In this document: in pieces, positions 1 through 64,000 of the stretch
Layout of the letters: each line of letters opens with the position of its first letter
Position numbering within the stretch: the first letter of the stretch is position 1
NCBI GenBank assembly: GCA_001687465.1
Contig: LVLI01000278.1
Coordinates: 62,001 to 126,000 of the forward strand
Reading direction: 5' to 3'
Source: Halocafeteria seosinensis
Lineage: Eukaryota; Sar; Bigyra; Bicosoecida
DNA length: 64,000 nt
Translations under genes and position numbers: made by a program
The notes under the pieces: model-generated
The model's input: the letters and a program-made list of their open reading frames with translations, nothing else
Told to the model about the DNA's origin: nothing
Databases searched by the model: none

Positions 1-236
1 GCCTGGGAAAGCTGGCGAGCCATGCCTTGGATCTGCTCCGGATCCTTGAGGACATCCTCTTGTTTTTCTCCCTTGTTTCCTCCTTCACTGGCGGGATCAG
101 CTACTCTTCGAAGTATGCTACTAGCAGTCGGAGGCTCTGCCCACTCATACGCTGCAAAGGAGGCGTTCAAAGTCAACAAGAGGGCCGTCATGAGTCGACT
201 GCACTTACCATTTTGTTCCTCCGAGTTCATCCTCAT
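1..236 (-). CDS. N-terminal part of an unknown protein, cut by window edge
   Basis: Two minus-strand exons can be read: 209-236, then a 57-nt GTAAGT...GCAG intron, then 1-151 running off the left edge. The protein starts MRMNSEEQN, continues AYEWAEPPTASSILRR and stays open and charged to the edge (ending ...GMARQLSQA). The splice phase (1) joins the two open frames, whereas reading straight through 209 meets a stop at once. The next ATG upstream in the other frame would hit a stop after splicing. I do not recognise the family; no domain is visible in about 60 residues. It is the start of a gene whose body lies outside the window. Confidence 0.5.
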   Translation of the reverse strand, partial: MRMNSEEQNGKCSRLMTALLLTLNASFAAYEWAEPPTASSILRRVADPASEGGNKGEKQEDVLKDPEQIQGMARQLSQ

Positions 237-642
237 TGGGTTCTACACATCTATGCCATTTCTCATGCCAGCAGATCGATACGACTGCCCACTGCGTAAC
301 TTGTTGAGCAAACGTCGAAAGAAACACAACCAATCTCGCTAATTCCACATCTCTGTCGCATGATAGGATTCCGCAGGGAGCAAGTAAGTTGAATGCCTTC
401 CAACAAAGAAAGAAAGCAGCCATCCAAGGATGTTATTCGTCGTAGTGATAGTAGGATGGATATACTAGAGGGTAATGGAAAGGCCCGATCGACAGATTTG
501 GGTATTGAGTCGTATATACTTCCTGTAAAGAATGGCGTTAAACGATTGACAAACTGGGTACATGGCTGACGTTTATATGATTTGGTGCCAAAACTCGATG
601 TCTCGTTTGTTAAAGCGCCTCCAGAATCGGAAGTAGAACAAA

Positions 643-1308
643 ATGTCTCTAGTGCAGGTACGGAAACAACGGGAGCACAAGGAAAAACTGAGAGAGGTAC
701 AGGAACGCAAGAAATTGGCCGCCATCAAAGCATCAACGGAACTCCCTGCAATCCACGTAAAAGACCATTTTACTAATGAAGACCTTGTTTTGAATACAGT
801 TCCCGCAGTGAGGCCTCTCTATGACGATAGGCAATCTTCACACGTCAAGTCAATCAAGAAGAGAATGGAAATAGCCGCCATGGATGATAGAATCAACAAT
901 GACCGCGGGTATTCTGCTTACAAGAAAGTTGATCCACTGAGTGGCGATCCCTATCCACGTACACTTATTGCTGACCCAATTCGAGCGGCAGAGGTCCAGA
1001 TTCTCAGAGAGAAACAAAAAGCAAAGATTGAGGAAGCAGAAGAGCGAGAGCGGCGTCGTGAGAAGCAGAGACGAGTAGTTCTACGGAGAACTCATCCCAA
1101 ATGGAGGCGCGAGTACGTAAAGCAGCAATTTGAAATCGAGAAAGAGCAGGTAAGGATCGAGTTTTGCTGCTGAGGCCATTATATCTCTTCTAGTATCCAT
1201 TTCTGAGGTGGGATTTCTTCTCAGACAAAAAGTGATTTAGAGCAGTTAAAGAAGGACTATGAGATGGAGCTTGCCACTAAACTTGTTGAACTAGGTCTCA
1301 TCAAGTAG
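643..1308 (+). CDS. Small charged helical protein, function unknown
   Basis: Two exons, 643-1149 and 1225-1308, joined in phase 0 across a 75-nt GTAAGG...TCAG intron, give 195 aa. Without splicing the frame stops seven codons past the donor; with splicing it ends in a natural-looking helix (SDLEQLKKDYEMELATKLVE) and a stop. The N-terminus is Lys/Arg/Gln-rich helix (res 5-30), the middle is polar, and res 115-195 are a strongly charged helix with an Arg-rich stretch. No signal peptide or membrane segment is seen. The composition resembles small axonemal or scaffold proteins, but this is only an impression and no family is claimed. Confidence 0.65.
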
Positions 1309-1620
1309 CGAGTATAGGAAACTGTTACGATCGCGCATCAATGCTCCACAGTTTCTCAATAAGCGAAACGACAACAGATGGGAAGCACGCTTCAACACGC
1401 AGCTCACCACGTTCAAAATATAAATGCTTGCTATGCGGTAAAGAAGAGTTTGGAAACCAACGAAAGCTTCGGACTTTCCAGTACCACGGCATCATCGTTT
1501 AACAACTTCTGTCTATCGTCCTGAGACAATGTACCGACGGTACCGTGATAATTTATATAAAAATACTCTTGCGAAATGATCAATTCTGCGCACATACAGA
1601 CAACCGAATAAATGAATAAA
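1309..1620. other. Intergenic, no feature seen
   Basis: About 310 bp between the end of the small charged gene and the weak minus-strand model. Only short open frames are present, with no splice pattern or recognisable protein. It contains AT-rich stretches near 1550-1625 that may hold the 3' ends of the two convergent genes. Confidence 0.5.
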
Positions 1621-2088
1621 TTACTTTGGCCCTTTTGGAAATCCGTTCCTTGCCCTTGTTCCAGGCGTCTCATGCAGGGCGACCTCTAGGACCGACATCC
1701 CCTGCTTAGGCTCGACCACTAACTAAAGTCCATTAAGAGTTTTGATGTACCAGTCTACCAGTAGCGTTTCGAGTGCCCTGTTGCGGAACGTAGCTAAAGT
1801 TTCTGACCCAGCGTTTGAGGGTGAGTGTTCAGACGTCCCAGATAAGAAAAGAACAGTGAACATCCATCCTTCCGTCGCTGCCATATCAGGGGATACAACT
1901 TTTATTATTCGCTCCTCCCGGCGGTCCAAGCTTTTCTGGGATCCTGGGGAACCGAGGTAGCTTACCTCAGGTAAGCAGCTTACCGTAAGATTGAAGAGCG
2001 TTCGACTGTTTGAATTAGCAACCACCAATAATGAAGGGTGTATACAACTTTCTGGTGTACAAATCATACCAAATATATGTATATCCAA
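1621..2088 (-). CDS. Possible gene, two exons, unrecognised
   Basis: A minus-strand frame opens at an ATG (2088) and runs to a possible donor after ...RALETLL. A 36-nt GTAGAC...TTTAG intron then joins in phase 0 to a last exon (about 1621-1714) that ends GTRARNGFPKGPK and a stop. The 36-nt intron would be the shortest in the window, but introns of about 38-41 nt occur in the PH and Tex genes. No domain is recognised. The 5' part (before about 1955) may instead be a separate exon, because good splice motifs cluster at 1955-1985. This is a tentative model; the competing plus-strand frame across 1742-1960 is not convincing either. Confidence 0.25.
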
Positions 2089-2300
2089 TACACACAGTAG
2101 CTACAATTGATTTACATGATTCAAATGCCCGTGGGTACCGGCAGCCTGAGGCAGGAGCGTTGCCGCAAAGGAGGCAGGCAGCCTGGGTTCGGTTCTATAT
2201 GTGACCAGGATCCTTGCGGATCGGTGAATTGGCCCTTGAAATCCTTCAAATATTCCGAGTGTTAAATTCAACAACCCCTTGTTGGAATCTTAGTTAATTG

Positions 2301-2451
2301 TGTGACAAGTTGTCACATTGAGTTGTGTCATCATGTCATGGTGGCACACGATGGACCATCGATGATCGATGGTGCTGAAGCACTGCTAAATTAAAGCAGT
2401 GCTAATTCATCTTGTGATTCAAGTTGTGAACTTACCACGGATTAAGTTCAC
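2301..2451. repeat. Run of five adjacent perfect or near-perfect hairpins
   Basis: Five inverted repeats follow one another with short gaps: 2301-2317 (8-bp arms, 1-nt centre); 2324-2348 (12-bp arms, two pairs being T-G wobbles, 1-nt centre); 2355-2373 (9-bp arms, 1-nt centre); 2379-2403 (9-bp arms AGCACTGCT, 7-nt loop); 2426-2451 (9-bp arms GTGAACTTA, 8-nt loop). Weaker ones flank them: TTGAA/TTCAA near 2237-2250, a bulged TTCAACAA arm near 2267-2287, and a loose pairing around 2470-2545. No open frame covers the block. It lies between the weak minus gene and the coiled-coil gene. It could be a worn mobile element, a structured transcript or a DNA-structure element. Confidence 0.6.
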
Positions 2452-2698
2452 GCGCGCCACCCTCTACTATAGTTGTCCACCGTAGATTATTGTTACCATG
2501 CCCAAGTTCGTGATGGACTGTTGTTGATCCATGGTATAATTGGACAGTAGTTCTTTGTGCTTTTTTATGTGTGTGCGTTGTATAGCGCTGGGAAAGTCAT
2601 AGAAATCCTCTTCCCCAACCCTCTACACGGCTGGAAACAAGGGTCAAGATCTAGGGATAGCCCATATCTGACGCAGTATACAGCTTAATAGGGGAACA

Positions 2699-5600
2699 AT
2701 GCAATCAAATCTATCTTCAAACACTGCTAAAAAGCGTCTGGCTCAGCGTGGGAAAGAACTGGTAAGTAGGGTTTTTGCTTAACGGCTGTCCAGCAGCCCA
2801 AAAAGGAAGATAAGGGCACTGAACATATCCCCTGTTTTGTTATCAAGGGAAGTATTCACGGCCATGGGAGTGTATAATGAGGGTGTAAATTAGGCTTGCT
2901 ACCTCATCTAAGGCAGCTTCCTTCAGGCGCATTGCTTATCGCAATACGTGGTAATAACAGGGGGCACTAACTTCACAACGTTTGAATTGCAGTTCGCCAA
3001 CAATGCTGGAACTCGGTCGAAGAGTGCCCCTCATTACGGGGCGGAGAAAGAAAATTGGGAAGATTCCGGGAAACCTGGATCTGGGAACCGGAAAAAGCGT
3101 CAGCCGCTCCAGGAATGTCAGTCGAACACTGCCACTATATCTGAGGAGGGCAGCTCCACGCGACCTGGAGATCCTGCTGTTACGTTTCTCGACGTGGATT
3201 CCCACGGATCACCGACCGAGGATATCATGACGCCACTGCCGGGGAAAACAGAGATGCAAAGCCGCCGCAGCAGTCGCAAATGGAGACAGAATGTAAGGCT
3301 GGGTTCGATCTTTGGCCTAGAAACAGCTTCGATTAGCAACTGGATTAACGCAGATTCCTGCCCCGACGACACCGCGCACAAGTTTTCGTGAAGCATTAGG
3401 CGAGGATGATGCTGACAGTAAGCCTACAAATTGCGATTCCTGAAAATGAACATGCTTCGATTGGTTTCCGACTTCCAGATTTTGTGAACACAATTGCAAG
3501 GACTCCTGGTGCGAAACAAGGATTGGTATCAATGGACGAAATAATAGAACTGAGAGAGAAAATTGAAGATCAGGTGCGTCTACTCAACTTAAACAGACCA
3601 GGCATCCTTTGCATGTTGAATTTGTGAACGTTCCGTTGCAGGAACGAGACCTATCAGAGGAAAGTAATCCTGATATATATGAGAGTCTCGTTGACACCTA
3701 TCGCAGCATGGTTGCTCGACTATTTCGGTTGATGAAATCCCAACAAGCACACGTAGAGAACTTGAAAAATGCTGAACTGCAGCTTGCGGAAGAAGAACAA
3801 GCCGCATGGTCGGCGGAGCGCCGGAAAGACACGAAACAATCCCCCGAGGTGGCAAGGAATTCTTTGGGACTTGAGCAAGGGGAAGATGAAGCAAAGGAAC
3901 TTAGGCAGTGCAACGTGGAGCTTGAGGAGCAGAAGTCACAGCTTCAACGCGAGAAAGAAGAGTTAAAAGCACAAACTGACTCACTGCGAGAACAACTGAA
4001 TCGACTGCAAGAATCGCAGGATAAAGCAAGTGACCTTAAACGAAGCAACGCGAAACTATCCGAGCAGAATTCAGTGCTTCAACGGGAGAAACAGGAATTG
4101 AATGAACGCGCAAAATCTCAGGAACAGCAGCTAGATGAATATCGAGAATCGCAGAACGACGTAATGGAACTGAAGACAACCAACGCGGACCTCTCAGAGC
4201 GGAATGCAACCCTGGAACGCGAGAAAGAGCAATTAAATTCATACGCGGAGTCACTGAAGCAGCAGTTGCAAGAGTATGAGAATAAAGCAGACGGGCTGAA
4301 GAAAGACAACTCGGACTTGTCCGAACAGAAATCAGGGCTGGAAAGGGAGAAAGCCGAACTTAGGGAACAAGTTGCATCGCTGCAGGATCAACTTAATCTT
4401 CTGGAAACATCGGAGAACGAAGGTAAAGAGCTGAAGCAAGCTAATGCGGATCTTTCAGAGCAGAAGTCACACCTGGATCGCGAGAAAGAAGAATGGAGAA
4501 AACATGCAGAATATCTTCGGGAACAACTTAATCAAGAAGAAGATTTAGAAAATGACATGAATCAGCTAAAGCAGGCTAACGCAGACCTTGACCACCAAAG
4601 CTCCGTCCTTCAGCGCGAGAAACAAGGATTGGAAGATGAAGCGGCATCACTAAAGCAGCAACTTCAGGAGTCGGAGAATGAAGCAGAACAACTGAGAACA
4701 TCTAACACAGAGCTCAACGAGCAGGCACAGTCACTGAGGCAGCAACTACAACAGTCGGAGAATAACGTAAAGGAGCTGAGACAAACCACCAAGACACTCG
4801 CCGGAGAGAAATCTTCCCTACAACGTGAGAACGAGGAATTGAAAGACCACGCTAAAACATTGAAGCAGCAGATGGATCGACAGCAAGCAACAGAGATTGA
4901 AGCCAAAGAGCTGAAGCAAGTCAATGCTGACGTCACGGATCAAAAGTCTCTGCTTCAACGGGAAAAGGAGGAACTGAAGGCACAGAATACGTCGTTGCGG
5001 GAGCAATTGAACCGACTTCAAGATTTGGAGAATGCAGCAAAAGAGTCAAAGAGAGCCAACGAACAACTCTCCCAAGAGAAGTCTCGCGAAGAAAGCGAGA
5101 AAGAAAAATTGAGACAAGAAGCTGAATCGATGAAACAGCAACTGAAACGATTGCAAGACTCGGAGCAGAAAGCAGAGGAAATGAAACGAGCCAATGCTAA
5201 TCTTGAGGAGCAGAAGTCGCTGTTAGAACGCGAGAAAAAAGACTTGAGAAAACAGGTCGAATTGGCACAAGATCAATGGAATCGAGTGCAAGAGATGGAA
5301 AACGAGGCAAGTGAACTGAAAAAAGCCAATGCAAACCTTTCTGAACAGAAGTCTGTTCTGCAACGCGAGAAAGAAGAATTGAAAGATGCTATGGAGGAGC
5401 GTGCTCAAAGTCTTATGACACGGCCGCATACTTCGAATTATGGACGAAGCGAGGACGCTGTACGAAACGAAGAGCACGATCAAGACTCGTCCATGTTTGA
5501 GAACGCATCTCTTAAGGCAGAAGTAAGCTTTCTCAGAGAACAGATTTCTCAGTCGGGGTATTCCAGCCAAAACACGTCCGAAGAATTGGACAGTGTCAAA

Positions 5601-8600
5601 CGACGCAAAGAAGAACTGTCTCGGAAAGTTGATCAGCTTCAGCATGAGTTAAATGACAGTCGCTACAAAAATCAAAAGCTACAGCTCGAAGTGGACCAAC
5701 GACGGCGCGATATGGAAAATTTGAAGAGTTCCTGCTTAGACATGGAGCACAGAGTCCAAACACAGAATCATGAAATTAAACAGCTCCGGCAGGAACAATC
5801 GAAACAGACGGATGAATATCGGGCTTTAAATCGGAGTTACAGCACTCTTCTGGGTGAAAGGGATTGTCTAAATTCCATGGTATTGACCTTGCTAGAAAAA
5901 TATAACCAAAACCTCTCTAGTAGGATGCAAGGAGTTGCGGATGAGGTAAGAATTCCAAACACTCCGCGTAGGCAAAGTAATGCTGCTGCAATGACGCTCT
6001 TCACTAGTCCTTGGAGCGGAACTGAGCTATCTTCTCCGACGAAGTCTCAGAGGGAGAAGGGTTTTGTACCTTCTAGGGAGTCGCTTGAGGATGCACGACA
6101 TGCTCCAGCAGCTACTGAAGATGAGACCACCGGAGCAGATGTATCGCAGCGCAAAATTCAGGAGCTGGAAGAATCCCTTCAATCCAACAAGAACTTAGCC
6201 GAGATGCGTGCTCAGAAGATCTCAGCTTTGGAAGAGGAGTTGGGCATCCTTCGAGCAGAATCACAGCGTCGACATCAGCAGCGAGCATCCATAGAAGGCG
6301 AAATGCGCAAAATTGAAGACGAAAGAGACAGACTTTATGAAACTGTTGAGGAGACCAAAACTGAAAAAGGTGAGTTGGAGAAAAAATGCTCTACCTTAGT
6401 AGATTTGGCTAGCCGTCTATTCACAAGTTGGTCAAGAAGCGGGAACGCTGAGTGGGTATCGCGCTCATGTGAGAAACTAAAAGGAGAGGTAAACGGAGGA
6501 ACTGCTGAGACTCTTTCTCAATCATGCGAGAGCCTAAGGACGGAATTCTTCGCACAGAACAAAAAATCACAACACAACCAGCTCGTCCAGACCTCCGATG
6601 ACGAACTGAAAAGGAAGGAGCAAGAAATAGAGTGGCTAAGGAAAGAAATATGCGAACTGCAGTCTCGAAAGGAGGAAGAAATCAAACGCCTGGAAAACGA
6701 AATTGGTGACCTGAAATCCCGTAGAACAGAAGAAGTTGGTTCCATAAGGAAAGAAATTAATGACGTGAAGGCCCAAAAAGAGGAAGAAATGAATCGCTTG
6801 AGTAAAGAAATAAGAGACCTGGAATCTCGAAAGGATGGACAGATCAACCAGTTGAAAAAGGAAATAAGTGATCTGAAGTCTCAAAACAAAGAAGAGGTCC
6901 ATACTCTTGAACAGCGTAACTCTGAGTTGGATGAGGAACTGGAAGAGCAACAGCAGCAACAGGAAGAATATGAACACAGGGTCGAACAACTTAATGGTCA
7001 ATTAGAGGAGCTCAAGTCTACGTATGAACAGCAGATACCCTCATACAAAAAAGAAGTCCAAAGACTCCAAGCAGAGTTGCGGCAACAAATGCAAATAGAG
7101 GTTGAGTCACAGAAAAAGCTTGAGGAGCTCCGGAACATTGTAGACCAGCAAAGCGAAAGGCTACAAGAGTACAGCAGGCGCTCGACGATCAACGAGGACA
7201 TTCAGTCCATTGTTGCTGCTCTTAAAGATGATTACGCCCATATGGACAGCCAGCTCCGATTTTACGAAGGGAGGACCGACAGCTTAAGTAGCTCCCTTGA
7301 CGACACATCAAAGAAATTGCAGGAGCGTGAAAGAGAAGTTTCTTACTGGCGCAACCGAGCATGCACGTTTCAAGATCTATACGAGGCGACATCTCGAAAG
7401 AACAAAAACAGTTACATGGCTGCTTACGGGAAGTTGTGCTCTGTCTTACAGCAAGTGCTCGCCTTTATAGACACGCGAATCAATTCTTCTGATGATGACA
7501 ACGTCACCACTACCGACGCCGATCAGGACCGGGAGGACCGAAGCATTACTCGAGCTGCAGGAGAGGAGACGTCCCGGCTACTGCGTAGGCTGCTCGTACA
7601 TCGCAATGGAGAAGTAGAGTTATCGTTTAGGAGCGGAAATAAAAATTCTCCCGGCGCAAGTTCTATTTCTGAAGATAACCAAAACGTCTCGCATCTTGTA
7701 CGATTCCTTTCCAACAATGGGAATGAAGGAAGCTCATTGTTGCTTAAGATTGCCCAACTGGTTAGAAAGGGACTGGCTGATGCAGGAGAAGTCCTTGGAG
7801 CGAACTCAGAAGCTGAGACTGGCAAAGCCGAAGATGAGCTTAATGGTGGCGCTCATGACATGCCGCAACAACCTAGTGATATGAATATGGCTGCTTCCGA
7901 CTTCTCCGATACGCTTAGCTTACGTAGAGAACTCGAAAATATGCGGGCTGAGCTAAATTTTGTCAGGGAATCCAAGGAGGCCTTGGAGGAAGAGTTGCGA
8001 TCCAAGGAAAATCGTTATCGACAAAGAGGTATGACTCTGCTTTCTGAGCTTCATTCAGTAATTGAACGCTGCCGTCAGAGCAGTCATGATGAAGAGGCCA
8101 AGATGTCCGATCAACACCGCATCGAGCAGCTTCAGTCTGAACTTGAAAAGACGAAGGCTTCGGAAACGATGGCGCAAAAACGCTGCGAAGAGTTAGAAAA
8201 CGCCCAGGCTAAGAGACGATCCAACGAAGAGGAAACAGCGGATTATAGTGATTCAGATGATCAGAGCGTTGACTTTTCTTGCATAAGCATGTCTCTGAAC
8301 GAGTGCGTTAGCTTAATTAAAGAAAATCTCTCAAAGGTTTTCAATTCTAGCAAGTTGTCCAAACCAAAGAAGGAATTCGTGCGCCAAAGTCGCTCGCTGG
8401 TTGACAGGGTGTTGGAAGAGCACCACAGAGTTGTTGAGGAAAAAGATAATGACGTTGCGTCGAAGGAGCGCCGTCTAAAGGAATTGGAGGAACAAATCGA
8501 AGATGCTCAAAGGAAGTACCGCAATGCTCGCCGGGAAAAGCAGCAATTGAAGGAGCAAAATAAACGCACGGCAACCATGTCGAATGATTTAAAGAGTCAG

Positions 8601-9647
8601 TATGAAGAGACTATTACAAGCTTACAAAAACAGTTGGACATCTTCCGTGAGGACTACAGCCAGATTCAGGAAAGCGTCGAGAAAAAGACGAAATCTATTC
8701 ATAAATACCGCAAAGCGGTTCGTGCCATGATGTCGGTCGTAAAACGAGAATGTGGGCGGACGATAATCAATATGCTTCAAGAGAAGCTTCAAACGCTTCG
8801 AGGAGCGGACGATGACTTTGTACATGAAAATGATTCCTTTCCTGGTGTATCAAGAGATGATATAAGTCCAAAGGAAGAACAGTCAAGTGTTAAAAAATAT
8901 GGCGAAGATAAAAAGTCTGGCTACGGGGCAAGAGTATCATCCAGTAGACACAGAGTGGAAGATGGGCATAGGAGACCTAGAACCCGGCGTTTCGCCCAAG
9001 ATTCGGATGAAGAAACGGAAAAGACTGAAACGAAAGACAAGCACAGCACTAATTCTAGTTTGTCGGCCGATCAATTTCGGAAAATGCTACGGGAAACTGC
9101 TAAACGGGAATCGGCACGTACTTCGGAAAACGCAAAGCGAATTGCTGATGTAGCCTCCGACAAAAGACGCGACGTCGCTGTGAACCACGCCTCAGAGAGC
9201 CGTACTCAGTCGCTTCCTCCCAAGCCCCAGCGACGGAAAGCTCAAACTAAACCCTCTCCAAAACAACCTTCAAAGTACATATCCCATTCAGATGATGAGG
9301 ACCAAGGTTTTGAACACCGCCGACCCAATGTGGCGGAAGCGTCTCCAATGCGTGCCCAGTATCGGCAGCGTGCTGTTGGTGGCTCCACCACAAATAATAG
9401 CCGTTGGTTTGTGGAAAGTGCAGTCCGTCAAGCACAAGAGGCTTCACGAGCCGCTTCTCAATACAATCTAAGCAATCGTGAGGATGCATTCGAATACACC
9501 GCAAACGAAGCTCCATCGACACCCAAGAATTCACGAACGTTAGACGACCAATGGAGTGAAGTGCCGTTGGCAAGTGAACTAACGAAGCAGTTCGCCAGCG
9601 CTGGAGCAGCCCTACGTGCCAGGTCACAGCAACAAGGTTTCGAGTAG
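2699..9647 (+). CDS. Giant coiled-coil protein (2175 aa) with internal repeats
   Basis: Five exons: 2699-2761, 2993-3292, 3354-3417, 3479-3573 and 3642-9647, all with GT-AG borders and matching phase. Residues 1-174 are Ser/Arg-rich and disordered. The rest, in one 6-kb exon, is almost all heptad coiled coil. About 12 copies of a 42-45-aa unit run from nt 3899 to 5400 (consensus L-K-x-x-N-A-x-L-S-E-Q-K-S then L-x-R-E-K-E-E-L). Five copies of an 18-aa unit (K-E-I-x-D-L-x-S-x-K-E-E-E) lie near nt 6600-6900. The last 300 residues are basic and low-complexity with acidic patches (SDDED). This layout suits a long scaffold such as a centrosomal, basal-body, Golgi or cortical protein; the exact role is unknown. 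The first intron (231 nt) is unusually long and might hide another small exon. Confidence 0.85.
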
Positions 9648-10035
9648 TTGTTTATTTTACTGTTATTTGTCTAGCATTGACGCGTTATTGCATCCAGTTG
9701 AAATAGTAAGTTGTCGTGTACTACAGGTTTAGTACCCATAGTTGCACTCTTGGATTCTCGAAGAATATACAGGACCCAAGACTTAACCATAATTTCACTC
9801 GAAAAGCATGTGCTTTTCCATGTGCATTACCCAAAATCCCAAAAAAAGTTGTCATGTCGATTGGTCATCATGTCGTGTTTCTCGACAATACCAACCTTGG
9901 CTCGGTCCCGCTGCTTCAGCTAAAAAGGGTAGTCCTTCCAAATCCTGGGATTGTAAACCAGTTCATTGTTTTCTGTCTTGCCAACCTCACTATTGACGAC
10001 TGAGTCTTTGTTGTGCGTGGTGTAATAAGGAAAAC
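9648..10035. other. Intergenic, no feature seen
   Basis: 388 bp between the coiled-coil gene and the PH gene, both on the plus strand. Overlapping short frames exist but none carries a recognisable protein or a consistent splice pattern. It presumably holds the 3' end of the first gene and the promoter of the second. Confidence 0.5.
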
Positions 10036-10658
10036 ATGTCATCCTCTGCACACAGTGGTGCTGGGGATTCAGAAGGGGGTGGCAGACCGAATAAGTCCCC
10101 GGATAAAGAAGGTTGGCTGACAAAACAGAGTAAGAGGATATTGTCCCCCTGAGAATGCGTATACTAGGGCTCTTATTTGTGTGCGTGTATGCAGGCCATT
10201 GGCTCCGGGAATGGCGGCGGCGATACTTTGTGCTGATGGGGAACCAATTATTCTTTAAAAAAGACCCCAAGGTAATGATTTGGAGCTTCTCTTGCCGTTG
10301 ATACTCTGGTAGAAGATCATGAGGGCAAGAATGTATCTGCAGGACCAACCTCATGGTGTAATTAACCTCACACAATGCTTGACAGTGAAGAGCGCGATGG
10401 AGAAGACGGGCAAGAACCACTCATTCGAAGTGGCCACGCCGGATCAAACATACTTTATGTACGCCGATAGTGAAACAGATAAAGATGATTGGATTGGAGC
10501 CATTGGAAGGTAAGATAAGTGAAAAGAGAGAGAGCGAATGGACAGAGTGTGTTCGAAGTTTTTGTTGTTAGTCCAGGGCTATTGTTCGATATTCAAACTC
10601 TTACAAAAGAAATGAGTCAGCTGACGAAGAGAGTGATGTCAGCTCAGATGATGATTGA
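10036..10658 (+). CDS. PH-domain protein, plant AtPH1-like
   Basis: Four exons (10036-10129, 10195-10271, 10313-10509, 10577-10658) give 149 aa, nearly all one pleckstrin homology domain. PH domains bind phosphoinositides on membranes. Visible marks are KEGWLTKQ at the first strand, WRRRYFVLMGNQLFF after the first loop, PHGVINLTQCLTV, SFEVATPDQTYFMYADS and the closing helix with the conserved Trp in KDDWIGAIGRAIVRYS. The Lys and three-Arg pattern around the first loop is the usual lipid headgroup site. The ending (IGRAIVRYS then an acidic SDDD tail) resembles the small plant PH1 proteins. The third intron boundary makes one intron only 41 nt. The start is the first ATG in frame. Confidence 0.85.
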
Positions 10659-11091
10659 GCTCTAGTATGGTAATGGCGGAACAAGACATAGGATGAATAG
10701 GGCATCCGATAAATATGGTGGTATGGAGTGGGTACTATTGAGCGATTGTATACCGGCAAGCTAACATGTAGCTATTTTGCACGAATACTCTATTGACAAG
10801 TACTAGGCAAGGTCTATTGTTTCGTTCTTTGTCTTTTGACGATAGCGCTTGGTTCGAACGAGCGTCATGAGTATTTCGTTAGTATCTCTCTTACGCTCAT
10901 GAACTCTTTTTAGGTCCGTTTTAAGTGTTCTCTCCGATTGGCTACCCGTTATTGCATGAGCATTTTCAATATACGACTGTTTATTCGCCAAGGCCCAGAC
11001 TTCCCTCCGCCATATACAATCCCTGTTATGACAAGCCTTGTTCTCACCTCATGTTGTCCATTTGGCCGGCCTGAATGTGGATGTGGCTAGG
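10659..11091. other. Convergent intergenic region, no gene seen
   Basis: 433 bp between the 3' ends of the PH gene and LSM8. A short minus-strand frame (10803-10991) has no domain, splice support or recognisable sequence and is not called. The region should hold two transcript ends. Confidence 0.5.
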
Positions 11092-11522
11092 CTAATGTAC
11101 AACGCTCTTGAGAGGATTAGCTTTGATTTCTGACAAGTCTGTTTGGGCATCCACGGCTTCGTCCATCTCCCCAATGGCAGCTCTGTCTCCACACACGCAA
11201 ACATGATACTGGGATAATGCGTTGATCCAGCGGGGACCGCACTGCATACGTACAAGTTGTCACCGCGTATGATATAGAGTCCTAAAGGTACCTGTTCCAC
11301 GCCCTGTACGGGGTCATAAGTGCGCTCTGTACAATCTTCCAGAATCACGTTTACTGTTTGATCAAAGCCTTTCAGTGTACCCTGTCATCAATGCATACAA
11401 ACAAGACTAATACAACTCCTGTTATTCGCGTCTCAGGGCTGTGGACATACCACGATATGGCGGCCATCATTGGTAATAGCGCTCACAGGTCGATCCACTA
11501 AGCCTCGCAAAAAATCCGCCAT
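11092..11522 (-). CDS. LSM8: U6 snRNA-associated Sm-like protein LSm8
   Basis: Three exons (11451-11522, 11254-11381, 11092-11182) give 96 aa, the same length as human LSm8. LSm8 is the subunit that makes the LSm2-8 ring nuclear; the ring binds the 3' end of U6 snRNA and helps splicing. Sm motif 1 is seen as VSAITNDGRHIVGTLKGFDQ with the N-V-I-L-E-D that follows. Sm motif 2 is LGLYIIRGDNLAAIGEMDE, which holds the family's I-R-G-D-N. The C-terminus ends IKANPLKSVVH, close to the LSm8 tail and unlike LSm1. The second donor (GTACGT, phase 2) is required: reading through gives a non-homologous tail. Confidence 0.95.
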
Positions 11523-11681
11523 TATACAGAGAGACTACCCACAATTTATATATATTTTTTAGTTTTATTATTTATTATTCATGAGGTATTGAGGTCTTTT
11601 TAAAATTTTTCAATCCTATTGTATTACTGCAAACTACCTCCCGCCTAGCTAACTTTAGTAACCTAGCCCAGAGTCAAAGGC

Positions 11682-13505
11682 TTACCAGAAGCGGCAATTG
11701 TTACGCAAATCAATACCAGAGAACAAGAATACCAAGCCGTTCGGGAAGCTGAATAATGCAGCGGCTGCGGCGAAGATGTGGAAGAAAAACAGAAGCTTTG
11801 CTCGCACAGGATGAGGCCTGCTGAGTTGCTTCTGGGAGAGATAAATCAAGCGATACTTGTCAACCCAGTACTCGAGGATGTAGGACGCAACTCCAAGTAA
11901 TGGGAGCAAAGGAAAGACAATTGTTCCCAAGTAAATGATGAATTGTCGATACAATACTTCCGTGAACTCATCAGGAAGGTCGAACTCCTGCTTGTTAGCT
12001 TCATCGCCCTGGCCAGATGTTAAGCTGTTCCTCTCATTGTATTTTAGCATGATCCAGGGGATAACCACTTGTATCAGATTTGCCCCCGACATCTCAAATA
12101 TTAACTGCAGCGAAGCAATCAAAACATAGCCACAACAATCACCAATACCGCTAAACAGAACCACAAGAAAGGGGGAGCAACGTACAATCCAAAAAAACTG
12201 CTGCCCCATGGCTGCCAAAGGGCAATCGCAATCAGCCGCTTCATTGGCATCCTCGCAAGTTTGGCCTTCATCAATAACGCTTTGTTCGGTCAAAAACTTT
12301 GTTAAGTATACGCTAAGAACGTTCGCCATTCTCATGAAGAAAACCTTTCCAGTATCATACTCAATATATCTAGTCTTTCTTCGATGTTTTTCTGCAAGGG
12401 CGAGAGTTTGGATTCCCAGGGAAGTAATTAGCTTCGGATACTAAACGTACCATATTTGGTCATGAACTTCGACAAGAACTTCCAGAAGGATTTCATCAAT
12501 GTCACCATTGCACCGAGAATCTGCGCACCCAAGAAGCTGAAATAGCTGAACGCAAATCAGGAAGAGTGGGAATAGCGTACCTGGGCCGCTATTTCACTGT
12601 CTGAGTCTGACAGAGCCGAATGAATTCCGTAGGTGATTAACCCTTGAATAACAACAATTACAAGGAACAACAACAAGCTCACAGAGCGGCGAATACGCCG
12701 TTGACGTTCGGTATAGTTAAGGTTCTCCTCAATAACGTCTTCGTTGGGATCAATATGCCTGAGATTCAAATTCAACAAATGCTTTTGCATACGTAAAGCT
12801 CTCCACCGCGCAAGACCCACGAACAACTTACTCCTCTTCCTTCCATTGCTCGGTGATATATCGCTGGTATCTTTGGTAAATGGGTGCTGCCAAAAATGCA
12901 CCCAGCATTGAGACAGAGATTAAACCATACCATGCAGTTTTGGCTGAATGCGGTGCAGCTCCCAAAAAAAGAAGATCGAGGCCACTATAGGTATCCGTAC
13001 TGAGCCCTTTGGAAGCGGCCACAATGTAAAAGATCAGACCAAACAGTCCGATGGCCAAATTGATCCCCACAAGATAGTTAATGTACTTGAAATACACATA
13101 AACCCCTGCGCCGTACTCTTTCCGAATCAAACTCAACGGACTCCATACGTTGCTTAAGTTGGCATGTTCCAGGGCGGCTTCAAAGTCTTCCCCCTCGAGC
13201 TCCGTATTGTTCCATTGAGCTCCAATTTTGCTCTTCATATACCCGGTACGCGGCTTGTCTACGACATTCTTCTCAGGCTGCGGCGCAGCTGCATGGTCAT
13301 GGTGGTCGGGGTCGTTGGGTCCCTGAGAGCCATTCTTCTCCTCAGTCTGAGGATGCGTAGGCGCCGGCGGATGGATCACTCGCTTGTTATTCGCCTCCTG
13401 TGGTTGGTATGCCCCGTAATGACCCTGCTGGCCTCCTGACGATGATTCTTTCTCATCCTCCTGAGGACCACCTGCGGAAGCAGTACCAGTGGTGTACGTC
13501 GACAT
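11682..13505 (-). CDS. TMC-like multi-pass membrane protein, copy B
   Basis: Five exons: 12832-13505, 12581-12758, 12451-12520, 12186-12391 and 11682-12104, total 516 aa. Residues 1-110 are polar and disordered (Gly/Ser/Pro/His-rich). Hydrophobic segments follow: YLVGINLAIGLFGLIFYIV, a second in WYGLISVSMLGAFLAAPIY, a third in SLLLFLVIVVIQGLITYGI, then two weaker ones and two near the C-terminus (FIIYLGTIVFPLLPLLGVA and the LLFFFHIFAAAAALF region). The layout, the R-Y-I-E-Y-D segment and the C-x-C-P...G-Q-Q-F motif suggest the TMC / TMEM16 / OSCA ion-channel superfamily, with TMC the best guess. Canonical TMC motifs are only partly kept. Its exons match those of the neighbour one for one. The model stops at TAA right after NNCRFW; a further spliced exon cannot be excluded. 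Confidence 0.75.
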
Positions 13506-13822
13506 CTCCCCCTCTCGACGGTACGATCTCTGTATCAATTATTGGTACTCTGACGAGGTGGATGGAGAGATATGTAGCGAGGAGGACTCAACATATCAAA
13601 CTCTATCTTAACGGTGGAACTGCAGTCTGCAGTCCATTACCGGCAGCTGGCTCGTCAGGGGACACTACTTCACCAACAAGGCATCGGGGGACGGAGACCT
13701 CGCGACGAGCACGCTATGGAATTAGGAATGGAGTGAAATACCAAACAAACCCAAAAGGTTTGCCGCTTTGGTAGGACTGTAGCCAAACAACTACATGATT
13801 TCTTGTAGGTGTTGGTATTAGT
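13506..13822. other. Spacer between tandem TMC-like genes
   Basis: 317 bp from the end of copy A to the start of copy B. No open frame with recognisable sequence is present. It must contain the 3' end of copy A and the promoter of copy B. Confidence 0.5.
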
Positions 13823-15660
13823 TCAGTTGACGTCACCCCAGAATAAACACTTCCCTTGAATATCGAAACCAGCAAATAACCATACTGTACCGTTTGGGAA
13901 ACTGAACAACGCCGCCACGGCGACGAAAATGTGCAGTCCAAAAAGGAGACGCGCACGAACAGGACTGGGTTTATTCAATTGTTTCCGGCAAAGATATATC
14001 AAGCGGTACTTGTCAATCCAATATTCGACAATGTACGAGACGACCCCCATCACAGGAATCAGAGGGAAAACCGTTGTCCCAAGATATATAATGAATTGCC
14101 GATAAAGGACTTCGGTAAACTCTTCTGTTAAATCAAATTCACTTTTCAAGTGCTCATCACCATAGCCCGAATGGAGAGCACCCCGCTGCTTGTACTTCAA
14201 ATATACCCACGGCCAAACTACCTGAACAAGATTCCCAACTGAAAGTTCAAAGATTAACTGCAGGTGAGGCGCAGAATACCGATTAGATACACGTAGAATG
14301 GTCAAGAAGTACATCAGTGTTGTCGCCTTACAATCCAGAAAAACTGCTGACCCATAGATGCTAGGGGGCATTCGCAATCAGCAGTCCTCCCCGCCTCTGC
14401 GCAGGTTTCATCGGAATCTGTGACACTACCCTCAGTTAAGAACTTTGTTAAATACACCCCAAGAACGTTAGCAATCCTCATAAAAAACACTTTGGCCGTG
14501 TCCCATTCGATGTACGTCCGTCTCCGTTGATGCGCTTCTGTACAAGGAGGCATTTCAAAGTGGTGCTAAAACAGCAACAACGCCTTCCAATACCACCACT
14601 GACCTAATCGAGTCATAAATTTCGATAAGAATTTCCAGAGTGTTTTCATGGAGGATACTAAAGCACCCAACACCTGTGTACCGCAGAAAACGCATCCATA
14701 TATCAGCAAGCATCATACATTTAGTATAGTACGAGAGGCACCTACCAAAGCAGCGATTTCACTTTCATCGTCAAAAGCGATATGGATCCCATACGTGATG
14801 AACCCTTGTACAACGATAATTACGAAGAAGATAGAAATACTCCCAATTCTTCTATTTCTCCTTTCTCTTTCTGTATAGTTGAGATTTTCCTCAATCATGT
14901 CGTATTCATTCGGATCATTCCTTTCATCCTCTTCTCTGCACATTCATTGCACGGTACAACCGTAACACAGACTGACATTGGAGCGTGAAAAATCGACGTT
15001 CACGTACTGCTCTTTCTCCAATCGGTTAGTGATGTACGATTGATACCTTGAATAAATAGGTGCAGCGAGGAAAGCTCCCAGCATTGACACCGAAATCATG
15101 CCGTACCATTTCGTCTTGACGTCATTCGAGAATGCTCCCAACATCAACAGGTTGAGCCCACTATACTGTTCTGTTCTCAACCCTTCATTCGCGGCAATAA
15201 TGAAGAAAATGAAGGAGAAGAGGCCAATAGCACTATTGATTCCGACCAGGTAAATGAGATATTTGAAGTACACATAAATTCCACTGCCGTATTCCTCCTT
15301 GATCATATCTAACGGGCTTGACAAGGTACTCAAGTTTGTATGTTCCAAGGCTGCCATTTTGTCTTCCCCTTCAATTTGACTGAGCCTTACACTCCATTGC
15401 GCTCCAATTTTCTGTCTCTGAGCCTGTTTCCGGGCATCTTCGCCGTTGCCATTCTCTGCATCATGCCCATCAGTCGCTTGAGGTTTGGGGCGACTCATGG
15501 GGTTTTCCGTGGACGGATCATTCGGCCCATTTTGATTGCCATTTTGGGCATTTCTTGAGGGCTGGTTTGGACCCTGGTTGCCGGAAGAGGAAAACATTGT
15601 ATTTGTGGATGACTCGTAGTTCTGTTGGCCGTGGGAATCCTCGGGCGAGATGCGATTCAT
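13823..15660 (-). CDS. TMC-like multi-pass membrane protein, copy A
   Basis: Five exons: 15008-15660, 14746-14935, 14604-14673, 14332-14537 and 13823-14257, total 517 aa. It is a close paralogue of the next gene downstream on the same strand. Lengths of exons 3 (70 nt) and 4 (206 nt) are identical, and all four intron phases (2, 0, 1, 0) agree. The N-terminal 85 residues are Asn/Gln/Pro-rich and differ from copy B, while the membrane core is well conserved (VYVYFKYLIYLVGIN, ISVSMLGAFLAAPIYSRYQ, FTEVLYRQFIIYLGT). A likely ion channel or scramblase-type fold is inferred from family resemblance only. The third donor is GTCAGT, weaker than usual, but the phase and the paralogue support it. The ATG overlaps the stop of the small upstream gene model. 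Confidence 0.75.
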
Positions 15661-16166
15661 CTAGTACACAATGAAGTGAACTCCACTCTGCAATCAGTTA
15701 ACGACGAGGTGGATACAGTGGCGACTCAAACAAGACCAAAAATTATCTGTTTCGGTCCCAAAATGGTGCTATTTCCTCAATAGAACAGGAAATCGTGTCA
15801 AACTTGAGCACCTCCACTGTTCATTCCCCCATGCACTTACTTGATCCCTTCCTTCTCAAACTCCAGTATGACACTCATCGGGAACTTCTCCCCGTACTGA
15901 TCCACCAAAAAATTACACCAAAGATCACCGAACAGCGCTTGTAGAGCCTCCGGAAGCCGACTACACACACTCGCTTCAACGAAGTCCGGGCTTTGACCCG
16001 GGCTTCAAAGGTGCGGAATCGGGGGTAACTCTGCTACAAAGTGGTATAGACGCTACAGAGGAAATCCTCTGAGGAATGGAAAAGGTTGTGATAGTCCATA
16101 TAGGGGCCAGAAATACCGGTTTTTTACGGTCTCTGAGGGCGGAATTGTACGGTTTTGGCGAGACAT
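15657..16166 (-). CDS. Small protein (about 86 aa), unknown, overlapping the next start codon
   Basis: Three exons join in phase: 16057-16166 (starts MSRQNRTIPPSETVKNRYFW), 15841-15960 (RLPEALQALFGDLWCNFLVD then QYGEKFPMSVILEFEKEGI) and 15657-15687 (ending VEFTSLCTR). The middle exon has good coding character and a strong GTAAGT donor; the first donor (GTAGCG) is weak. The final TGA overlaps the ATG of TMC-like copy A by the sequence ATGA. The start lies 104 bp from the divergent CDF transporter start, which fits a short shared promoter. No family is recognised. The alternative is that these are 5' leader exons of copy A. Confidence 0.4.
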
Positions 16167-16270
16167 GGAAACTGAGTATCAGAACTAAAGATTGTTATAC
16201 ATGTAGTTGTGCACGCAAGCAACGCCTGTAGTCCCTTGATTTGAAGCGAATACTCTCTATTCACTTAAGA

Positions 16271-18418
16271 ATGAGTAGCGCAAGAGCGAGTGGTCCATCG
16301 AAATCTCGGGGAAGTGGAGGAGGGTTCTTGGCTTCGGGGCGCCAAGGACTCGTTAGCTTCCCTCCCACCAGCGATGGTGGTGGCGCTAGCGCGGCTTCCT
16401 CTTCCTCTATTATAAGTCCACAGACAGGTGCTGAGGCCCATGGAGACGATAATCATGCTCATGGCCACACGCATGACCACTCGTCTCCTGGTAATGGAGG
16501 CAACGGGTTCAATGGTGAGTACCGCGAGGTGGAAGACAGCGTTATTTCGGTGTTTTCTTATTATTGTATGTTTTACAGCCACAGGAAGCCATTCCCACTC
16601 CCACGGACATGGTCATAGCCATGGTGGCCACTCACACAACAGTGCACCTTCTCCCTCGCGAACTTATAAATCAAGTGAAGAGGTGGACAGCGCAACCTTA
16701 GGTTTCGCCTCTAGTGCTTGCGTCCCGTGGGAGCGATATAGACACGCTAGCACGACACTACAGATGTTAAAGTTGATATGGTCCGACGCTAGGTGAGTGG
16801 TAATGTAAAAATCTAGTCGATCACGTTCGTACTGACTCTTGGGTGAACTAGTCGTCCCAGGCAAGAGAGAACTACCAGAATGCTTTCTTATTACATTCTA
16901 CTACTCGTCGTTTTCAACCTACTGGAGTTATTGTACGGATGGAAAAGCGGGTCTCTAGCGCTGACTACGGGTGCTGCTCATGGTGTTTTCCACGTGTTTG
17001 CTCTCTGCTCGAGTTTAATGATAATGCTATTTGCTCGTGCGTCTCCTACGCTGGAGTACACTTACGGATATGAACGGTTTGAAGTTTTGGCCGCTTTCAG
17101 CAATACTCTCTTAGCCATTTTCGTGAGTGTCAGCTGTTCTGATTTTCTATACGACGTTGTTCATTCTAATCTTTGCTGTTGCAGATGTCCCTGTACCTAA
17201 TGTTTCATTCGTTGCACCACATTGCCCATCCATCAGAGGAGCTTACGGATATGTTTGTTTTAGAATTTGGAATACTGAGGCTGTTTTTCAATCTCATTGG
17301 TGCAGTTTTATTCCGTCCTATATACCACGAGTCTGCGGGAAGAGACGTCGAAAGCGGCAAAAAGCCACACTTCGCGAACGCGACAGGGTCAATCGATGGA
17401 GCAGCTTATGGTCACTCTGGACGAGCTGCTGTTTTCGGTAATGGCGAAGGAGGCTTTGGTTTTGGTAAAAATAGCAAGGACCAACGGTTCGGACGTTGCT
17501 ACCAGGTGATTAACTCGCTTTGTGAGTTGCTAGGAGATATGCGAACAGTTGTACTAGGAAGGTATCATCAGGGCTGCTTTCCTATTCCTTTCTTCATGTC
17601 TGCAACGAATCGCTCGTCATCAATAACCCAATCAGCAGCTGGTTGCGCCAATAAGATGGCGCTAAATGTCTTTAGAAGTTGTCGGGGGACTGGAATTTCT
17701 TGGGAAGATATAATTGACGGTAGCAATGTGGCTAAATACCCAATGGCTAGAGGGGATGAAGACCAGATCGATGCATCAGTAGGAAAGAGAAAACAGAGAC
17801 AGAAAGTAACCCATTCCTTGCATGTGAATGCAGTATACGTACATTTGGTTGCCGATACGTTGACCTCGTTGGCTCTGAGTATCAGTGGGATTGTTTTACG
17901 AATAAATAGTTTTTTGATTATCGACAGCATTCAGGGAATCCTGATCTGCCTCTTTACTATGTATCTGTAAGTCGAAATTGCCATCGATGCCTCTGACGAA
18001 AGCATTAGACTCTTGTATTTTGCAGTGCAATTCCCCTGTTTGTGGCGACTTCAAAAATTTTGCTACAATGCGTACCCCCTCATTTGCATCAGAAAACCAA
18101 CCGAATACATCGGGAGATACTGGCAGTAGACGGGATTCTAGACATACTTGGTAAGGGGTTGATTCCAACGTTTGCTATCCTAGGAGACGAATAGTGTTGA
18201 CCAAATGCTCTATGTGCGCAGAATCGCATTACTGGAGCTTATCTCCGGGATGCACAGTTGGGACAATGCGTGTTCTCATCCAAGGAAATGTAGACGCTGA
18301 TGTCGCTCAGAAGCGTGTTTGTGAGATCCTCCGCCCCTACCTATGGTTCTTGACGGTAGAGGTCGAACGGGATACTGCCACCGACTGGTTAAAGGATGCT
18401 GCTCTTCCTGTAAAGTAG
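16271..18418 (+). CDS. Cation diffusion facilitator (ZnT5/7-like zinc transporter) with altered metal site
   Basis: Six exons: 16271-16514, 16579-16792, 16852-17122, 17185-17966, 18026-18150 and 18222-18418, giving 610 aa. CDF proteins move Zn2+ or similar ions out of the cytosol in exchange for protons, here probably into a secretory compartment. Marks include His-rich N-terminal stretches (HAHGHTHDHS and HSHSHGHGHSHGGHSH), FNLLELLYGWKSGSLAL in the first membrane helix, YTYGYERFEVLAAFSNTLLA, and the fifth-helix site H-L-V-A-D (nt 17842-17856). The C-terminus has VDGILDILESHYWSLSPG and the ferredoxin-like ending of the ZnT5/7 group. In the second helix the usual H-x-x-x-D is H-G-V-F-H (nt 16979-16993). 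A roughly 170-residue Gly/Ser/Arg-rich loop replaces the usual His loop before helix 5. Confidence 0.85.
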
Positions 18419-18445
18419 CCCCTATCCTCAACATAAACAAAGTGA

Positions 18446-21366
18446 ATGAACACGACTATGCTTGCTCCCAGTATCAGCCGTGGGTCCACCTCTAGGTGCC
18501 GCTCTAGCCCGCGTTCAACTGAACTCGTCATCTTCGCGGACGTTGAAGTGTTGCTGGAAACAACCCATCCGTCGAACAACGTGCCAGACGGTAGTCGGTG
18601 TAGCTGTGGGTACTTCTATGAGGGACCATGAGATTGATATCGGCAAAATGTGTCGCGTGGTAGCGCATAGAAAAGTAGAATGAGTATGCTTGCTATTGTA
18701 GGTTAGCGATCACTGATTCAAGTTGCTCCACAAGGACTACCCAAAGCTACTTCTCGTGGGAGTTCACATATGTTGAAGAAAGCCGGCGAGCAGTGTAACA
18801 GAGCTTCACCACGATTTTTGAGAAGGATCACTTGCCTCCTCCAGTCGGCACAAAAAAGCCACCAGCTGCCATGGAGGAGTGGTGTTTGGCGAAAACTCTA
18901 TGATGGGAGAACCTCTACCCTGTACCCGGAACCAACGTGGAAGTTCGTCGGAAGTTCTACAAGTCGAAGGTTTTCTGCCCAGCATGAGTTCGTTCAGAGG
19001 GTCTACAACACGACTAAACTTCGGTATAGTACAGATGCAAGAGAATGTGGAAATGCCGAACTCGAGTCGGGAAGTAGGGTCAGCTTTGAAAGGAACCAGT
19101 GCAAAGTGGAGACCGCGAAGGCAAATCGGCGAGGCGACGATTCTCGTCTGATCTCCGTGCTTTCTGGTGGAACTACGGTGCAAGGAACACTCGATGTGGC
19201 AGCAAAAACGCTCAAAGACAGTCAAAATTTGTACCACGGTCCTCATTATCGACTGAACAGCTTCGCCGTTTTTCAGTATGTGGTAAAAGGCGAGCAAGGC
19301 AACAACATCGAAGGTGAAGCGGAACTCTCCCATGGAGATTTTGAAGCGTACTTCAACACTCCACTGTTAGGAGTTTGTGTGAAGCATCTTAGAGGAGCTA
19401 GCGCACCTGCTCGGGATTTCCCTGTGCAAGGGAAACTAACCTTCGTAACTTTGCCAAATGATGTAACGGTAGAACCGTTCACCAGTCTCATTTGCGAACT
19501 TCCGCCGTTGCGAAACTACGGCCAACTGTTGAATCAATCGCAGTTAGACAGGCAGACTCGCCAATGTCCCTTAACTTTTTGGCTGTTTTCAAACTATGAC
19601 ATAGTTCCCAGCGAGGTAAGCCTCACGATTTTTTGTGTTAACATGGTTCGATTCAAAGCCGCACCAACGAAGTAACCCCTAACCTCTTGTTTGCAGTTAC
19701 ATGCGTACATGGATCGCATAGAGAAGATTTTTCCTAATACATACGTTGCTGGGAACATCTCACACAAGCCAAAGGCCGCCACAATTGCCAAGTCCCTTGG
19801 TCGCACTTCCAGAGGCAAGGGCACAATCAGTCCGTTGCGCGTTGACAAATGTGACGTTGTCGGTATCGCGGTTCAGGGAGATTTGGACAATGCATTTTAC
19901 TTAAAATTAACCAGGTATGTGACATTCGCTTTACTCACCGGACTTGACAATTTCCCACCCTCTCGCGGATCCAATCGGCAGGTCGATCTATGGCGACTCT
20001 AGCGACAAAGTGTACATGGGGAAAAACTTAGAGAATGATTTACATCATTCCTTACATAAATACGTAGGCTGTGCCATCCAATCTACCCCGTCGGTTGTTG
20101 AACGGTGGTGGCCCCACTCCTCAGCGGTGCGTTTCGAAGGGAACCAATCCTCTAAGTACAAGCCTAATCCGTTTGTTTCGGAGAAGCTCGCGAGCATGTA
20201 CGAACAATTTGACATTAGCAACACCTCGAAGCCTCCTCGAGAAGTTCCAGAGAAGCTTCGTGTGGACCAGCTTCTCGCTGCAAACACCTGCTTTGATACT
20301 ATGAATATGTTTTCTTTCAACCCGACATCGAGTGGGAACATGCACTACATAGTCCCTGGGGAAAGGGTGATCTTTCGGATGAAGGACCCGAGGTAAGATC
20401 CTTAAGCCTCTATGAGGAATGCGTCTAAGAGCTCAAATGTATGCGCATGCTTGTGTTTGTAATTGCAGAACGAAGTACATGTTATATCGCTATTTCGAAA
20501 ATGGCGAGCCTATAGTAGTTTCACCTACTGCCGAAGACACTCACTCCGCTTCCTTTGGAGAAGTGCTACCCCGAAGTAGTTCCTCACAAGCGAGGTTAAT
20601 GGAGCATCGCGAGAAAGAAAGAACGTTCCAAGCTGAACCAGAACCGAATACTACCAGCGCAAAGTGGGGCAAAGATTTTCCCGAGCTCCAGCGCGCCCTG
20701 GTAGATGCGCAGCTAGCTCTCCGAGATCTAGACGATTTTGCGTCAATAGACAGGGAAACTGATACTTCCGGACTCCCTGCTTGGTCTGCTGTCGGAACGC
20801 TGGCAGTAGTGCGTACTCTTTTTAACAGAGAAAGCGATGGCAGGTACGTGCCACATACACGAATCGTTTTGCTCCGCACGTTATGCCGACTACTGAGACA
20901 TTCTTGCAGCATGATGGTTGAGCTAGAAGGAGTGAGACGCGTCTACTTGAATGAGGTATGGACGGTCGAAGGCGGATTTGGCTTACAGCAAGCAAGCGGG
21001 AAATGGTATGATGACATCTTCCCTGAACAAAGTGCCGAAGAGATAGTAGATATGTTGAAGCGCTTGGAAGAGGCTACTGAATGTCCATACACAACTGCTC
21101 AGTCGGACCTGAGGCGTTGGGCATCTCACCCGAACCGATTGTTTCAACGCACACTCACAATCAACACACACACAAGCAGTGTATCCGCAGAAGCACTAAG
21201 TTGGTGGCTAGCGGAGATTCTTCCTGTGGCTCCTCGCACGAAGTTGCAATACCTACGTCTTCGGTCTTCGCGTCATCGGCTTGCGCTGCAGCTCAGCGAA
21301 ATATTGAAGAGAGCATATAAACAGGAAGTTTCGGGGCGTGACTCGGATCCTATTAGGAGCGCTTAA
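18446..21366 (+). CDS. FIST-like sensor domain fused to a LON-like domain
   Basis: The well-supported exons are: one ending at 19615 (open from at least 18770), 19697-19914, 19982-20392 and 20469-21366, all in phase. The first exons are not resolved. A TVVGVAVGTSM stretch near 18590 looks like the start of the FIST N-terminal region but lies in another frame, so an early intron or two must exist. The FIST-like part shows FVTLPNDVTVEPF, then YMDRIEKIFPNTYVAGNIS and CDVVGIAVQGDL, the order expected of FIST_N (a small-ligand sensory domain). The C-terminal third resembles a LON substrate-binding domain: IVPGERVIFRMKDPRTKYML, then LEGVRRVYLNEV, and a helical end (SWWLAEILPVAPRTKLQYL). No AAA or protease domain follows. 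The start coordinate is the earliest plausible ATG, 27 bp after the transporter stop, and is uncertain. Confidence 0.55.
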
Positions 21367-21448
21367 TGTAACAGTATCGCGTTCTTCTTCCACATCAACA
21401 CATCATTTGAATGCACAGCTTCTACTGTCACTTTGCTGACACATCGAG

Positions 21449-22912
21449 CTAACTACCGCCATTCTGCTCGTTCAATGTACGTAACCTTGCTTTGGCTTCG
21501 GCCTCCTGTAGTTCAGTTGCAGAGATCTCCCCTGTAGCCACTTTCTTGGCCACGTCGTAGTCTTCTGGGCCCACATCATACGCTTCATTGCAAAACTGGC
21601 AGGTCAAGTTAGCTGTTGGTTGCTCAGCCTGGACACAGACCACTTGTCATTCTTCGGTGAAAACGCATTCTACCATGAGTTCGTCATACCTGCATGTTAT
21701 TTAGTTCCTCTGTACCAAATGACGCTAGGTGCGTTAAAAACCTGGACTTGCTACAACGGCAGAAGAAGTCCAACGGTATCTTGGTGAACACGGCGGAATC
21801 CGTCACGTCTGCAACGACCTAAACGTGGAAGCAAACTACCAGTATATATCTTATCATTCTGTTCCTACCTTTATCTGCCAAACCACTGCTCAAATCCTTG
21901 GCAATATCCCAGAGCTGCATGCCATCTTCATGGCAAGTTCTCATCGAGAGAGTTCGTAGCCTATTTTGAATTTCTTCGAGCTCCTGCGGCCGAGGTTAAC
22001 TTAATCATTTATTATGTACACGACGACACAGCTAATATCATACACTTTGTTCACCACCCGGAAGCAACTGTGCAAGTATCCCTCCACTGTATTTTACCGA
22101 GAGTGGGTCACCTTCAATAGCCTCTTCCACGTGTAGACATCTGGCAACGCATGTATCTCCGGCTATCCTTCAATCTAGGTAACAGAATAAAAATATTAGT
22201 GCTTACGAAGGAATTTGTTCACTTTGTCGGAAGTATTCGCGAAGATCAGAGATAACATCACCTTGCTGCATCAAACTTGAATCGGAGTACTTGCCCTCGG
22301 GCCTTCTCTAGCTGGTTCCGGAAACTCGACTTACTTGTAGAGGTGTAATGCTCGTGATTGGCTTTGCGTGGTTGTATAGAATTTTTCGCACTTTTAGGTA
22401 GCCACTCGTCTTAACTGCGGTCTTCAGCGTGCCATTGAATCCAGGTAAACGTTCTGATTGTTCCACTTGATTCCCGTGGATGAACCCTCGCATTTCACCG
22501 ATGTGCAGAGACTCCGTCATAATCTGAGACACAGGATAAGGCATGTCATTGTCATTTTGTTGAGGCCTGCATCAAATTTGTATTGAAAAGCGTAAACATG
22601 CTACTTTTCTTCCAGTCGGTTTATAATCGAGCTCGTCACTTACGTGAATTCCAAGCTGATCCTCTCTTCCCCTTTCAACATTGAAGACATCAGCGAAGAA
22701 GCCGTCAGTCCTCGGGCATACAGCCCAGCGGCTTCTCGGTTTTTGACGTTGAACCTATCGATGCCTTTCTGCACAGTTAATGGACAGCGCACTAAACTCA
22801 AGCGAATATTGTCGGTATAGCAGCGCAACACCTGATCTTTGGCTAGTTGTCTCCGTGCGTACATCGCCGCCACACGGGAAGAAGAGAAGGCGGAAGTGGA
22901 TGGGGCGGCCAT
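21449..22912 (-). CDS. hslO: Hsp33 redox-regulated chaperone
   Basis: Seven exons: 22644-22912, 22335-22566, 22207-22265, 22044-22167, 21869-21983, 21690-21808 and 21449-21628, total 365 aa. Hsp33 is a holdase that is switched on when oxidation releases its zinc. The sequence shows QVLRCYTDNIRLSLVRC and SSLMSSMLKGEERISLEF at the start, HIGEMRGFIHG, then DLREYFRQSEQIPS, and GGILAQLLPGGE. The zinc site is complete: C-R-C in FFCRCSKSRFLTHLASFGTE and C-Q-F-C in LTCQFCNEAY. About 20 N-terminal residues (Ser/Ala/Arg-rich) could be an organelle targeting peptide. The C-terminal 35 residues are a charged extension beyond the usual end. Hsp33 is mainly bacterial but is found in some algae and protists, often in organelles. 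Every intron is in phase and the fit to the family is continuous. Confidence 0.93.
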
Positions 22913-24197
<1,285 letters not shown>

Positions 24198-24730
24198 TTG
24201 CCGTTATGAAGATCAGTTAATAATTAAAGAAGTAAAGAAAATAATCCTTCCCAAGGCTGACAGGCGAGGCTTACGCCTGAGACATACCAGATGACAAGGT
24301 GTCATTTGACGTCCATTCCCGTTTCCAAAATTTGGGACTATGGTAGGCCAATAGTTTGGAAACAACAAATACAGAACATACCCTGCAAAACTGTTTATAA
24401 CAACCAGAATTTATGGCCCATAAAGTATCCAATTGTCACACAGTGTTGATGCGCTTCACAAGCTAAGCTATGGTTATCTAAGAGTCCATTGTAGCGATTC
24501 CCTGTGCTTTGTTGTCTCAGCTAGCAATGTCTATAGAGTCGCTGTTAACTTAAAAAGAGTAGGATATGCTCAGTAAGCTCTGGGCCAGAGCAGGGCGAAA
24601 TCCATTCCGCGTGAGCTCACCTGTCATTATACTCTTTCTATGCTGTAAATACACGTTTTTCTGGATTTGGTGGAGGCGAAGACAACGAAAGAAACAGGGC
24701 GTTCATCATTCAAAAGACGAGGAATAAGTC
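24198..24730. other. Intergenic, one short palindrome
   Basis: 533 bp between histone H3 and Tex, both on the plus strand. No gene is seen. At 24577-24591 lies GCTCTGG-G-CCAGAGC, a perfect 7-bp inverted repeat with a one-base centre. It is too short on its own to assign a role. Confidence 0.5.
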
Positions 24731-27700
24731 ATGGCAGCTGTGTCGAAAACTATAGTGGAGCAACTCGCGTCCGAGCTCCAGCTTCCTGTCAAAAATGTAG
24801 GCAGTGGTTGAGAACCCACACTTGTGGAGTGTGTACAGTCATCATGCTAACTTTCACGTTTACGCAACACAGGTGACGGCTACGGTCAATCTCTTGGAGG
24901 AAGAGAAAACAGTGCCCTTCATTGTACGGTACAGGAAGGAGATGTAAGTTCCTAACATGCTGGGGGTGCTGTCAGGAAATTAAATTTGAATCGTGCTTCA
25001 TTACACAGCACGGGAGGCCTCGAACAGCCCATGCTTCGAAGACTCCAGCATCGCCTTGAGGAATTAAAAGAATTACAAAGTCGAAAAGCCACCGTCATTC
25101 GACAGATAGAGAAGACGCATCCTGACATACTCAGAACTGACGACCCGAACTTACGTCGACGAATTGAATCTGCAACATCTCTAGAGGAAATCGAAGATTT
25201 ATACCTACCGTATAAACCAAAGAAGGCCGGAACATTGGCGGAGCGGGCGAGAGCGTTGGGCTCTGCTGTTCAACACCTGGCAGATGCGTTATGGACTGCA
25301 CGGATAGAAAGAGATGAGTCAGCCAGCAGGAATGTGTCAACGTTTCCAACGCTGCTGAAGACAGCCATGGATAAATTAGGCAAAGTAAGGCAGCTTTTGC
25401 TTCTTGTAGAATTGTGTAACCTGGGTGATCTTTTTATGCTAATGTTTTCCAGTCTCGAGAGGACCTTAAGATAGCAATACAGCATATATTAGCGGAGAAA
25501 CTGAGTGAGCTACCAGAAGCTCGCCAAAATATGCGAGCATGGTTAATGGTTCGTACTCTAGAGCTTGTTTCGTCGTCGTTGGAAATATCTTGCAAGTAAA
25601 CTCTGATTTTGTTGCAGAAGAGTGGGGTGCTATGCACTTTTTTCACATCAGCCGCGAAAGCAGCTGTAGCATCCACGAAGTCAAAGAAACCTGCTGTAGG
25701 GCAAGCGGCCAATGTAAAATCAATCTCGGTGGAAGACGTAAGGCAGTATGAGCAATATGATGGATTCCAGAAAGATATACGCTTTATGGCTCACCATCAG
25801 GTATGGCAGAAATAGGCCAATGATTAGACTTTGCCAACTTGCGAAACCTAATGAGCATACCCAGGTTCTAGCAATCGACCGAGCTGAGCAACAAAAAGTG
25901 GTGAGAGTTTCATTATCACCGAAACCCCATTCGGAGAAACGCAGGGATGGCATGGACGTATCAGCTGCAAGACTCTTTCAATATCTAACAAAACCCAGTG
26001 GAGAAACACAGACCGTGGGATCAAAGCGCGGACGCCGCTCTGTTGAAGAAGAAAACGTCATAAGTCTTAACAGTGAGCTTTCGGCACTTTTGGAGGAAAC
26101 GGCGAAGGACACGTGGAAACGCTTATTATTTCCGTCAATATCTAGGGATATAAGGTCAACACTAACAGCTGTAAGTCATGGTTACACACCTAGCTTGCGG
26201 GGTTCGCTAATCACCCGTGGTTTCACGTTATGAGCAGAGTGCTAAGTCCAAAGCAATCGAAGTGTTCGGGGCGAACCTGCGCAGTCTCCTGTCAATGCCG
26301 CCATTGAGACATAAGGTTATCCTTGGCATAGACCCCGGGTACAAACATGGATGCAAAGTTGTGGTGATAGACGAAGTAGGATCTGTATTAGACTCCTGTA
26401 CTGTCTATCCTCATCCTCCACATGTAGGTACAGCCTGGGAGTTGGATTCCCATGATTTTAGCAGCGTATTACCCTGTTTGAGACGCAGAAACAATGGGGC
26501 AAGGCTATTGGCAGACTAAGTGGGATGATAAAGAAGTTTCAAGTGGATATCATCGCTGTACGTGGGATCAAATGATTCTCCTATCATCGACTGGTGATAC
26601 TGTTCTTCATACAGATTGGTGATGGTACTGCAAGCAGGGAAACGCAAGAACTGGCTTCTGCGATAATAGCCCAGACTCAGCAGGATGGCCTGGTATTCAC
26701 TGTCGTTTCAGAGGCGGGAGCATCCGTTTACTCAACGTCGGGAGCAGCGAAGGAAGATTTTCCTAACGATTCTGCAGAGGTTGCCGGCGCTGCTAGCATA
26801 GCCCGAAGACTTCAAGATCCATTAGCTGAACTAGTCAAAATTGACCCCCAGCATATCGGAATCGGGATGTATCAACACGATGTTAAGTCGTCCAAGTTGG
26901 CAGAACGTCTTCAAGAAGTTGTTGAGGATTGTGTTAACCGTGCGGGTGTTAATGTCAATACGGCGAGCCCTTATCTGTTACAGTATATCGCAGGTTTGAA
27001 TAGAAGAATCGCTCGATTGATGTATAATGAAGTACACCGTGCTTCAGCACAGCAATCTAAGCCTTTCAAACATAGGCAGGAGATAAGGGATAGAGTCAAG
27101 GGGTTTGGCCCCAAAACGTTTGAGCAAGCCTCCGGTAAGTTTCTGACACTTGTGCATAGTTTGTGCGCGAAGTCCCATATGGATTCTCGTACTTCCAGGT
27201 TTCCTTCGAGTATACGGAGGGTCGGAGCCACTGGACTCCACTGCTATCCATCCCGAGAGCTACGACGTAGCAAAGAGCGTAAGTTTCAAGATGGGTGGGA
27301 GATGCACTGCTTCTGATCCAGAATTTTCGAGGCTGAGAGTGATCGCAGATACTGCATCAAGTGGGAGTTCGGTCGTATGCGTCTGCCATGCGGGACAGCG
27401 CAACGTGGGAGACAGAGCTGACTCCCAAAATAAAGCCATTACTGAACACCTGCAGCATTCATAGCAACAAGATTTCGTCTAGTCATGCACTCTATACTCC
27501 CTTACAGATCTTGCATCGGAAGGGCCTGGGATCAGACACATTGGTTGATATACTGAAGTGCTTATCGGATAGCAACCAAGTAGGGTCTCGTGAACCGCAT
27601 CAAACGAACGGACAATTTTTCGAAACATACGAGGACATAGAATCCCATTTCATGTTTCGCAAGAAAGTATTAACGCTCGACGATATAGTGGAGGGAATGG

Positions 27701-27909
27701 AACTCCGTGGAAGGGTGAATAATGTTGTCGATTTCGGTGCGTTCGTTGACATAGGCATCAAGGAGAATGCACTGCTGCACGTCTCCAAGATGAACAGTAA
27801 ACGAAGCGGGGATGAATCTTTTGAGAAGCCGCAAGTCGGAGATGTAATTGACGTCAAAGTTACCAGTGTCGATAAGAAAAGAAACCGGGTGGGATTATCT
27901 CAACTATAG
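24731..27909 (+). CDS. Tex / SRBD1-type nucleic-acid-binding protein
   Basis: Eleven exons: 24731-24796, 24873-24943, 25009-25384, 25453-25548, 25618-25800, 25865-26170, 26238-26423, 26462-26557, 26615-27134, 27199-27278 and 27349-27909; 846 aa. Tex proteins are S1-domain RNA/DNA-binding factors tied to transcription. Domains in order: N-terminal helical region (VPFIVRYRKE, then IEDLYLPYKPKKAGT); YqgF/RNase H-like fold (VILGIDPGYKHGCKVVVID, then IGDGTASRETQ and VKIDPQHIGIGMYQHDV); helix-hairpin-helix (VKGFGPKTFEQASGFLRV, then HPESYDVA); and a C-terminal S1 domain (VEGMELRGRVNNVVDFGAFV). Two junctions are less sure: the donor after 25548 is GTTCGT, and the acceptor at 26461 could be 3 nt later, leaving a 38-41-nt intron. 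The start is the first ATG of the conserved frame. Confidence 0.9.
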
Positions 27910-28481
27910 TGTTACTGGTACAAGAATCCGCCGAATGTTTCCCCTCAATCCCTGTTATGCGAGCATTCCATTCCAAATCAACCGACTTCCGTGGAACGCG
28001 CTGAGCATACATGTACTACATTTGTTGCCAAGGCTAGTGGTGACAGTGGTGTTAGTTCAGAGTTCAAACTCTCACTAGGTGCGAAGACAATTTTAAAAAA
28101 TAAGTAATAAGAAATTCACAGCCAGTGGAAATGGAGACGCCGCGAAACCTGCTATCATTTTTTCAAACTCCAACACAAATTGTGACACAACATGCGGGCG
28201 AATACTGCCCTACAAACTGATAGGCTTGAGTCACGCAACTTTGCAGAGTGTATGCTTTTGAGGCCGGTTAAAATTTAACACCAAGTTTTTTTCTACTTCT
28301 ACTAAGAATCTACTTTTTATGCACCCCTGCGACATGGTGCACCGTGCAGGCCGCATCACTTGATTCACTTCTCGCCAAGACAACAAAGTTTGCTTTCACT
28401 TGAAATTCAAAAAATTCAAATGCAGGTCCCACGTAAGGATTGCCGTTTCCTAGGCTTTATACGCACCCATTGTATGCCATC
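27910..28481. other. Intergenic, no feature seen
   Basis: 572 bp between Tex and Cdc7, both on the plus strand. It is AT-rich around 28090-28310 and has only short frames without recognisable sequence. It likely contains the Tex 3' end and the Cdc7 promoter. Confidence 0.5.
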
Positions 28482-30582
28482 ATGGCTTCTATGGTTAAAG
28501 ATACACCTAAAGCTGATCCGGCAGAATTCCAACCGAATGTCCCGGATCCAAATAACCTTCCGAAAAAGTCGCCCTTGGATGCCATCACCCAGGAATTATT
28601 TGATTATCTCGCAGCAGAACATAATGTGCTTTTGATCGACCCCCATGAGCCTATAGGACGTGGCGCCTTTGCAGTCGTTTATAAGGCTGTTAAACTTCCG
28701 GAGAAAGAAGTGTGCGCCGCGAAATGCATGTATCTTGAAGTAGCCGAGCAGCGATTGAGGCAGGAATTGCAGATGTTGTCTTTATTTCGGTAAGTATTTG
28801 CTGTTTAAGAGTCACGCGCGTTGGGGTAAGATTATCAGGACGGTTTGAATGTACCTATCGCACTTTTTTCTCAGAATGGATCAGCAACCGAATTGCTCAA
28901 CACTGTTGGACTTTTTCAAAGCACCGAGGCATCTTGTCGCGCTTTTGCCCTACGTGGAAACTATTGATTACAGAGTACGGTATTTTGACCGAACGCTGTG
29001 TTTTGGGTCTTCATTATATTACTTTCCACCGTCGTGGCTGCTTGTGGACAACTGCAGGAGTTATTGCATAAACCTTCGGTGGAGCATTACGCGGCTTACC
29101 TTTATACCTTGTTCGAAGCCATACATCAGGCGCATTCGCTGGCGCTTGTTCATCGAGATGTCAAGCCGAAGAACTTCTGTTGGAATCCAAAGACTTATAT
29201 GGTACGCATACTGAATGAGCATTTAAGCTGTCATTTCCGATGAAACAAGTAGGCCATTTGCCTCTGCAGGGAATGTTGGTTGACTTCGGCTTGTGCGAGC
29301 AGCATACTATCTTTGCCAATCCAGATTCTTCACCTCGAGAACATTCTCAGAAACGGGAAATACTTCAAAACAGCAGAACTCCACCGGCCCTTATCCACCG
29401 CGGATTTATTTACCCTTGGAGGGTTTCCAAGGCTCTCGATCAATACCAGGCAAAATACCCCTCCTCGCGAAGGCTACAAGCTCTAAAAGATTTCACAGAT
29501 GATTTGACGAGACGCATTCCCAACGCAAACGAGGAACAGGCCCATTCTAGTGCGGCCTCAAGACTCCGAGTTATTAAACGCCTTGGACTCCAAAGGAATA
29601 AATACGTACCAAAAATGAAACGACAAGCGGCTGAAAGAGCTGGTACCCCAAGTTTCCGCGCGCCCGAAATATTGCTGAGCGTTTCAATGCAGAGCCAAGG
29701 TAGGAGTTTCGTATTTTCATGGGTCTTGAAGCCATCAATTGTTTGTAACTGCTCCTTTTTGCAGCGATTGATATATGGTCAGCTGGGTGTATCGCGGCTT
29801 CCCTTTGGAGTGGACGATACCCTTTTTTTCCGTCGGATACGGATGAATCTTGTCTCCATGCCATTGCAACCCTTGTGGGATTCGACAGGGTTATCTGCGC
29901 GGCAGCCCGTCAATACAAAGCGTGGGTTTGTACGAATAAACTCATGTTCAGAGCAGAGGCTGCTCAACAACAGAGAATTGCTGAGGACACTCGGGGTGCG
30001 AGACTTGCCCGTACAATGTACTTCCACTGCAATATCTACAACCCGGGAATCCCCACTGACCCCTCTGATCAAGATTATGGCAAAGGAGAAATGAATCCCT
30101 TGACAAACAACACAGATACTAACATGAGCAGCACAGCAATCCGTCAGTTGTGCTCCGTATTGCGACCAGAGTGGAGAAAAGCGCTTAATGATGACACGGT
30201 GCTCAAGTATCCACATGGATTTCACACAAGCAAGGCCGAACAACTTGTCCAACAGAAGAAAGTCACATCCCCTACAGAGGATCCAAGCTACAGGATCTTA
30301 AGCGAAGTGGTTGGCAAATGCAAGTACGCTTCGCCGCCGACTTACAAACGCGCTTACGATCTTGCTCCTGAAGCACTATGGGACTTGTCCACAGTAGACT
30401 ATAGTTCCTTCCAATCGATCATGATAGCCGACATGCTATGGTTAGTTGAACGGTGCTTAGATCCAGATCCTGTAAGTCGGATAACGGCAGAGGAAGCTTT
30501 GCATCAATCGAGATTCCTTCAGGTTGGCCAGTTAGCGGCTAAAGCGAAACAGCGTTCAGCCATAAACTCATTAGTGAGGTAA
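28482..30582 (+). CDS. CDC7: Cdc7-like protein kinase (DDK catalytic subunit)
   Basis: Five exons (28482-28789, 28875-28974, 29058-29201, 29270-29699, 29765-30582) give 599 aa. Cdc7, with its Dbf4 partner, phosphorylates the MCM helicase to fire replication origins. All kinase marks are present: Gly loop G-R-G-A-F-A-V-V (about res 59-66), the Lys in CAAKCMYLE (res 81), HRDVKPKNF (about 169-177), DFG in LVDFGLCEQH (about 189) and GTPSFRAPEIL. The roughly 110-residue insert between DFG and APE, and AIDIWSAGCIAASLWSGRYPFF, are typical of Cdc7 rather than of other kinases. A further insert in the C-lobe (about 30000-30330) is polar. The start ATG follows a second possible one out of frame. The gene converges on the phospholipid methyltransferase, 187 bp away. 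Confidence 0.92.
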
Positions 30583-30769
30583 GATAGACACACTTCGAGG
30601 CTGCCGCAGCTACCCGTAGGAGGATCACAGCTTGCGGGATGGGAATTATCGGTCGCACTATGATGTAAACAGTAGCAGGACGGCTACCATCAGTCTATGT
30701 ATGCATTGTGTCTTCCCCAGCAAACGCAGTGTCTATTGCTCAGGGGGTAGCCAAGCGCCAGGAACCTAT

Positions 30770-31503
30770 TCAATCTTTCTTCTTCTCAATCACACCAGGT
30801 TCTACGAACCTTTCAACACAGATTGTTATAGTGTATGCCACTGCACCAATCGCAGCTATGATCACCATTGGAAGAGTGCGCGTAGCAATAGCTAGTCCAA
30901 TATACCCAAGTTCGACCCCTACGTATTGTGGATCAGGAATTCCCAGGCTATATGGGAACTTGCCTGTCCATGGAAGATTCCTTACACCCAGTTCGCGTCC
31001 GTAGTATACTCCATACGTTCCTAACTGTTTATATACTCCCGCATTCAATGCTTGTCCAAAGACTGCGAGAGCCAATCCGCAATATCTGTATCAAACCCCC
31101 AAAAACACAACGTCTCATTTCAAGATGGAAGCTTTCCCACTAGACTCTACGTACGTAATAGGCGAAGTCCAAGAAACACCCCGTAAGAAATCGGTAGACG
31201 TCATGAGGCTCCCGACAACACCTAGAGTTGTGAATCCCCGCAGATTAATCGTGATTCGGGCCATCGTGGAGGAGGCTTCCTCGGGTTTCTCGTTAATTCC
31301 TCCAAACAATTTTCGCATTCTGCAGGACCCACCAAACCAACCGCTCTTTCGATGGAGCTCAATATCGTGTATAAAAGCAACCCTTACTTGGATGGAAACG
31401 TCCATATAAAGGCAAAAAAACTGTGCGTCAGAACAGTAGCCACAAGGAACATCCCGACCCATACGTAAGGGTTGTATACATGTTCAGACGGGACGAAGAA
31501 CAT
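30770..31503 (-). CDS. Phospholipid N-methyltransferase (PEMT/PLMT)
   Basis: Three exons (31388-31503, 31155-31319, 30770-31085) give 198 aa, the usual size of PEMT. The enzyme adds methyl groups from S-adenosylmethionine to phosphatidyl-(N-methyl)ethanolamine to make phosphatidylcholine in the ER. Visible are a first membrane segment (VWVGMFLVATVLTHSFFAFI), LALAVFGQALNAGVYKQLG, then GVYYGRELG, PWTGKFPYSLGIPDPQYVGV and a final hydrophobic helix (MVIIAAIGAVAYTITIC). The C-terminal KKKD could act as an ER retention signal of the K-x-K-x-x type. The G-V-Y-Y-G and D-P-Q-Y-V-G patterns fit plant and algal PLMT and animal PEMT. Two acceptors were chosen by phase, and both restore a continuous family match. 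Confidence 0.9.
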
Positions 31504-32797
31504 GATTTTCGGATAACCGGTCAAAGATCAGCTTTTCGATATCCTAGTGAGCTCAAGGTAAACACCAGTAAAGGCGTTGTAACTGCGTTAATGCGTCAGT
31601 AAATACCGTGAGACGCAGAGAGGATGCGACCGCGTTGCACTCTTTCCTGCAACTCAGACAAGACTTCTCTCCGTGAAACAACACTTAAGATGATTGCTAC
31701 GCAGATAATAAATCTTGTTATCATTGTCAAGTCTCTATAGAAAACTCGTGTAAAAGAAGAAAAGCCTCGGACGTTATGAGTCAAACTTTCAAAGTGTGCG
31801 ACAGAACTTCAACCTGAGTCAATTCAAACACGATACCGTATCATCGATACGGGCTGACCAGTTTGGTTACAACCGAGACCGAAAACGGTATCCATCCAGA
31901 TGGTAAACTCTACGTAGTGTTCGACGGACTTCGAGTTGTGGGCGAGGTGCTAGGTCAATGGGCTGCTATTCATCGCGTACCACAGGAATATCATACACTG
32001 ATCCGCATGGATACAATGGCGTTGTTATAAGGAACGTGACTAGTAACTTGACGTGACTGTATCGCATTGTTTCCACGAGAAGTGCTCTGGTACTAGTAAC
32101 ACGGTTGGAAGGAACGCTGGAAGCTGGAAGATGAACATCGGTACTCGAGTCGCGAGGCAATTGTACATCTAACGCCATGTGGGCACGCAGGCAAAGAAGA
32201 CAATCGAGCAGTAGCGGAAAGCCATGCTCAACTAAACTGGGCCTGTCTATTACACAGTATACATACCAGTATACAGTATGGCTTGTGATCCGGATGACCA
32301 GCCCTTTAGTGGTCGACCTCCTTTCCCAGTGGCGCAGCCAGCGCAGGTTGACAGCTTCATGATGGCATCTCAAGTATGCGAATCAGTGCTTTGTAATGAA
32401 CTATGTATAGCAACTCGCATGCTGGCGGGCGAACAACATACACGGTCGCGTGTCCGGCGCGGCCATGGGGCGGTGGGCCCGGTTCCTCAAATACAGACAC
32501 CGGCCCATACCTTACACGAGCTAGAATATGGATTTCTGATGGGTCAATGCGAACGTAACCAAGTGGAAGTGATAGAGTGTGCATTCACGTTCATCTAGCG
32601 TGGTTTATTGTAGCGCTAGCGTCCGAGATTAGAAGATAATAGCAAAGAGGAATCGAGACGCTTGTCGTGATTCTTCTATAGGTGGATATTGTCATTTCGG
32701 CTCTCCACTACTTTATCGCTGCCTGTATATTATATCTTTCCCTGCCCATTGTATCGTCAACTGCCTGTACGGAACCTGCAACCGTAAAAACTACGGA
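31504..32797. other. Long divergent intergenic region with only weak ORFs
   Basis: 1.29 kb between the divergent methyltransferase and the 705-aa unknown gene. A plus-strand ORF (32278-32598, 106 aa, starting MACDPDDQPFSGRPPFP) begins at an ATG but has no recognisable domain. A minus-strand frame (31596-31784) contains a hydrophobic segment (MITRFIICVAIILSV) that could mimic a signal peptide. Neither has splice support. At about 31844-31860 CCGTATC-ATC-GATACGG forms a short hairpin. Confidence 0.4.
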
Positions 32798-35056
32798 ATG
32801 GAGGAGGAAAGAAAGGATACATCCTCTCCTGGAAGCAAGAGGAATCCAGACGAAGCACACCATGATTCGCTTGCTTATAACACTATGAATAAAAGTAATA
32901 ACACCACAGCTCCTACTTCCTCCCAAAGTGCGACTGCGGAAGTAGCGGGTAGCACCCTGGATGCCCCAACTGCTTCCGAGAATGCTGGGGAATCGAGTGA
33001 GAAGCCTCAAAAACGTCAAAAAACAGAGGTTCACGATAGCGCAAACACAGAAGAATCTACAGTAGATAAACATGATACTCTATGCGACACTGGTGCGAAA
33101 GCGTCTACGAGCGCAGTATACCCTGGGGAACGAGAAGATTTGGCTGCTAAAACAACTACGCCACCTGTCCCTTCTTCCGCCTCTGCCCCAGACGACGGAA
33201 CTGAAGAAGCTGGTACGTTCGTCTTACATAGCTTTGCAGCCTGAGTATGAGGAGATATTAATTTATGGCTTTCTGCAGATGCTAAAGCGAGTAATCACAG
33301 CGAAGCGTACCTGCTGCATCTTCTCACTTTCTTTATTGAAGTAGACTATGTACTGTCCCAGCATTTGGATAGGCAACAAAGACTTGCGAAACATATAGAA
33401 ACTAATGTTCATGACATTGTTAGGCAAATGATTCACGCTAAACGAAGTCGTACAAAGGATCTTAGTGAGGCGTTCAGTGAGATCAATGGGGCAAAGGACC
33501 CCTTCGACTACATCTCGTTCATTGAGGAGCATAGCCCGGGCACCCTGTCGTCTCACTTCGCAGCAAGCTGTTTGTCGGATGAAAAGTAAGTTTTTCTGGG
33601 TTCTTAAGTGTATTTACGCACTTTGTAAATGCCCTAAGAAATGTGTTTGGTCCCAACCAGATATGTCGATTGCTATCGATCTCATGAGAAAACCATCGAG
33701 GGTCAAGAGATTCCCATTTTAGCTGCAAAGAATCCGCAAGTCTTGGGCATTGTCAGTGCTGGTTTTCAACAGGAACTTGAATCCACTTACGAGGTGCAGC
33801 AGACTCCGGTACAATACGTGTCCAATGAGCTTAGCAAAGCATCGGAAACATTGGATCAGTCAGCAGAGCTTGCGGTCCGATACACTGTAAGCCTCATGCC
33901 TTCTCAGGAAGCATGTTTCCAGATCCATTGTGGAAACGAGGATCCTGCTTCCTCTTTGGAACTAGATGAGGAGACTTGTCATACTTTGCTCGATACAATG
34001 AATGAGTATATTTCGAAGAAAATCGAAATGGGAGATGTTGGGCAGTGCTTGCTTGGGGCAACCAGCTTTCGTCTCCCGCCGCCATGGAAGCGGTTACTTC
34101 CAACGTTGCGCAAGGTGTTAGGGGGTTTCACCAGCGAAGCGTGCAAAGAAGTAATCGAAAATAATTACCGTGTATTGTTTGAGCGATGGGGTATATTCAA
34201 TGTTTCTAAGTACTTTGAATTCTTCAAGTGTTTAGCGGAACATTCCGACGAGGAGGTGGTAGCCAGGACCTGCCAGCGTTTAGTAGCTGACACTCAAGAG
34301 TGGCATAGATTCTGCGATATCGCCAACAACCTCCTTTCGATTGACTTAACAAGCCTTAGCTCCTACAAAGACCACAACGAACGATTACGAGGTGATGCGG
34401 CAAGATTCTCCAATCTAAAACCAGAAGAATTCGCCGAAGCATCGGGTTGGTTTGCTCATCGCATGTTTGACGTTTCTCTGCACGCACTACAACAACTAGT
34501 ATCTATGGGAGAGGTAACCACAGCGGTTATTGAACTACTATCCCCGAACAATATCCCTCAGGTTTTCCAGGGTGAAGTCGCTAACACCATGAAGCAAGTC
34601 TCGGCAAATTTAAAGCATAAAATAAACGATGCGGATATTCCGATAAATGTCGACGAAGGATGTGTGTTAGTCAGGCGCTTATCCCAAGCAGAAAGCGCTT
34701 TAAAAGCCTACGGAACAAAGTGTTTCGGCTTAAAGAGTCTGTATCCTTCCCCGCCTCACTGCGCCATCCTGGAAGCATTACAAGACCAGCCAACTTTGCG
34801 GAAGCTTAGCTACAGCATTAGGTTTGCATACGGTGGTGATGCGTCATTGGTGCTTGCCTTGCTGCGGCATGGCATTGGGAGGTGGGACAAGGCGCTCAAT
34901 GACCCTGTCACTGGCTGGTGTCTCAACGCGGTGACGCTGGATAGTGAAGATAAGACCAAGTTGGAGCCATTGTCATTTATACCTTGCTGTATACACTCAT
35001 TCTTATGGCACAAAGTGTATCTCTTTGTTAAGGCTGCTGGGAAGTCGATCGACTAG
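32798..35056 (+). CDS. Unknown helical protein (705 aa) with disordered N-terminus
   Basis: Three exons (32798-33212, 33279-33585, 33661-35056) join in phase. Residues 1-138 are Ser/Thr/Glu/Lys-rich and disordered, with a basic cluster KPQKRQKTE that could be a nuclear localisation signal. From about residue 140 the protein is mostly alpha helix, with motifs such as AYLLHLLTFFIEVDYVLSQH and WFAHRMFDVSLHALQQLVS. Near the end, LVLALLRHGIGRWDKALNDP is reminiscent of Myb/SANT-like helices in chromatin remodellers, but one short match is not enough to assign a family. No catalytic motif is seen. It converges on the histone-fold gene with 24 bp between stops. Confidence 0.75.
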
Positions 35057-35080
35057 GGGGTATCCTCTTTTAGGCCGTCG

Positions 35081-36885
35081 CTAGCTTCTTCTCTTCGATG
35101 ATGCCCGATCGATAGCTGATATCTCGCTATTCGTTTTCAACTGAAGGTTTTTGATAATGGCTTTCACTTCTTGCGTTAAGTCGCTCTTGCTTTTGTAATC
35201 CATACTATGGAGATCTGACTCCTCAAGTCTCTTTGACAGCTGTTCAAGTTTTGTTGTTGTCTGCTTTGATAGGGCAGAGCAGTGCTCTATTACCCGAAGA
35301 ATGATGGAAGGCCTGGCTACTCTGACCCTAGATGTTGCAGTCCGACCTGCCTGTGTCAATGGAGTTGCCCTTCGTGTGGACGTACGAGGTTGCGATCTGG
35401 ATACTTTTTTGGGGGGATTTTGGTACCTTGCATGTTTGGGTTCTTCTTTTTGCCTTGAACGTACTTTCTGAAGCCTTGACAGATCTGCGGATGGAGAACC
35501 CGCACTGAATATATCGTCGGAAAAGTCTAACTCTGTAATCATCGTTGAATTCGAAAGCATTGTTGATCTCTTGGCCCGGTCTATTGGTGTGGTGATCAAA
35601 CGAAGTCCATTGCCTCCGCGTGGTTTGGTACCATTTTTCGCTTCATTGTATTCTTTACTAAACGCGGGGCGTGGAATGTTGCTGTTGTCTCTTCGAGAAC
35701 TCGGGGGAGCTGTGAACTTCTTATCTACTTTAGCGTGTCGACTTGGTGGGCTCTTCGCGTTTTTTGGAGGATTCTTGGGACTAGATACTGTAATTCCCCG
35801 TCGGGCTTCTTCTCGCCTTTGCTTTTTCCAGTGCATCTGGTCCACCAGATAGATGTCTGCCCGTTTCGACATATGCAAGCTCTCTGGGGTCTCGCTCTCT
35901 GTGATAGACTGCCCATTATAAATGAGAAGAACTCTGTTGCGAGTCTCTTCCAGCGTCCCACTGGCCACCTTTGCATCCCAGTGGAAGTGTTTCCGGCACT
36001 GGTGTAACGCTGCTGTGGAAATTGCTTCGCGCGATGCAATTGAAATGCGTGTGGTCCCTGTCAGGGTAATCGGAGGTTGTCCCCAAAGTCGTTTTATGCG
36101 AACGTGCACAATTTCTGGCGGGGAGTACGCCCCTTGCATAACCAACATTATGTTCTGTACATGCAATTTGCAAGTATACAAGAGTTTCGACGGCAAAACA
36201 TTGTCTAGTGTTTTAACAACGTCTTCCACTGATAATGCACGGTCGGTAGTTGACGATGAGGCTAACTCCGACAGTCCACGACTCAATTCCCACGAGGTCC
36301 TGCTGAAGAATCTTTTTAAGAAGAGTGTGCTTTCGTGTGTCAGGAGATAAGTTGGGTGTACTCTCTTCAAGAGTAGAGATAGCGCGTTTTCGTTAAAAAC
36401 TGTAGATTCCTGCGAATCTCTGTCTTTCGATTCGTAATATACCTGCCCGCCAGACGCATCTACATATTTATGAAATGCTGCTTGTAGCACCAGATGAAGT
36501 TCGTGGTTTGACTGCAGGAACTCACTCCACCCTCCAGATGTATCTGAATCTCCTGTCAACGCGTTTTGGAAAGCTAGGACTGGTATCTGTTCTTCATGTA
36601 ACCGTGAATGGTTGGTGGTCTCTTTGAGAGCTGTCCGGTGCTCTAGTAGACTGACGGTCAGTGTGAGACACTTTTTGATGAGAGCTTCTATCGCCGCTGC
36701 AAAGACAATGCTTGCTCGATCCTGAAAAAAGAGCAAATCCTCGCAACAGTCAATGTAATAAACACAGTGAGTTCGATAGAACTTACGTCTAGCTGAAAAG
36801 TATCCCCTTGGCAAACGAACGCCTTGAGGGCCTCGACGTTGATAGTGATCCATCGTTCATCCACACTTTCCAAAAGCTTGTCCAT
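35081..36885 (-). CDS. Protein with two histone-fold-like regions and a SUMO-like domain
   Basis: Two exons (36787-36885, 35081-36721) give 579 aa. Residues about 17-88 look like an H2A-type histone fold: a short first helix, then DRASIVFAAAIEALIKKCLT compared with the APVYLAAVLEYL helix of H2A, and HEEQIPVLAFQNAL for the third helix. Residues about 150-225 look like H2B: LLKRVHPTYL, then RALSVEDVVKTLDNVLPSKL compared with the H2B T-S-R-E-I-Q-T-A-V-R-L-L-L-P-G-E-L region. Residues about 236-330 resemble a SUMO/Rad60-type ubiquitin-like domain (VLLIYNGQSITESETPESLH, then ADIYLVDQ). A basic disordered stretch and a C-terminal coiled coil (SKQTTTKLEQLSKRLEES) follow. There is no Gly-Gly end, so it is not a processed modifier. 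Calls rest on pattern reading; chromatin or DNA-repair scaffolding is an inference. Confidence 0.6.
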
Positions 36886-37301
36886 GATTTATTCATGTCT
36901 AAACTCAAGTGTTCCTTCCTTCACTATTTGTAAATCTCTTAGTTTCATCAATACACGTCGAAGTTGTACTTGTGGCCAAGTTGTGGTAAACTAACGGATC
37001 GCTGACCGACAACGCGCTACAATGTATGCACATGATATATTTTTGTTTACAGATGACATATATTGTGCACTTGGTATCACTCTCAGAACAGACAAACTGG
37101 ATAACTATTGAGGAGGGTATTGTCCTCAAGGAGAGCACTACTGCATTGTAATGCGCTGAGGTTGAGTCTTAAGGTTCACGCCGATCATGCACAACGAACA
37201 ACACGAAATAAGGAGATAACCCCTCGAGTAGGATGTCCAGGAAAAAGGACGATGCCTAGAATCGCTTGAAGTGGATTGAGATCTGTTTAGAAGCTAAAAA
37301 C
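36886..37301. other. Divergent promoter region
   Basis: 416 bp between the starts of the histone-fold gene (minus) and the EGF-repeat gene (plus). No open frame with recognisable sequence is present and no clear promoter motif was identified. Confidence 0.5.
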
Positions 37302-40300
37302 ATGACGCCAAAATACTTCCAGCGGGTTCTCTGGATTGGAATATGTTGTAGCATTTATACGCTACCATGTGGTGAGGCCAAGGCTTCCAAGAAAGGATCG
37401 AGGAAGAGCACGACTATAAAGACGGCTACACGCGTGCAACGGTGCCCTCGTAATTGCAACGGGCACGGGATATGTTTCTTGAAGCCTACCTTGCACTGTA
37501 GCTGCTTCCCAGGTTATGAGGGTGGAGACTGTAGTCTGCGTAAGAAGTGATACTACATCAAACTGTTATTCGATCTTCAAGCACTCTAAGTGTATTATGC
37601 TTTTCAGTTCAATGTCCTAAAGGGAAGAGATTCTTCGATGTCTTTAATGCCACATCCGTGGACGAGCTTACTCGATTCCATGAAACAGAAATTGAGTGCT
37701 CAGGAAGCGTAAGTATGGCGATATGGTATTCTGCTTAAACAAATTGAGTATGTAGGGAATAATTCGCAGGGAACTTGTGATCGAACTAGTGGCACTTGCG
37801 ATTGCCGCGATGGGTTCCGTGGTTATGCCTGCCAATTCTGTAAGTGCACTACAGTAGTTATGTGACCCCTTACAGCATCAGACCTCACTTTCTTACCGTG
37901 ACTTCCAGTTGGATGCCCATTCACTCCACAAGGGGAAGAATGTTCGGGACATGGAACCTGCAAGACTTTGGAAGAACTAGCAGAGACGCCTCGAGCTGAT
38001 GCCTCCGGCGAAATCTTCACGTACCGTACCAAATGGGATCGAAATATGGTCGAAGCCTGTGATTGTGACTTAGGATGGACTGGCTATGATTGCTCAGAGA
38101 AAGATTGCCTCTACGGTGTAGATCCGCTACGTTTAAGAAAAGAGGTATGTTGCGATGACAACAACAGCTGCTAGTGCATCAACTTTGATTAAGAAACCCT
38201 GGTGATATCGCAGAAGTTTGACTCAGCTGTTCAAAGAATCGAATGCGATTGCACTGTTGGCAATGAGACTTGCCGAGGCGAATTTTATGCCAGTTTTCGA
38301 GGTTGGAAAACATTTCGGGTTGACGCTCAAGCAGTAGTGCACATTGCTGACGAGCTGGCAGATAGTGTTAAAGACCCAGAACGTGCTCTAGGACATTCCC
38401 TAGAGAGTGCCCTGCATTCGTTTTTCCCTTTCGGAATCGTGACAAGAGTCAAGGTAAACGTGTCAGATGGAACCATTGACGGACCTTACAGAGTATGTCA
38501 CGATGGGTTCAAGACTCAAATCGACTTGACATTTCAACTTCGCCATGGTAATGCACCGAAATTAGTTATTGAAAGCGGTATTAAGGCCGGAGATGTTGAC
38601 GTTCCTCTGTCCGTTTCAACCATCGTTACGGGGAATGCTCCATTGTCAATATGCTCAAACCGTGGGTCGTGCAATAAGCAGACAGGTGGCTGCACATGTC
38701 TAAGTGGGTTTTCCGTGAGTGATGGGGCTGGTGGTAAGGGTCCTATTCCGAACTGTGGCTTCGGGGAGACTACTCCTTCAGGTTGCCCTTCTATCATTGG
38801 CAACGTTGATTGTTCAGGCCACGGGACGTGTGATTCAACCTTGCAAGTGTGCCAGTGTGAGGGACGATGGTTCGGTATAAATTGCAATAAAGAGACCTGC
38901 CATACTCATACCTCCTGGGGAACCCGCACTGTTGCGCATGACACCGCCCATCCACTGGAGGAGTGTAGTGGCAAAGGGGTTTGTACGGAAACTTCAGGTC
39001 GCTGTGCTTGTCAATCGGAATACACTGGAGACAAGTGCCAACGTCTACGTTGCCCACTCACTACTACAGGACGTACATGTGGAGGAAACGGAAGGTGTCT
39101 CTCTTTACGCGAAGCATCCCTGAAGAGCACAGTTTACGGAGAAGCTCCTGGAGGAACGGAGCTACAACGATTCAGTTGCAACCTTACTTCAGCAGAAGAT
39201 ACATTTCGGATTAGAATAGGCAACTTTGAGACGACAGACATTAAGGCGAATTCTGGGCCAATGGCTTTACAGGACATGCTCGAAAGTTTACCGTCATGGG
39301 TCACTGGATGGACGGATGTGTGGACGGATCGAAATTTCAGCGCTGTTTGCCCCGTCGATGCTACTGAATTCAGTGAGATCCTCGTGCACGTTAGGTTTTC
39401 TAGAGCTATCGGGGATCTTGAGCCCATGGTAATTACGTTTCAAAAGGAAGAGGAGACTGCAAGAGAAGTTGCTGCTGAGACGCTTAGCGGGAAGAATTCT
39501 GCGGTGGTATATGGTCAGCTCTCCGCAACAGATGAGCAGCAAGACCTCATGTGGGATGCTGACATGATGTATGTATTTCTTTTAGCTGTTTGCGTTTTAC
39601 AGGAAAGTTTGAGTCTTTCAGCATGCCACTGCATTTTGCAGGCACGGGTGTTTTTGCGATGGGTATCCTGATTTCAACCATACTTCTTCAGCAGGAGATC
39701 AGGCCTCATTCTTTGGGTTTGACTGCACAAAGTCAAGGTGCGCTCGTGGAGCCGATCCGCATCAAAGTAAACCTCTTTGTGCTGATGCTGAAGGGCTTTC
39801 AACGGAAAAGCTTACGTTTAACTGCTCCTTCGTGGAAGGATTTATGCGATTTCGTTTCATGGGGAAAGAAACCGAGTCGTTACATGTCACCACCACAACT
39901 CTAAGTGAGGTGATAACTGCCCTCAATAATTTGCCCACAATAGGAAACCTTTCAAGCATTCATGACATCAAGTCAAGTAAGATGGGATTTTTCTCCGACA
40001 ATGGACGTATGTCATTTGTACTTTGCGGTCGTCTGCAGGTGACATGATGTGCGACGGTGCACAGCATACTCTTTCTATTAATTCCCCTATCGGTAATCTT
40101 CCGGGAATTTTCATTGACACAACTCGTGCAAGGAATGGGGAAGTCTCGTTCGAGTACACGAATAGTACCGTTATTCCTCTTGTTTGCTCAAGTCGAGGCA
40201 TTTGCGAAGAATCAGTGGGAGTCTGTGAGTGCTACGACTTCTACGAATCTGGTGATGGTGTCGGGGGACAGGGTCAACGTGGGGACTGCGGTTTCTATAA

Positions 40301-40418
40301 CCCTGATTTTGTGGTACAAGCCTTAGAGCGTCAAACAGAAGCTGAACAAACGGATGAAATTACCACATTGCTCCAGCTGTTGGATCCCATTGGAAGAGAT
40401 GACCTCTCGGAAGGTTAA
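37302..40418 (+). CDS. Secreted EGF-repeat protein (914 aa)
   Basis: Seven exons: 37302-37539, 37608-37708, 37770-37839, 37909-38144, 38214-39568, 39642-40006 and 40039-40418. The start gives a signal peptide (FQRVLWIGICCSIYTLPCG). About eight EGF-like modules are spread along the chain, recognisable from NCNGHGICF..CSCFPGYEG, GTCDRTSGTCDCRDGF, CSGHGTCKT, SICSNRGSCNKQTGGC, CSGHGTCDSTLQVCQCEG, CSGKGVCTETSGRCACQSEY and CSSRGICEESVGVCECYDF. They are separated by non-EGF stretches of 60-150 residues. There is no transmembrane helix, so it is probably secreted or cell-surface matrix (tenascin-like layout). Cysteines come in even spacing consistent with disulphides. Splicing at 39568/39642 completes one EGF module (C-F-C-D-G-Y), which supports the model. 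Partner and role are unknown. Confidence 0.85.
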
Positions 40419-41577
40419 GCCGAAGTCAAAGAAACCCAAGCTGTAGTCAAGGGTTTGATGAGGGTCGATAGGAATGGAAGCATTCTGTAGAACAGTGACT
40501 GCCGTAGTTGCACAATAGATATACAAGCTGTTGGAGGTCGCCTGGGTAAACTGGAAACACATGACACCTGAATTAAGTTAAGGCAAAGCAGGTACCGCGT
40601 CATTTACAACCAATATGAATGAGATTTCTGATTTACCCGGGAAGCGAATTGTACGGTATGAATAAGCGATCGTGTTACGTAATTAGGTGCTCTATCTCGA
40701 TGATTGTTGATTCCACTTATCCAGACCTAGCGGGTACCAACAGTTGTGGCCATGCCACCTGTGCCATTCCGGTGGCAAGCTTACTTGTCGCATTTTCATT
40801 TGGCAAACACAAATACATGCATGCATACTATAAAATCACGTTGCTTCATTTCGGATTGTACCAAATTATTCGTACTTAGTAGTTAGGCCTCGGCGAGTCG
40901 CTTACTATTCATTGATTAAACTTTTCCACAAACCCTACCCGTTGAGTATTTTCATCTTCTAAAAAGTCCAGAGCTTGTTGATTGTAAAATTCTGAACCAC
41001 GAAGCTGCACAAACACCTAAATCAGAGCATCCCAACTCTTGAAAGGAAAAGCTGGACGAGCTCGTGAATGCGGGGCAGAAGATGAGACGCTTCACTAAGC
41101 ATGCTCATGCAATCAAGCGTTTGTAGTGTTGTGACATCCATCCACACATGTTTGTCTCATTATTGACCAGATTGACAACCGAATATCCTTCAGGTCCTGA
41201 GCAAGGACTCGACTGTGTGTATTGGTATTGCTCCTACCGGACTCGACTTGCGTTCTTTGGCAAAGGACCATCAGAGGACGATCCGTATAATGAACAGTCA
41301 CCGAAAAATACACACAAGACAGCGAAAACAGGAAGTGTACAACTGTTTCACTCAAGCGACCGGAAAGCTGACCAGACGGAACCAATTTTCCCCCGTCTGA
41401 ATGACAGCCTGAGACGGCGGCGGAACTCGGCCAGACGTCCTGACTCTTAACATTGCACTAACCATTGGTAGTACCCAAATGTACTTGAATTGAAGATGAA
41501 TTAAAGAAGCAGACGTCAGATTTTCAATTTTTACACTATTTTATTGCTTCCTTTACTTGGTAGAAAGGGCCCGAACA
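40419..41577. other. 1.16-kb intergenic region, weak ORFs only
   Basis: Between the EGF-repeat gene and the cyclophilin gene, both plus strand. ORFs 41148-41450 (plus) and 41113-41385 (minus) overlap each other and neither shows a domain or splice support. A minus frame at 40323-40562 overlaps the EGF gene's 3' end and is probably a shadow. AT-rich sequence at 41460-41550 may be the cyclophilin promoter. Confidence 0.45.
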
Positions 41578-42414
41578 ATGGCGGCACCACGAATCATGCT
41601 CCAGAGGGTGTCCTCGATGGCGGCTCAACAGCAACAGAGTCTATTTTTCGCTGCCAGACGAGGCTCCAAGAACTTTGGATGGTACCAGAAAGCTCTACGG
41701 AACCAGGAAAAGATGAACAATGTCACCCCTGTCAAGAACTTCCCGGAGGAGACTCTACATGGGAAAGAGAGAATGAAAGCGTTCATGGACATCCGGATGG
41801 GGGAAGGAGCGACTCCGAAGCGCATCACATTGCGCTTAGCAGTACGTCTACTCATGACCACTAGACCCATTTTTCGGGTTAAGCATTGCGGTCTTCTTTC
41901 ATCAATGCAGGATGACATCGTACCCCGAACTGTAGAGAATTTTGTTAACGTGAGTATTGCGCAAGGCCATCCATTTAGAGTGCTGACACGACTGGACTTC
42001 GTCTGCTTTGTACAGTTATGTAAAGCGCCTCCTGGAGAAGGATACAAGGATTCAAAGATATTCAGAGTACGTAAAGGGTTTGGGATAGAAGGAGGAGATC
42101 ATATCCGAGGAGACGGCCGTGGTGGATTTTCGAGCTTTGGAACGAAGTTCTTCGAGGATGAGAACTTCGTCGGCAGACATGCAGAACCAGGCACGATTTC
42201 CATGACGAATTCAGGAGTGCATCGGAACTCTAGTACATTTTTTATCAGCGTAGCACCCCAACCCCAGATGGACGGGAGGAATGTTGTCTTTGGAGAGGTA
42301 GTAGATGGACTAGATGTTGTCGAGGAGATCTCAGGTGTATTCAATGTGATGGGCAAGCCGGCAGACTCGATCGTTATAGAAGACTGCGGAGTACTCGATA
42401 GTGCAGAACATTGA
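41578..42414 (+). CDS. Cyclophilin-type peptidyl-prolyl isomerase, probably organellar
   Basis: Three exons (41578-41841, 41911-41949, 42016-42414) give 233 aa. Cyclophilins speed cis-trans turning of peptide bonds before proline. The first 90 residues include an Arg/Gln/Ala-rich leader (MAAPRIMLQRVSSMAAQQQQ) that could be a mitochondrial presequence. The fold is seen in DDIVPRTVENFVNLC, FGIEGGDHIRGDGRGGFSSF, FEDENFVGRHAEPGTISMTN, then SSTFFISVAPQPQMDGRNVV and VFGEVVDGLDVVEEI. Active-site Arg is kept in an unusual setting: F-R-V-R replaces F-H-R-I and the loop is one residue short. The Trp of the cyclosporin site is absent (PQPQMDG), and the His of L-D-G-K-H is Asn. Activity is likely but may be altered. 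The 39-nt second exon is needed for the conserved V-P-x-T-x-E-N-F motif. Confidence 0.9.
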   Translation: MAAPRIMLQRVSSMAAQQQQSLFFAARRGSKNFGWYQKALRNQEKMNNVTPVKNFPEETLHGKERMKAFMDIRMGEGATPKRITLRLAVRLLMTTRPIFRVKHCGLLSSMQDDIVPRTVENFVNVSIAQGHPFRVLTRLDFVCFVQLCKAPPGEGYKDSKIFRVRKGFGIEGGDHIRGDGRGGFSSFGTKFFEDENFVGRHAEPGTISMTNSGVHRNSSTFFISVAPQPQMDGRNVVFGEVVDGLDVVEEISGVFNVMGKPADSIVIEDCGVLDSAEH

Positions 42415-42432
42415 AATTAAGAAGATGCCTGA

Positions 42433-43483
42433 CTAGTATTCTTCTGTCTGTTTCAGAGGTAGGAGGACCGATATTGAGCCGGCTGTATCCAGACCGCAGT
42501 TGATAACGAATGCCACAGGTGGGCACATGCCTGTCGAGGAAGGACAATATATCGTGGAATATATTAATGGCGGCTGCCGGGAATTATCCACGCAATTCTT
42601 ACCTGCAAGAGCCTCCATATGGCGGTTTTGAAGACTGAAAGCATCTACAGCTTTCTTCAAAGCGTTGCAGCTCACGGATACCTTCTTCTCTTGATTTCCA
42701 GAGGCTGCGTACCCAGGGAAGCGTGTGTATCGAAAACCCAACCTCCTATCCGATTTGGTACACTTACACTGATCGGCCATATCTGGGTAATATGCTTTAA
42801 TAGCTGTATCTGTTGTCTCTATACACACACATAGAGTGCCATCTGGTCGAATCTCAAATGATACCTCGTGTGGAGAAAATGTTTTCAAGCGTTCCACTAG
42901 TGTTTTTAGTCTTCTCACATCTGGAAGTGCTGTTGACGCGAGTGGACTGGGGAGTTCCGGTTCTTTATACTCAGGAAGCTGACTTTCCGCCAGTACACGC
43001 ACAGGTACCTCATGGTTGATGACTAGCCCTACATCTTGCATTACTTCCATAGCTAAGCTTAGATACTTTGTCTGTCCCTTCTTGGTCAGTTTCATCGAGA
43101 CGCTGTGAGCTCCATTACCACCTCGCAAAGCGTGCATTAACGTTCCAAGATCGAACTTTAATCCAATGACATTGTTGGCTCTACTTTCGATAATAAAAGA
43201 GGACCATAAATCCGATGGATCGAGCTGGGCAAAACACTTTAAGGGATGATTGGCGCCCGCTTCACAGTGTAGTTGGAGACCATCCCTGTTGAGAATCAAC
43301 GTCGCCTCTTCCGATAGTTTGGTCATACTCTGTACCACAGTGACTGCATACTTACGGACGCAACTAGATGTTAAATTGGAGTAAAATGACAGCACATAAT
43401 GGCCAATTCCCTCCTCATTGAACAGGGAAGAACTCACCGAAAGTTTTGAATTTCGATATCTCAAAGAGAGCTCGAAATTTCAT
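42433..43483 (-). CDS. HUS1: Checkpoint clamp subunit HUS1
   Basis: Three exons (43438-43483, 42603-43343, 42433-42530) give 294 aa. HUS1 forms the PCNA-like 9-1-1 ring with RAD9 and RAD1 that marks damaged DNA. The start MKFRALFEISKFKTFVTVVQ matches the family opening M-K-F-R-A and appears only with the chosen first exon and acceptor. Further marks are EATLILNRDGLQLHCEAG, then KFDLGTLMHALRGGNGAHSV, LTKKGQTKYLSLAMEV, INHEVPVRVLAESQL and a C-terminal strand ending in VAFVINCGLDTAGSISVLLP. The first exon is only 46 nt and lies past a competing acceptor 18 nt upstream that would break the frame. Its 3' end lies 18 bp from the cyclophilin stop, so the two transcripts must overlap. Confidence 0.9.
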
Positions 43484-43894
43484 TTTTTTGTTCCTTTCTG
43501 GCGCTTCACATCTGAGAACTCACTGTTCAGTGTATGACTTATCTGGAACTGGGTATGAACGGGCTGATATACTCGATATAACACTCGTACGGCGAATTTG
43601 AATTCCTCTGGGTTGCAACTTCAACTTAAGGTTGTTGTCCTCTTGTTCCCTGGAAAAACGGTCAGTTCAGTTTGAATAATTGTATTCCATTATAAATCTA
43701 CTTCCTTTGCAAATCATCATCCTTCCACTTCATTTCTTCTACTTGATAACCTGCAGTGCTCAGCGAGTGCTGCATGGCAAGTGAAACTATTGATTGCTGC
43801 TTTGGGATCAGCTTCACAAAGGAACGAGGTGACACATTGGGTCTCGTCTTTGCTGTATTGTCAGGCCTTTTCCCGAGTTTTCCAGTCGCCCATC
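43484..43894. other. Divergent region upstream of HUS1 and the HEAT-like gene
   Basis: 411 bp between the HUS1 start and the MSNKSLSS start. The frame of the plus-strand gene is open upstream to about 43781 without an ATG, so that part may be leader. No other feature is seen. Confidence 0.45.
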
Positions 43895-46438
43895 ATGAGC
43901 AACAAGTCCCTCAGTAGTAGTATAGGAGGCTCCACCGGCCGTGGAACCAATGATCCTTCGGACGATGTGATTGAGTGGCTCTCGTTGGAATGGATGTCAA
44001 GTGGGGACTTCCTGAGTCGCACACCTACCATATTGAGGATTCTACGCAGTCATAACTTCCCTCTCAAGCCGGAACCGAATTTTTTCGTCTCAGACAGTAG
44101 TGCCGAAGAGAAGATACTGCTCCCGGACGCGGGAAAAGATGCCTCAAAAGAGAAACAGACGGCGACCAAGACCTTGAGTCCGAAAACGCTACAACTTCTA
44201 CAGCAAATAGAACGTAAACTTATTGATCAAATTCAATCGAATCAAGCGGAAACAGGCATTTTCAGTGTACAGCTACGCGCCGCTGCAATTCTGGAGAGGT
44301 TAATAAGCAACTTCCAGCAGCCACTAGGAGGGTCTCACATCCCATTTGCTACGTTCTTGGATGTCGTTGTGGCTATTCTGAACCAATCCGAGAGACAACG
44401 AACAGATACTTCAGTATTTATTGGAGCAGCTTCGTGCATGTCTTTGCTGCATAGTTACCTCCCGGTGGTGGAAGGACAATCTGACAAACAGGAGAAGAAG
44501 GACTCTGCGATTAGTAGTCAGAAGTCCAAGTATGCGTCGTTGGTAATTAGGACATTGAATTTATTGCCGATGACCGAAGCGGGTTTTCCTCTATTAAGTT
44601 CTGCTTGTCAAGTAGTGTGGTACAAACTTCGAGAAATTGTCACCCGCGCTAGCGCAACAATGGGCAAAAAAACGAACGATGTCCTCAGTGCCGTAAAGCG
44701 GAGGGTGATGACCCCATGCTTAGCGGAGATACAAGAAATCGCGAAAACATTTTCGGTTTGTTGTCAACAATGGTCGACCAGAAAAGAAGTATTAGGGGCT
44801 CAGCGAGATACTCTCTATCTCATGCTAAAGGCAGCCACATTAATCGGAGATTTCTCTCAAAACGTTGGCCTTTTGAGTATCCCAACTGACAAATGGACCT
44901 TCTTTGAAGACCCGGGGATGGATCGCAGTGTGCAGATGCGAGAGACGCTGTTTAACAACACATGCCTGATGGTTCAAGCATTCTTCACTTGTAATTTCCA
45001 ACCCAATATGGTATTGGATATTCCATACATAACGACCATCCGCGTCATGGCGTGTGTATTCACTCGATTGTGGGCAAGCGGTCGAGAGCGAATTCGTGAC
45101 AATGCTTTCGGAGAATGCTTTTCCCCGCGGAATGCCCTTTTAGCTATAGAAACGACACAGATAATTCTTAAGTCGATTTGCAGGACCAGTCTCCTTCCAT
45201 CAAGATTGGTAAGCTCAACGCTATCGTCGTTAGATCATGCGGCAGCGATATGCAATAGGTAAGCTGCTGTCATGCTTATTGAAGTATCTACCTTATAGAT
45301 ATAATCACTCCGCGGTTTCTGCTATTCAGTATGAGGCTGGATGACTCTATCACTATGTTGCTGGGACCATACGTACGCCTAGCGAAGCAGAGCGGATCTG
45401 CCTTAGTTGCCGATTGCTTCGATCCTCTCATGAAAGAATTGGATCGTCGACGGTCATCTTACCAGCGACGGACCATTCTGCAAAGCGCAGTCGGCTTCCT
45501 GACGGATTTTGCCCAGGAATGTCATATGCGGAATAATCGATCTGTGGATACTGCGGTACGTAGTACATTGTACGTTTTTTGGTCAATTCTAGGGCCCCTC
45601 GTGACAGTTTGATTCCGTTCTACAGTTGGTGGGGAAGAAACGGAATAGGAAAGAGGCTTCGGGCACTAGCCATGCTGTTACTTCTTTTGGAGATGGACGC
45701 TGCCGTAAACAGCATGGGAAAGCAATCAAAGTAATGGAGGCCCTATGTGATATTCTGAGTTTCAAAAACACCAGTGCATTGCTTCCTCTCCGTCTAAGGC
45801 TCTGGCTTATTCATTGCGTCAACAGTATTTTGGAATTATCCGGAGATCCCTGTGTTGCGAAGAGTGGATTCGCCCTACGAGCGCGGCTGATTTTCACAAA
45901 GCATCAAGGAAGCCATATGTTACATGCAGCTCCGGGTGTGCTCAGACAAGCTGCTAGTCTTGGAGACGATGACTATTGCGACACCATTTTAGGTCATGTA
46001 GATTCTATTTTGCGACCATCGGCGGCAGCTTTCAATTCGCATGTCAGCAGGCACACCTGTGGAGTCGGAGAAATTCAAAATACGCTTGAACGGTATACAC
46101 AGCAAATACTTACTCGAATGGAAGCAGCGGTTATGGAGGAGAAGGAATCTTCTTGTAAATCTGATGCCCTATACTCTTATTCCCCAGACCAAGAGTGGCG
46201 AGAACGGCATCACACATATGAGGTTACAAATGTAACGCACAGGTCGCTGGGAACTGTACAAGCATCTGCTGGAGAGACCAGTATTCAAGCAGCTATTTCA
46301 GGGACGGGGCAAAATACGAATACTGTAACAACCGAAGCATTAGGAAAACAACCACCGGCCAGTCAACAGACGGCAAAACATGCAGAGGATGAGGAACAAC
46401 AGGAAGACGATGATGATATTCCCGACATTGTGTGGTAA
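43895..46438 (+). CDS. Helical-repeat protein with acidic tail (800 aa), possibly Rix1/PELP1-like
   Basis: Three exons (43895-45258, 45330-45555, 45626-46438) join in phase. From about residue 20 the chain is amphipathic alpha helix in HEAT-like array (for example LDVVVAILNQSERQRTDTSV and SACQVVWYKLREIVTRAS), followed by a Ser/Thr/Gln-rich linker and a very acidic end EEQQEDDDDIPDIVW. The order helical repeats, then acid-rich tail is like the ribosome-assembly protein Rix1/PELP1, but the resemblance is one of layout and I cannot show residue-level homology. The first in-frame ATG was chosen; the frame is open about 114 nt further upstream from a non-ATG codon. The 3' end is 55 bp from the convergent TPH gene. 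Confidence 0.7.
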
Positions 46439-46493
46439 AACATTTTGGGTGGTATATAATTTTGCCTGCTGTTCAAGGCTAGGGAGGAAGTAG

Positions 46494-48193
46494 CTAAAAC
46501 ATTTCATCTGCCGCCAGCAACCTCTCTTGTTTTGTCTTTTGTAGTGCCCTGCGAGAATGATGCAACGGGTGATTTTTGGATTTCTCATTTTCGAGAAAGC
46601 GCGTAGATTCATGGTTAAATGTCTCATCTCCTTCAAGGGACTGGTATTTTGCATAGTTGTCCTCTTCCATTTCCTCAGCTGTAAGTTCCGCGTACCTCCG
46701 TTGCTTTTCCAGTATTTGGGCTTCTTGTGCTCTTGCAATGGCAGTAGCTTCCTCCCTCTTCTGCTGAATAGCTTCTTTTTCTGCCTCCTCCATTTGCTTT
46801 GAGGCTTGTTCAGCTCGTTCAGCTATCTTTTTCTCTTCCTCTCTTTCACGTTCGCGTTGCTCTCGTTTCTTGCGCATCTTCATCTCCCAGTCACCTATAC
46901 ATTTTCTATCCAGCTGTCTCCTCTGTTCTTTCTCGTTAGCTTCCTTCCGCACTTGTTTTTCTTCTGCCTGCTGCTGTTCCTTTGCAAGCTTTTCACCTTC
47001 TTTTGACATTCGCTCCATGAAGTCACGCTCCATTATGCTCCCCAGCTCCTGAGCCCTTTGTTCCGCATTGGCTCTCTTAGCCTCGAGGAAGGCAGCTCTC
47101 CTCCTTTCCTCTCTGTCTTTAGCCTCCTGATATTCCTTGTATTTCTCTAGTTCAATCTTCTCTTGCTCTTTCAACCTCTTGCGCTCTTCAGCATTCTTTT
47201 GATTCGCTTGGAGTGCTTCCTTGTTTCGCTCTCTGGCTTCTGCTTTTCGCTTTTCTTCTAGCTCACGCTCTTCTTCAGCCTGCTTTTCAGCTTCTTGGCG
47301 TAAGCGCTCTCCTTCTTTACGCTGTTCTTCGTGGCGCTCTTTCTGTTGGCGCTTCGCCTCCTCCAGTTGTTGCCGCAGAGATTGAGCCACCTGGGATACA
47401 AACATTTCTAGGGGTGTGCAGTAGTATGTTGGTAATGTAAAAGAGTGTATACTTACCTCCGATTTGATTTTCTTCTCATGTTCAGCCTCACGTTCTTCTC
47501 GAGCTTTCTTGGCCTCAACGTCCTCGAGTAACTTCTCGTAGTGCTTCTGTTCTCGTTGCTTTTCGAGTTCTTTCATGCGTTGTTTTTCCTTTACTTGTTT
47601 CTTTTGGACCTGTAATTTGTAATACGATAGAACATAAAATACACAACTTCGCCGCACAGCAGAATTATGGCACTACGTACATCCATTGCTCGGGATAGCA
47701 TCTGCTGTGTCTTGAGAGCTTTCATTTTTTCTGTATCACTTTGCATCAGGTTGTTCGCTTGGCGCAACACATCTAGTCTCTCCTGTAGCGCTCTAGCATG
47801 TTCTTCTTCGTCAATCTCTTGTCGGCGCTCTTCTTCCTGTTCACGTCTGCGCTGTTTCTCACGCTCTTTGGCCTTTCTTTGGGCCATCAAGGTATTTGGC
47901 CAGCGTTGGCTTTTTTCTTGGGATCTTCTTTTTCGCTCTTCATCGCGCCTTTTTTCCTCTTGTAGATCTTTTGTTTTCGACGCATACAGCAGCTCACTGG
48001 CAGCTTGGTCCTTCTGGGACTTCACTGTTGACCATTCAGGCTTCCGAGCCCGGGTTCTCGACCCTCCCAGAGATCCTCCAGTGCTCGCTCCCCCAGCGGT
48101 TTGCATCCATTGCGAAGTGGCCATAGAAGACTGAACCTGGGAGGCATCTTCCTTCATCCGACACACGTCGGATGGGGACAGAAAAGTGGGCAT
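46494..48193 (-). CDS. TPH-type ciliary coiled-coil protein (CFAP210-like)
   Basis: Three exons (47681-48193, 47457-47609, 46494-47390), all phase 0, give 520 aa. From residue 60 to the end it is one charged helix rich in Glu, Lys, Arg and Gln. The segment LQERLDVLRQANNLMQSDTE then KMKALKTQQMLSRAMD resembles the conserved start of the trichohyalin-plectin-homology region in CFAP210/CCDC173, one of the proteins inside ciliary doublet microtubules. The long helix (EEHARALQ..., ERDFMERMSKEGEKLAKEQQ) fits the same group. Low-complexity coiled coils align easily by chance, so the family name is tentative; the gene model itself is solid. If right, it shows that the organism builds flagella. Confidence 0.75.
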
Positions 48194-49050
48194 AATGTCT
48201 TATGGATTCCCAACGTACGTTTACTACGTCGCACACTTGTGGATACTCCAATGAGATGAACTACGCTAGCTAACTAGTTACACCTATGCTGTGGGCAGTT
48301 TTTACTGTAGAAATGACACAAGCACTCAGATCTGACATTGTATCAAACATTCGAATGTACGGGGCATTGTGTCGCAAAGAGGTCCGAAAACGCGCGCGAT
48401 GGAACCAACTTCAACGTGGAATTCCGAATTGGCCGGGCCCCGTGAGCCACTTCAGTTTTTGTTCCCATGTTGACATATTGTGTAGTATGTGAATAGAAAA
48501 ATTCCTTTGATGATGCTAGGATAGCAGCTAATCAATGTGTTCCGGGACTTGATCTGAATTGCGGGTAGCACATTAGCCCAGAGACGAGGCCTCTCGTTCT
48601 GGTAATTGTTCGATCCTTCAGACGATGAGGACGATGACGAGGTACAAGAACGCCGCTTTCTGTTGTTTTTCTATTTGTCCTTCTTCTTCGATCCAGTGTC
48701 CGTTCCAAAAAGGCAACAACAAAGTTGTTGGTGAGGTTCAAGTCTGTCAGAAGCCTCTAACAGAGTAGATTATCAGCGCAGTGCCAAAATAGCCCAGATG
48801 AGTAATTTAGTTGCTCATCGTGTGAGAGACTTAAGATGTCAGACACGTTTGGCAAGTTACCGAAAAACATGTTACATGCGGCACTACCAGTAAATGTACA
48901 CGGCTTTGCGTACCTCGGAACCCTCCTGTGTTGTTGAAGTCGGAGTCTCGTTACAAGTCGCTAGGGTTTATTAATGTCCATCTGAAGCGGATGTTGTTGA
49001 TATCTCTGAATAACGTATTCCAGTGTGCTCCAAGCTTCACCCTCCAGCTA
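48194..49050. other. Divergent intergenic region, no gene seen
   Basis: 857 bp between the ciliary gene (minus) and the nitrilase-like gene (plus). Short frames (48286-48492 plus, 48532-48741 minus) have no recognisable content. The plus-strand gene frame is open from 48928 with an alternative ATG at 48988, so its leader or true start may lie here. Confidence 0.45.
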
Positions 49051-50258
49051 ATGAGTGGCTCCCAAAAACGTGAGCGGACCCCGGAGGAAGAGGATCAAGA
49101 GTACGCGGAAACGCTATTACACGCTCATGAGAGCTCTCTAAAGTCGAACCAGCCACAAGGGACTCTTAGTGATGACCTCCAGTACGGGAACTCGATGCTA
49201 AATGCAACAGGAATTACGCAGCACAGCGCTATTTTCGCGGAAGATTTTGGAACGCACGAGGCATCAGTGGCTCAGAGTCTACTCGACTTGGCATACGGAG
49301 ACGAGCAGAATTCGTCTCATGGAGACAACACAGCTGCAGGTGCAACGAATGGAGAACGCTATGTGGAATGCGGTAGTTCAGAAACGTCACCATTTGATGC
49401 AACAGTAATTGTACCGGAACATCAGAGGAAGTATAAGAGCACCCCGTGTGCCTTTATAAACGTTAGCACGAAGTTCTACCCCCAAAAATCAGAGTCAGCC
49501 GAGGCTTTATACAATCTATTCAAGGACGCTGCAATACAAGCTTCGAACGAAACGCAGGGGGATGAGCCTGCCTTCGTATTGGCACCTTCGGGGATCTTAG
49601 GCAAAGCCGGGCACACATCCGTTTTTAAACATCCACTCACGAACTGGCTGATAGAACTGTGCAAAGAGTACAATGTTATAATATGTGCTGGTTCTACCTT
49701 CCTTGGACCTCACTTGAATGGGAAATTTTATGAAATGGGCATGGTGGTTGGTCCACAGATTCCGGCAAACACATCAGGGCGTGATGCTCCTTCCTATGAT
49801 ATCGATGTGATAGGGCTGTACAAGGCACGAACTGTACCTTGCCAACGAGCCATCAGTTTGGCAGAGGAACTTGATGGTAGTGGCGATACACTTGAATACA
49901 AATTGCCCATGCAAGGAGGGCATTACCCTGCAAAGTGTGACACGCCCCAGGGAAAAATGGGAATCGTAATAGATGATGACGTTATGGACTATCGAATTGT
50001 CCTCGATCAGCTGAAAATTTCTCCGAATTTCATCATTGCGTTGTCTGCCGATCAACAGACTGAGGCTTGTAAGTGTTCGGATGCTGAAAAATTGCTGGAT
50101 TTGGGATTTCTATTGCAGATTCTTTGTTACCAGATTACAATGCTGCAGAAAGGATAGAACGCGTTACGGGCGTACCAGTGACGGTAGTGTCTCCGAAGGG
50201 GAATGAACCAAATGTTGCAGTAGGAGCTCTTAGAACGCTAATCAGGACCGGACACTAG
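49051..50258 (+). CDS. Nitrilase-fold-like protein lacking catalytic residues
   Basis: Two exons (49051-50068, 50119-50258) give 385 aa. Residues 1-115 are acidic and disordered. Residues about 125-385 follow the order of a carbon-nitrogen hydrolase: a first strand and helix (CAFINVSTKFYPQKSESAEA), PAFVLAPSGI where active enzymes have a P-E, LCKEYNVIICAGSTFLG, a Y-K-A-R-T-V-P where the catalytic Lys is usual, then QGKMGIVIDDDVMDYRIVLD where the nucleophile motif G-x-x-I-C-x-D is expected, and ISPNFIIALSADQ. The catalytic Glu reads Ser and the Cys reads Asp, so it should not be an active amidase. An alternative ATG at 48988 would add 21 residues. Family assignment rests on pattern order and is moderate. 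The stop lies 19 bp from the convergent Bin3 gene's stop. Confidence 0.6.
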
Positions 50259-50277
50259 CGCGTGTTGTACTATCACA

Positions 50278-52077
50278 TCATGACGAAGTACGGCTACTGC
50301 TCTTCGAGCTAGAATAGGATGCACTCCTCGAGTAGTCATCTACCGACTCTTCCTTCGATTCAGAGGGGGGTTTTGGGTGGCTCGCTGCTTGAGTTGAATT
50401 GGACACTTCCGGCTTATCCGCAGTGGAATCACCATTGAGGCTATCCGTCCCCTCACTAGCACCACCCCATAAACTACGATGTGAAGTATGTTGTTCATCC
50501 GTTGCTTCCGTCACTTGATTCAATGAAGGACTCCCCGGCGCTAATTCGCCTGTTTCCCATGGATTGTCCAAGGGCTTGGTGAATATGCAGAGTATATTGC
50601 TTTGAGACAACTGGTCCATCCTCTGGCTAGCGTTCAAAACAACGTGGCGAACACTGTGAAAGTGCACCTTTTGCAGGAGATATGCCTCAAAGTCCTCTGG
50701 AAAGAATTCCATGGCTTCAAAATTACCCTTAATTTCCTGTTGTCGCCACACCAAGACAGAATCAGAGCACGCGAGATATGGTGTTGGTGGTTGATGCCTC
50801 CTAACTCACCTTATGCATATTCTGTTTCTTTTTGTAAGAGCGCCAAGCTGGCGCTTGCAGAATGAGTCGGCCACCAGGAACCAGTAATTCTTTGATTCCG
50901 AAGAAGAGCTCCTGGATACCTGAATCACCTCGATTTAACTGAATCCATTTCGTAACGTTCCAGCTGCAGGCCAAACAACACGAGGAGGTATACAGACCTG
51001 TATGTAACATTGACAATTTTTCGTACCATATGATCACATTGTACGTCTCTCTTGGGTGGTTTCCTTCCCTTAACGCTTCCAAAAAATCCTCATGGCGAAA
51101 CAACACGTTGAAAGGAAACGTAGAACGCTGCTGCTCCTTCGCTGGTAAGGTTGGTTGTTTCGAGATTATGCCGTGAGTAATGGGCAAAGACAACGGGAAC
51201 CTTTTTCCACAGTTTTTTTCATGTTCATGCTCTGTTGCCATACCCCCAGCACTGTTATCATGGTTATGGTTTTGTTGCTGTGAATGTGAAGGCCCATTCA
51301 GTCGCTGCTTCAGTTCTACTGACGACGATGAAGCAGCTGCACCAGCGCTTGCAGAGGCAGCTTCTTCTGTCTCATGCTCGTTCTCCCCACCAGCACCTAT
51401 CCCCTGTTCTTCGTTGTCTCGGCACATAAGCATCGTAGCTCGTTCACGTACGAGTTTCCTTGCTCGCTTTATCAAGAGAGGGTCAATATCCTGCCAAAGA
51501 ACCATCTCGCGTAAGGCACCTTGGTCTCACGTGGGCTCAGAATGTACTTGTTACTTACCACTCCCAAAACAAAACGAGGACTGAATTTCTCAGCGATAGC
51601 GATGGGCACATACCCCGCATTGCAGCCAATATCTAGCACATTGGCATTTGAGAAGAGCTCAGGGTCCAAGCGCATTAAGCGTCTATCGGCGAACACTTCC
51701 TCCTCGTCCCATTTATCCGAATATCCTGCTCCTCCGACTTGAAATCCCTTGTACGTATCAAAGTTCCCGTATCGAAACTTGCGCAAATCGTCCGAACGTC
51801 CACATTGCTGCCGATTAGCAGGAGGGATGGAGTCTTCCAGCTCACTCGGAGACAATTGGCGTCGACGTTTTCTCTTCTTTCGGCGCTTTTGCGACGCCGA
51901 CTCTGTTTGCACTCCCTTGGTAACCTTGCTATGATGTATCTCATTGGATATGGAGCTTGCGCTAGCTTGTTGTATAGCAGTTCCTGTACGACTACCACTG
52001 CTGGGGTCGTTAGAGAGTGCTACTTCCTCCTCAGTGTCATTACTCCGTTTGCGTTTTGCTTTCCGTATTCGCGGCAT
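50278..52077 (-). CDS. Bin3/MePCE-type RNA methyltransferase
   Basis: Four exons (51559-52077, 51027-51490, 50810-50963, 50278-50736) give 531 aa. The family methylates the gamma-phosphate cap of small RNAs such as 7SK or U6, using S-adenosylmethionine. The Bin3 domain is clear: KFRYGNFDTYKGFQ; SAM motif I NVLDIGCNAGYVPIAIAEKF; DIDPLLIKRARKLV; the core WNVTKWIQLNRGDSGIQELF (joined to a preceding Cys by splicing); GGRLILQAPAWRSYKKK; and GNFEAMEFFPEDFEAYLLQK followed by HFHSVRHV. The N-terminus is very basic (KRRKKRKRRR, nuclear). A Glu/Ala/Ser/Gln/His-rich insert sits between the second and third motifs and a Ser-rich tail of about 90 residues ends the protein. LSM8, another U6-related factor, lies elsewhere in the window. 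Confidence 0.93.
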
Positions 52078-52615
52078 CACTCTGCATATTTTTCTAGTAC
52101 TACTAATATTGGTGAGGGGGATGTATCATTTTTCTAAGCATCGAGGGACTATCAATCAACACTAGTGCGACCGCACGTTCTACGGCCCAAGACGGCCGGG
52201 TCGCGAAGTTACAAAGTGCAACACGATAACCAGTTTGAGATTTCAAGCTGAGAACCAATTTTGTCGGCGATTAGGTCACCACGTATTTTTGCATCTAACG
52301 AGGGGATACATTCCTCATGGCTATGGATAATGTGCACACCGTACCGTTGGTAGTGAGCCTGCTCGGGAAAGACGCGTTCCTCTGACAGGTTCTCACGGAA
52401 GAGATCATCAAGCGGAGACTGAACCAATAGGTCATGACTGGTTAAGCTTTATTTCGCCTACTTCGTACCGTGCCCAATACATTCACTATATGGGTGATAA
52501 GCGTTTCTTTGGGTTCTCTCGGACGTTTCAAAGAAAGTCAGCAAAACATACATATGTACATAGTGCTTATAAGAAGTACAACTTACAAGGGTATAAGCGC
52601 GTTTCTACCATTGGT
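52078..52615. other. Spacer next to the ankyrin duplication
   Basis: 538 bp upstream of Bin3. A minus-strand ORF (52209-52427, 72 aa) has no recognisable domain and no splice support. The Bin3 promoter should lie at the left end. The duplicated ankyrin sequence begins near 52616. Confidence 0.4.
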
Positions 52616-53142
52616 AGCATTCTCGAACGACTAGGATAAGAAACAACAGCAGTACAAAGCGGATAGTCTTGTTCTTCTTACTTTGCTCCTCGATTCTACG
52701 TAACAGTCGTACAGCGTTACAACATTGTACTACACTGTAAACTTTCCACTGCGTCCACTCGACCTCTCCAGCTCGCCACATGTAAGGCGGTGATTCCATC
52801 CTGTTTCATAGGATTCGCGAGTTAAAGACAATTTGGAATGGGTTCTTAGGAAACATTTCGTTTTATGCTTACGTTGTTCGGCACCGTTGGAACTGCCTTG
52901 TGAACATCTACAAGCTCCAGCAAGAACCACTTCGGGCACTTCTCCATGGCACAATGGAAAGGAGTCACGCCGTTCTGTGTACCAAACACAAACGTCGGGC
53001 ATGTACAACCGGGGAAGCATGAGACTCTTCGTACTTACTTTGTCTTTAGTACCCACCGATGCACCATATCGAAGAAGCAGTTTAGACATTTGCGTAGACC
53101 CACATAAGTTGCAGTACCGGTATGCAAGGGTGTCATTCCATT
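52616..53142 (-). pseudogene. Broken copy of three ankyrin exons
   Basis: This block is nearly identical to 55440-55934 of the intact gene to its right, including the introns. It holds copies of three consecutive ankyrin exons: 52682-52800 (119 nt against 102 nt in the parent, from a 17-nt insertion), 52873-52974 (102 nt, still in frame) and a damaged third one near 53040-53140. In the third, CATATTGCA has become CATACCGGTACTGCA and one base is lost just after, breaking the frame. No upstream coding exon in the right orientation remains. It is a dead partial duplicate, yet its middle repeat keeps the frame that the main gene has lost. Confidence 0.85.
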
Positions 53143-53282
53143 GGCTATTATGAGATGGTCACACATACCAAAGAATGACTACTTGACATGTACAAGCCCA
53201 ATATTCGATAGTTCTTGTGGTTGCAATGGTAAAGCAATAACAAGACAGTATATAGACGGAGACTCGGGTTTTGGTTTCTTCT

Positions 53283-53750
53283 CGTGACTCCGAAACAGCG
53301 GTGTGAGGAACTGGGTAGCTCACACGACTTTGGTGTGAGGTCAGGGGAGTCACAGGAAAATTCTTCTACCACACGAGAAAGAACACCGCGTACCGAAAAC
53401 TCAGCAGGGTCGAATCCTGGAACTGGAGAAGTTTCCGCTCATCGTGAAGTACGCGAGTTGCTCCTCCACGAGCTTACTGATAAGTGTTTCCGTTGCATCG
53501 CGGAGGGTTAACCTTTAGGATGTTTTAAGAAACTAATCGGCGAGCTTCTAAGTAAGGGTGTCTCCTGCGCGTTTGCATGGAAGGCACTCAGGACGGTTCC
53601 GGGAGATGCTTCACTCAATAATCGGCTCAGATACGCGCAATACGTCGTAGAGAATAATTTAGGAGACGTTAACGGGGAAAACATTGTAGATGTTGCTGCC
53701 TGAAGGTTAACATTCCACTAAATTTATTGGTAGTTGCTTATTTGGCGCAG
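53283..53750 (+). pseudogene. Inverted, decayed copy of the end of the long LRR-ankyrin exon
   Basis: Read on the plus strand, this block encodes TGEVSAHREVRELLLHELTD then KCFRCIAEG-stop-PLGCFKKLIGELL and NNRLRYAQYVVENNLGDVNG. It matches the minus-strand exon of the main gene at 56003-56460 (TGEVSARRDVRNELL, KCFRCIEEGQPLGCFKKLIG, LRYAQYVLENNFGDVNG). It even continues into a copy of the following intron (about 53685-53735). An in-frame TAA replaces a Gln codon, and further changes occur around 53560-53610. Orientation is opposite to both the parent and the neighbouring ankyrin fragment, so an inversion happened inside the duplicate. Confidence 0.85.
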
Positions 53751-54066
53751 ACTATATGAATATCAGCCCCTTTTTCAACTAAATGTGTTGTAGCTAATAT
53801 TCATGCAGGTTACATTTATCCAAACCACCTAAAACAGAAAACGGACAATGCATGGTTTGCCTTGGTAAAGATTGTTATAAATATAAGTTAAGATGTCACA
53901 GAGAACAGGCAAGTACCGTTATGTCCATCAATAAGATATGGATTTAGAATTTTCAAATCATATAGTTATTGATATAACCTGAATGGGTTCAGTGGATGAC
54001 TTGGAACTGAGTGAAATAATATGTAATAATTATATTCAAGTTCAAATCCCAGACTTTAGAGGCTCC
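53751..54066. other. AT-rich spacer downstream of the LRR-ankyrin-U-box gene
   Basis: 316 bp between the inverted fragment and the stop codon of the main gene. It is AT-rich with no open frame of note. It should hold the main gene's 3' end. Confidence 0.5.
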
Positions 54067-57000
54067 TTACACGGTATCCGGAACGCTGCCCGGGTCGCTA
54101 CAACCTGAAATTTGTTTATGCAGTCCAGTCGTTGCGCAAGTGTGGTGGGACTTTGTAGGTGGCTCCTCAACTTTTTCTTCGCGATCTCGTTCTCGTTTGC
54201 ACGTGTTTGTTTTTCTATGTTCTTGCAATTTGTCTTCAGCCCATTGACGAATGCGCTCTCGGAGCTCAGAATCGGGATTCAATGTGCAGTCGTCCAACTC
54301 TTGGTTCGTTATGGGTGAAGTTGTCTTCGTCGCTAGCCACCGACTGATGGCACGATACTCGTACGACTGGCCATCCGCCGCTTTCACTGGGTGGATCATT
54401 ATCTCATATGTTATTGGACACATGTACTCGTTGGGAATTTCTACACGGGATTGCTCGAGTAACTTGACAACTGACTGAAGTTTCTCGAACAGTTCGTCAG
54501 GATTCATCTTCAACTCCAAGAAATATCTAATTTGTCCATGTCCGCAAGATTCGGCTTCGTCCAGGGCGATCTTCCCTTCCTGCACTTTCCAGTAATCCAA
54601 AGTATCTCGAATTAGGGTGCACACAACTTGCAGGACAACCCTTACCTGGTTTCGTTCCTCTAGCTTAACTTTCTTTGTCTCCACTAAGTATTTGACCACT
54701 TCATAGGATCCATATTTGGCGGCATAATGCAGCGGCGTATTGGATCTCTGCGAAGATAATCAACCCTACAGTTGCAATTGACCAAAGACAAACTTTACCC
54801 CCTCCCCTCGCATAATGTATAACACTTACATTGTCTCTTTGTGCTGGATTGGCACCGTTCTTCAGTAGAAACAACGCGGTTTCAGGAAAGTTTGACCGAA
54901 TAGCCAAATGCAGGGGGCTAATATGTTTCTGGACCGAGAAAAACGCATGGGGCATAGTTGAGTGAATACACTGAAACGTTAGTAGCTGTTCAAATCTTAC
55001 TTTACTGACGAAATTGACCATATCACCCGCATCGCCTTCTGTCAGTTTTTTTACTACAGGCAGATGTCCCTTGTCAGCCGCGAGATGTAGAGCAGTGTAA
55101 CCACTCTGCACATAACGATGTGGGGTTACTTAAACAGAACCCTCAGGAATAATCAAAACCAACATACGTTGCTTGCTGATAAGCGATCTACTTTGAATTC
55201 ATCCAACAACATCTTTACCGTCTCTAAGTATCCGTTCATAGACGCATAATGCAAAGGTGTTATCCCATTCTGCATCATGGAGCATAAAATGCATGAGACT
55301 TTCCTTCGATGCCTTAACGAGTCTGTCACCTTACCATATCTTTGACCTCCAAGTGTGCGCCGTGACAACACAGGAAACGGAACACTTTACAGTGGCCATT
55401 GGCCGCAGCGTAGTGGGCCGGGGCAATTCCTTGCTGTATTCTCGACCAGGGTAAGAAACAACAGCAGTACAAAGCGGATAGTCTTGTTCTTCTTACTTTG
55501 CTCCTCGATTCTACGTAACAGTCGTACAGCGTTACTAAACTTTCCACTGCGTCCACTCGACCTCTCCAGCTCGCCACATGTAAGGCGGTGATTCCATCCT
55601 GTTTCATAGGATTCGCGAGTTAAAGACAATTTGGAATGGGTTCTTAGGAAACATTTCGTTTTATGCTTACGTTGTTCGGCACCGTTGGAACTGCCTTGTG
55701 AACATCTACAAGCTCCAGCAAGAACCACTTCGGCACTTCTCCATGGCACAATGGAAAGGAGTCACGCCGTTCTGTGTACCAAACACAAACGTCGGGCATG
55801 TACAACCGGGGAAGCATGAGACTCTTCGTACTTACTTTGTCTTTAGTACCCACCGATGCACCATATCGAAGAAGCAGTTTAGACATTTGCGTAAACCCAC
55901 ATGAAGTTGCAATATGCAACGGTGTCATTCCGTTCTGCACCCCCAAATACGCAACTATCAATAAATTAAGTAGAATATTAACCTTCAGGCAGCAACACTT
56001 ACAGTGTTTTCCCCGTTAACGTCTCCGAAGTTATTCTCTAAGACATATTGTGCGTACCTGAGCCGATTATTGAACGCTATTACGTGAAGCATCTCCCGGC
56101 AACGTCCTGAGTGCCTTTCATACAAACGCGCAGGATTGCCGCCCATACTTAGAAGCTCACCGATTAGTTTCTTAAAACAGCCTAAAGGTTGACCCTCCTC
56201 GATGCAACGGAAACACTTATCAGTATGTTCGTGGGGATCGGGGAAGAGCAACTCATTGCGTACGTCACGACGAGCGGAAACTTCTCCAGTTCCAGGATCC
56301 GAAGAGGTAAGTCTTGCTAAGTCCTCGGTGCGCGGTGTTCTTTCTTGTGGGGCATAAGAATCTTCATGAAAACCCCTTGATCTCTCACTAAACTCGTGTG
56401 AAGCAGCCTGCTCCTCACACCAGTGCTTCGCCTTTTTTGCTTCATGCGAGGCGTTACTGGCCTCAACACGCACTTCCTCAAGTTCAGCTCGAGAAATACC
56501 CCATTCACTTTTTCGAGCATTGCACTGCTCCACTAAACCCAGTTTCTGCTCAAGACGTGCAAGTCTCTCAGTTGAATCGGCTAATTGCCCTTGGGTGGAG
56601 GATGCACTCCCACCTCCTAGATACTCGGCACCCAAGGCTTCACTTCGGTATCGCAACATAGCTTGGTTGATTGAACGCCGGTCATATCTCAACGCATTCA
56701 ATAGTTGCCGTGCACTGAAATGATTTGCACCTATATCACCTCGCATACAAACTTTCACAATTGCCATTCCGCAAGCAAGTCCTTCTTCCTCATAAACATC
56801 CGTCGGTGGGTCCGACATGATGCGATCCTGGATTCGTTGCCAATTCTCCCGCGGTTTCTTTGTGGGATCCAGTGAATCAATGTGATCTTTGAGTCCCAAT
56901 GTAATATTCCGCGTGACATGCTCGATAAGCCGCATAATTTCGGTGTGAGTGGGTGCCACTGATAGCAAGTTCTTCACAGCATGAGTGATATCCAAGTTCA

Positions 57001-58485
57001 CATATCCTTTCATCAACATATGCAACGCGCCACTAATCTGGCTTGCAATCGGAACATTCTGAAGCAATGCATTCAGTAAAGAGGTAATCATCGACTTCTT
57101 TTTGCCGCCTGTGTTGACAGCAACATCACCCGAGCGGACACTCATCGCTGCGATAAAGTAATCATACACGATTGAATTCAGACAGGTATAAAACGCCTGT
57201 AACTTAGAATCCGTCTGGATGTACGCCAAGACTTTGTCTTCATCCTCTTTTTCCAAAGCCCGAGGGGTTTCATGTCGATGAGCTGCTACCCTAGTGTTGG
57301 GCAAGACGCGCGTCCGAAGTTCTTCAACTTCTTGCACAGTCAGTGTCACGTATTCTTGCTGCGCACGGCTCGCTTCCGATCCTGAAGTTGCTGTTGTTGG
57401 CTTGTCGTCGAGCTGCTTATGCGATCTAATCGCATTGGCGCGCCCAGAAGCACCAGATTCTTTGGCCTTGGTCTCGCTCTCGGCGCCAGCAGAGGTCGCA
57501 TTGGTCGTAGATTGTGGTTGTTGGCGGTGCTTATGTTGGTGAAGCTGAGGCTGTTCGGGTCTACTGTGTCTTTCGTCCCCTTGCTGTGACGAAGTTGGCG
57601 TTGGACGATTCTTGTTATCGCTCTTCCATTGTTGTTTTTCCTTCTGCTTGATCTCTTCAGTTTCTCGCTTGGCTCGTTCGGGTTCTTTCTGCAATCGACA
57701 AACACCAAGGAAAAAGATAAAGGAACAATAATTGGCTCCGTACTTAACAACAGTGGCAATGCACAATCATTGCACTAGAAACGTCAGGCCAACCAAAACA
57801 CAAACACACGAAAACTAATTCATAATAGCCCATAAACACAGCAACTGTGACCGGTTTCACGCTGTACGTCGTCGAAGCGACCTACCCTCCCTTATTCATC
57901 ATCTTGTTGTTGTGTGGGGAAACGCAGCAAGCTAGTCTCATTCCACTGGAACGAGTCTTCGACAGCATACTTGCTTGCTGGCGGAAGTCGTCGTGGTCTT
58001 ACCTCCTTTCTCTGCTCTACCAAATGCTTGATTCTGTCTGTAAGAGATTGATCCTTGATTTCATTGCGGTCTATATCAATATCAGTCAATGTGGTATTGA
58101 TCCGCAGAGCCTCCACCAAATGTAGAGCTCCTGTATCACCGATTTGATTCCCTCCTAAATTAATCTTAGTCAATGTAGTATTGTCCCGCAAGGCATTCGC
58201 CAAATGTTGAGCTCCTGTAGCACCGATCTGATTCCCTTCTAAATCAATCGTTGTCAATGTCGTATTGTTTCCCTTCCGCAAGGCATCTGCTATGTCTCTT
58301 GCATCTTTGTCATCCAAATTCTTGCTGTCAAGATCCCGTCCTGTACTCGTATACTCTGAATCATTTCGTCGAATCCGTTGAATACTCGTCTGCACTTGTT
58401 GTAGCGTAGTCTGTAGCCTACACATCTTCCGGTAGGAGCAATACGCGACATTCGAAGAAACGTCGTAGGAGCCAGTGTCCATCAT
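54067..58485 (-). CDS. LRR-ankyrin-U-box protein, frameshifted in one ankyrin exon
   Basis: Eleven exons, every junction phase 0: 58003-58485, 56003-57688, 55836-55934, 55671-55771, 55497-55598, 55335-55433, 55168-55269, 55001-55105, 54830-54928, 54646-54747 and 54067-54579; about 1163 aa if read in one frame. Exon 1 encodes leucine-rich repeats of the ribonuclease-inhibitor type (LTTIDLEGNQIGATGAQHLA, LTKINLGGNQIGDTGALHLV). Exon 2 is a charged linker plus a 300-residue helical region and an ankyrin-like end. Exons 3-10 each hold one ankyrin repeat (for example NGMTPLHIATSCGFTQMSKL). Exon 11 carries a U-box (VEIPNEYMCPITYEIMIHPV, then GQSYEYRAISRWL, TSPITNQEL), which would make it a ubiquitin ligase. 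Exon 4 is 101 nt, one base short, giving an early stop. The join of exon 1 to exon 2 (314-nt gap) is inferred from phase and the continuous charged helix. Confidence 0.75.
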
Positions 58486-59748
58486 CTTTCAACTCTCCGT
58501 TCTAAAAGGAGAAACAAACAGAAAACCTTAACTCGCAGTCCTGCAATAAATTGCGAAGGGTGATGCTCAAGCATAGTCCCGAGCACTTAAACATGATGTA
58601 TAATACATCACGCACGCGTCCTTACGGCCGTCAGCAAACCCTCGGCACTGCCACTTACCAATATATGCCGTAAGCCAGCTCGACTAAGCTAAGCACTTTA
58701 ATGGCTTTGTTTACCTTATCACAAAGTGTGTTTGTACAACACGATAATCAAAACAATCCGTGTTTACCTGAATGACCGGTGTTGGCTTCCTTGGCATGCA
58801 TGGTTCTTGAACACTGTGTGAACCATGAACACTGTTGAACCACGTGTCGCGCAGCGCTGTGAGGTATTGGAAGCCGTGTGAGGCATTGCAATCCTTGAAC
58901 AAGATGGGCATTTTACAGTCTATTGAACGGACAAAACCTACACAAATGGAGACCTTGGGCTAATGGGATGGTTTATAGTCTACTGGATGCCGCCACATAC
59001 TACTGGTAATACTATAACTGGCCTGCTTTTCCCCTTCAACTTCAGCTGACCCTGCGCTTCACTGAGGGTGGGTTCGTGCGGAGTAGCCTCAGTTACATGT
59101 ATTCCGGAATTCTGACTCAATAGATACCCATGCCTCACATATATATGTGTGTGTGCCTCACAGTCAGTATTTTCTCGTCTGACCAGGTCCCTGATTGCGA
59201 AACGCCATTCAACAATGGAGAGAAGTTTTGTTCAAGAGTGTTTTACCATTGTCCCATGACCGTCTTACAGACCGTGAGGATTGCCAACGCAATCGCGGCA
59301 AAGAACAAGCAAAAACAGAAAACCAAAAAACAAGGCTCACCCACACTGCAGAACATCTCGGGTGGAAACCAGGTAGGAGAGCAACCGAAGAGCAAGCACG
59401 AATTTATTTATACCGTGGTACGTGCAAGAGCAAGTGGGGACACAGACAACAATAACCTCCCGTAGTAGTGTGTATTATTTATGACATCCCAATCCTAAGT
59501 AACAAGCAGTTCCCCCTTCACTTTTTGTCGACATAGACATTTTCGCGCTCCTTCAAGCAGCCATGGGCTTCCTTAAACATCCATAAATCTTGTCGAATAC
59601 CAAGAATTTCGGAATATACCTGTAGAAAGGCCCAAAGTGCATTCCAAACGGACAAAATTTGAAAACTAGAGCGTCCCGCACCTCGCTGCAGACGGTAACA
59701 AGGAAGACGACGTTATCCCTGGTGGTTTCTTTGAAGTTTTGGAGTACC
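58486..59748. other. 1.26-kb intergenic region, no supported gene
   Basis: Between the LRR-ankyrin-U-box gene start and the JmjC gene end. ORFs at 58711-58911 (minus) and 59130-59465 (plus) lack domains and splice support. Around 58795-58840 a motif TGAACACTGTGTGAACCATGAACACTGTTGAACCA is a direct near-repeat (GAACACTGT twice). An Alu-like or transposon signature is not seen. Confidence 0.4.
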
Positions 59749-62118
59749 TTAGCTGCTGTACGCTGAGCGTAAAAGTTCATACGTTTCCTCGAGATCGGCG
59801 GTGACGTCCAGGACTAGATTCTGGAAGTCTTGGTACGTCTTCAACTCCCTCTGCGCGAGAACTTCATCTCTGTAGGAGCAGCCTGACCAAAACGGTTATC
59901 CGGTAACGAATTAATTCTTACAGTTGCGAATGTCAGGATAGTTTTCTAAATGAACATACTAGTAACTGAATGTGAAGCCCATAGTCCCTGTGAACTACTG
60001 CCGAGCCAACTTGTACATCGGTCTAGCCCGTATGTACAAAACCTTGGGCTTCTTCGGAAAAACACCGATGAAGAACCAGGAGCGTCTTCCTCTTTCTGGC
60101 ATTCAAGCTGTTGTTGCCCAGCACTAAAGTTACACAGCACACTACATTGCGATGTTAAGTTGGCTCACATACCCGAAGTTTGTCCCCGAACCTGCTGGAG
60201 TCCCCGCGACGCAGGACCCGAGATCCCAATGCAATGCCCAATGGGGGAAGATTCCAGGCAGTGGTACTATCGGAGCTATGGGAATGGTGAATGGTCTGGT
60301 GCCAATATCGTGAGGGGTAGTATACGAATTCTCCCGGTTGTACCTGCATGAACGCTAGAGTGTTCGGTGTTAGGTGTTGAGAGAACGAATTTCGCGATAC
60401 CGTCTTACAGAATCTTTGTAGCATGAGGCCAAAGCAAACTCAGGCTTCGCCTCCAAGTCGGGGGCAAAGGCGTCTACGTCCCCGTCTTTCCCAAGATACA
60501 TCGTTTCTGACGGAGGGCAGAAGTACCAGGTTTTCGCCCCTGTCACTTGAAACTGCCATGCACCTAGCGGGACATCGTCTTGGTGCATATGAACTCCACC
60601 GGCCTCTGAGGCGATGGTAAAGAGTCTCCAAGGCACAGCATCTTCGTAGGAGTCCTGAATCTCAGGGTTTCCAAAACAGGCTCCGGGATAAAGACCGTAA
60701 GATTCGTCCTCAAATAACGCCGGCAACGAGAGATTACTAATGCTTAGGAAACTTTTCATTGCATACCACTCCAACGTGCTCGGAATCCATTGAATATTCT
60801 GCCCATGATTGGAGTGACTGCGTCACGGAGGAACAATTCGCCTTTATGACAGTCAGAAGTGGCTCGACTTCGATCCTTACTTTGTTAGCGTCTCAGATTC
60901 GTAGACAGCCTTTCCATTTGTGTGCTCCAAAATCTTCAGCCCCCGTTTCTGAACGGAACGTTAATATTATTCTCCTTAACATACTGTCATGAGAGCCGGT
61001 ATACGCTGACTTACAAGTGAAAGCCATCCGAATGCCTTTGAAGCTTGCTGGATTCCGAAAGGGTAATACTGAAGATATGTCTTGTCCGAGAAGTATTCAA
61101 GAATTGTCTCAACTTTCTGTTGTATCAGCTCCAAATCACTGGAGGAAACGATACCAGTGAGAATGAAAGGAAGGTAGCCGTCAGCATACGCCTTGTTCCT
61201 GGGGAGATACAGTTCCTCTAGCGAAAGTCGCCTCAGCTTCGTAGGCGTCTTCGCTTGAAGCTGGTAGTTCTGCTGCTTGGCATCCATGAGTATCCTTTGT
61301 CCCATGTTGCGTCCTTTGGCCACAACTTGATCGCGAATGCACTCTTGGTAATTTATCTCGATCACTGTGTTAGATGAATCATCCTCCAGGGCGTCTCGCA
61401 ATAGTTCGCAGGCTTTCTCGTAGCGATGATGTCTCATGTATGCTACACCAAGGTTCACTCTAGTGTAAAGAGACTGCTAGAAGGCAAATGCTTGTTGCAA
61501 TAGAAATATGGGAAGCAGTCCATATAGCAATAGACAGAAGCTTACCCCTGGATCCAATTCATATGCTTTTTCGAACAAGTGCATGGCGTTCTCGTCACTT
61601 AACGCTGCTATCTCCATCCCCTCTTGTACCAAAATTTCAGCTTGCTCTTCAGGTGGTAAAGACATTGTTTCCAACCGGAGTAGCACTTTCTTCTCTAAAA
61701 TTTCAGCCTTCATCTTGCGTTTGTTCTCTTCTTCTAAACTCTCGCGGGCAGCTTGAGGGGTATCGATTTTCCCTATTGTTTTCGTCCGTTCTATGTGCCT
61801 CAGGAATGCGTCCTCTGCCATCTCTTCTGAGTTTTTCCATTCCGGCGATTCTTCATCGTACCCTCTGTTTCCAGGAGGAAGTAGGCCTGCTTCTGCTACG
61901 TAATCCCAAATCTCGTCATAGTGTCGATCTATGACCAAATCCTCCATGATTGAGTTTCGGAATGACTTGATGAAATCCTCTCTCAGATCGCTGTGCTGTA
62001 GGGAGAGATAAGTCCCCGAAATGACATCCTTCCGTCTTCGCCTTGATTCGCTGTTGCTCAGTGCAAAGAGCGTTATTATTAAGACGATTACACATTTTAG
62101 CCTTGGAACTGCTTGCAT
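59749..62118 (-). CDS. Secretory TPR-JmjC oxygenase-like protein
   Basis: Exons 61546-62118, 61015-61473, 60881-60948, 60409-60817, 60173-60343, and probably 59922-59958 and 59749-59867, give about 611 aa. The N-terminus is a signal peptide (PRLKCVIVLIITLFALSNSE). Helical TPR-like repeats follow (EILVQEGMEIAALSDENAMH, NLGVAYMRHHRYEKACELLR). The C-terminal part is a JmjC domain: GGVHMHQDDVPLGAWQFQVT with the H-x-D metal pair, GAKTWYFCPP, and VQPGEFVYYPSRYWHQTIHH with the second metal His. Such proteins are Fe(II)/2-oxoglutarate hydroxylases. With a signal peptide this one would work in the ER or beyond, not on histones. The last two small exons fit by phase, but the frame also ends at 60155 if unspliced, so the C-terminus is uncertain. 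The start is the first ATG in frame; the codon used upstream is TTG. Confidence 0.75.
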
Positions 62119-62503
62119 TGCTCGGCTCCAACTTCTAAATACGGCGAGTTTGTCCAACCCATGTATCCACGTTCCCCTTGCGTGTCCGTTAGTTCGGCAT
62201 TATCTTTCCTTCATGTACACGGCGTGACTGTCCTACACGCTGTGATGATAGTAACTTGTAGGTCCATCTTGTAACCCCATCTTGTAACCGGTAGCAACCA
62301 GGGGGCCGGTTGCCATAACGTTGTTGAAGTTCTGTCGAGCGGAAAGTGGCACTTGAAGAGTCAGACCCTGAGATCCCACGAAGGTAATTTGTTCGGTATT
62401 GTAAGAAAGCGAACATCGTACAACACGTTAAGAGAGTGTAGAAAGGAAGACTCCTTTGTTTTTCCTTTGTAATTGCGTTTGGTTGTAAAATAGAGAGGAA
62501 ATA
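62119..62503. other. Divergent promoter region
   Basis: 385 bp between the JmjC gene start (minus) and the aspartic protease start (plus). Nearby CATCTTGTAACC and its near copy form a direct repeat at about 62263-62290. No gene is seen. Confidence 0.45.
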
Positions 62504-63855
62504 ATGAAGATTATTTCGTCGTTGTTGTTCTTGGCCTTGGCAGCCAACTGTGCCTCGGCCTTGGTACGCATTCCCATGCATAAGATGGAATCCCCCAAGG
62601 ATCAACTCCGCCGTGCTGGTTACCACGTAAGTTAATATTTTTTTGTGTGTATTGGAATATGCCGTTATAGCGTCTGCAAATATGGAAGAGGGACTGAAGA
62701 ACACTAGCGAGGGGGCACGAAAATAACAAAAAAGGCCCCGAAGGGTGTGTGTGAGGGGACAAGTTTGGCGCGGGAATCAGTGAACAATGGAAAGCCCTAG
62801 GATTCTGACCCAATGTTCTTTCGTTTTGTGCCATGCAGCGCATCGGTGGAATCCATCATAAATATGGAGATAAAGCAAACGTACCAATCAATAACTACCA
62901 GGATGCTCAATACTATGGCGAAATCTCTGTTGGAACTCCACCTCAGAAGTTCCAGGTGATATTCGACACAGGAAGCAGCAACTTGTGGATTCCCTCTACA
63001 AAGTGCACGAACTGTGGAAGCCACCCGAAATACAACCACACGGCCTCTAGCACATATCACAAAAACGGCACCTCCTTCAAGATCATGTACGGAAGTGGAC
63101 CTGTCAGTGGTTTCATTTCCAATGATGATGTTACTGTAGGTGGACTAACTGTAGATGGCGTTGATTTCGCTGAAATCACTGATGTATCTGGACTTGGCCC
63201 CGCTTACTCTCTTGGTAAATTTGACGGTATCTTGGGTATGGCTTGGAACAAGATTAGTGTCGATGACATTCCGACGATCTTCTCCGACTTCGTACAACAA
63301 GGCTTGGTAGATGAGCCTGTGTTTGCATTCTACTTGTCATCTGACAGCAGCAAGCAGGGTGAGCTCACCTTGGGTGGCATTGACAACTCCAAGTACACCG
63401 GAGACATATTCTATCAAGATTTGAGTTCCGAAACTTACTGGGAAATTAAGTTGGGTGACTTCAAGGTTAATGGAGATAGCATGACGAGTGTGCATAAAGC
63501 CATCTTGGACACTGGCACTTCCTTATTGGCAGGTCCCACTGACGAAGTGAAAAAGATTGCGAAGAAGGTCGGTGCCAAACCCTTCTGGTTGAACCCTAAT
63601 GAATTCACTGTTAACTGCAGCGCTATTCCCAATATGCCTGATATTGAGATTGAAATTGGTGGAAAGACATTTACGCTCTCAGCTAAGGAATACGTATTGA
63701 ACGTTGAAGATGTGGAATGCCTTTTGGGTATGACTGGTATTGATGTACCGGCACCAGCTGGTCCTCTGTGGATTTTGGGTGATGTTTTCATTCGTCAGTA
63801 TTACACCATATTTGACTGGGGACAGAAGCGTGTAGGTCTTGCCACCGCCGCATAA
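62504..63855 (+). CDS. Cathepsin D-like aspartic protease
   Basis: Two exons (62504-62626, 62839-63855) give 379 aa. It is a pepsin-family acid protease, probably lysosomal, vacuolar or secreted. The start has a signal peptide (SSLLFLALAANCASA) and a short propeptide (res 17-60). The mature enzyme has both active-site motifs: FDTGSSNLWIPSTKC and ILDTGTSLLAGP. Also seen are YYGEISVGTPPQKFQVIFDT, the flap Tyr in FKIMYGSGPVSGF, and the closing PLWILGDVFIRQYYTIFDWG then KRVGLA. Cysteine pairs match cathepsin D (three pairs) and N-glycosylation sites occur (YNHTASS). The intron separates signal and pro-region from the enzyme. Identity to saccharopepsin and cathepsin D is high by eye. Confidence 0.97.
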
Positions 63856-64000
63856 GAGAACCTACTGTCGCATGCGACTTTCATACGCCACGTGATAAGT
63901 CATCAAAGCGCACCGTTTTGCTTCTTTTGAGAACAATTAGGTGTACTGACATGGCTTTGCGAAAGAAATATACATTTGCTCACTAACACGTGCTCAAAAA
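63856..64000. other. 3' flank of the aspartic protease gene
   Basis: The last 145 bases after the protease stop. No further gene is seen. The final A-rich stretch (ends TGCTCAAAAA) may include the polyadenylation region of this gene. Confidence 0.4.

Follow-up and report, generated by a model that had tools for sequence, protein, structure and literature searches.

Gene structure and genomic context

A gene on the minus strand of a 64,000-nucleotide stretch of the Halocafeteria seosinensis genome (contig LVLI01000278.1, positions 62,001 to 126,000; the whole stretch is referred to here as the window) raises the question of whether a single protein combines two histone-like folds with a SUMO-like domain, and what such a protein might do. 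An earlier note on the sequence had proposed this layout for a 579-aa product, with an H2A-like fold preceding an H2B-like fold and a basic tail following the SUMO-like region. The gene is built as follows.

36885-35081, minus strand: studied gene, two exons, 579 aa
36787..36885, minus strand: exon 1, residues 1-33, with ATG at 36885 and a GTAAGT donor, in frame with exon 2
36722..36786, minus strand: intron of 65 bp, GTAAGT...TTTTTTCAG
35081..36721, minus strand: exon 2, residues 34-579 plus stop, an open frame with a homologue, P0001

Once the 65-bp intron (36786-36722) is spliced out, the interval 36885-35081 reads as 579 codons followed by a stop, which reproduces exactly the 579-aa protein first proposed. 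When both strands of the window were scanned for GTAAGT/polypyrimidine-CAG pairs delimiting 45-149 bp, seven were found, the studied intron among them, and an intron of the same style lies in the H3-like gene of the window. Conservation identifies exon 2 as coding (44% identity to P0001, 90% cover, E 1.1e-121). Exon 1, which would encode the first helix and the first loop of histone-like region 17-88, has no homologue support: P0001 begins at the equivalent of residue 53 and therefore gives no information on exon 1 or on most of the first long helix. Taken as a whole, the gene model is confirmed.

The gene was found once in the genome (30.6 Mb, 605 contigs), and searches with the studied protein and P0001 as queries found no second paralogue there, such copy counts being lower bounds. 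The genome is recognizable as eukaryotic by its genes with introns and its clustered H2A, H2B, H3 and H4 genes; ordinary core histones of all four types are present, and the same genome also has H2A.Z and an NF-YC-like exon.

Several other genes could be recognized in the window. Closest is a convergent 471-aa open frame at 33641-35056 (plus strand), which terminates 24 bp short of the studied gene's own stop codon and has no Pfam match over the cut-off. At 23540-24200 (plus strand) lies an H3.3-like histone gene whose intron falls close to the 3' end (PF00125, first exon at 129.5 bits), and a frame for a Hus1-like checkpoint protein at 42433-43464 (minus strand; PF04005, E 5e-36). The remainder are a 2012-aa open frame whose Pfam matches, of coiled-coil type, are all weak and below the cut-off (3609-9647, plus strand), a multi-exon EGF-repeat protein (37300-40418, plus strand; PF07974 in frame 38202-39671), a TPH-domain frame (46494-47657, minus strand; PF13868) and an aspartyl protease frame (62833-63855, plus strand; PF00026, E 2e-105).

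A single homologue shares the layout

Protein searches were run with the studied protein, with a profile of the two homologues and with residues 145-335 alone; the first two scored the best 8000 candidates by common words, and the third scored 462. P0001 (556 aa, aligned over 90% of the studied protein) was the sole homologue recovered, no other being found among the candidates scored. Identity between the two proteins varies along the chain: 46% over residues 141-232, 64% over 233-330, 14 of 15 residues over 331-345, 40% over 346-505 and 37% over 506-575. Since the H2B-like and SUMO-like regions described below are both kept in P0001, the two-domain layout is no accident of one gene.

Pattern matches in viral contigs (28) and in prokaryote genome contigs (58) yielded no confirmed relative. 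Among solved structures searched by sequence, exon 2 had zero matches at E up to 10, a 182-residue piece had four chance-like matches, one of them SUMO at E 0.97, and a profile of A1 matched one antibody (E 0.67). PHROGs and NCBIfam yielded nothing of note.

Residues 144-228 resemble histone H2B

The better supported of the two histone-like regions is the second.

36137..36391, minus strand: H2B-like histone fold, residues 144-228, its C-terminal helix included (profile, register, hydrophobic pattern, predicted helices, Foldseek)

A two-homologue profile of residues 140-232 scored 26.5 against H2B (own and PDB sequences) in an alignment of 63 columns broken by one gap of one residue (probability 45%), compared to 8 to 12 against H2A, H3, H4 and ubiquitin. 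None of 200 column shuffles reached this score (best 21.7), nor did any of 222 pseudo-pairs (best 19.2), each made of a piece of another open frame of the window and a simulated partner of similar identity. Ungapped BLOSUM comparison was likewise selective, the H2B score being reached by 0/1000 shuffles and that of each other histone by at least 245/1000; the hydrophobic pattern alone gave 48/1000 for H2B and 12/1000 for H3. In a hand alignment with H2B carried through the C-terminal helix, hydrophobic class agreed at 61 of 84 columns for the studied protein (0/5000) and at 59 of 84 for P0001 (1/5000), and among 17 slides the agreement peaked at zero for both. Pairwise local scores against H2B were reached by 4/1000 shuffles for the studied protein and by 19/1000 for P0001, the latter out of register.

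Both AlphaFold models, whose input was limited to exon 2 and one homologue, are of low confidence (mean pLDDT 43.9 and 46.7). The helices predicted in this region of the low-confidence model span residues 144-153, 162-188, 198-208 and 211-228. An unbiased Foldseek search of the PDB returned histone chains as its first four matches, all weak (E 0.2-0.7). In a second PDB fold search with model 1, 10 of the 50 matches listed align positions ~90-198 to histone entries, the other 40 falling on the C-terminal helices or their surroundings; these 40 are generic helix pairs and were given no weight.

The likeness to H2B could in principle be due to chance, the region before the SUMO-like domain being helical without a histone fold. 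Pfam is compatible with this: none of its models reached the cut-off, the histone family PF00125 matched neither the whole protein nor the cut-out region at E up to 10, and the gene is absent from the genome-wide PF00125 list at the same threshold. In addition, the single-sequence H2B score of the studied frame (19.1) only ties for first among 223 open frames, level with an unrelated frame of the window (45283-45609) for which Pfam gave nothing at E up to 10, and the models are of low confidence. Against chance stand the 0/200 and 0/222 of the two-sequence profile, the register peak at zero slide in both homologues and the leading place of histone chains in the fold search, and we consider it very unlikely. 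The earlier claim of an H2B fold, placed at residues 150-225, is thus confirmed moderately by the profile controls over 144-228, yet PF00125 gives no match.

NF-YB and NF-YC were considered as closer relatives of this region and discarded, the genome's own NF-YB-like and NF-YC-like pieces scoring 11.1 and 10.7 compared to 26.5 for H2B. The protein might also be a fast-diverged orthologue of a histone-fold subunit (SPT3, TAF12, ADA1 or the like) that gained a SUMO-like domain. Such a role may be vacant in this organism, as a genome-wide search at E up to 1 found no member of the TAF13/SPT3 family (PF02269), and the TAF12 family (PF03847) appeared only below the cut-off (17.2 bits compared to 27); moreover, SPT3 is itself listed as a double histone fold in the accessible part of PMC13088155. 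However, the genome was searched with Pfam exon by exon, a procedure that can miss genes of the SPT3/TAF12 kind, and core H2B is the best match among the core histones, ubiquitin and NF-Y-like pieces compared (26.5, with the NF-YB-like piece at 11.1). We regard such an orthologue as quite unlikely.

The LLPGEL motif of H2B reads VLPSKL in the studied protein and MLPPRL in P0001, so that the glutamate that we take to be the acidic-patch residue of H2B, the E of this motif, is K or R in the two homologues.

Residues 236-330 form a SUMO-like domain

35831..36115, minus strand: SUMO-like beta-grasp domain, residues 236-330 (Foldseek, profile of the organism's own SUMO, Pfam below cut-off, 64% identity to P0001 over 233-330)

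Foldseek ranked SUMO entries first to sixth for this region, the best being SUMO1 (E 3e-4); a second look at this region tied SUMO with the PI3K RBD and ubiquitin-like folds. A profile comparison with the SUMO of the same genome (L035) scored 21.5 and was matched by 0/200 shuffles, but it covers 22 columns only. In Pfam, Rad60-SLD was the sole match to the cut-out region, below the cut-off (E 0.18). The SUMO/Rad60-like region described in the earlier note is therefore confirmed at the level of the fold. The diglycine end is absent, the corresponding stretch (LVDQMHWKKQRREEARRG) containing no GG, and the chain runs on for 249 residues past residue 330; the domain is thus not conjugatable. A distance of 7-8 residues separates it from the C-terminal helix of the H2B-like fold.

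Evidence for an H2A-like fold is only suggestive

36557..36837, minus strand: first histone-like region, residues 17-88, spanning the intron (predicted helices; H2A-like only suggestively)

An H2A fold had been proposed for residues 17-88. Among five core histone types, H2A was the best local match (42/1000 shuffles), and the hydrophobic register with H2A gave 44/1000; a register picked by eye gave 14/5000. Predicted helices at residues 35-64 (long) and 81-88 (short) in the low-confidence model fit histone-fold helices 2 and 3 in order. Other measures do not single out H2A: by BLOSUM register, H3 (62/1000) and H4 (97/1000) fit as well as H2A (134/1000), the H2A profile score of 13.4 falls inside the shuffles (up to 23.1), and in the window-wide control for H2A the studied frame lies outside the first six. 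The assignment to H2A is suggestive only. A diverged H2A-like fold is a plausible reading of the sequence here, and because this fold is itself at the edge of chance, an intramolecular H2A-H2B pair is likewise only plausible.

No better family emerged for residues 17-225, where the Pfam matches were all far below the cut-off (DUF7706, E 0.071, residues 157-209; Choline_kin_N, E 0.26, residues 189-213), and no unrelated helices were established there. Given the low confidence of the AlphaFold models, no histone handshake is shown.

The protein may therefore contain one histone fold only, at residues 144-228, with other helices at 17-88 and the H2B-like fold pairing in trans with an H2A- or NF-YC-like protein. 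This would agree with the shuffles that the first region does not exceed by profile and with its register, which is not specific to H2A, and possible partners exist in the ordinary H2A, the H2A.Z and the NF-YC-like exon of the genome. It would leave aside the long and short helices that precede the H2B-like fold in the right order, as well as the best local match being H2A. Tandem histone folds have so far always been found paired within the chain according to the accessible text of a 2026 review (PMC13088155), an argument that presupposes two folds. On balance, a lone H2B-like fold seems to us somewhat unlikely.

A basic tail and C-terminal helices follow the SUMO-like domain

35786..35830, minus strand: basic helix adjoining the C-terminal side of the SUMO-like domain, residues 331-345, conserved (P0001 identical at 14 of 15 positions; helical in both models)
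35309..35785, minus strand: basic, mostly unstructured tail, residues 346-504 (charge count; no secondary structure in most of it)
35084..35308, minus strand: C-terminal pair of long helices, residues 505-579 (helices 505-534 and 542-577, pLDDT about 48-64; 37% identity to P0001 over 506-575)

The basic tail that had been proposed is borne out by its composition, with 35 K/R and 12 D/E in the 163 residues 343-505. The fold regions are not clearly basic, residues 14-92 having 7 K/R and 10 D/E and residues 141-230 having 10 K/R and 8 D/E.

A possible chromatin adaptor

Our preferred reading, to which we give a probability of about 0.45, is that of a non-nucleosomal chromatin adaptor combining a probable double histone fold, a fixed SUMO-like domain and a basic tail. 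The H2B-like fold (144-228) would probably pair with the diverged H2A-like fold (17-88) into a single-chain histone pseudodimer, and this pseudodimer, or the single H2B-like fold, would provide the surface that docks to chromatin or a chromatin complex. Acting as a fixed SUMO mimic, the SUMO-like domain would recruit SUMO-pathway or SUMO-binding partners; the basic helix and tail could bind nucleic acids non-specifically, and the C-terminal helices could oligomerise the protein or bind a partner. In this scheme we infer the H2A-like half, the intramolecular pairing, a nuclear location and all binding roles.

Another reading is a nucleosome-forming doublet histone like those of giant viruses, and the histone order and length do fit a single-chain dimer. 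The K/R at the acidic-patch position and the near-neutral fold regions argue against a packaging role, and the genome has ordinary H2A, H2B, H3 and H4 genes; the large extra domains, the single gene copy found and the lack of a confirmed relative among the 28 viral pattern matches point the same way. This reading is so improbable that we rejected it, chiefly on the core histones present and the acidic-patch position.

H2B is ubiquitylated in its C-terminal helix, at K120 in human and K123 in yeast. With a SUMO/ubiquitin-like domain fused behind the H2B-like C-terminal helix, the protein might imitate a modified H2A-H2B dimer in genetically fixed form. Permanently 'marked' with no need for an enzyme, it would decoy or recruit readers, chaperones or erasers of modified H2B. 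The geometry differs from that of a modified histone in that the domain is attached by its N-terminus and not by its C-terminus, and we consider this idea highly improbable; if true, it would amount to a protein-encoded substitute for a histone modification.

Returning to the adaptor, a protein linking a double histone fold to a SUMO-like domain would connect a mimic of the histone dimer with the SUMO pathway and offer a single-chain natural test of the joint reading of histone-like and SUMO-like surfaces. The presence of an H2B-like fold and a SUMO-like domain in one protein is well enough supported to be called unusual. As a hypothesis, the single-chain H2A-H2B mimic is a good one; its basis is a single gene model, a pair of sequences and structure models of low confidence.

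Comparison with known systems

A handful of protein families in eukaryotes have double histone folds according to the accessible part of PMC13088155. It lists SOS, ABTB2 (Cca3) and SPT3, which act outside nucleosomes and are precedents for the proposed adaptor, together with the animal HSIH proteins and, beyond eukaryotes, viral doublets, in keeping with the earlier mention of tandem histone folds in SOS; no SUMO fusion is named among the double histone folds in that part of the text. SUMO-like domains are known in a few chromatin proteins, as far as the accessible text of PMC549199 goes. Our literature search, with subscription journals mostly outside its coverage, found no earlier description of a histone fold joined to a SUMO-like domain, a layout that had also been unfamiliar to the author of the earlier note.

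Residues 144-228 share the KxVHP motif, the helix lengths, the LP motif and the C-terminal helix with core histone H2B (own L013; PDB chains), from which they differ in their low identity (~18%, 15 of 84 columns) and their place inside a 579-aa protein. Similarly, the SUMO-like domain has the beta-grasp fold and the GQxI...TPxxL stretch in common with the organism's own SUMO, but it lacks the diglycine end, sits inside a longer chain and differs at most other residues. The RENi proteins (Rad60, Esc2, NIP45) typically carry two C-terminal SUMO-like domains according to the accessible text of PMC549199; in contrast, the studied protein has one, which ends at residue 330 of 579, with an H2B-like fold before it and helices after it.

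If residues 17-88 are a histone fold, the protein shares with SOS and ABTB2 two folds per chain joined to other domains. It differs from SOS, ABTB2 and SPT3 in its SUMO-like domain and in showing no RasGEF/DH/PH, ankyrin, BTB or PF02269 match (Pfam, E up to 10). The order of folds in SOS is given as H2B then H2A in the accessible part of PMC13088155, opposite to the order proposed here, whereas part of the HSIH-DHF set is reported there in the H2A-then-H2B order that we propose for the studied protein.
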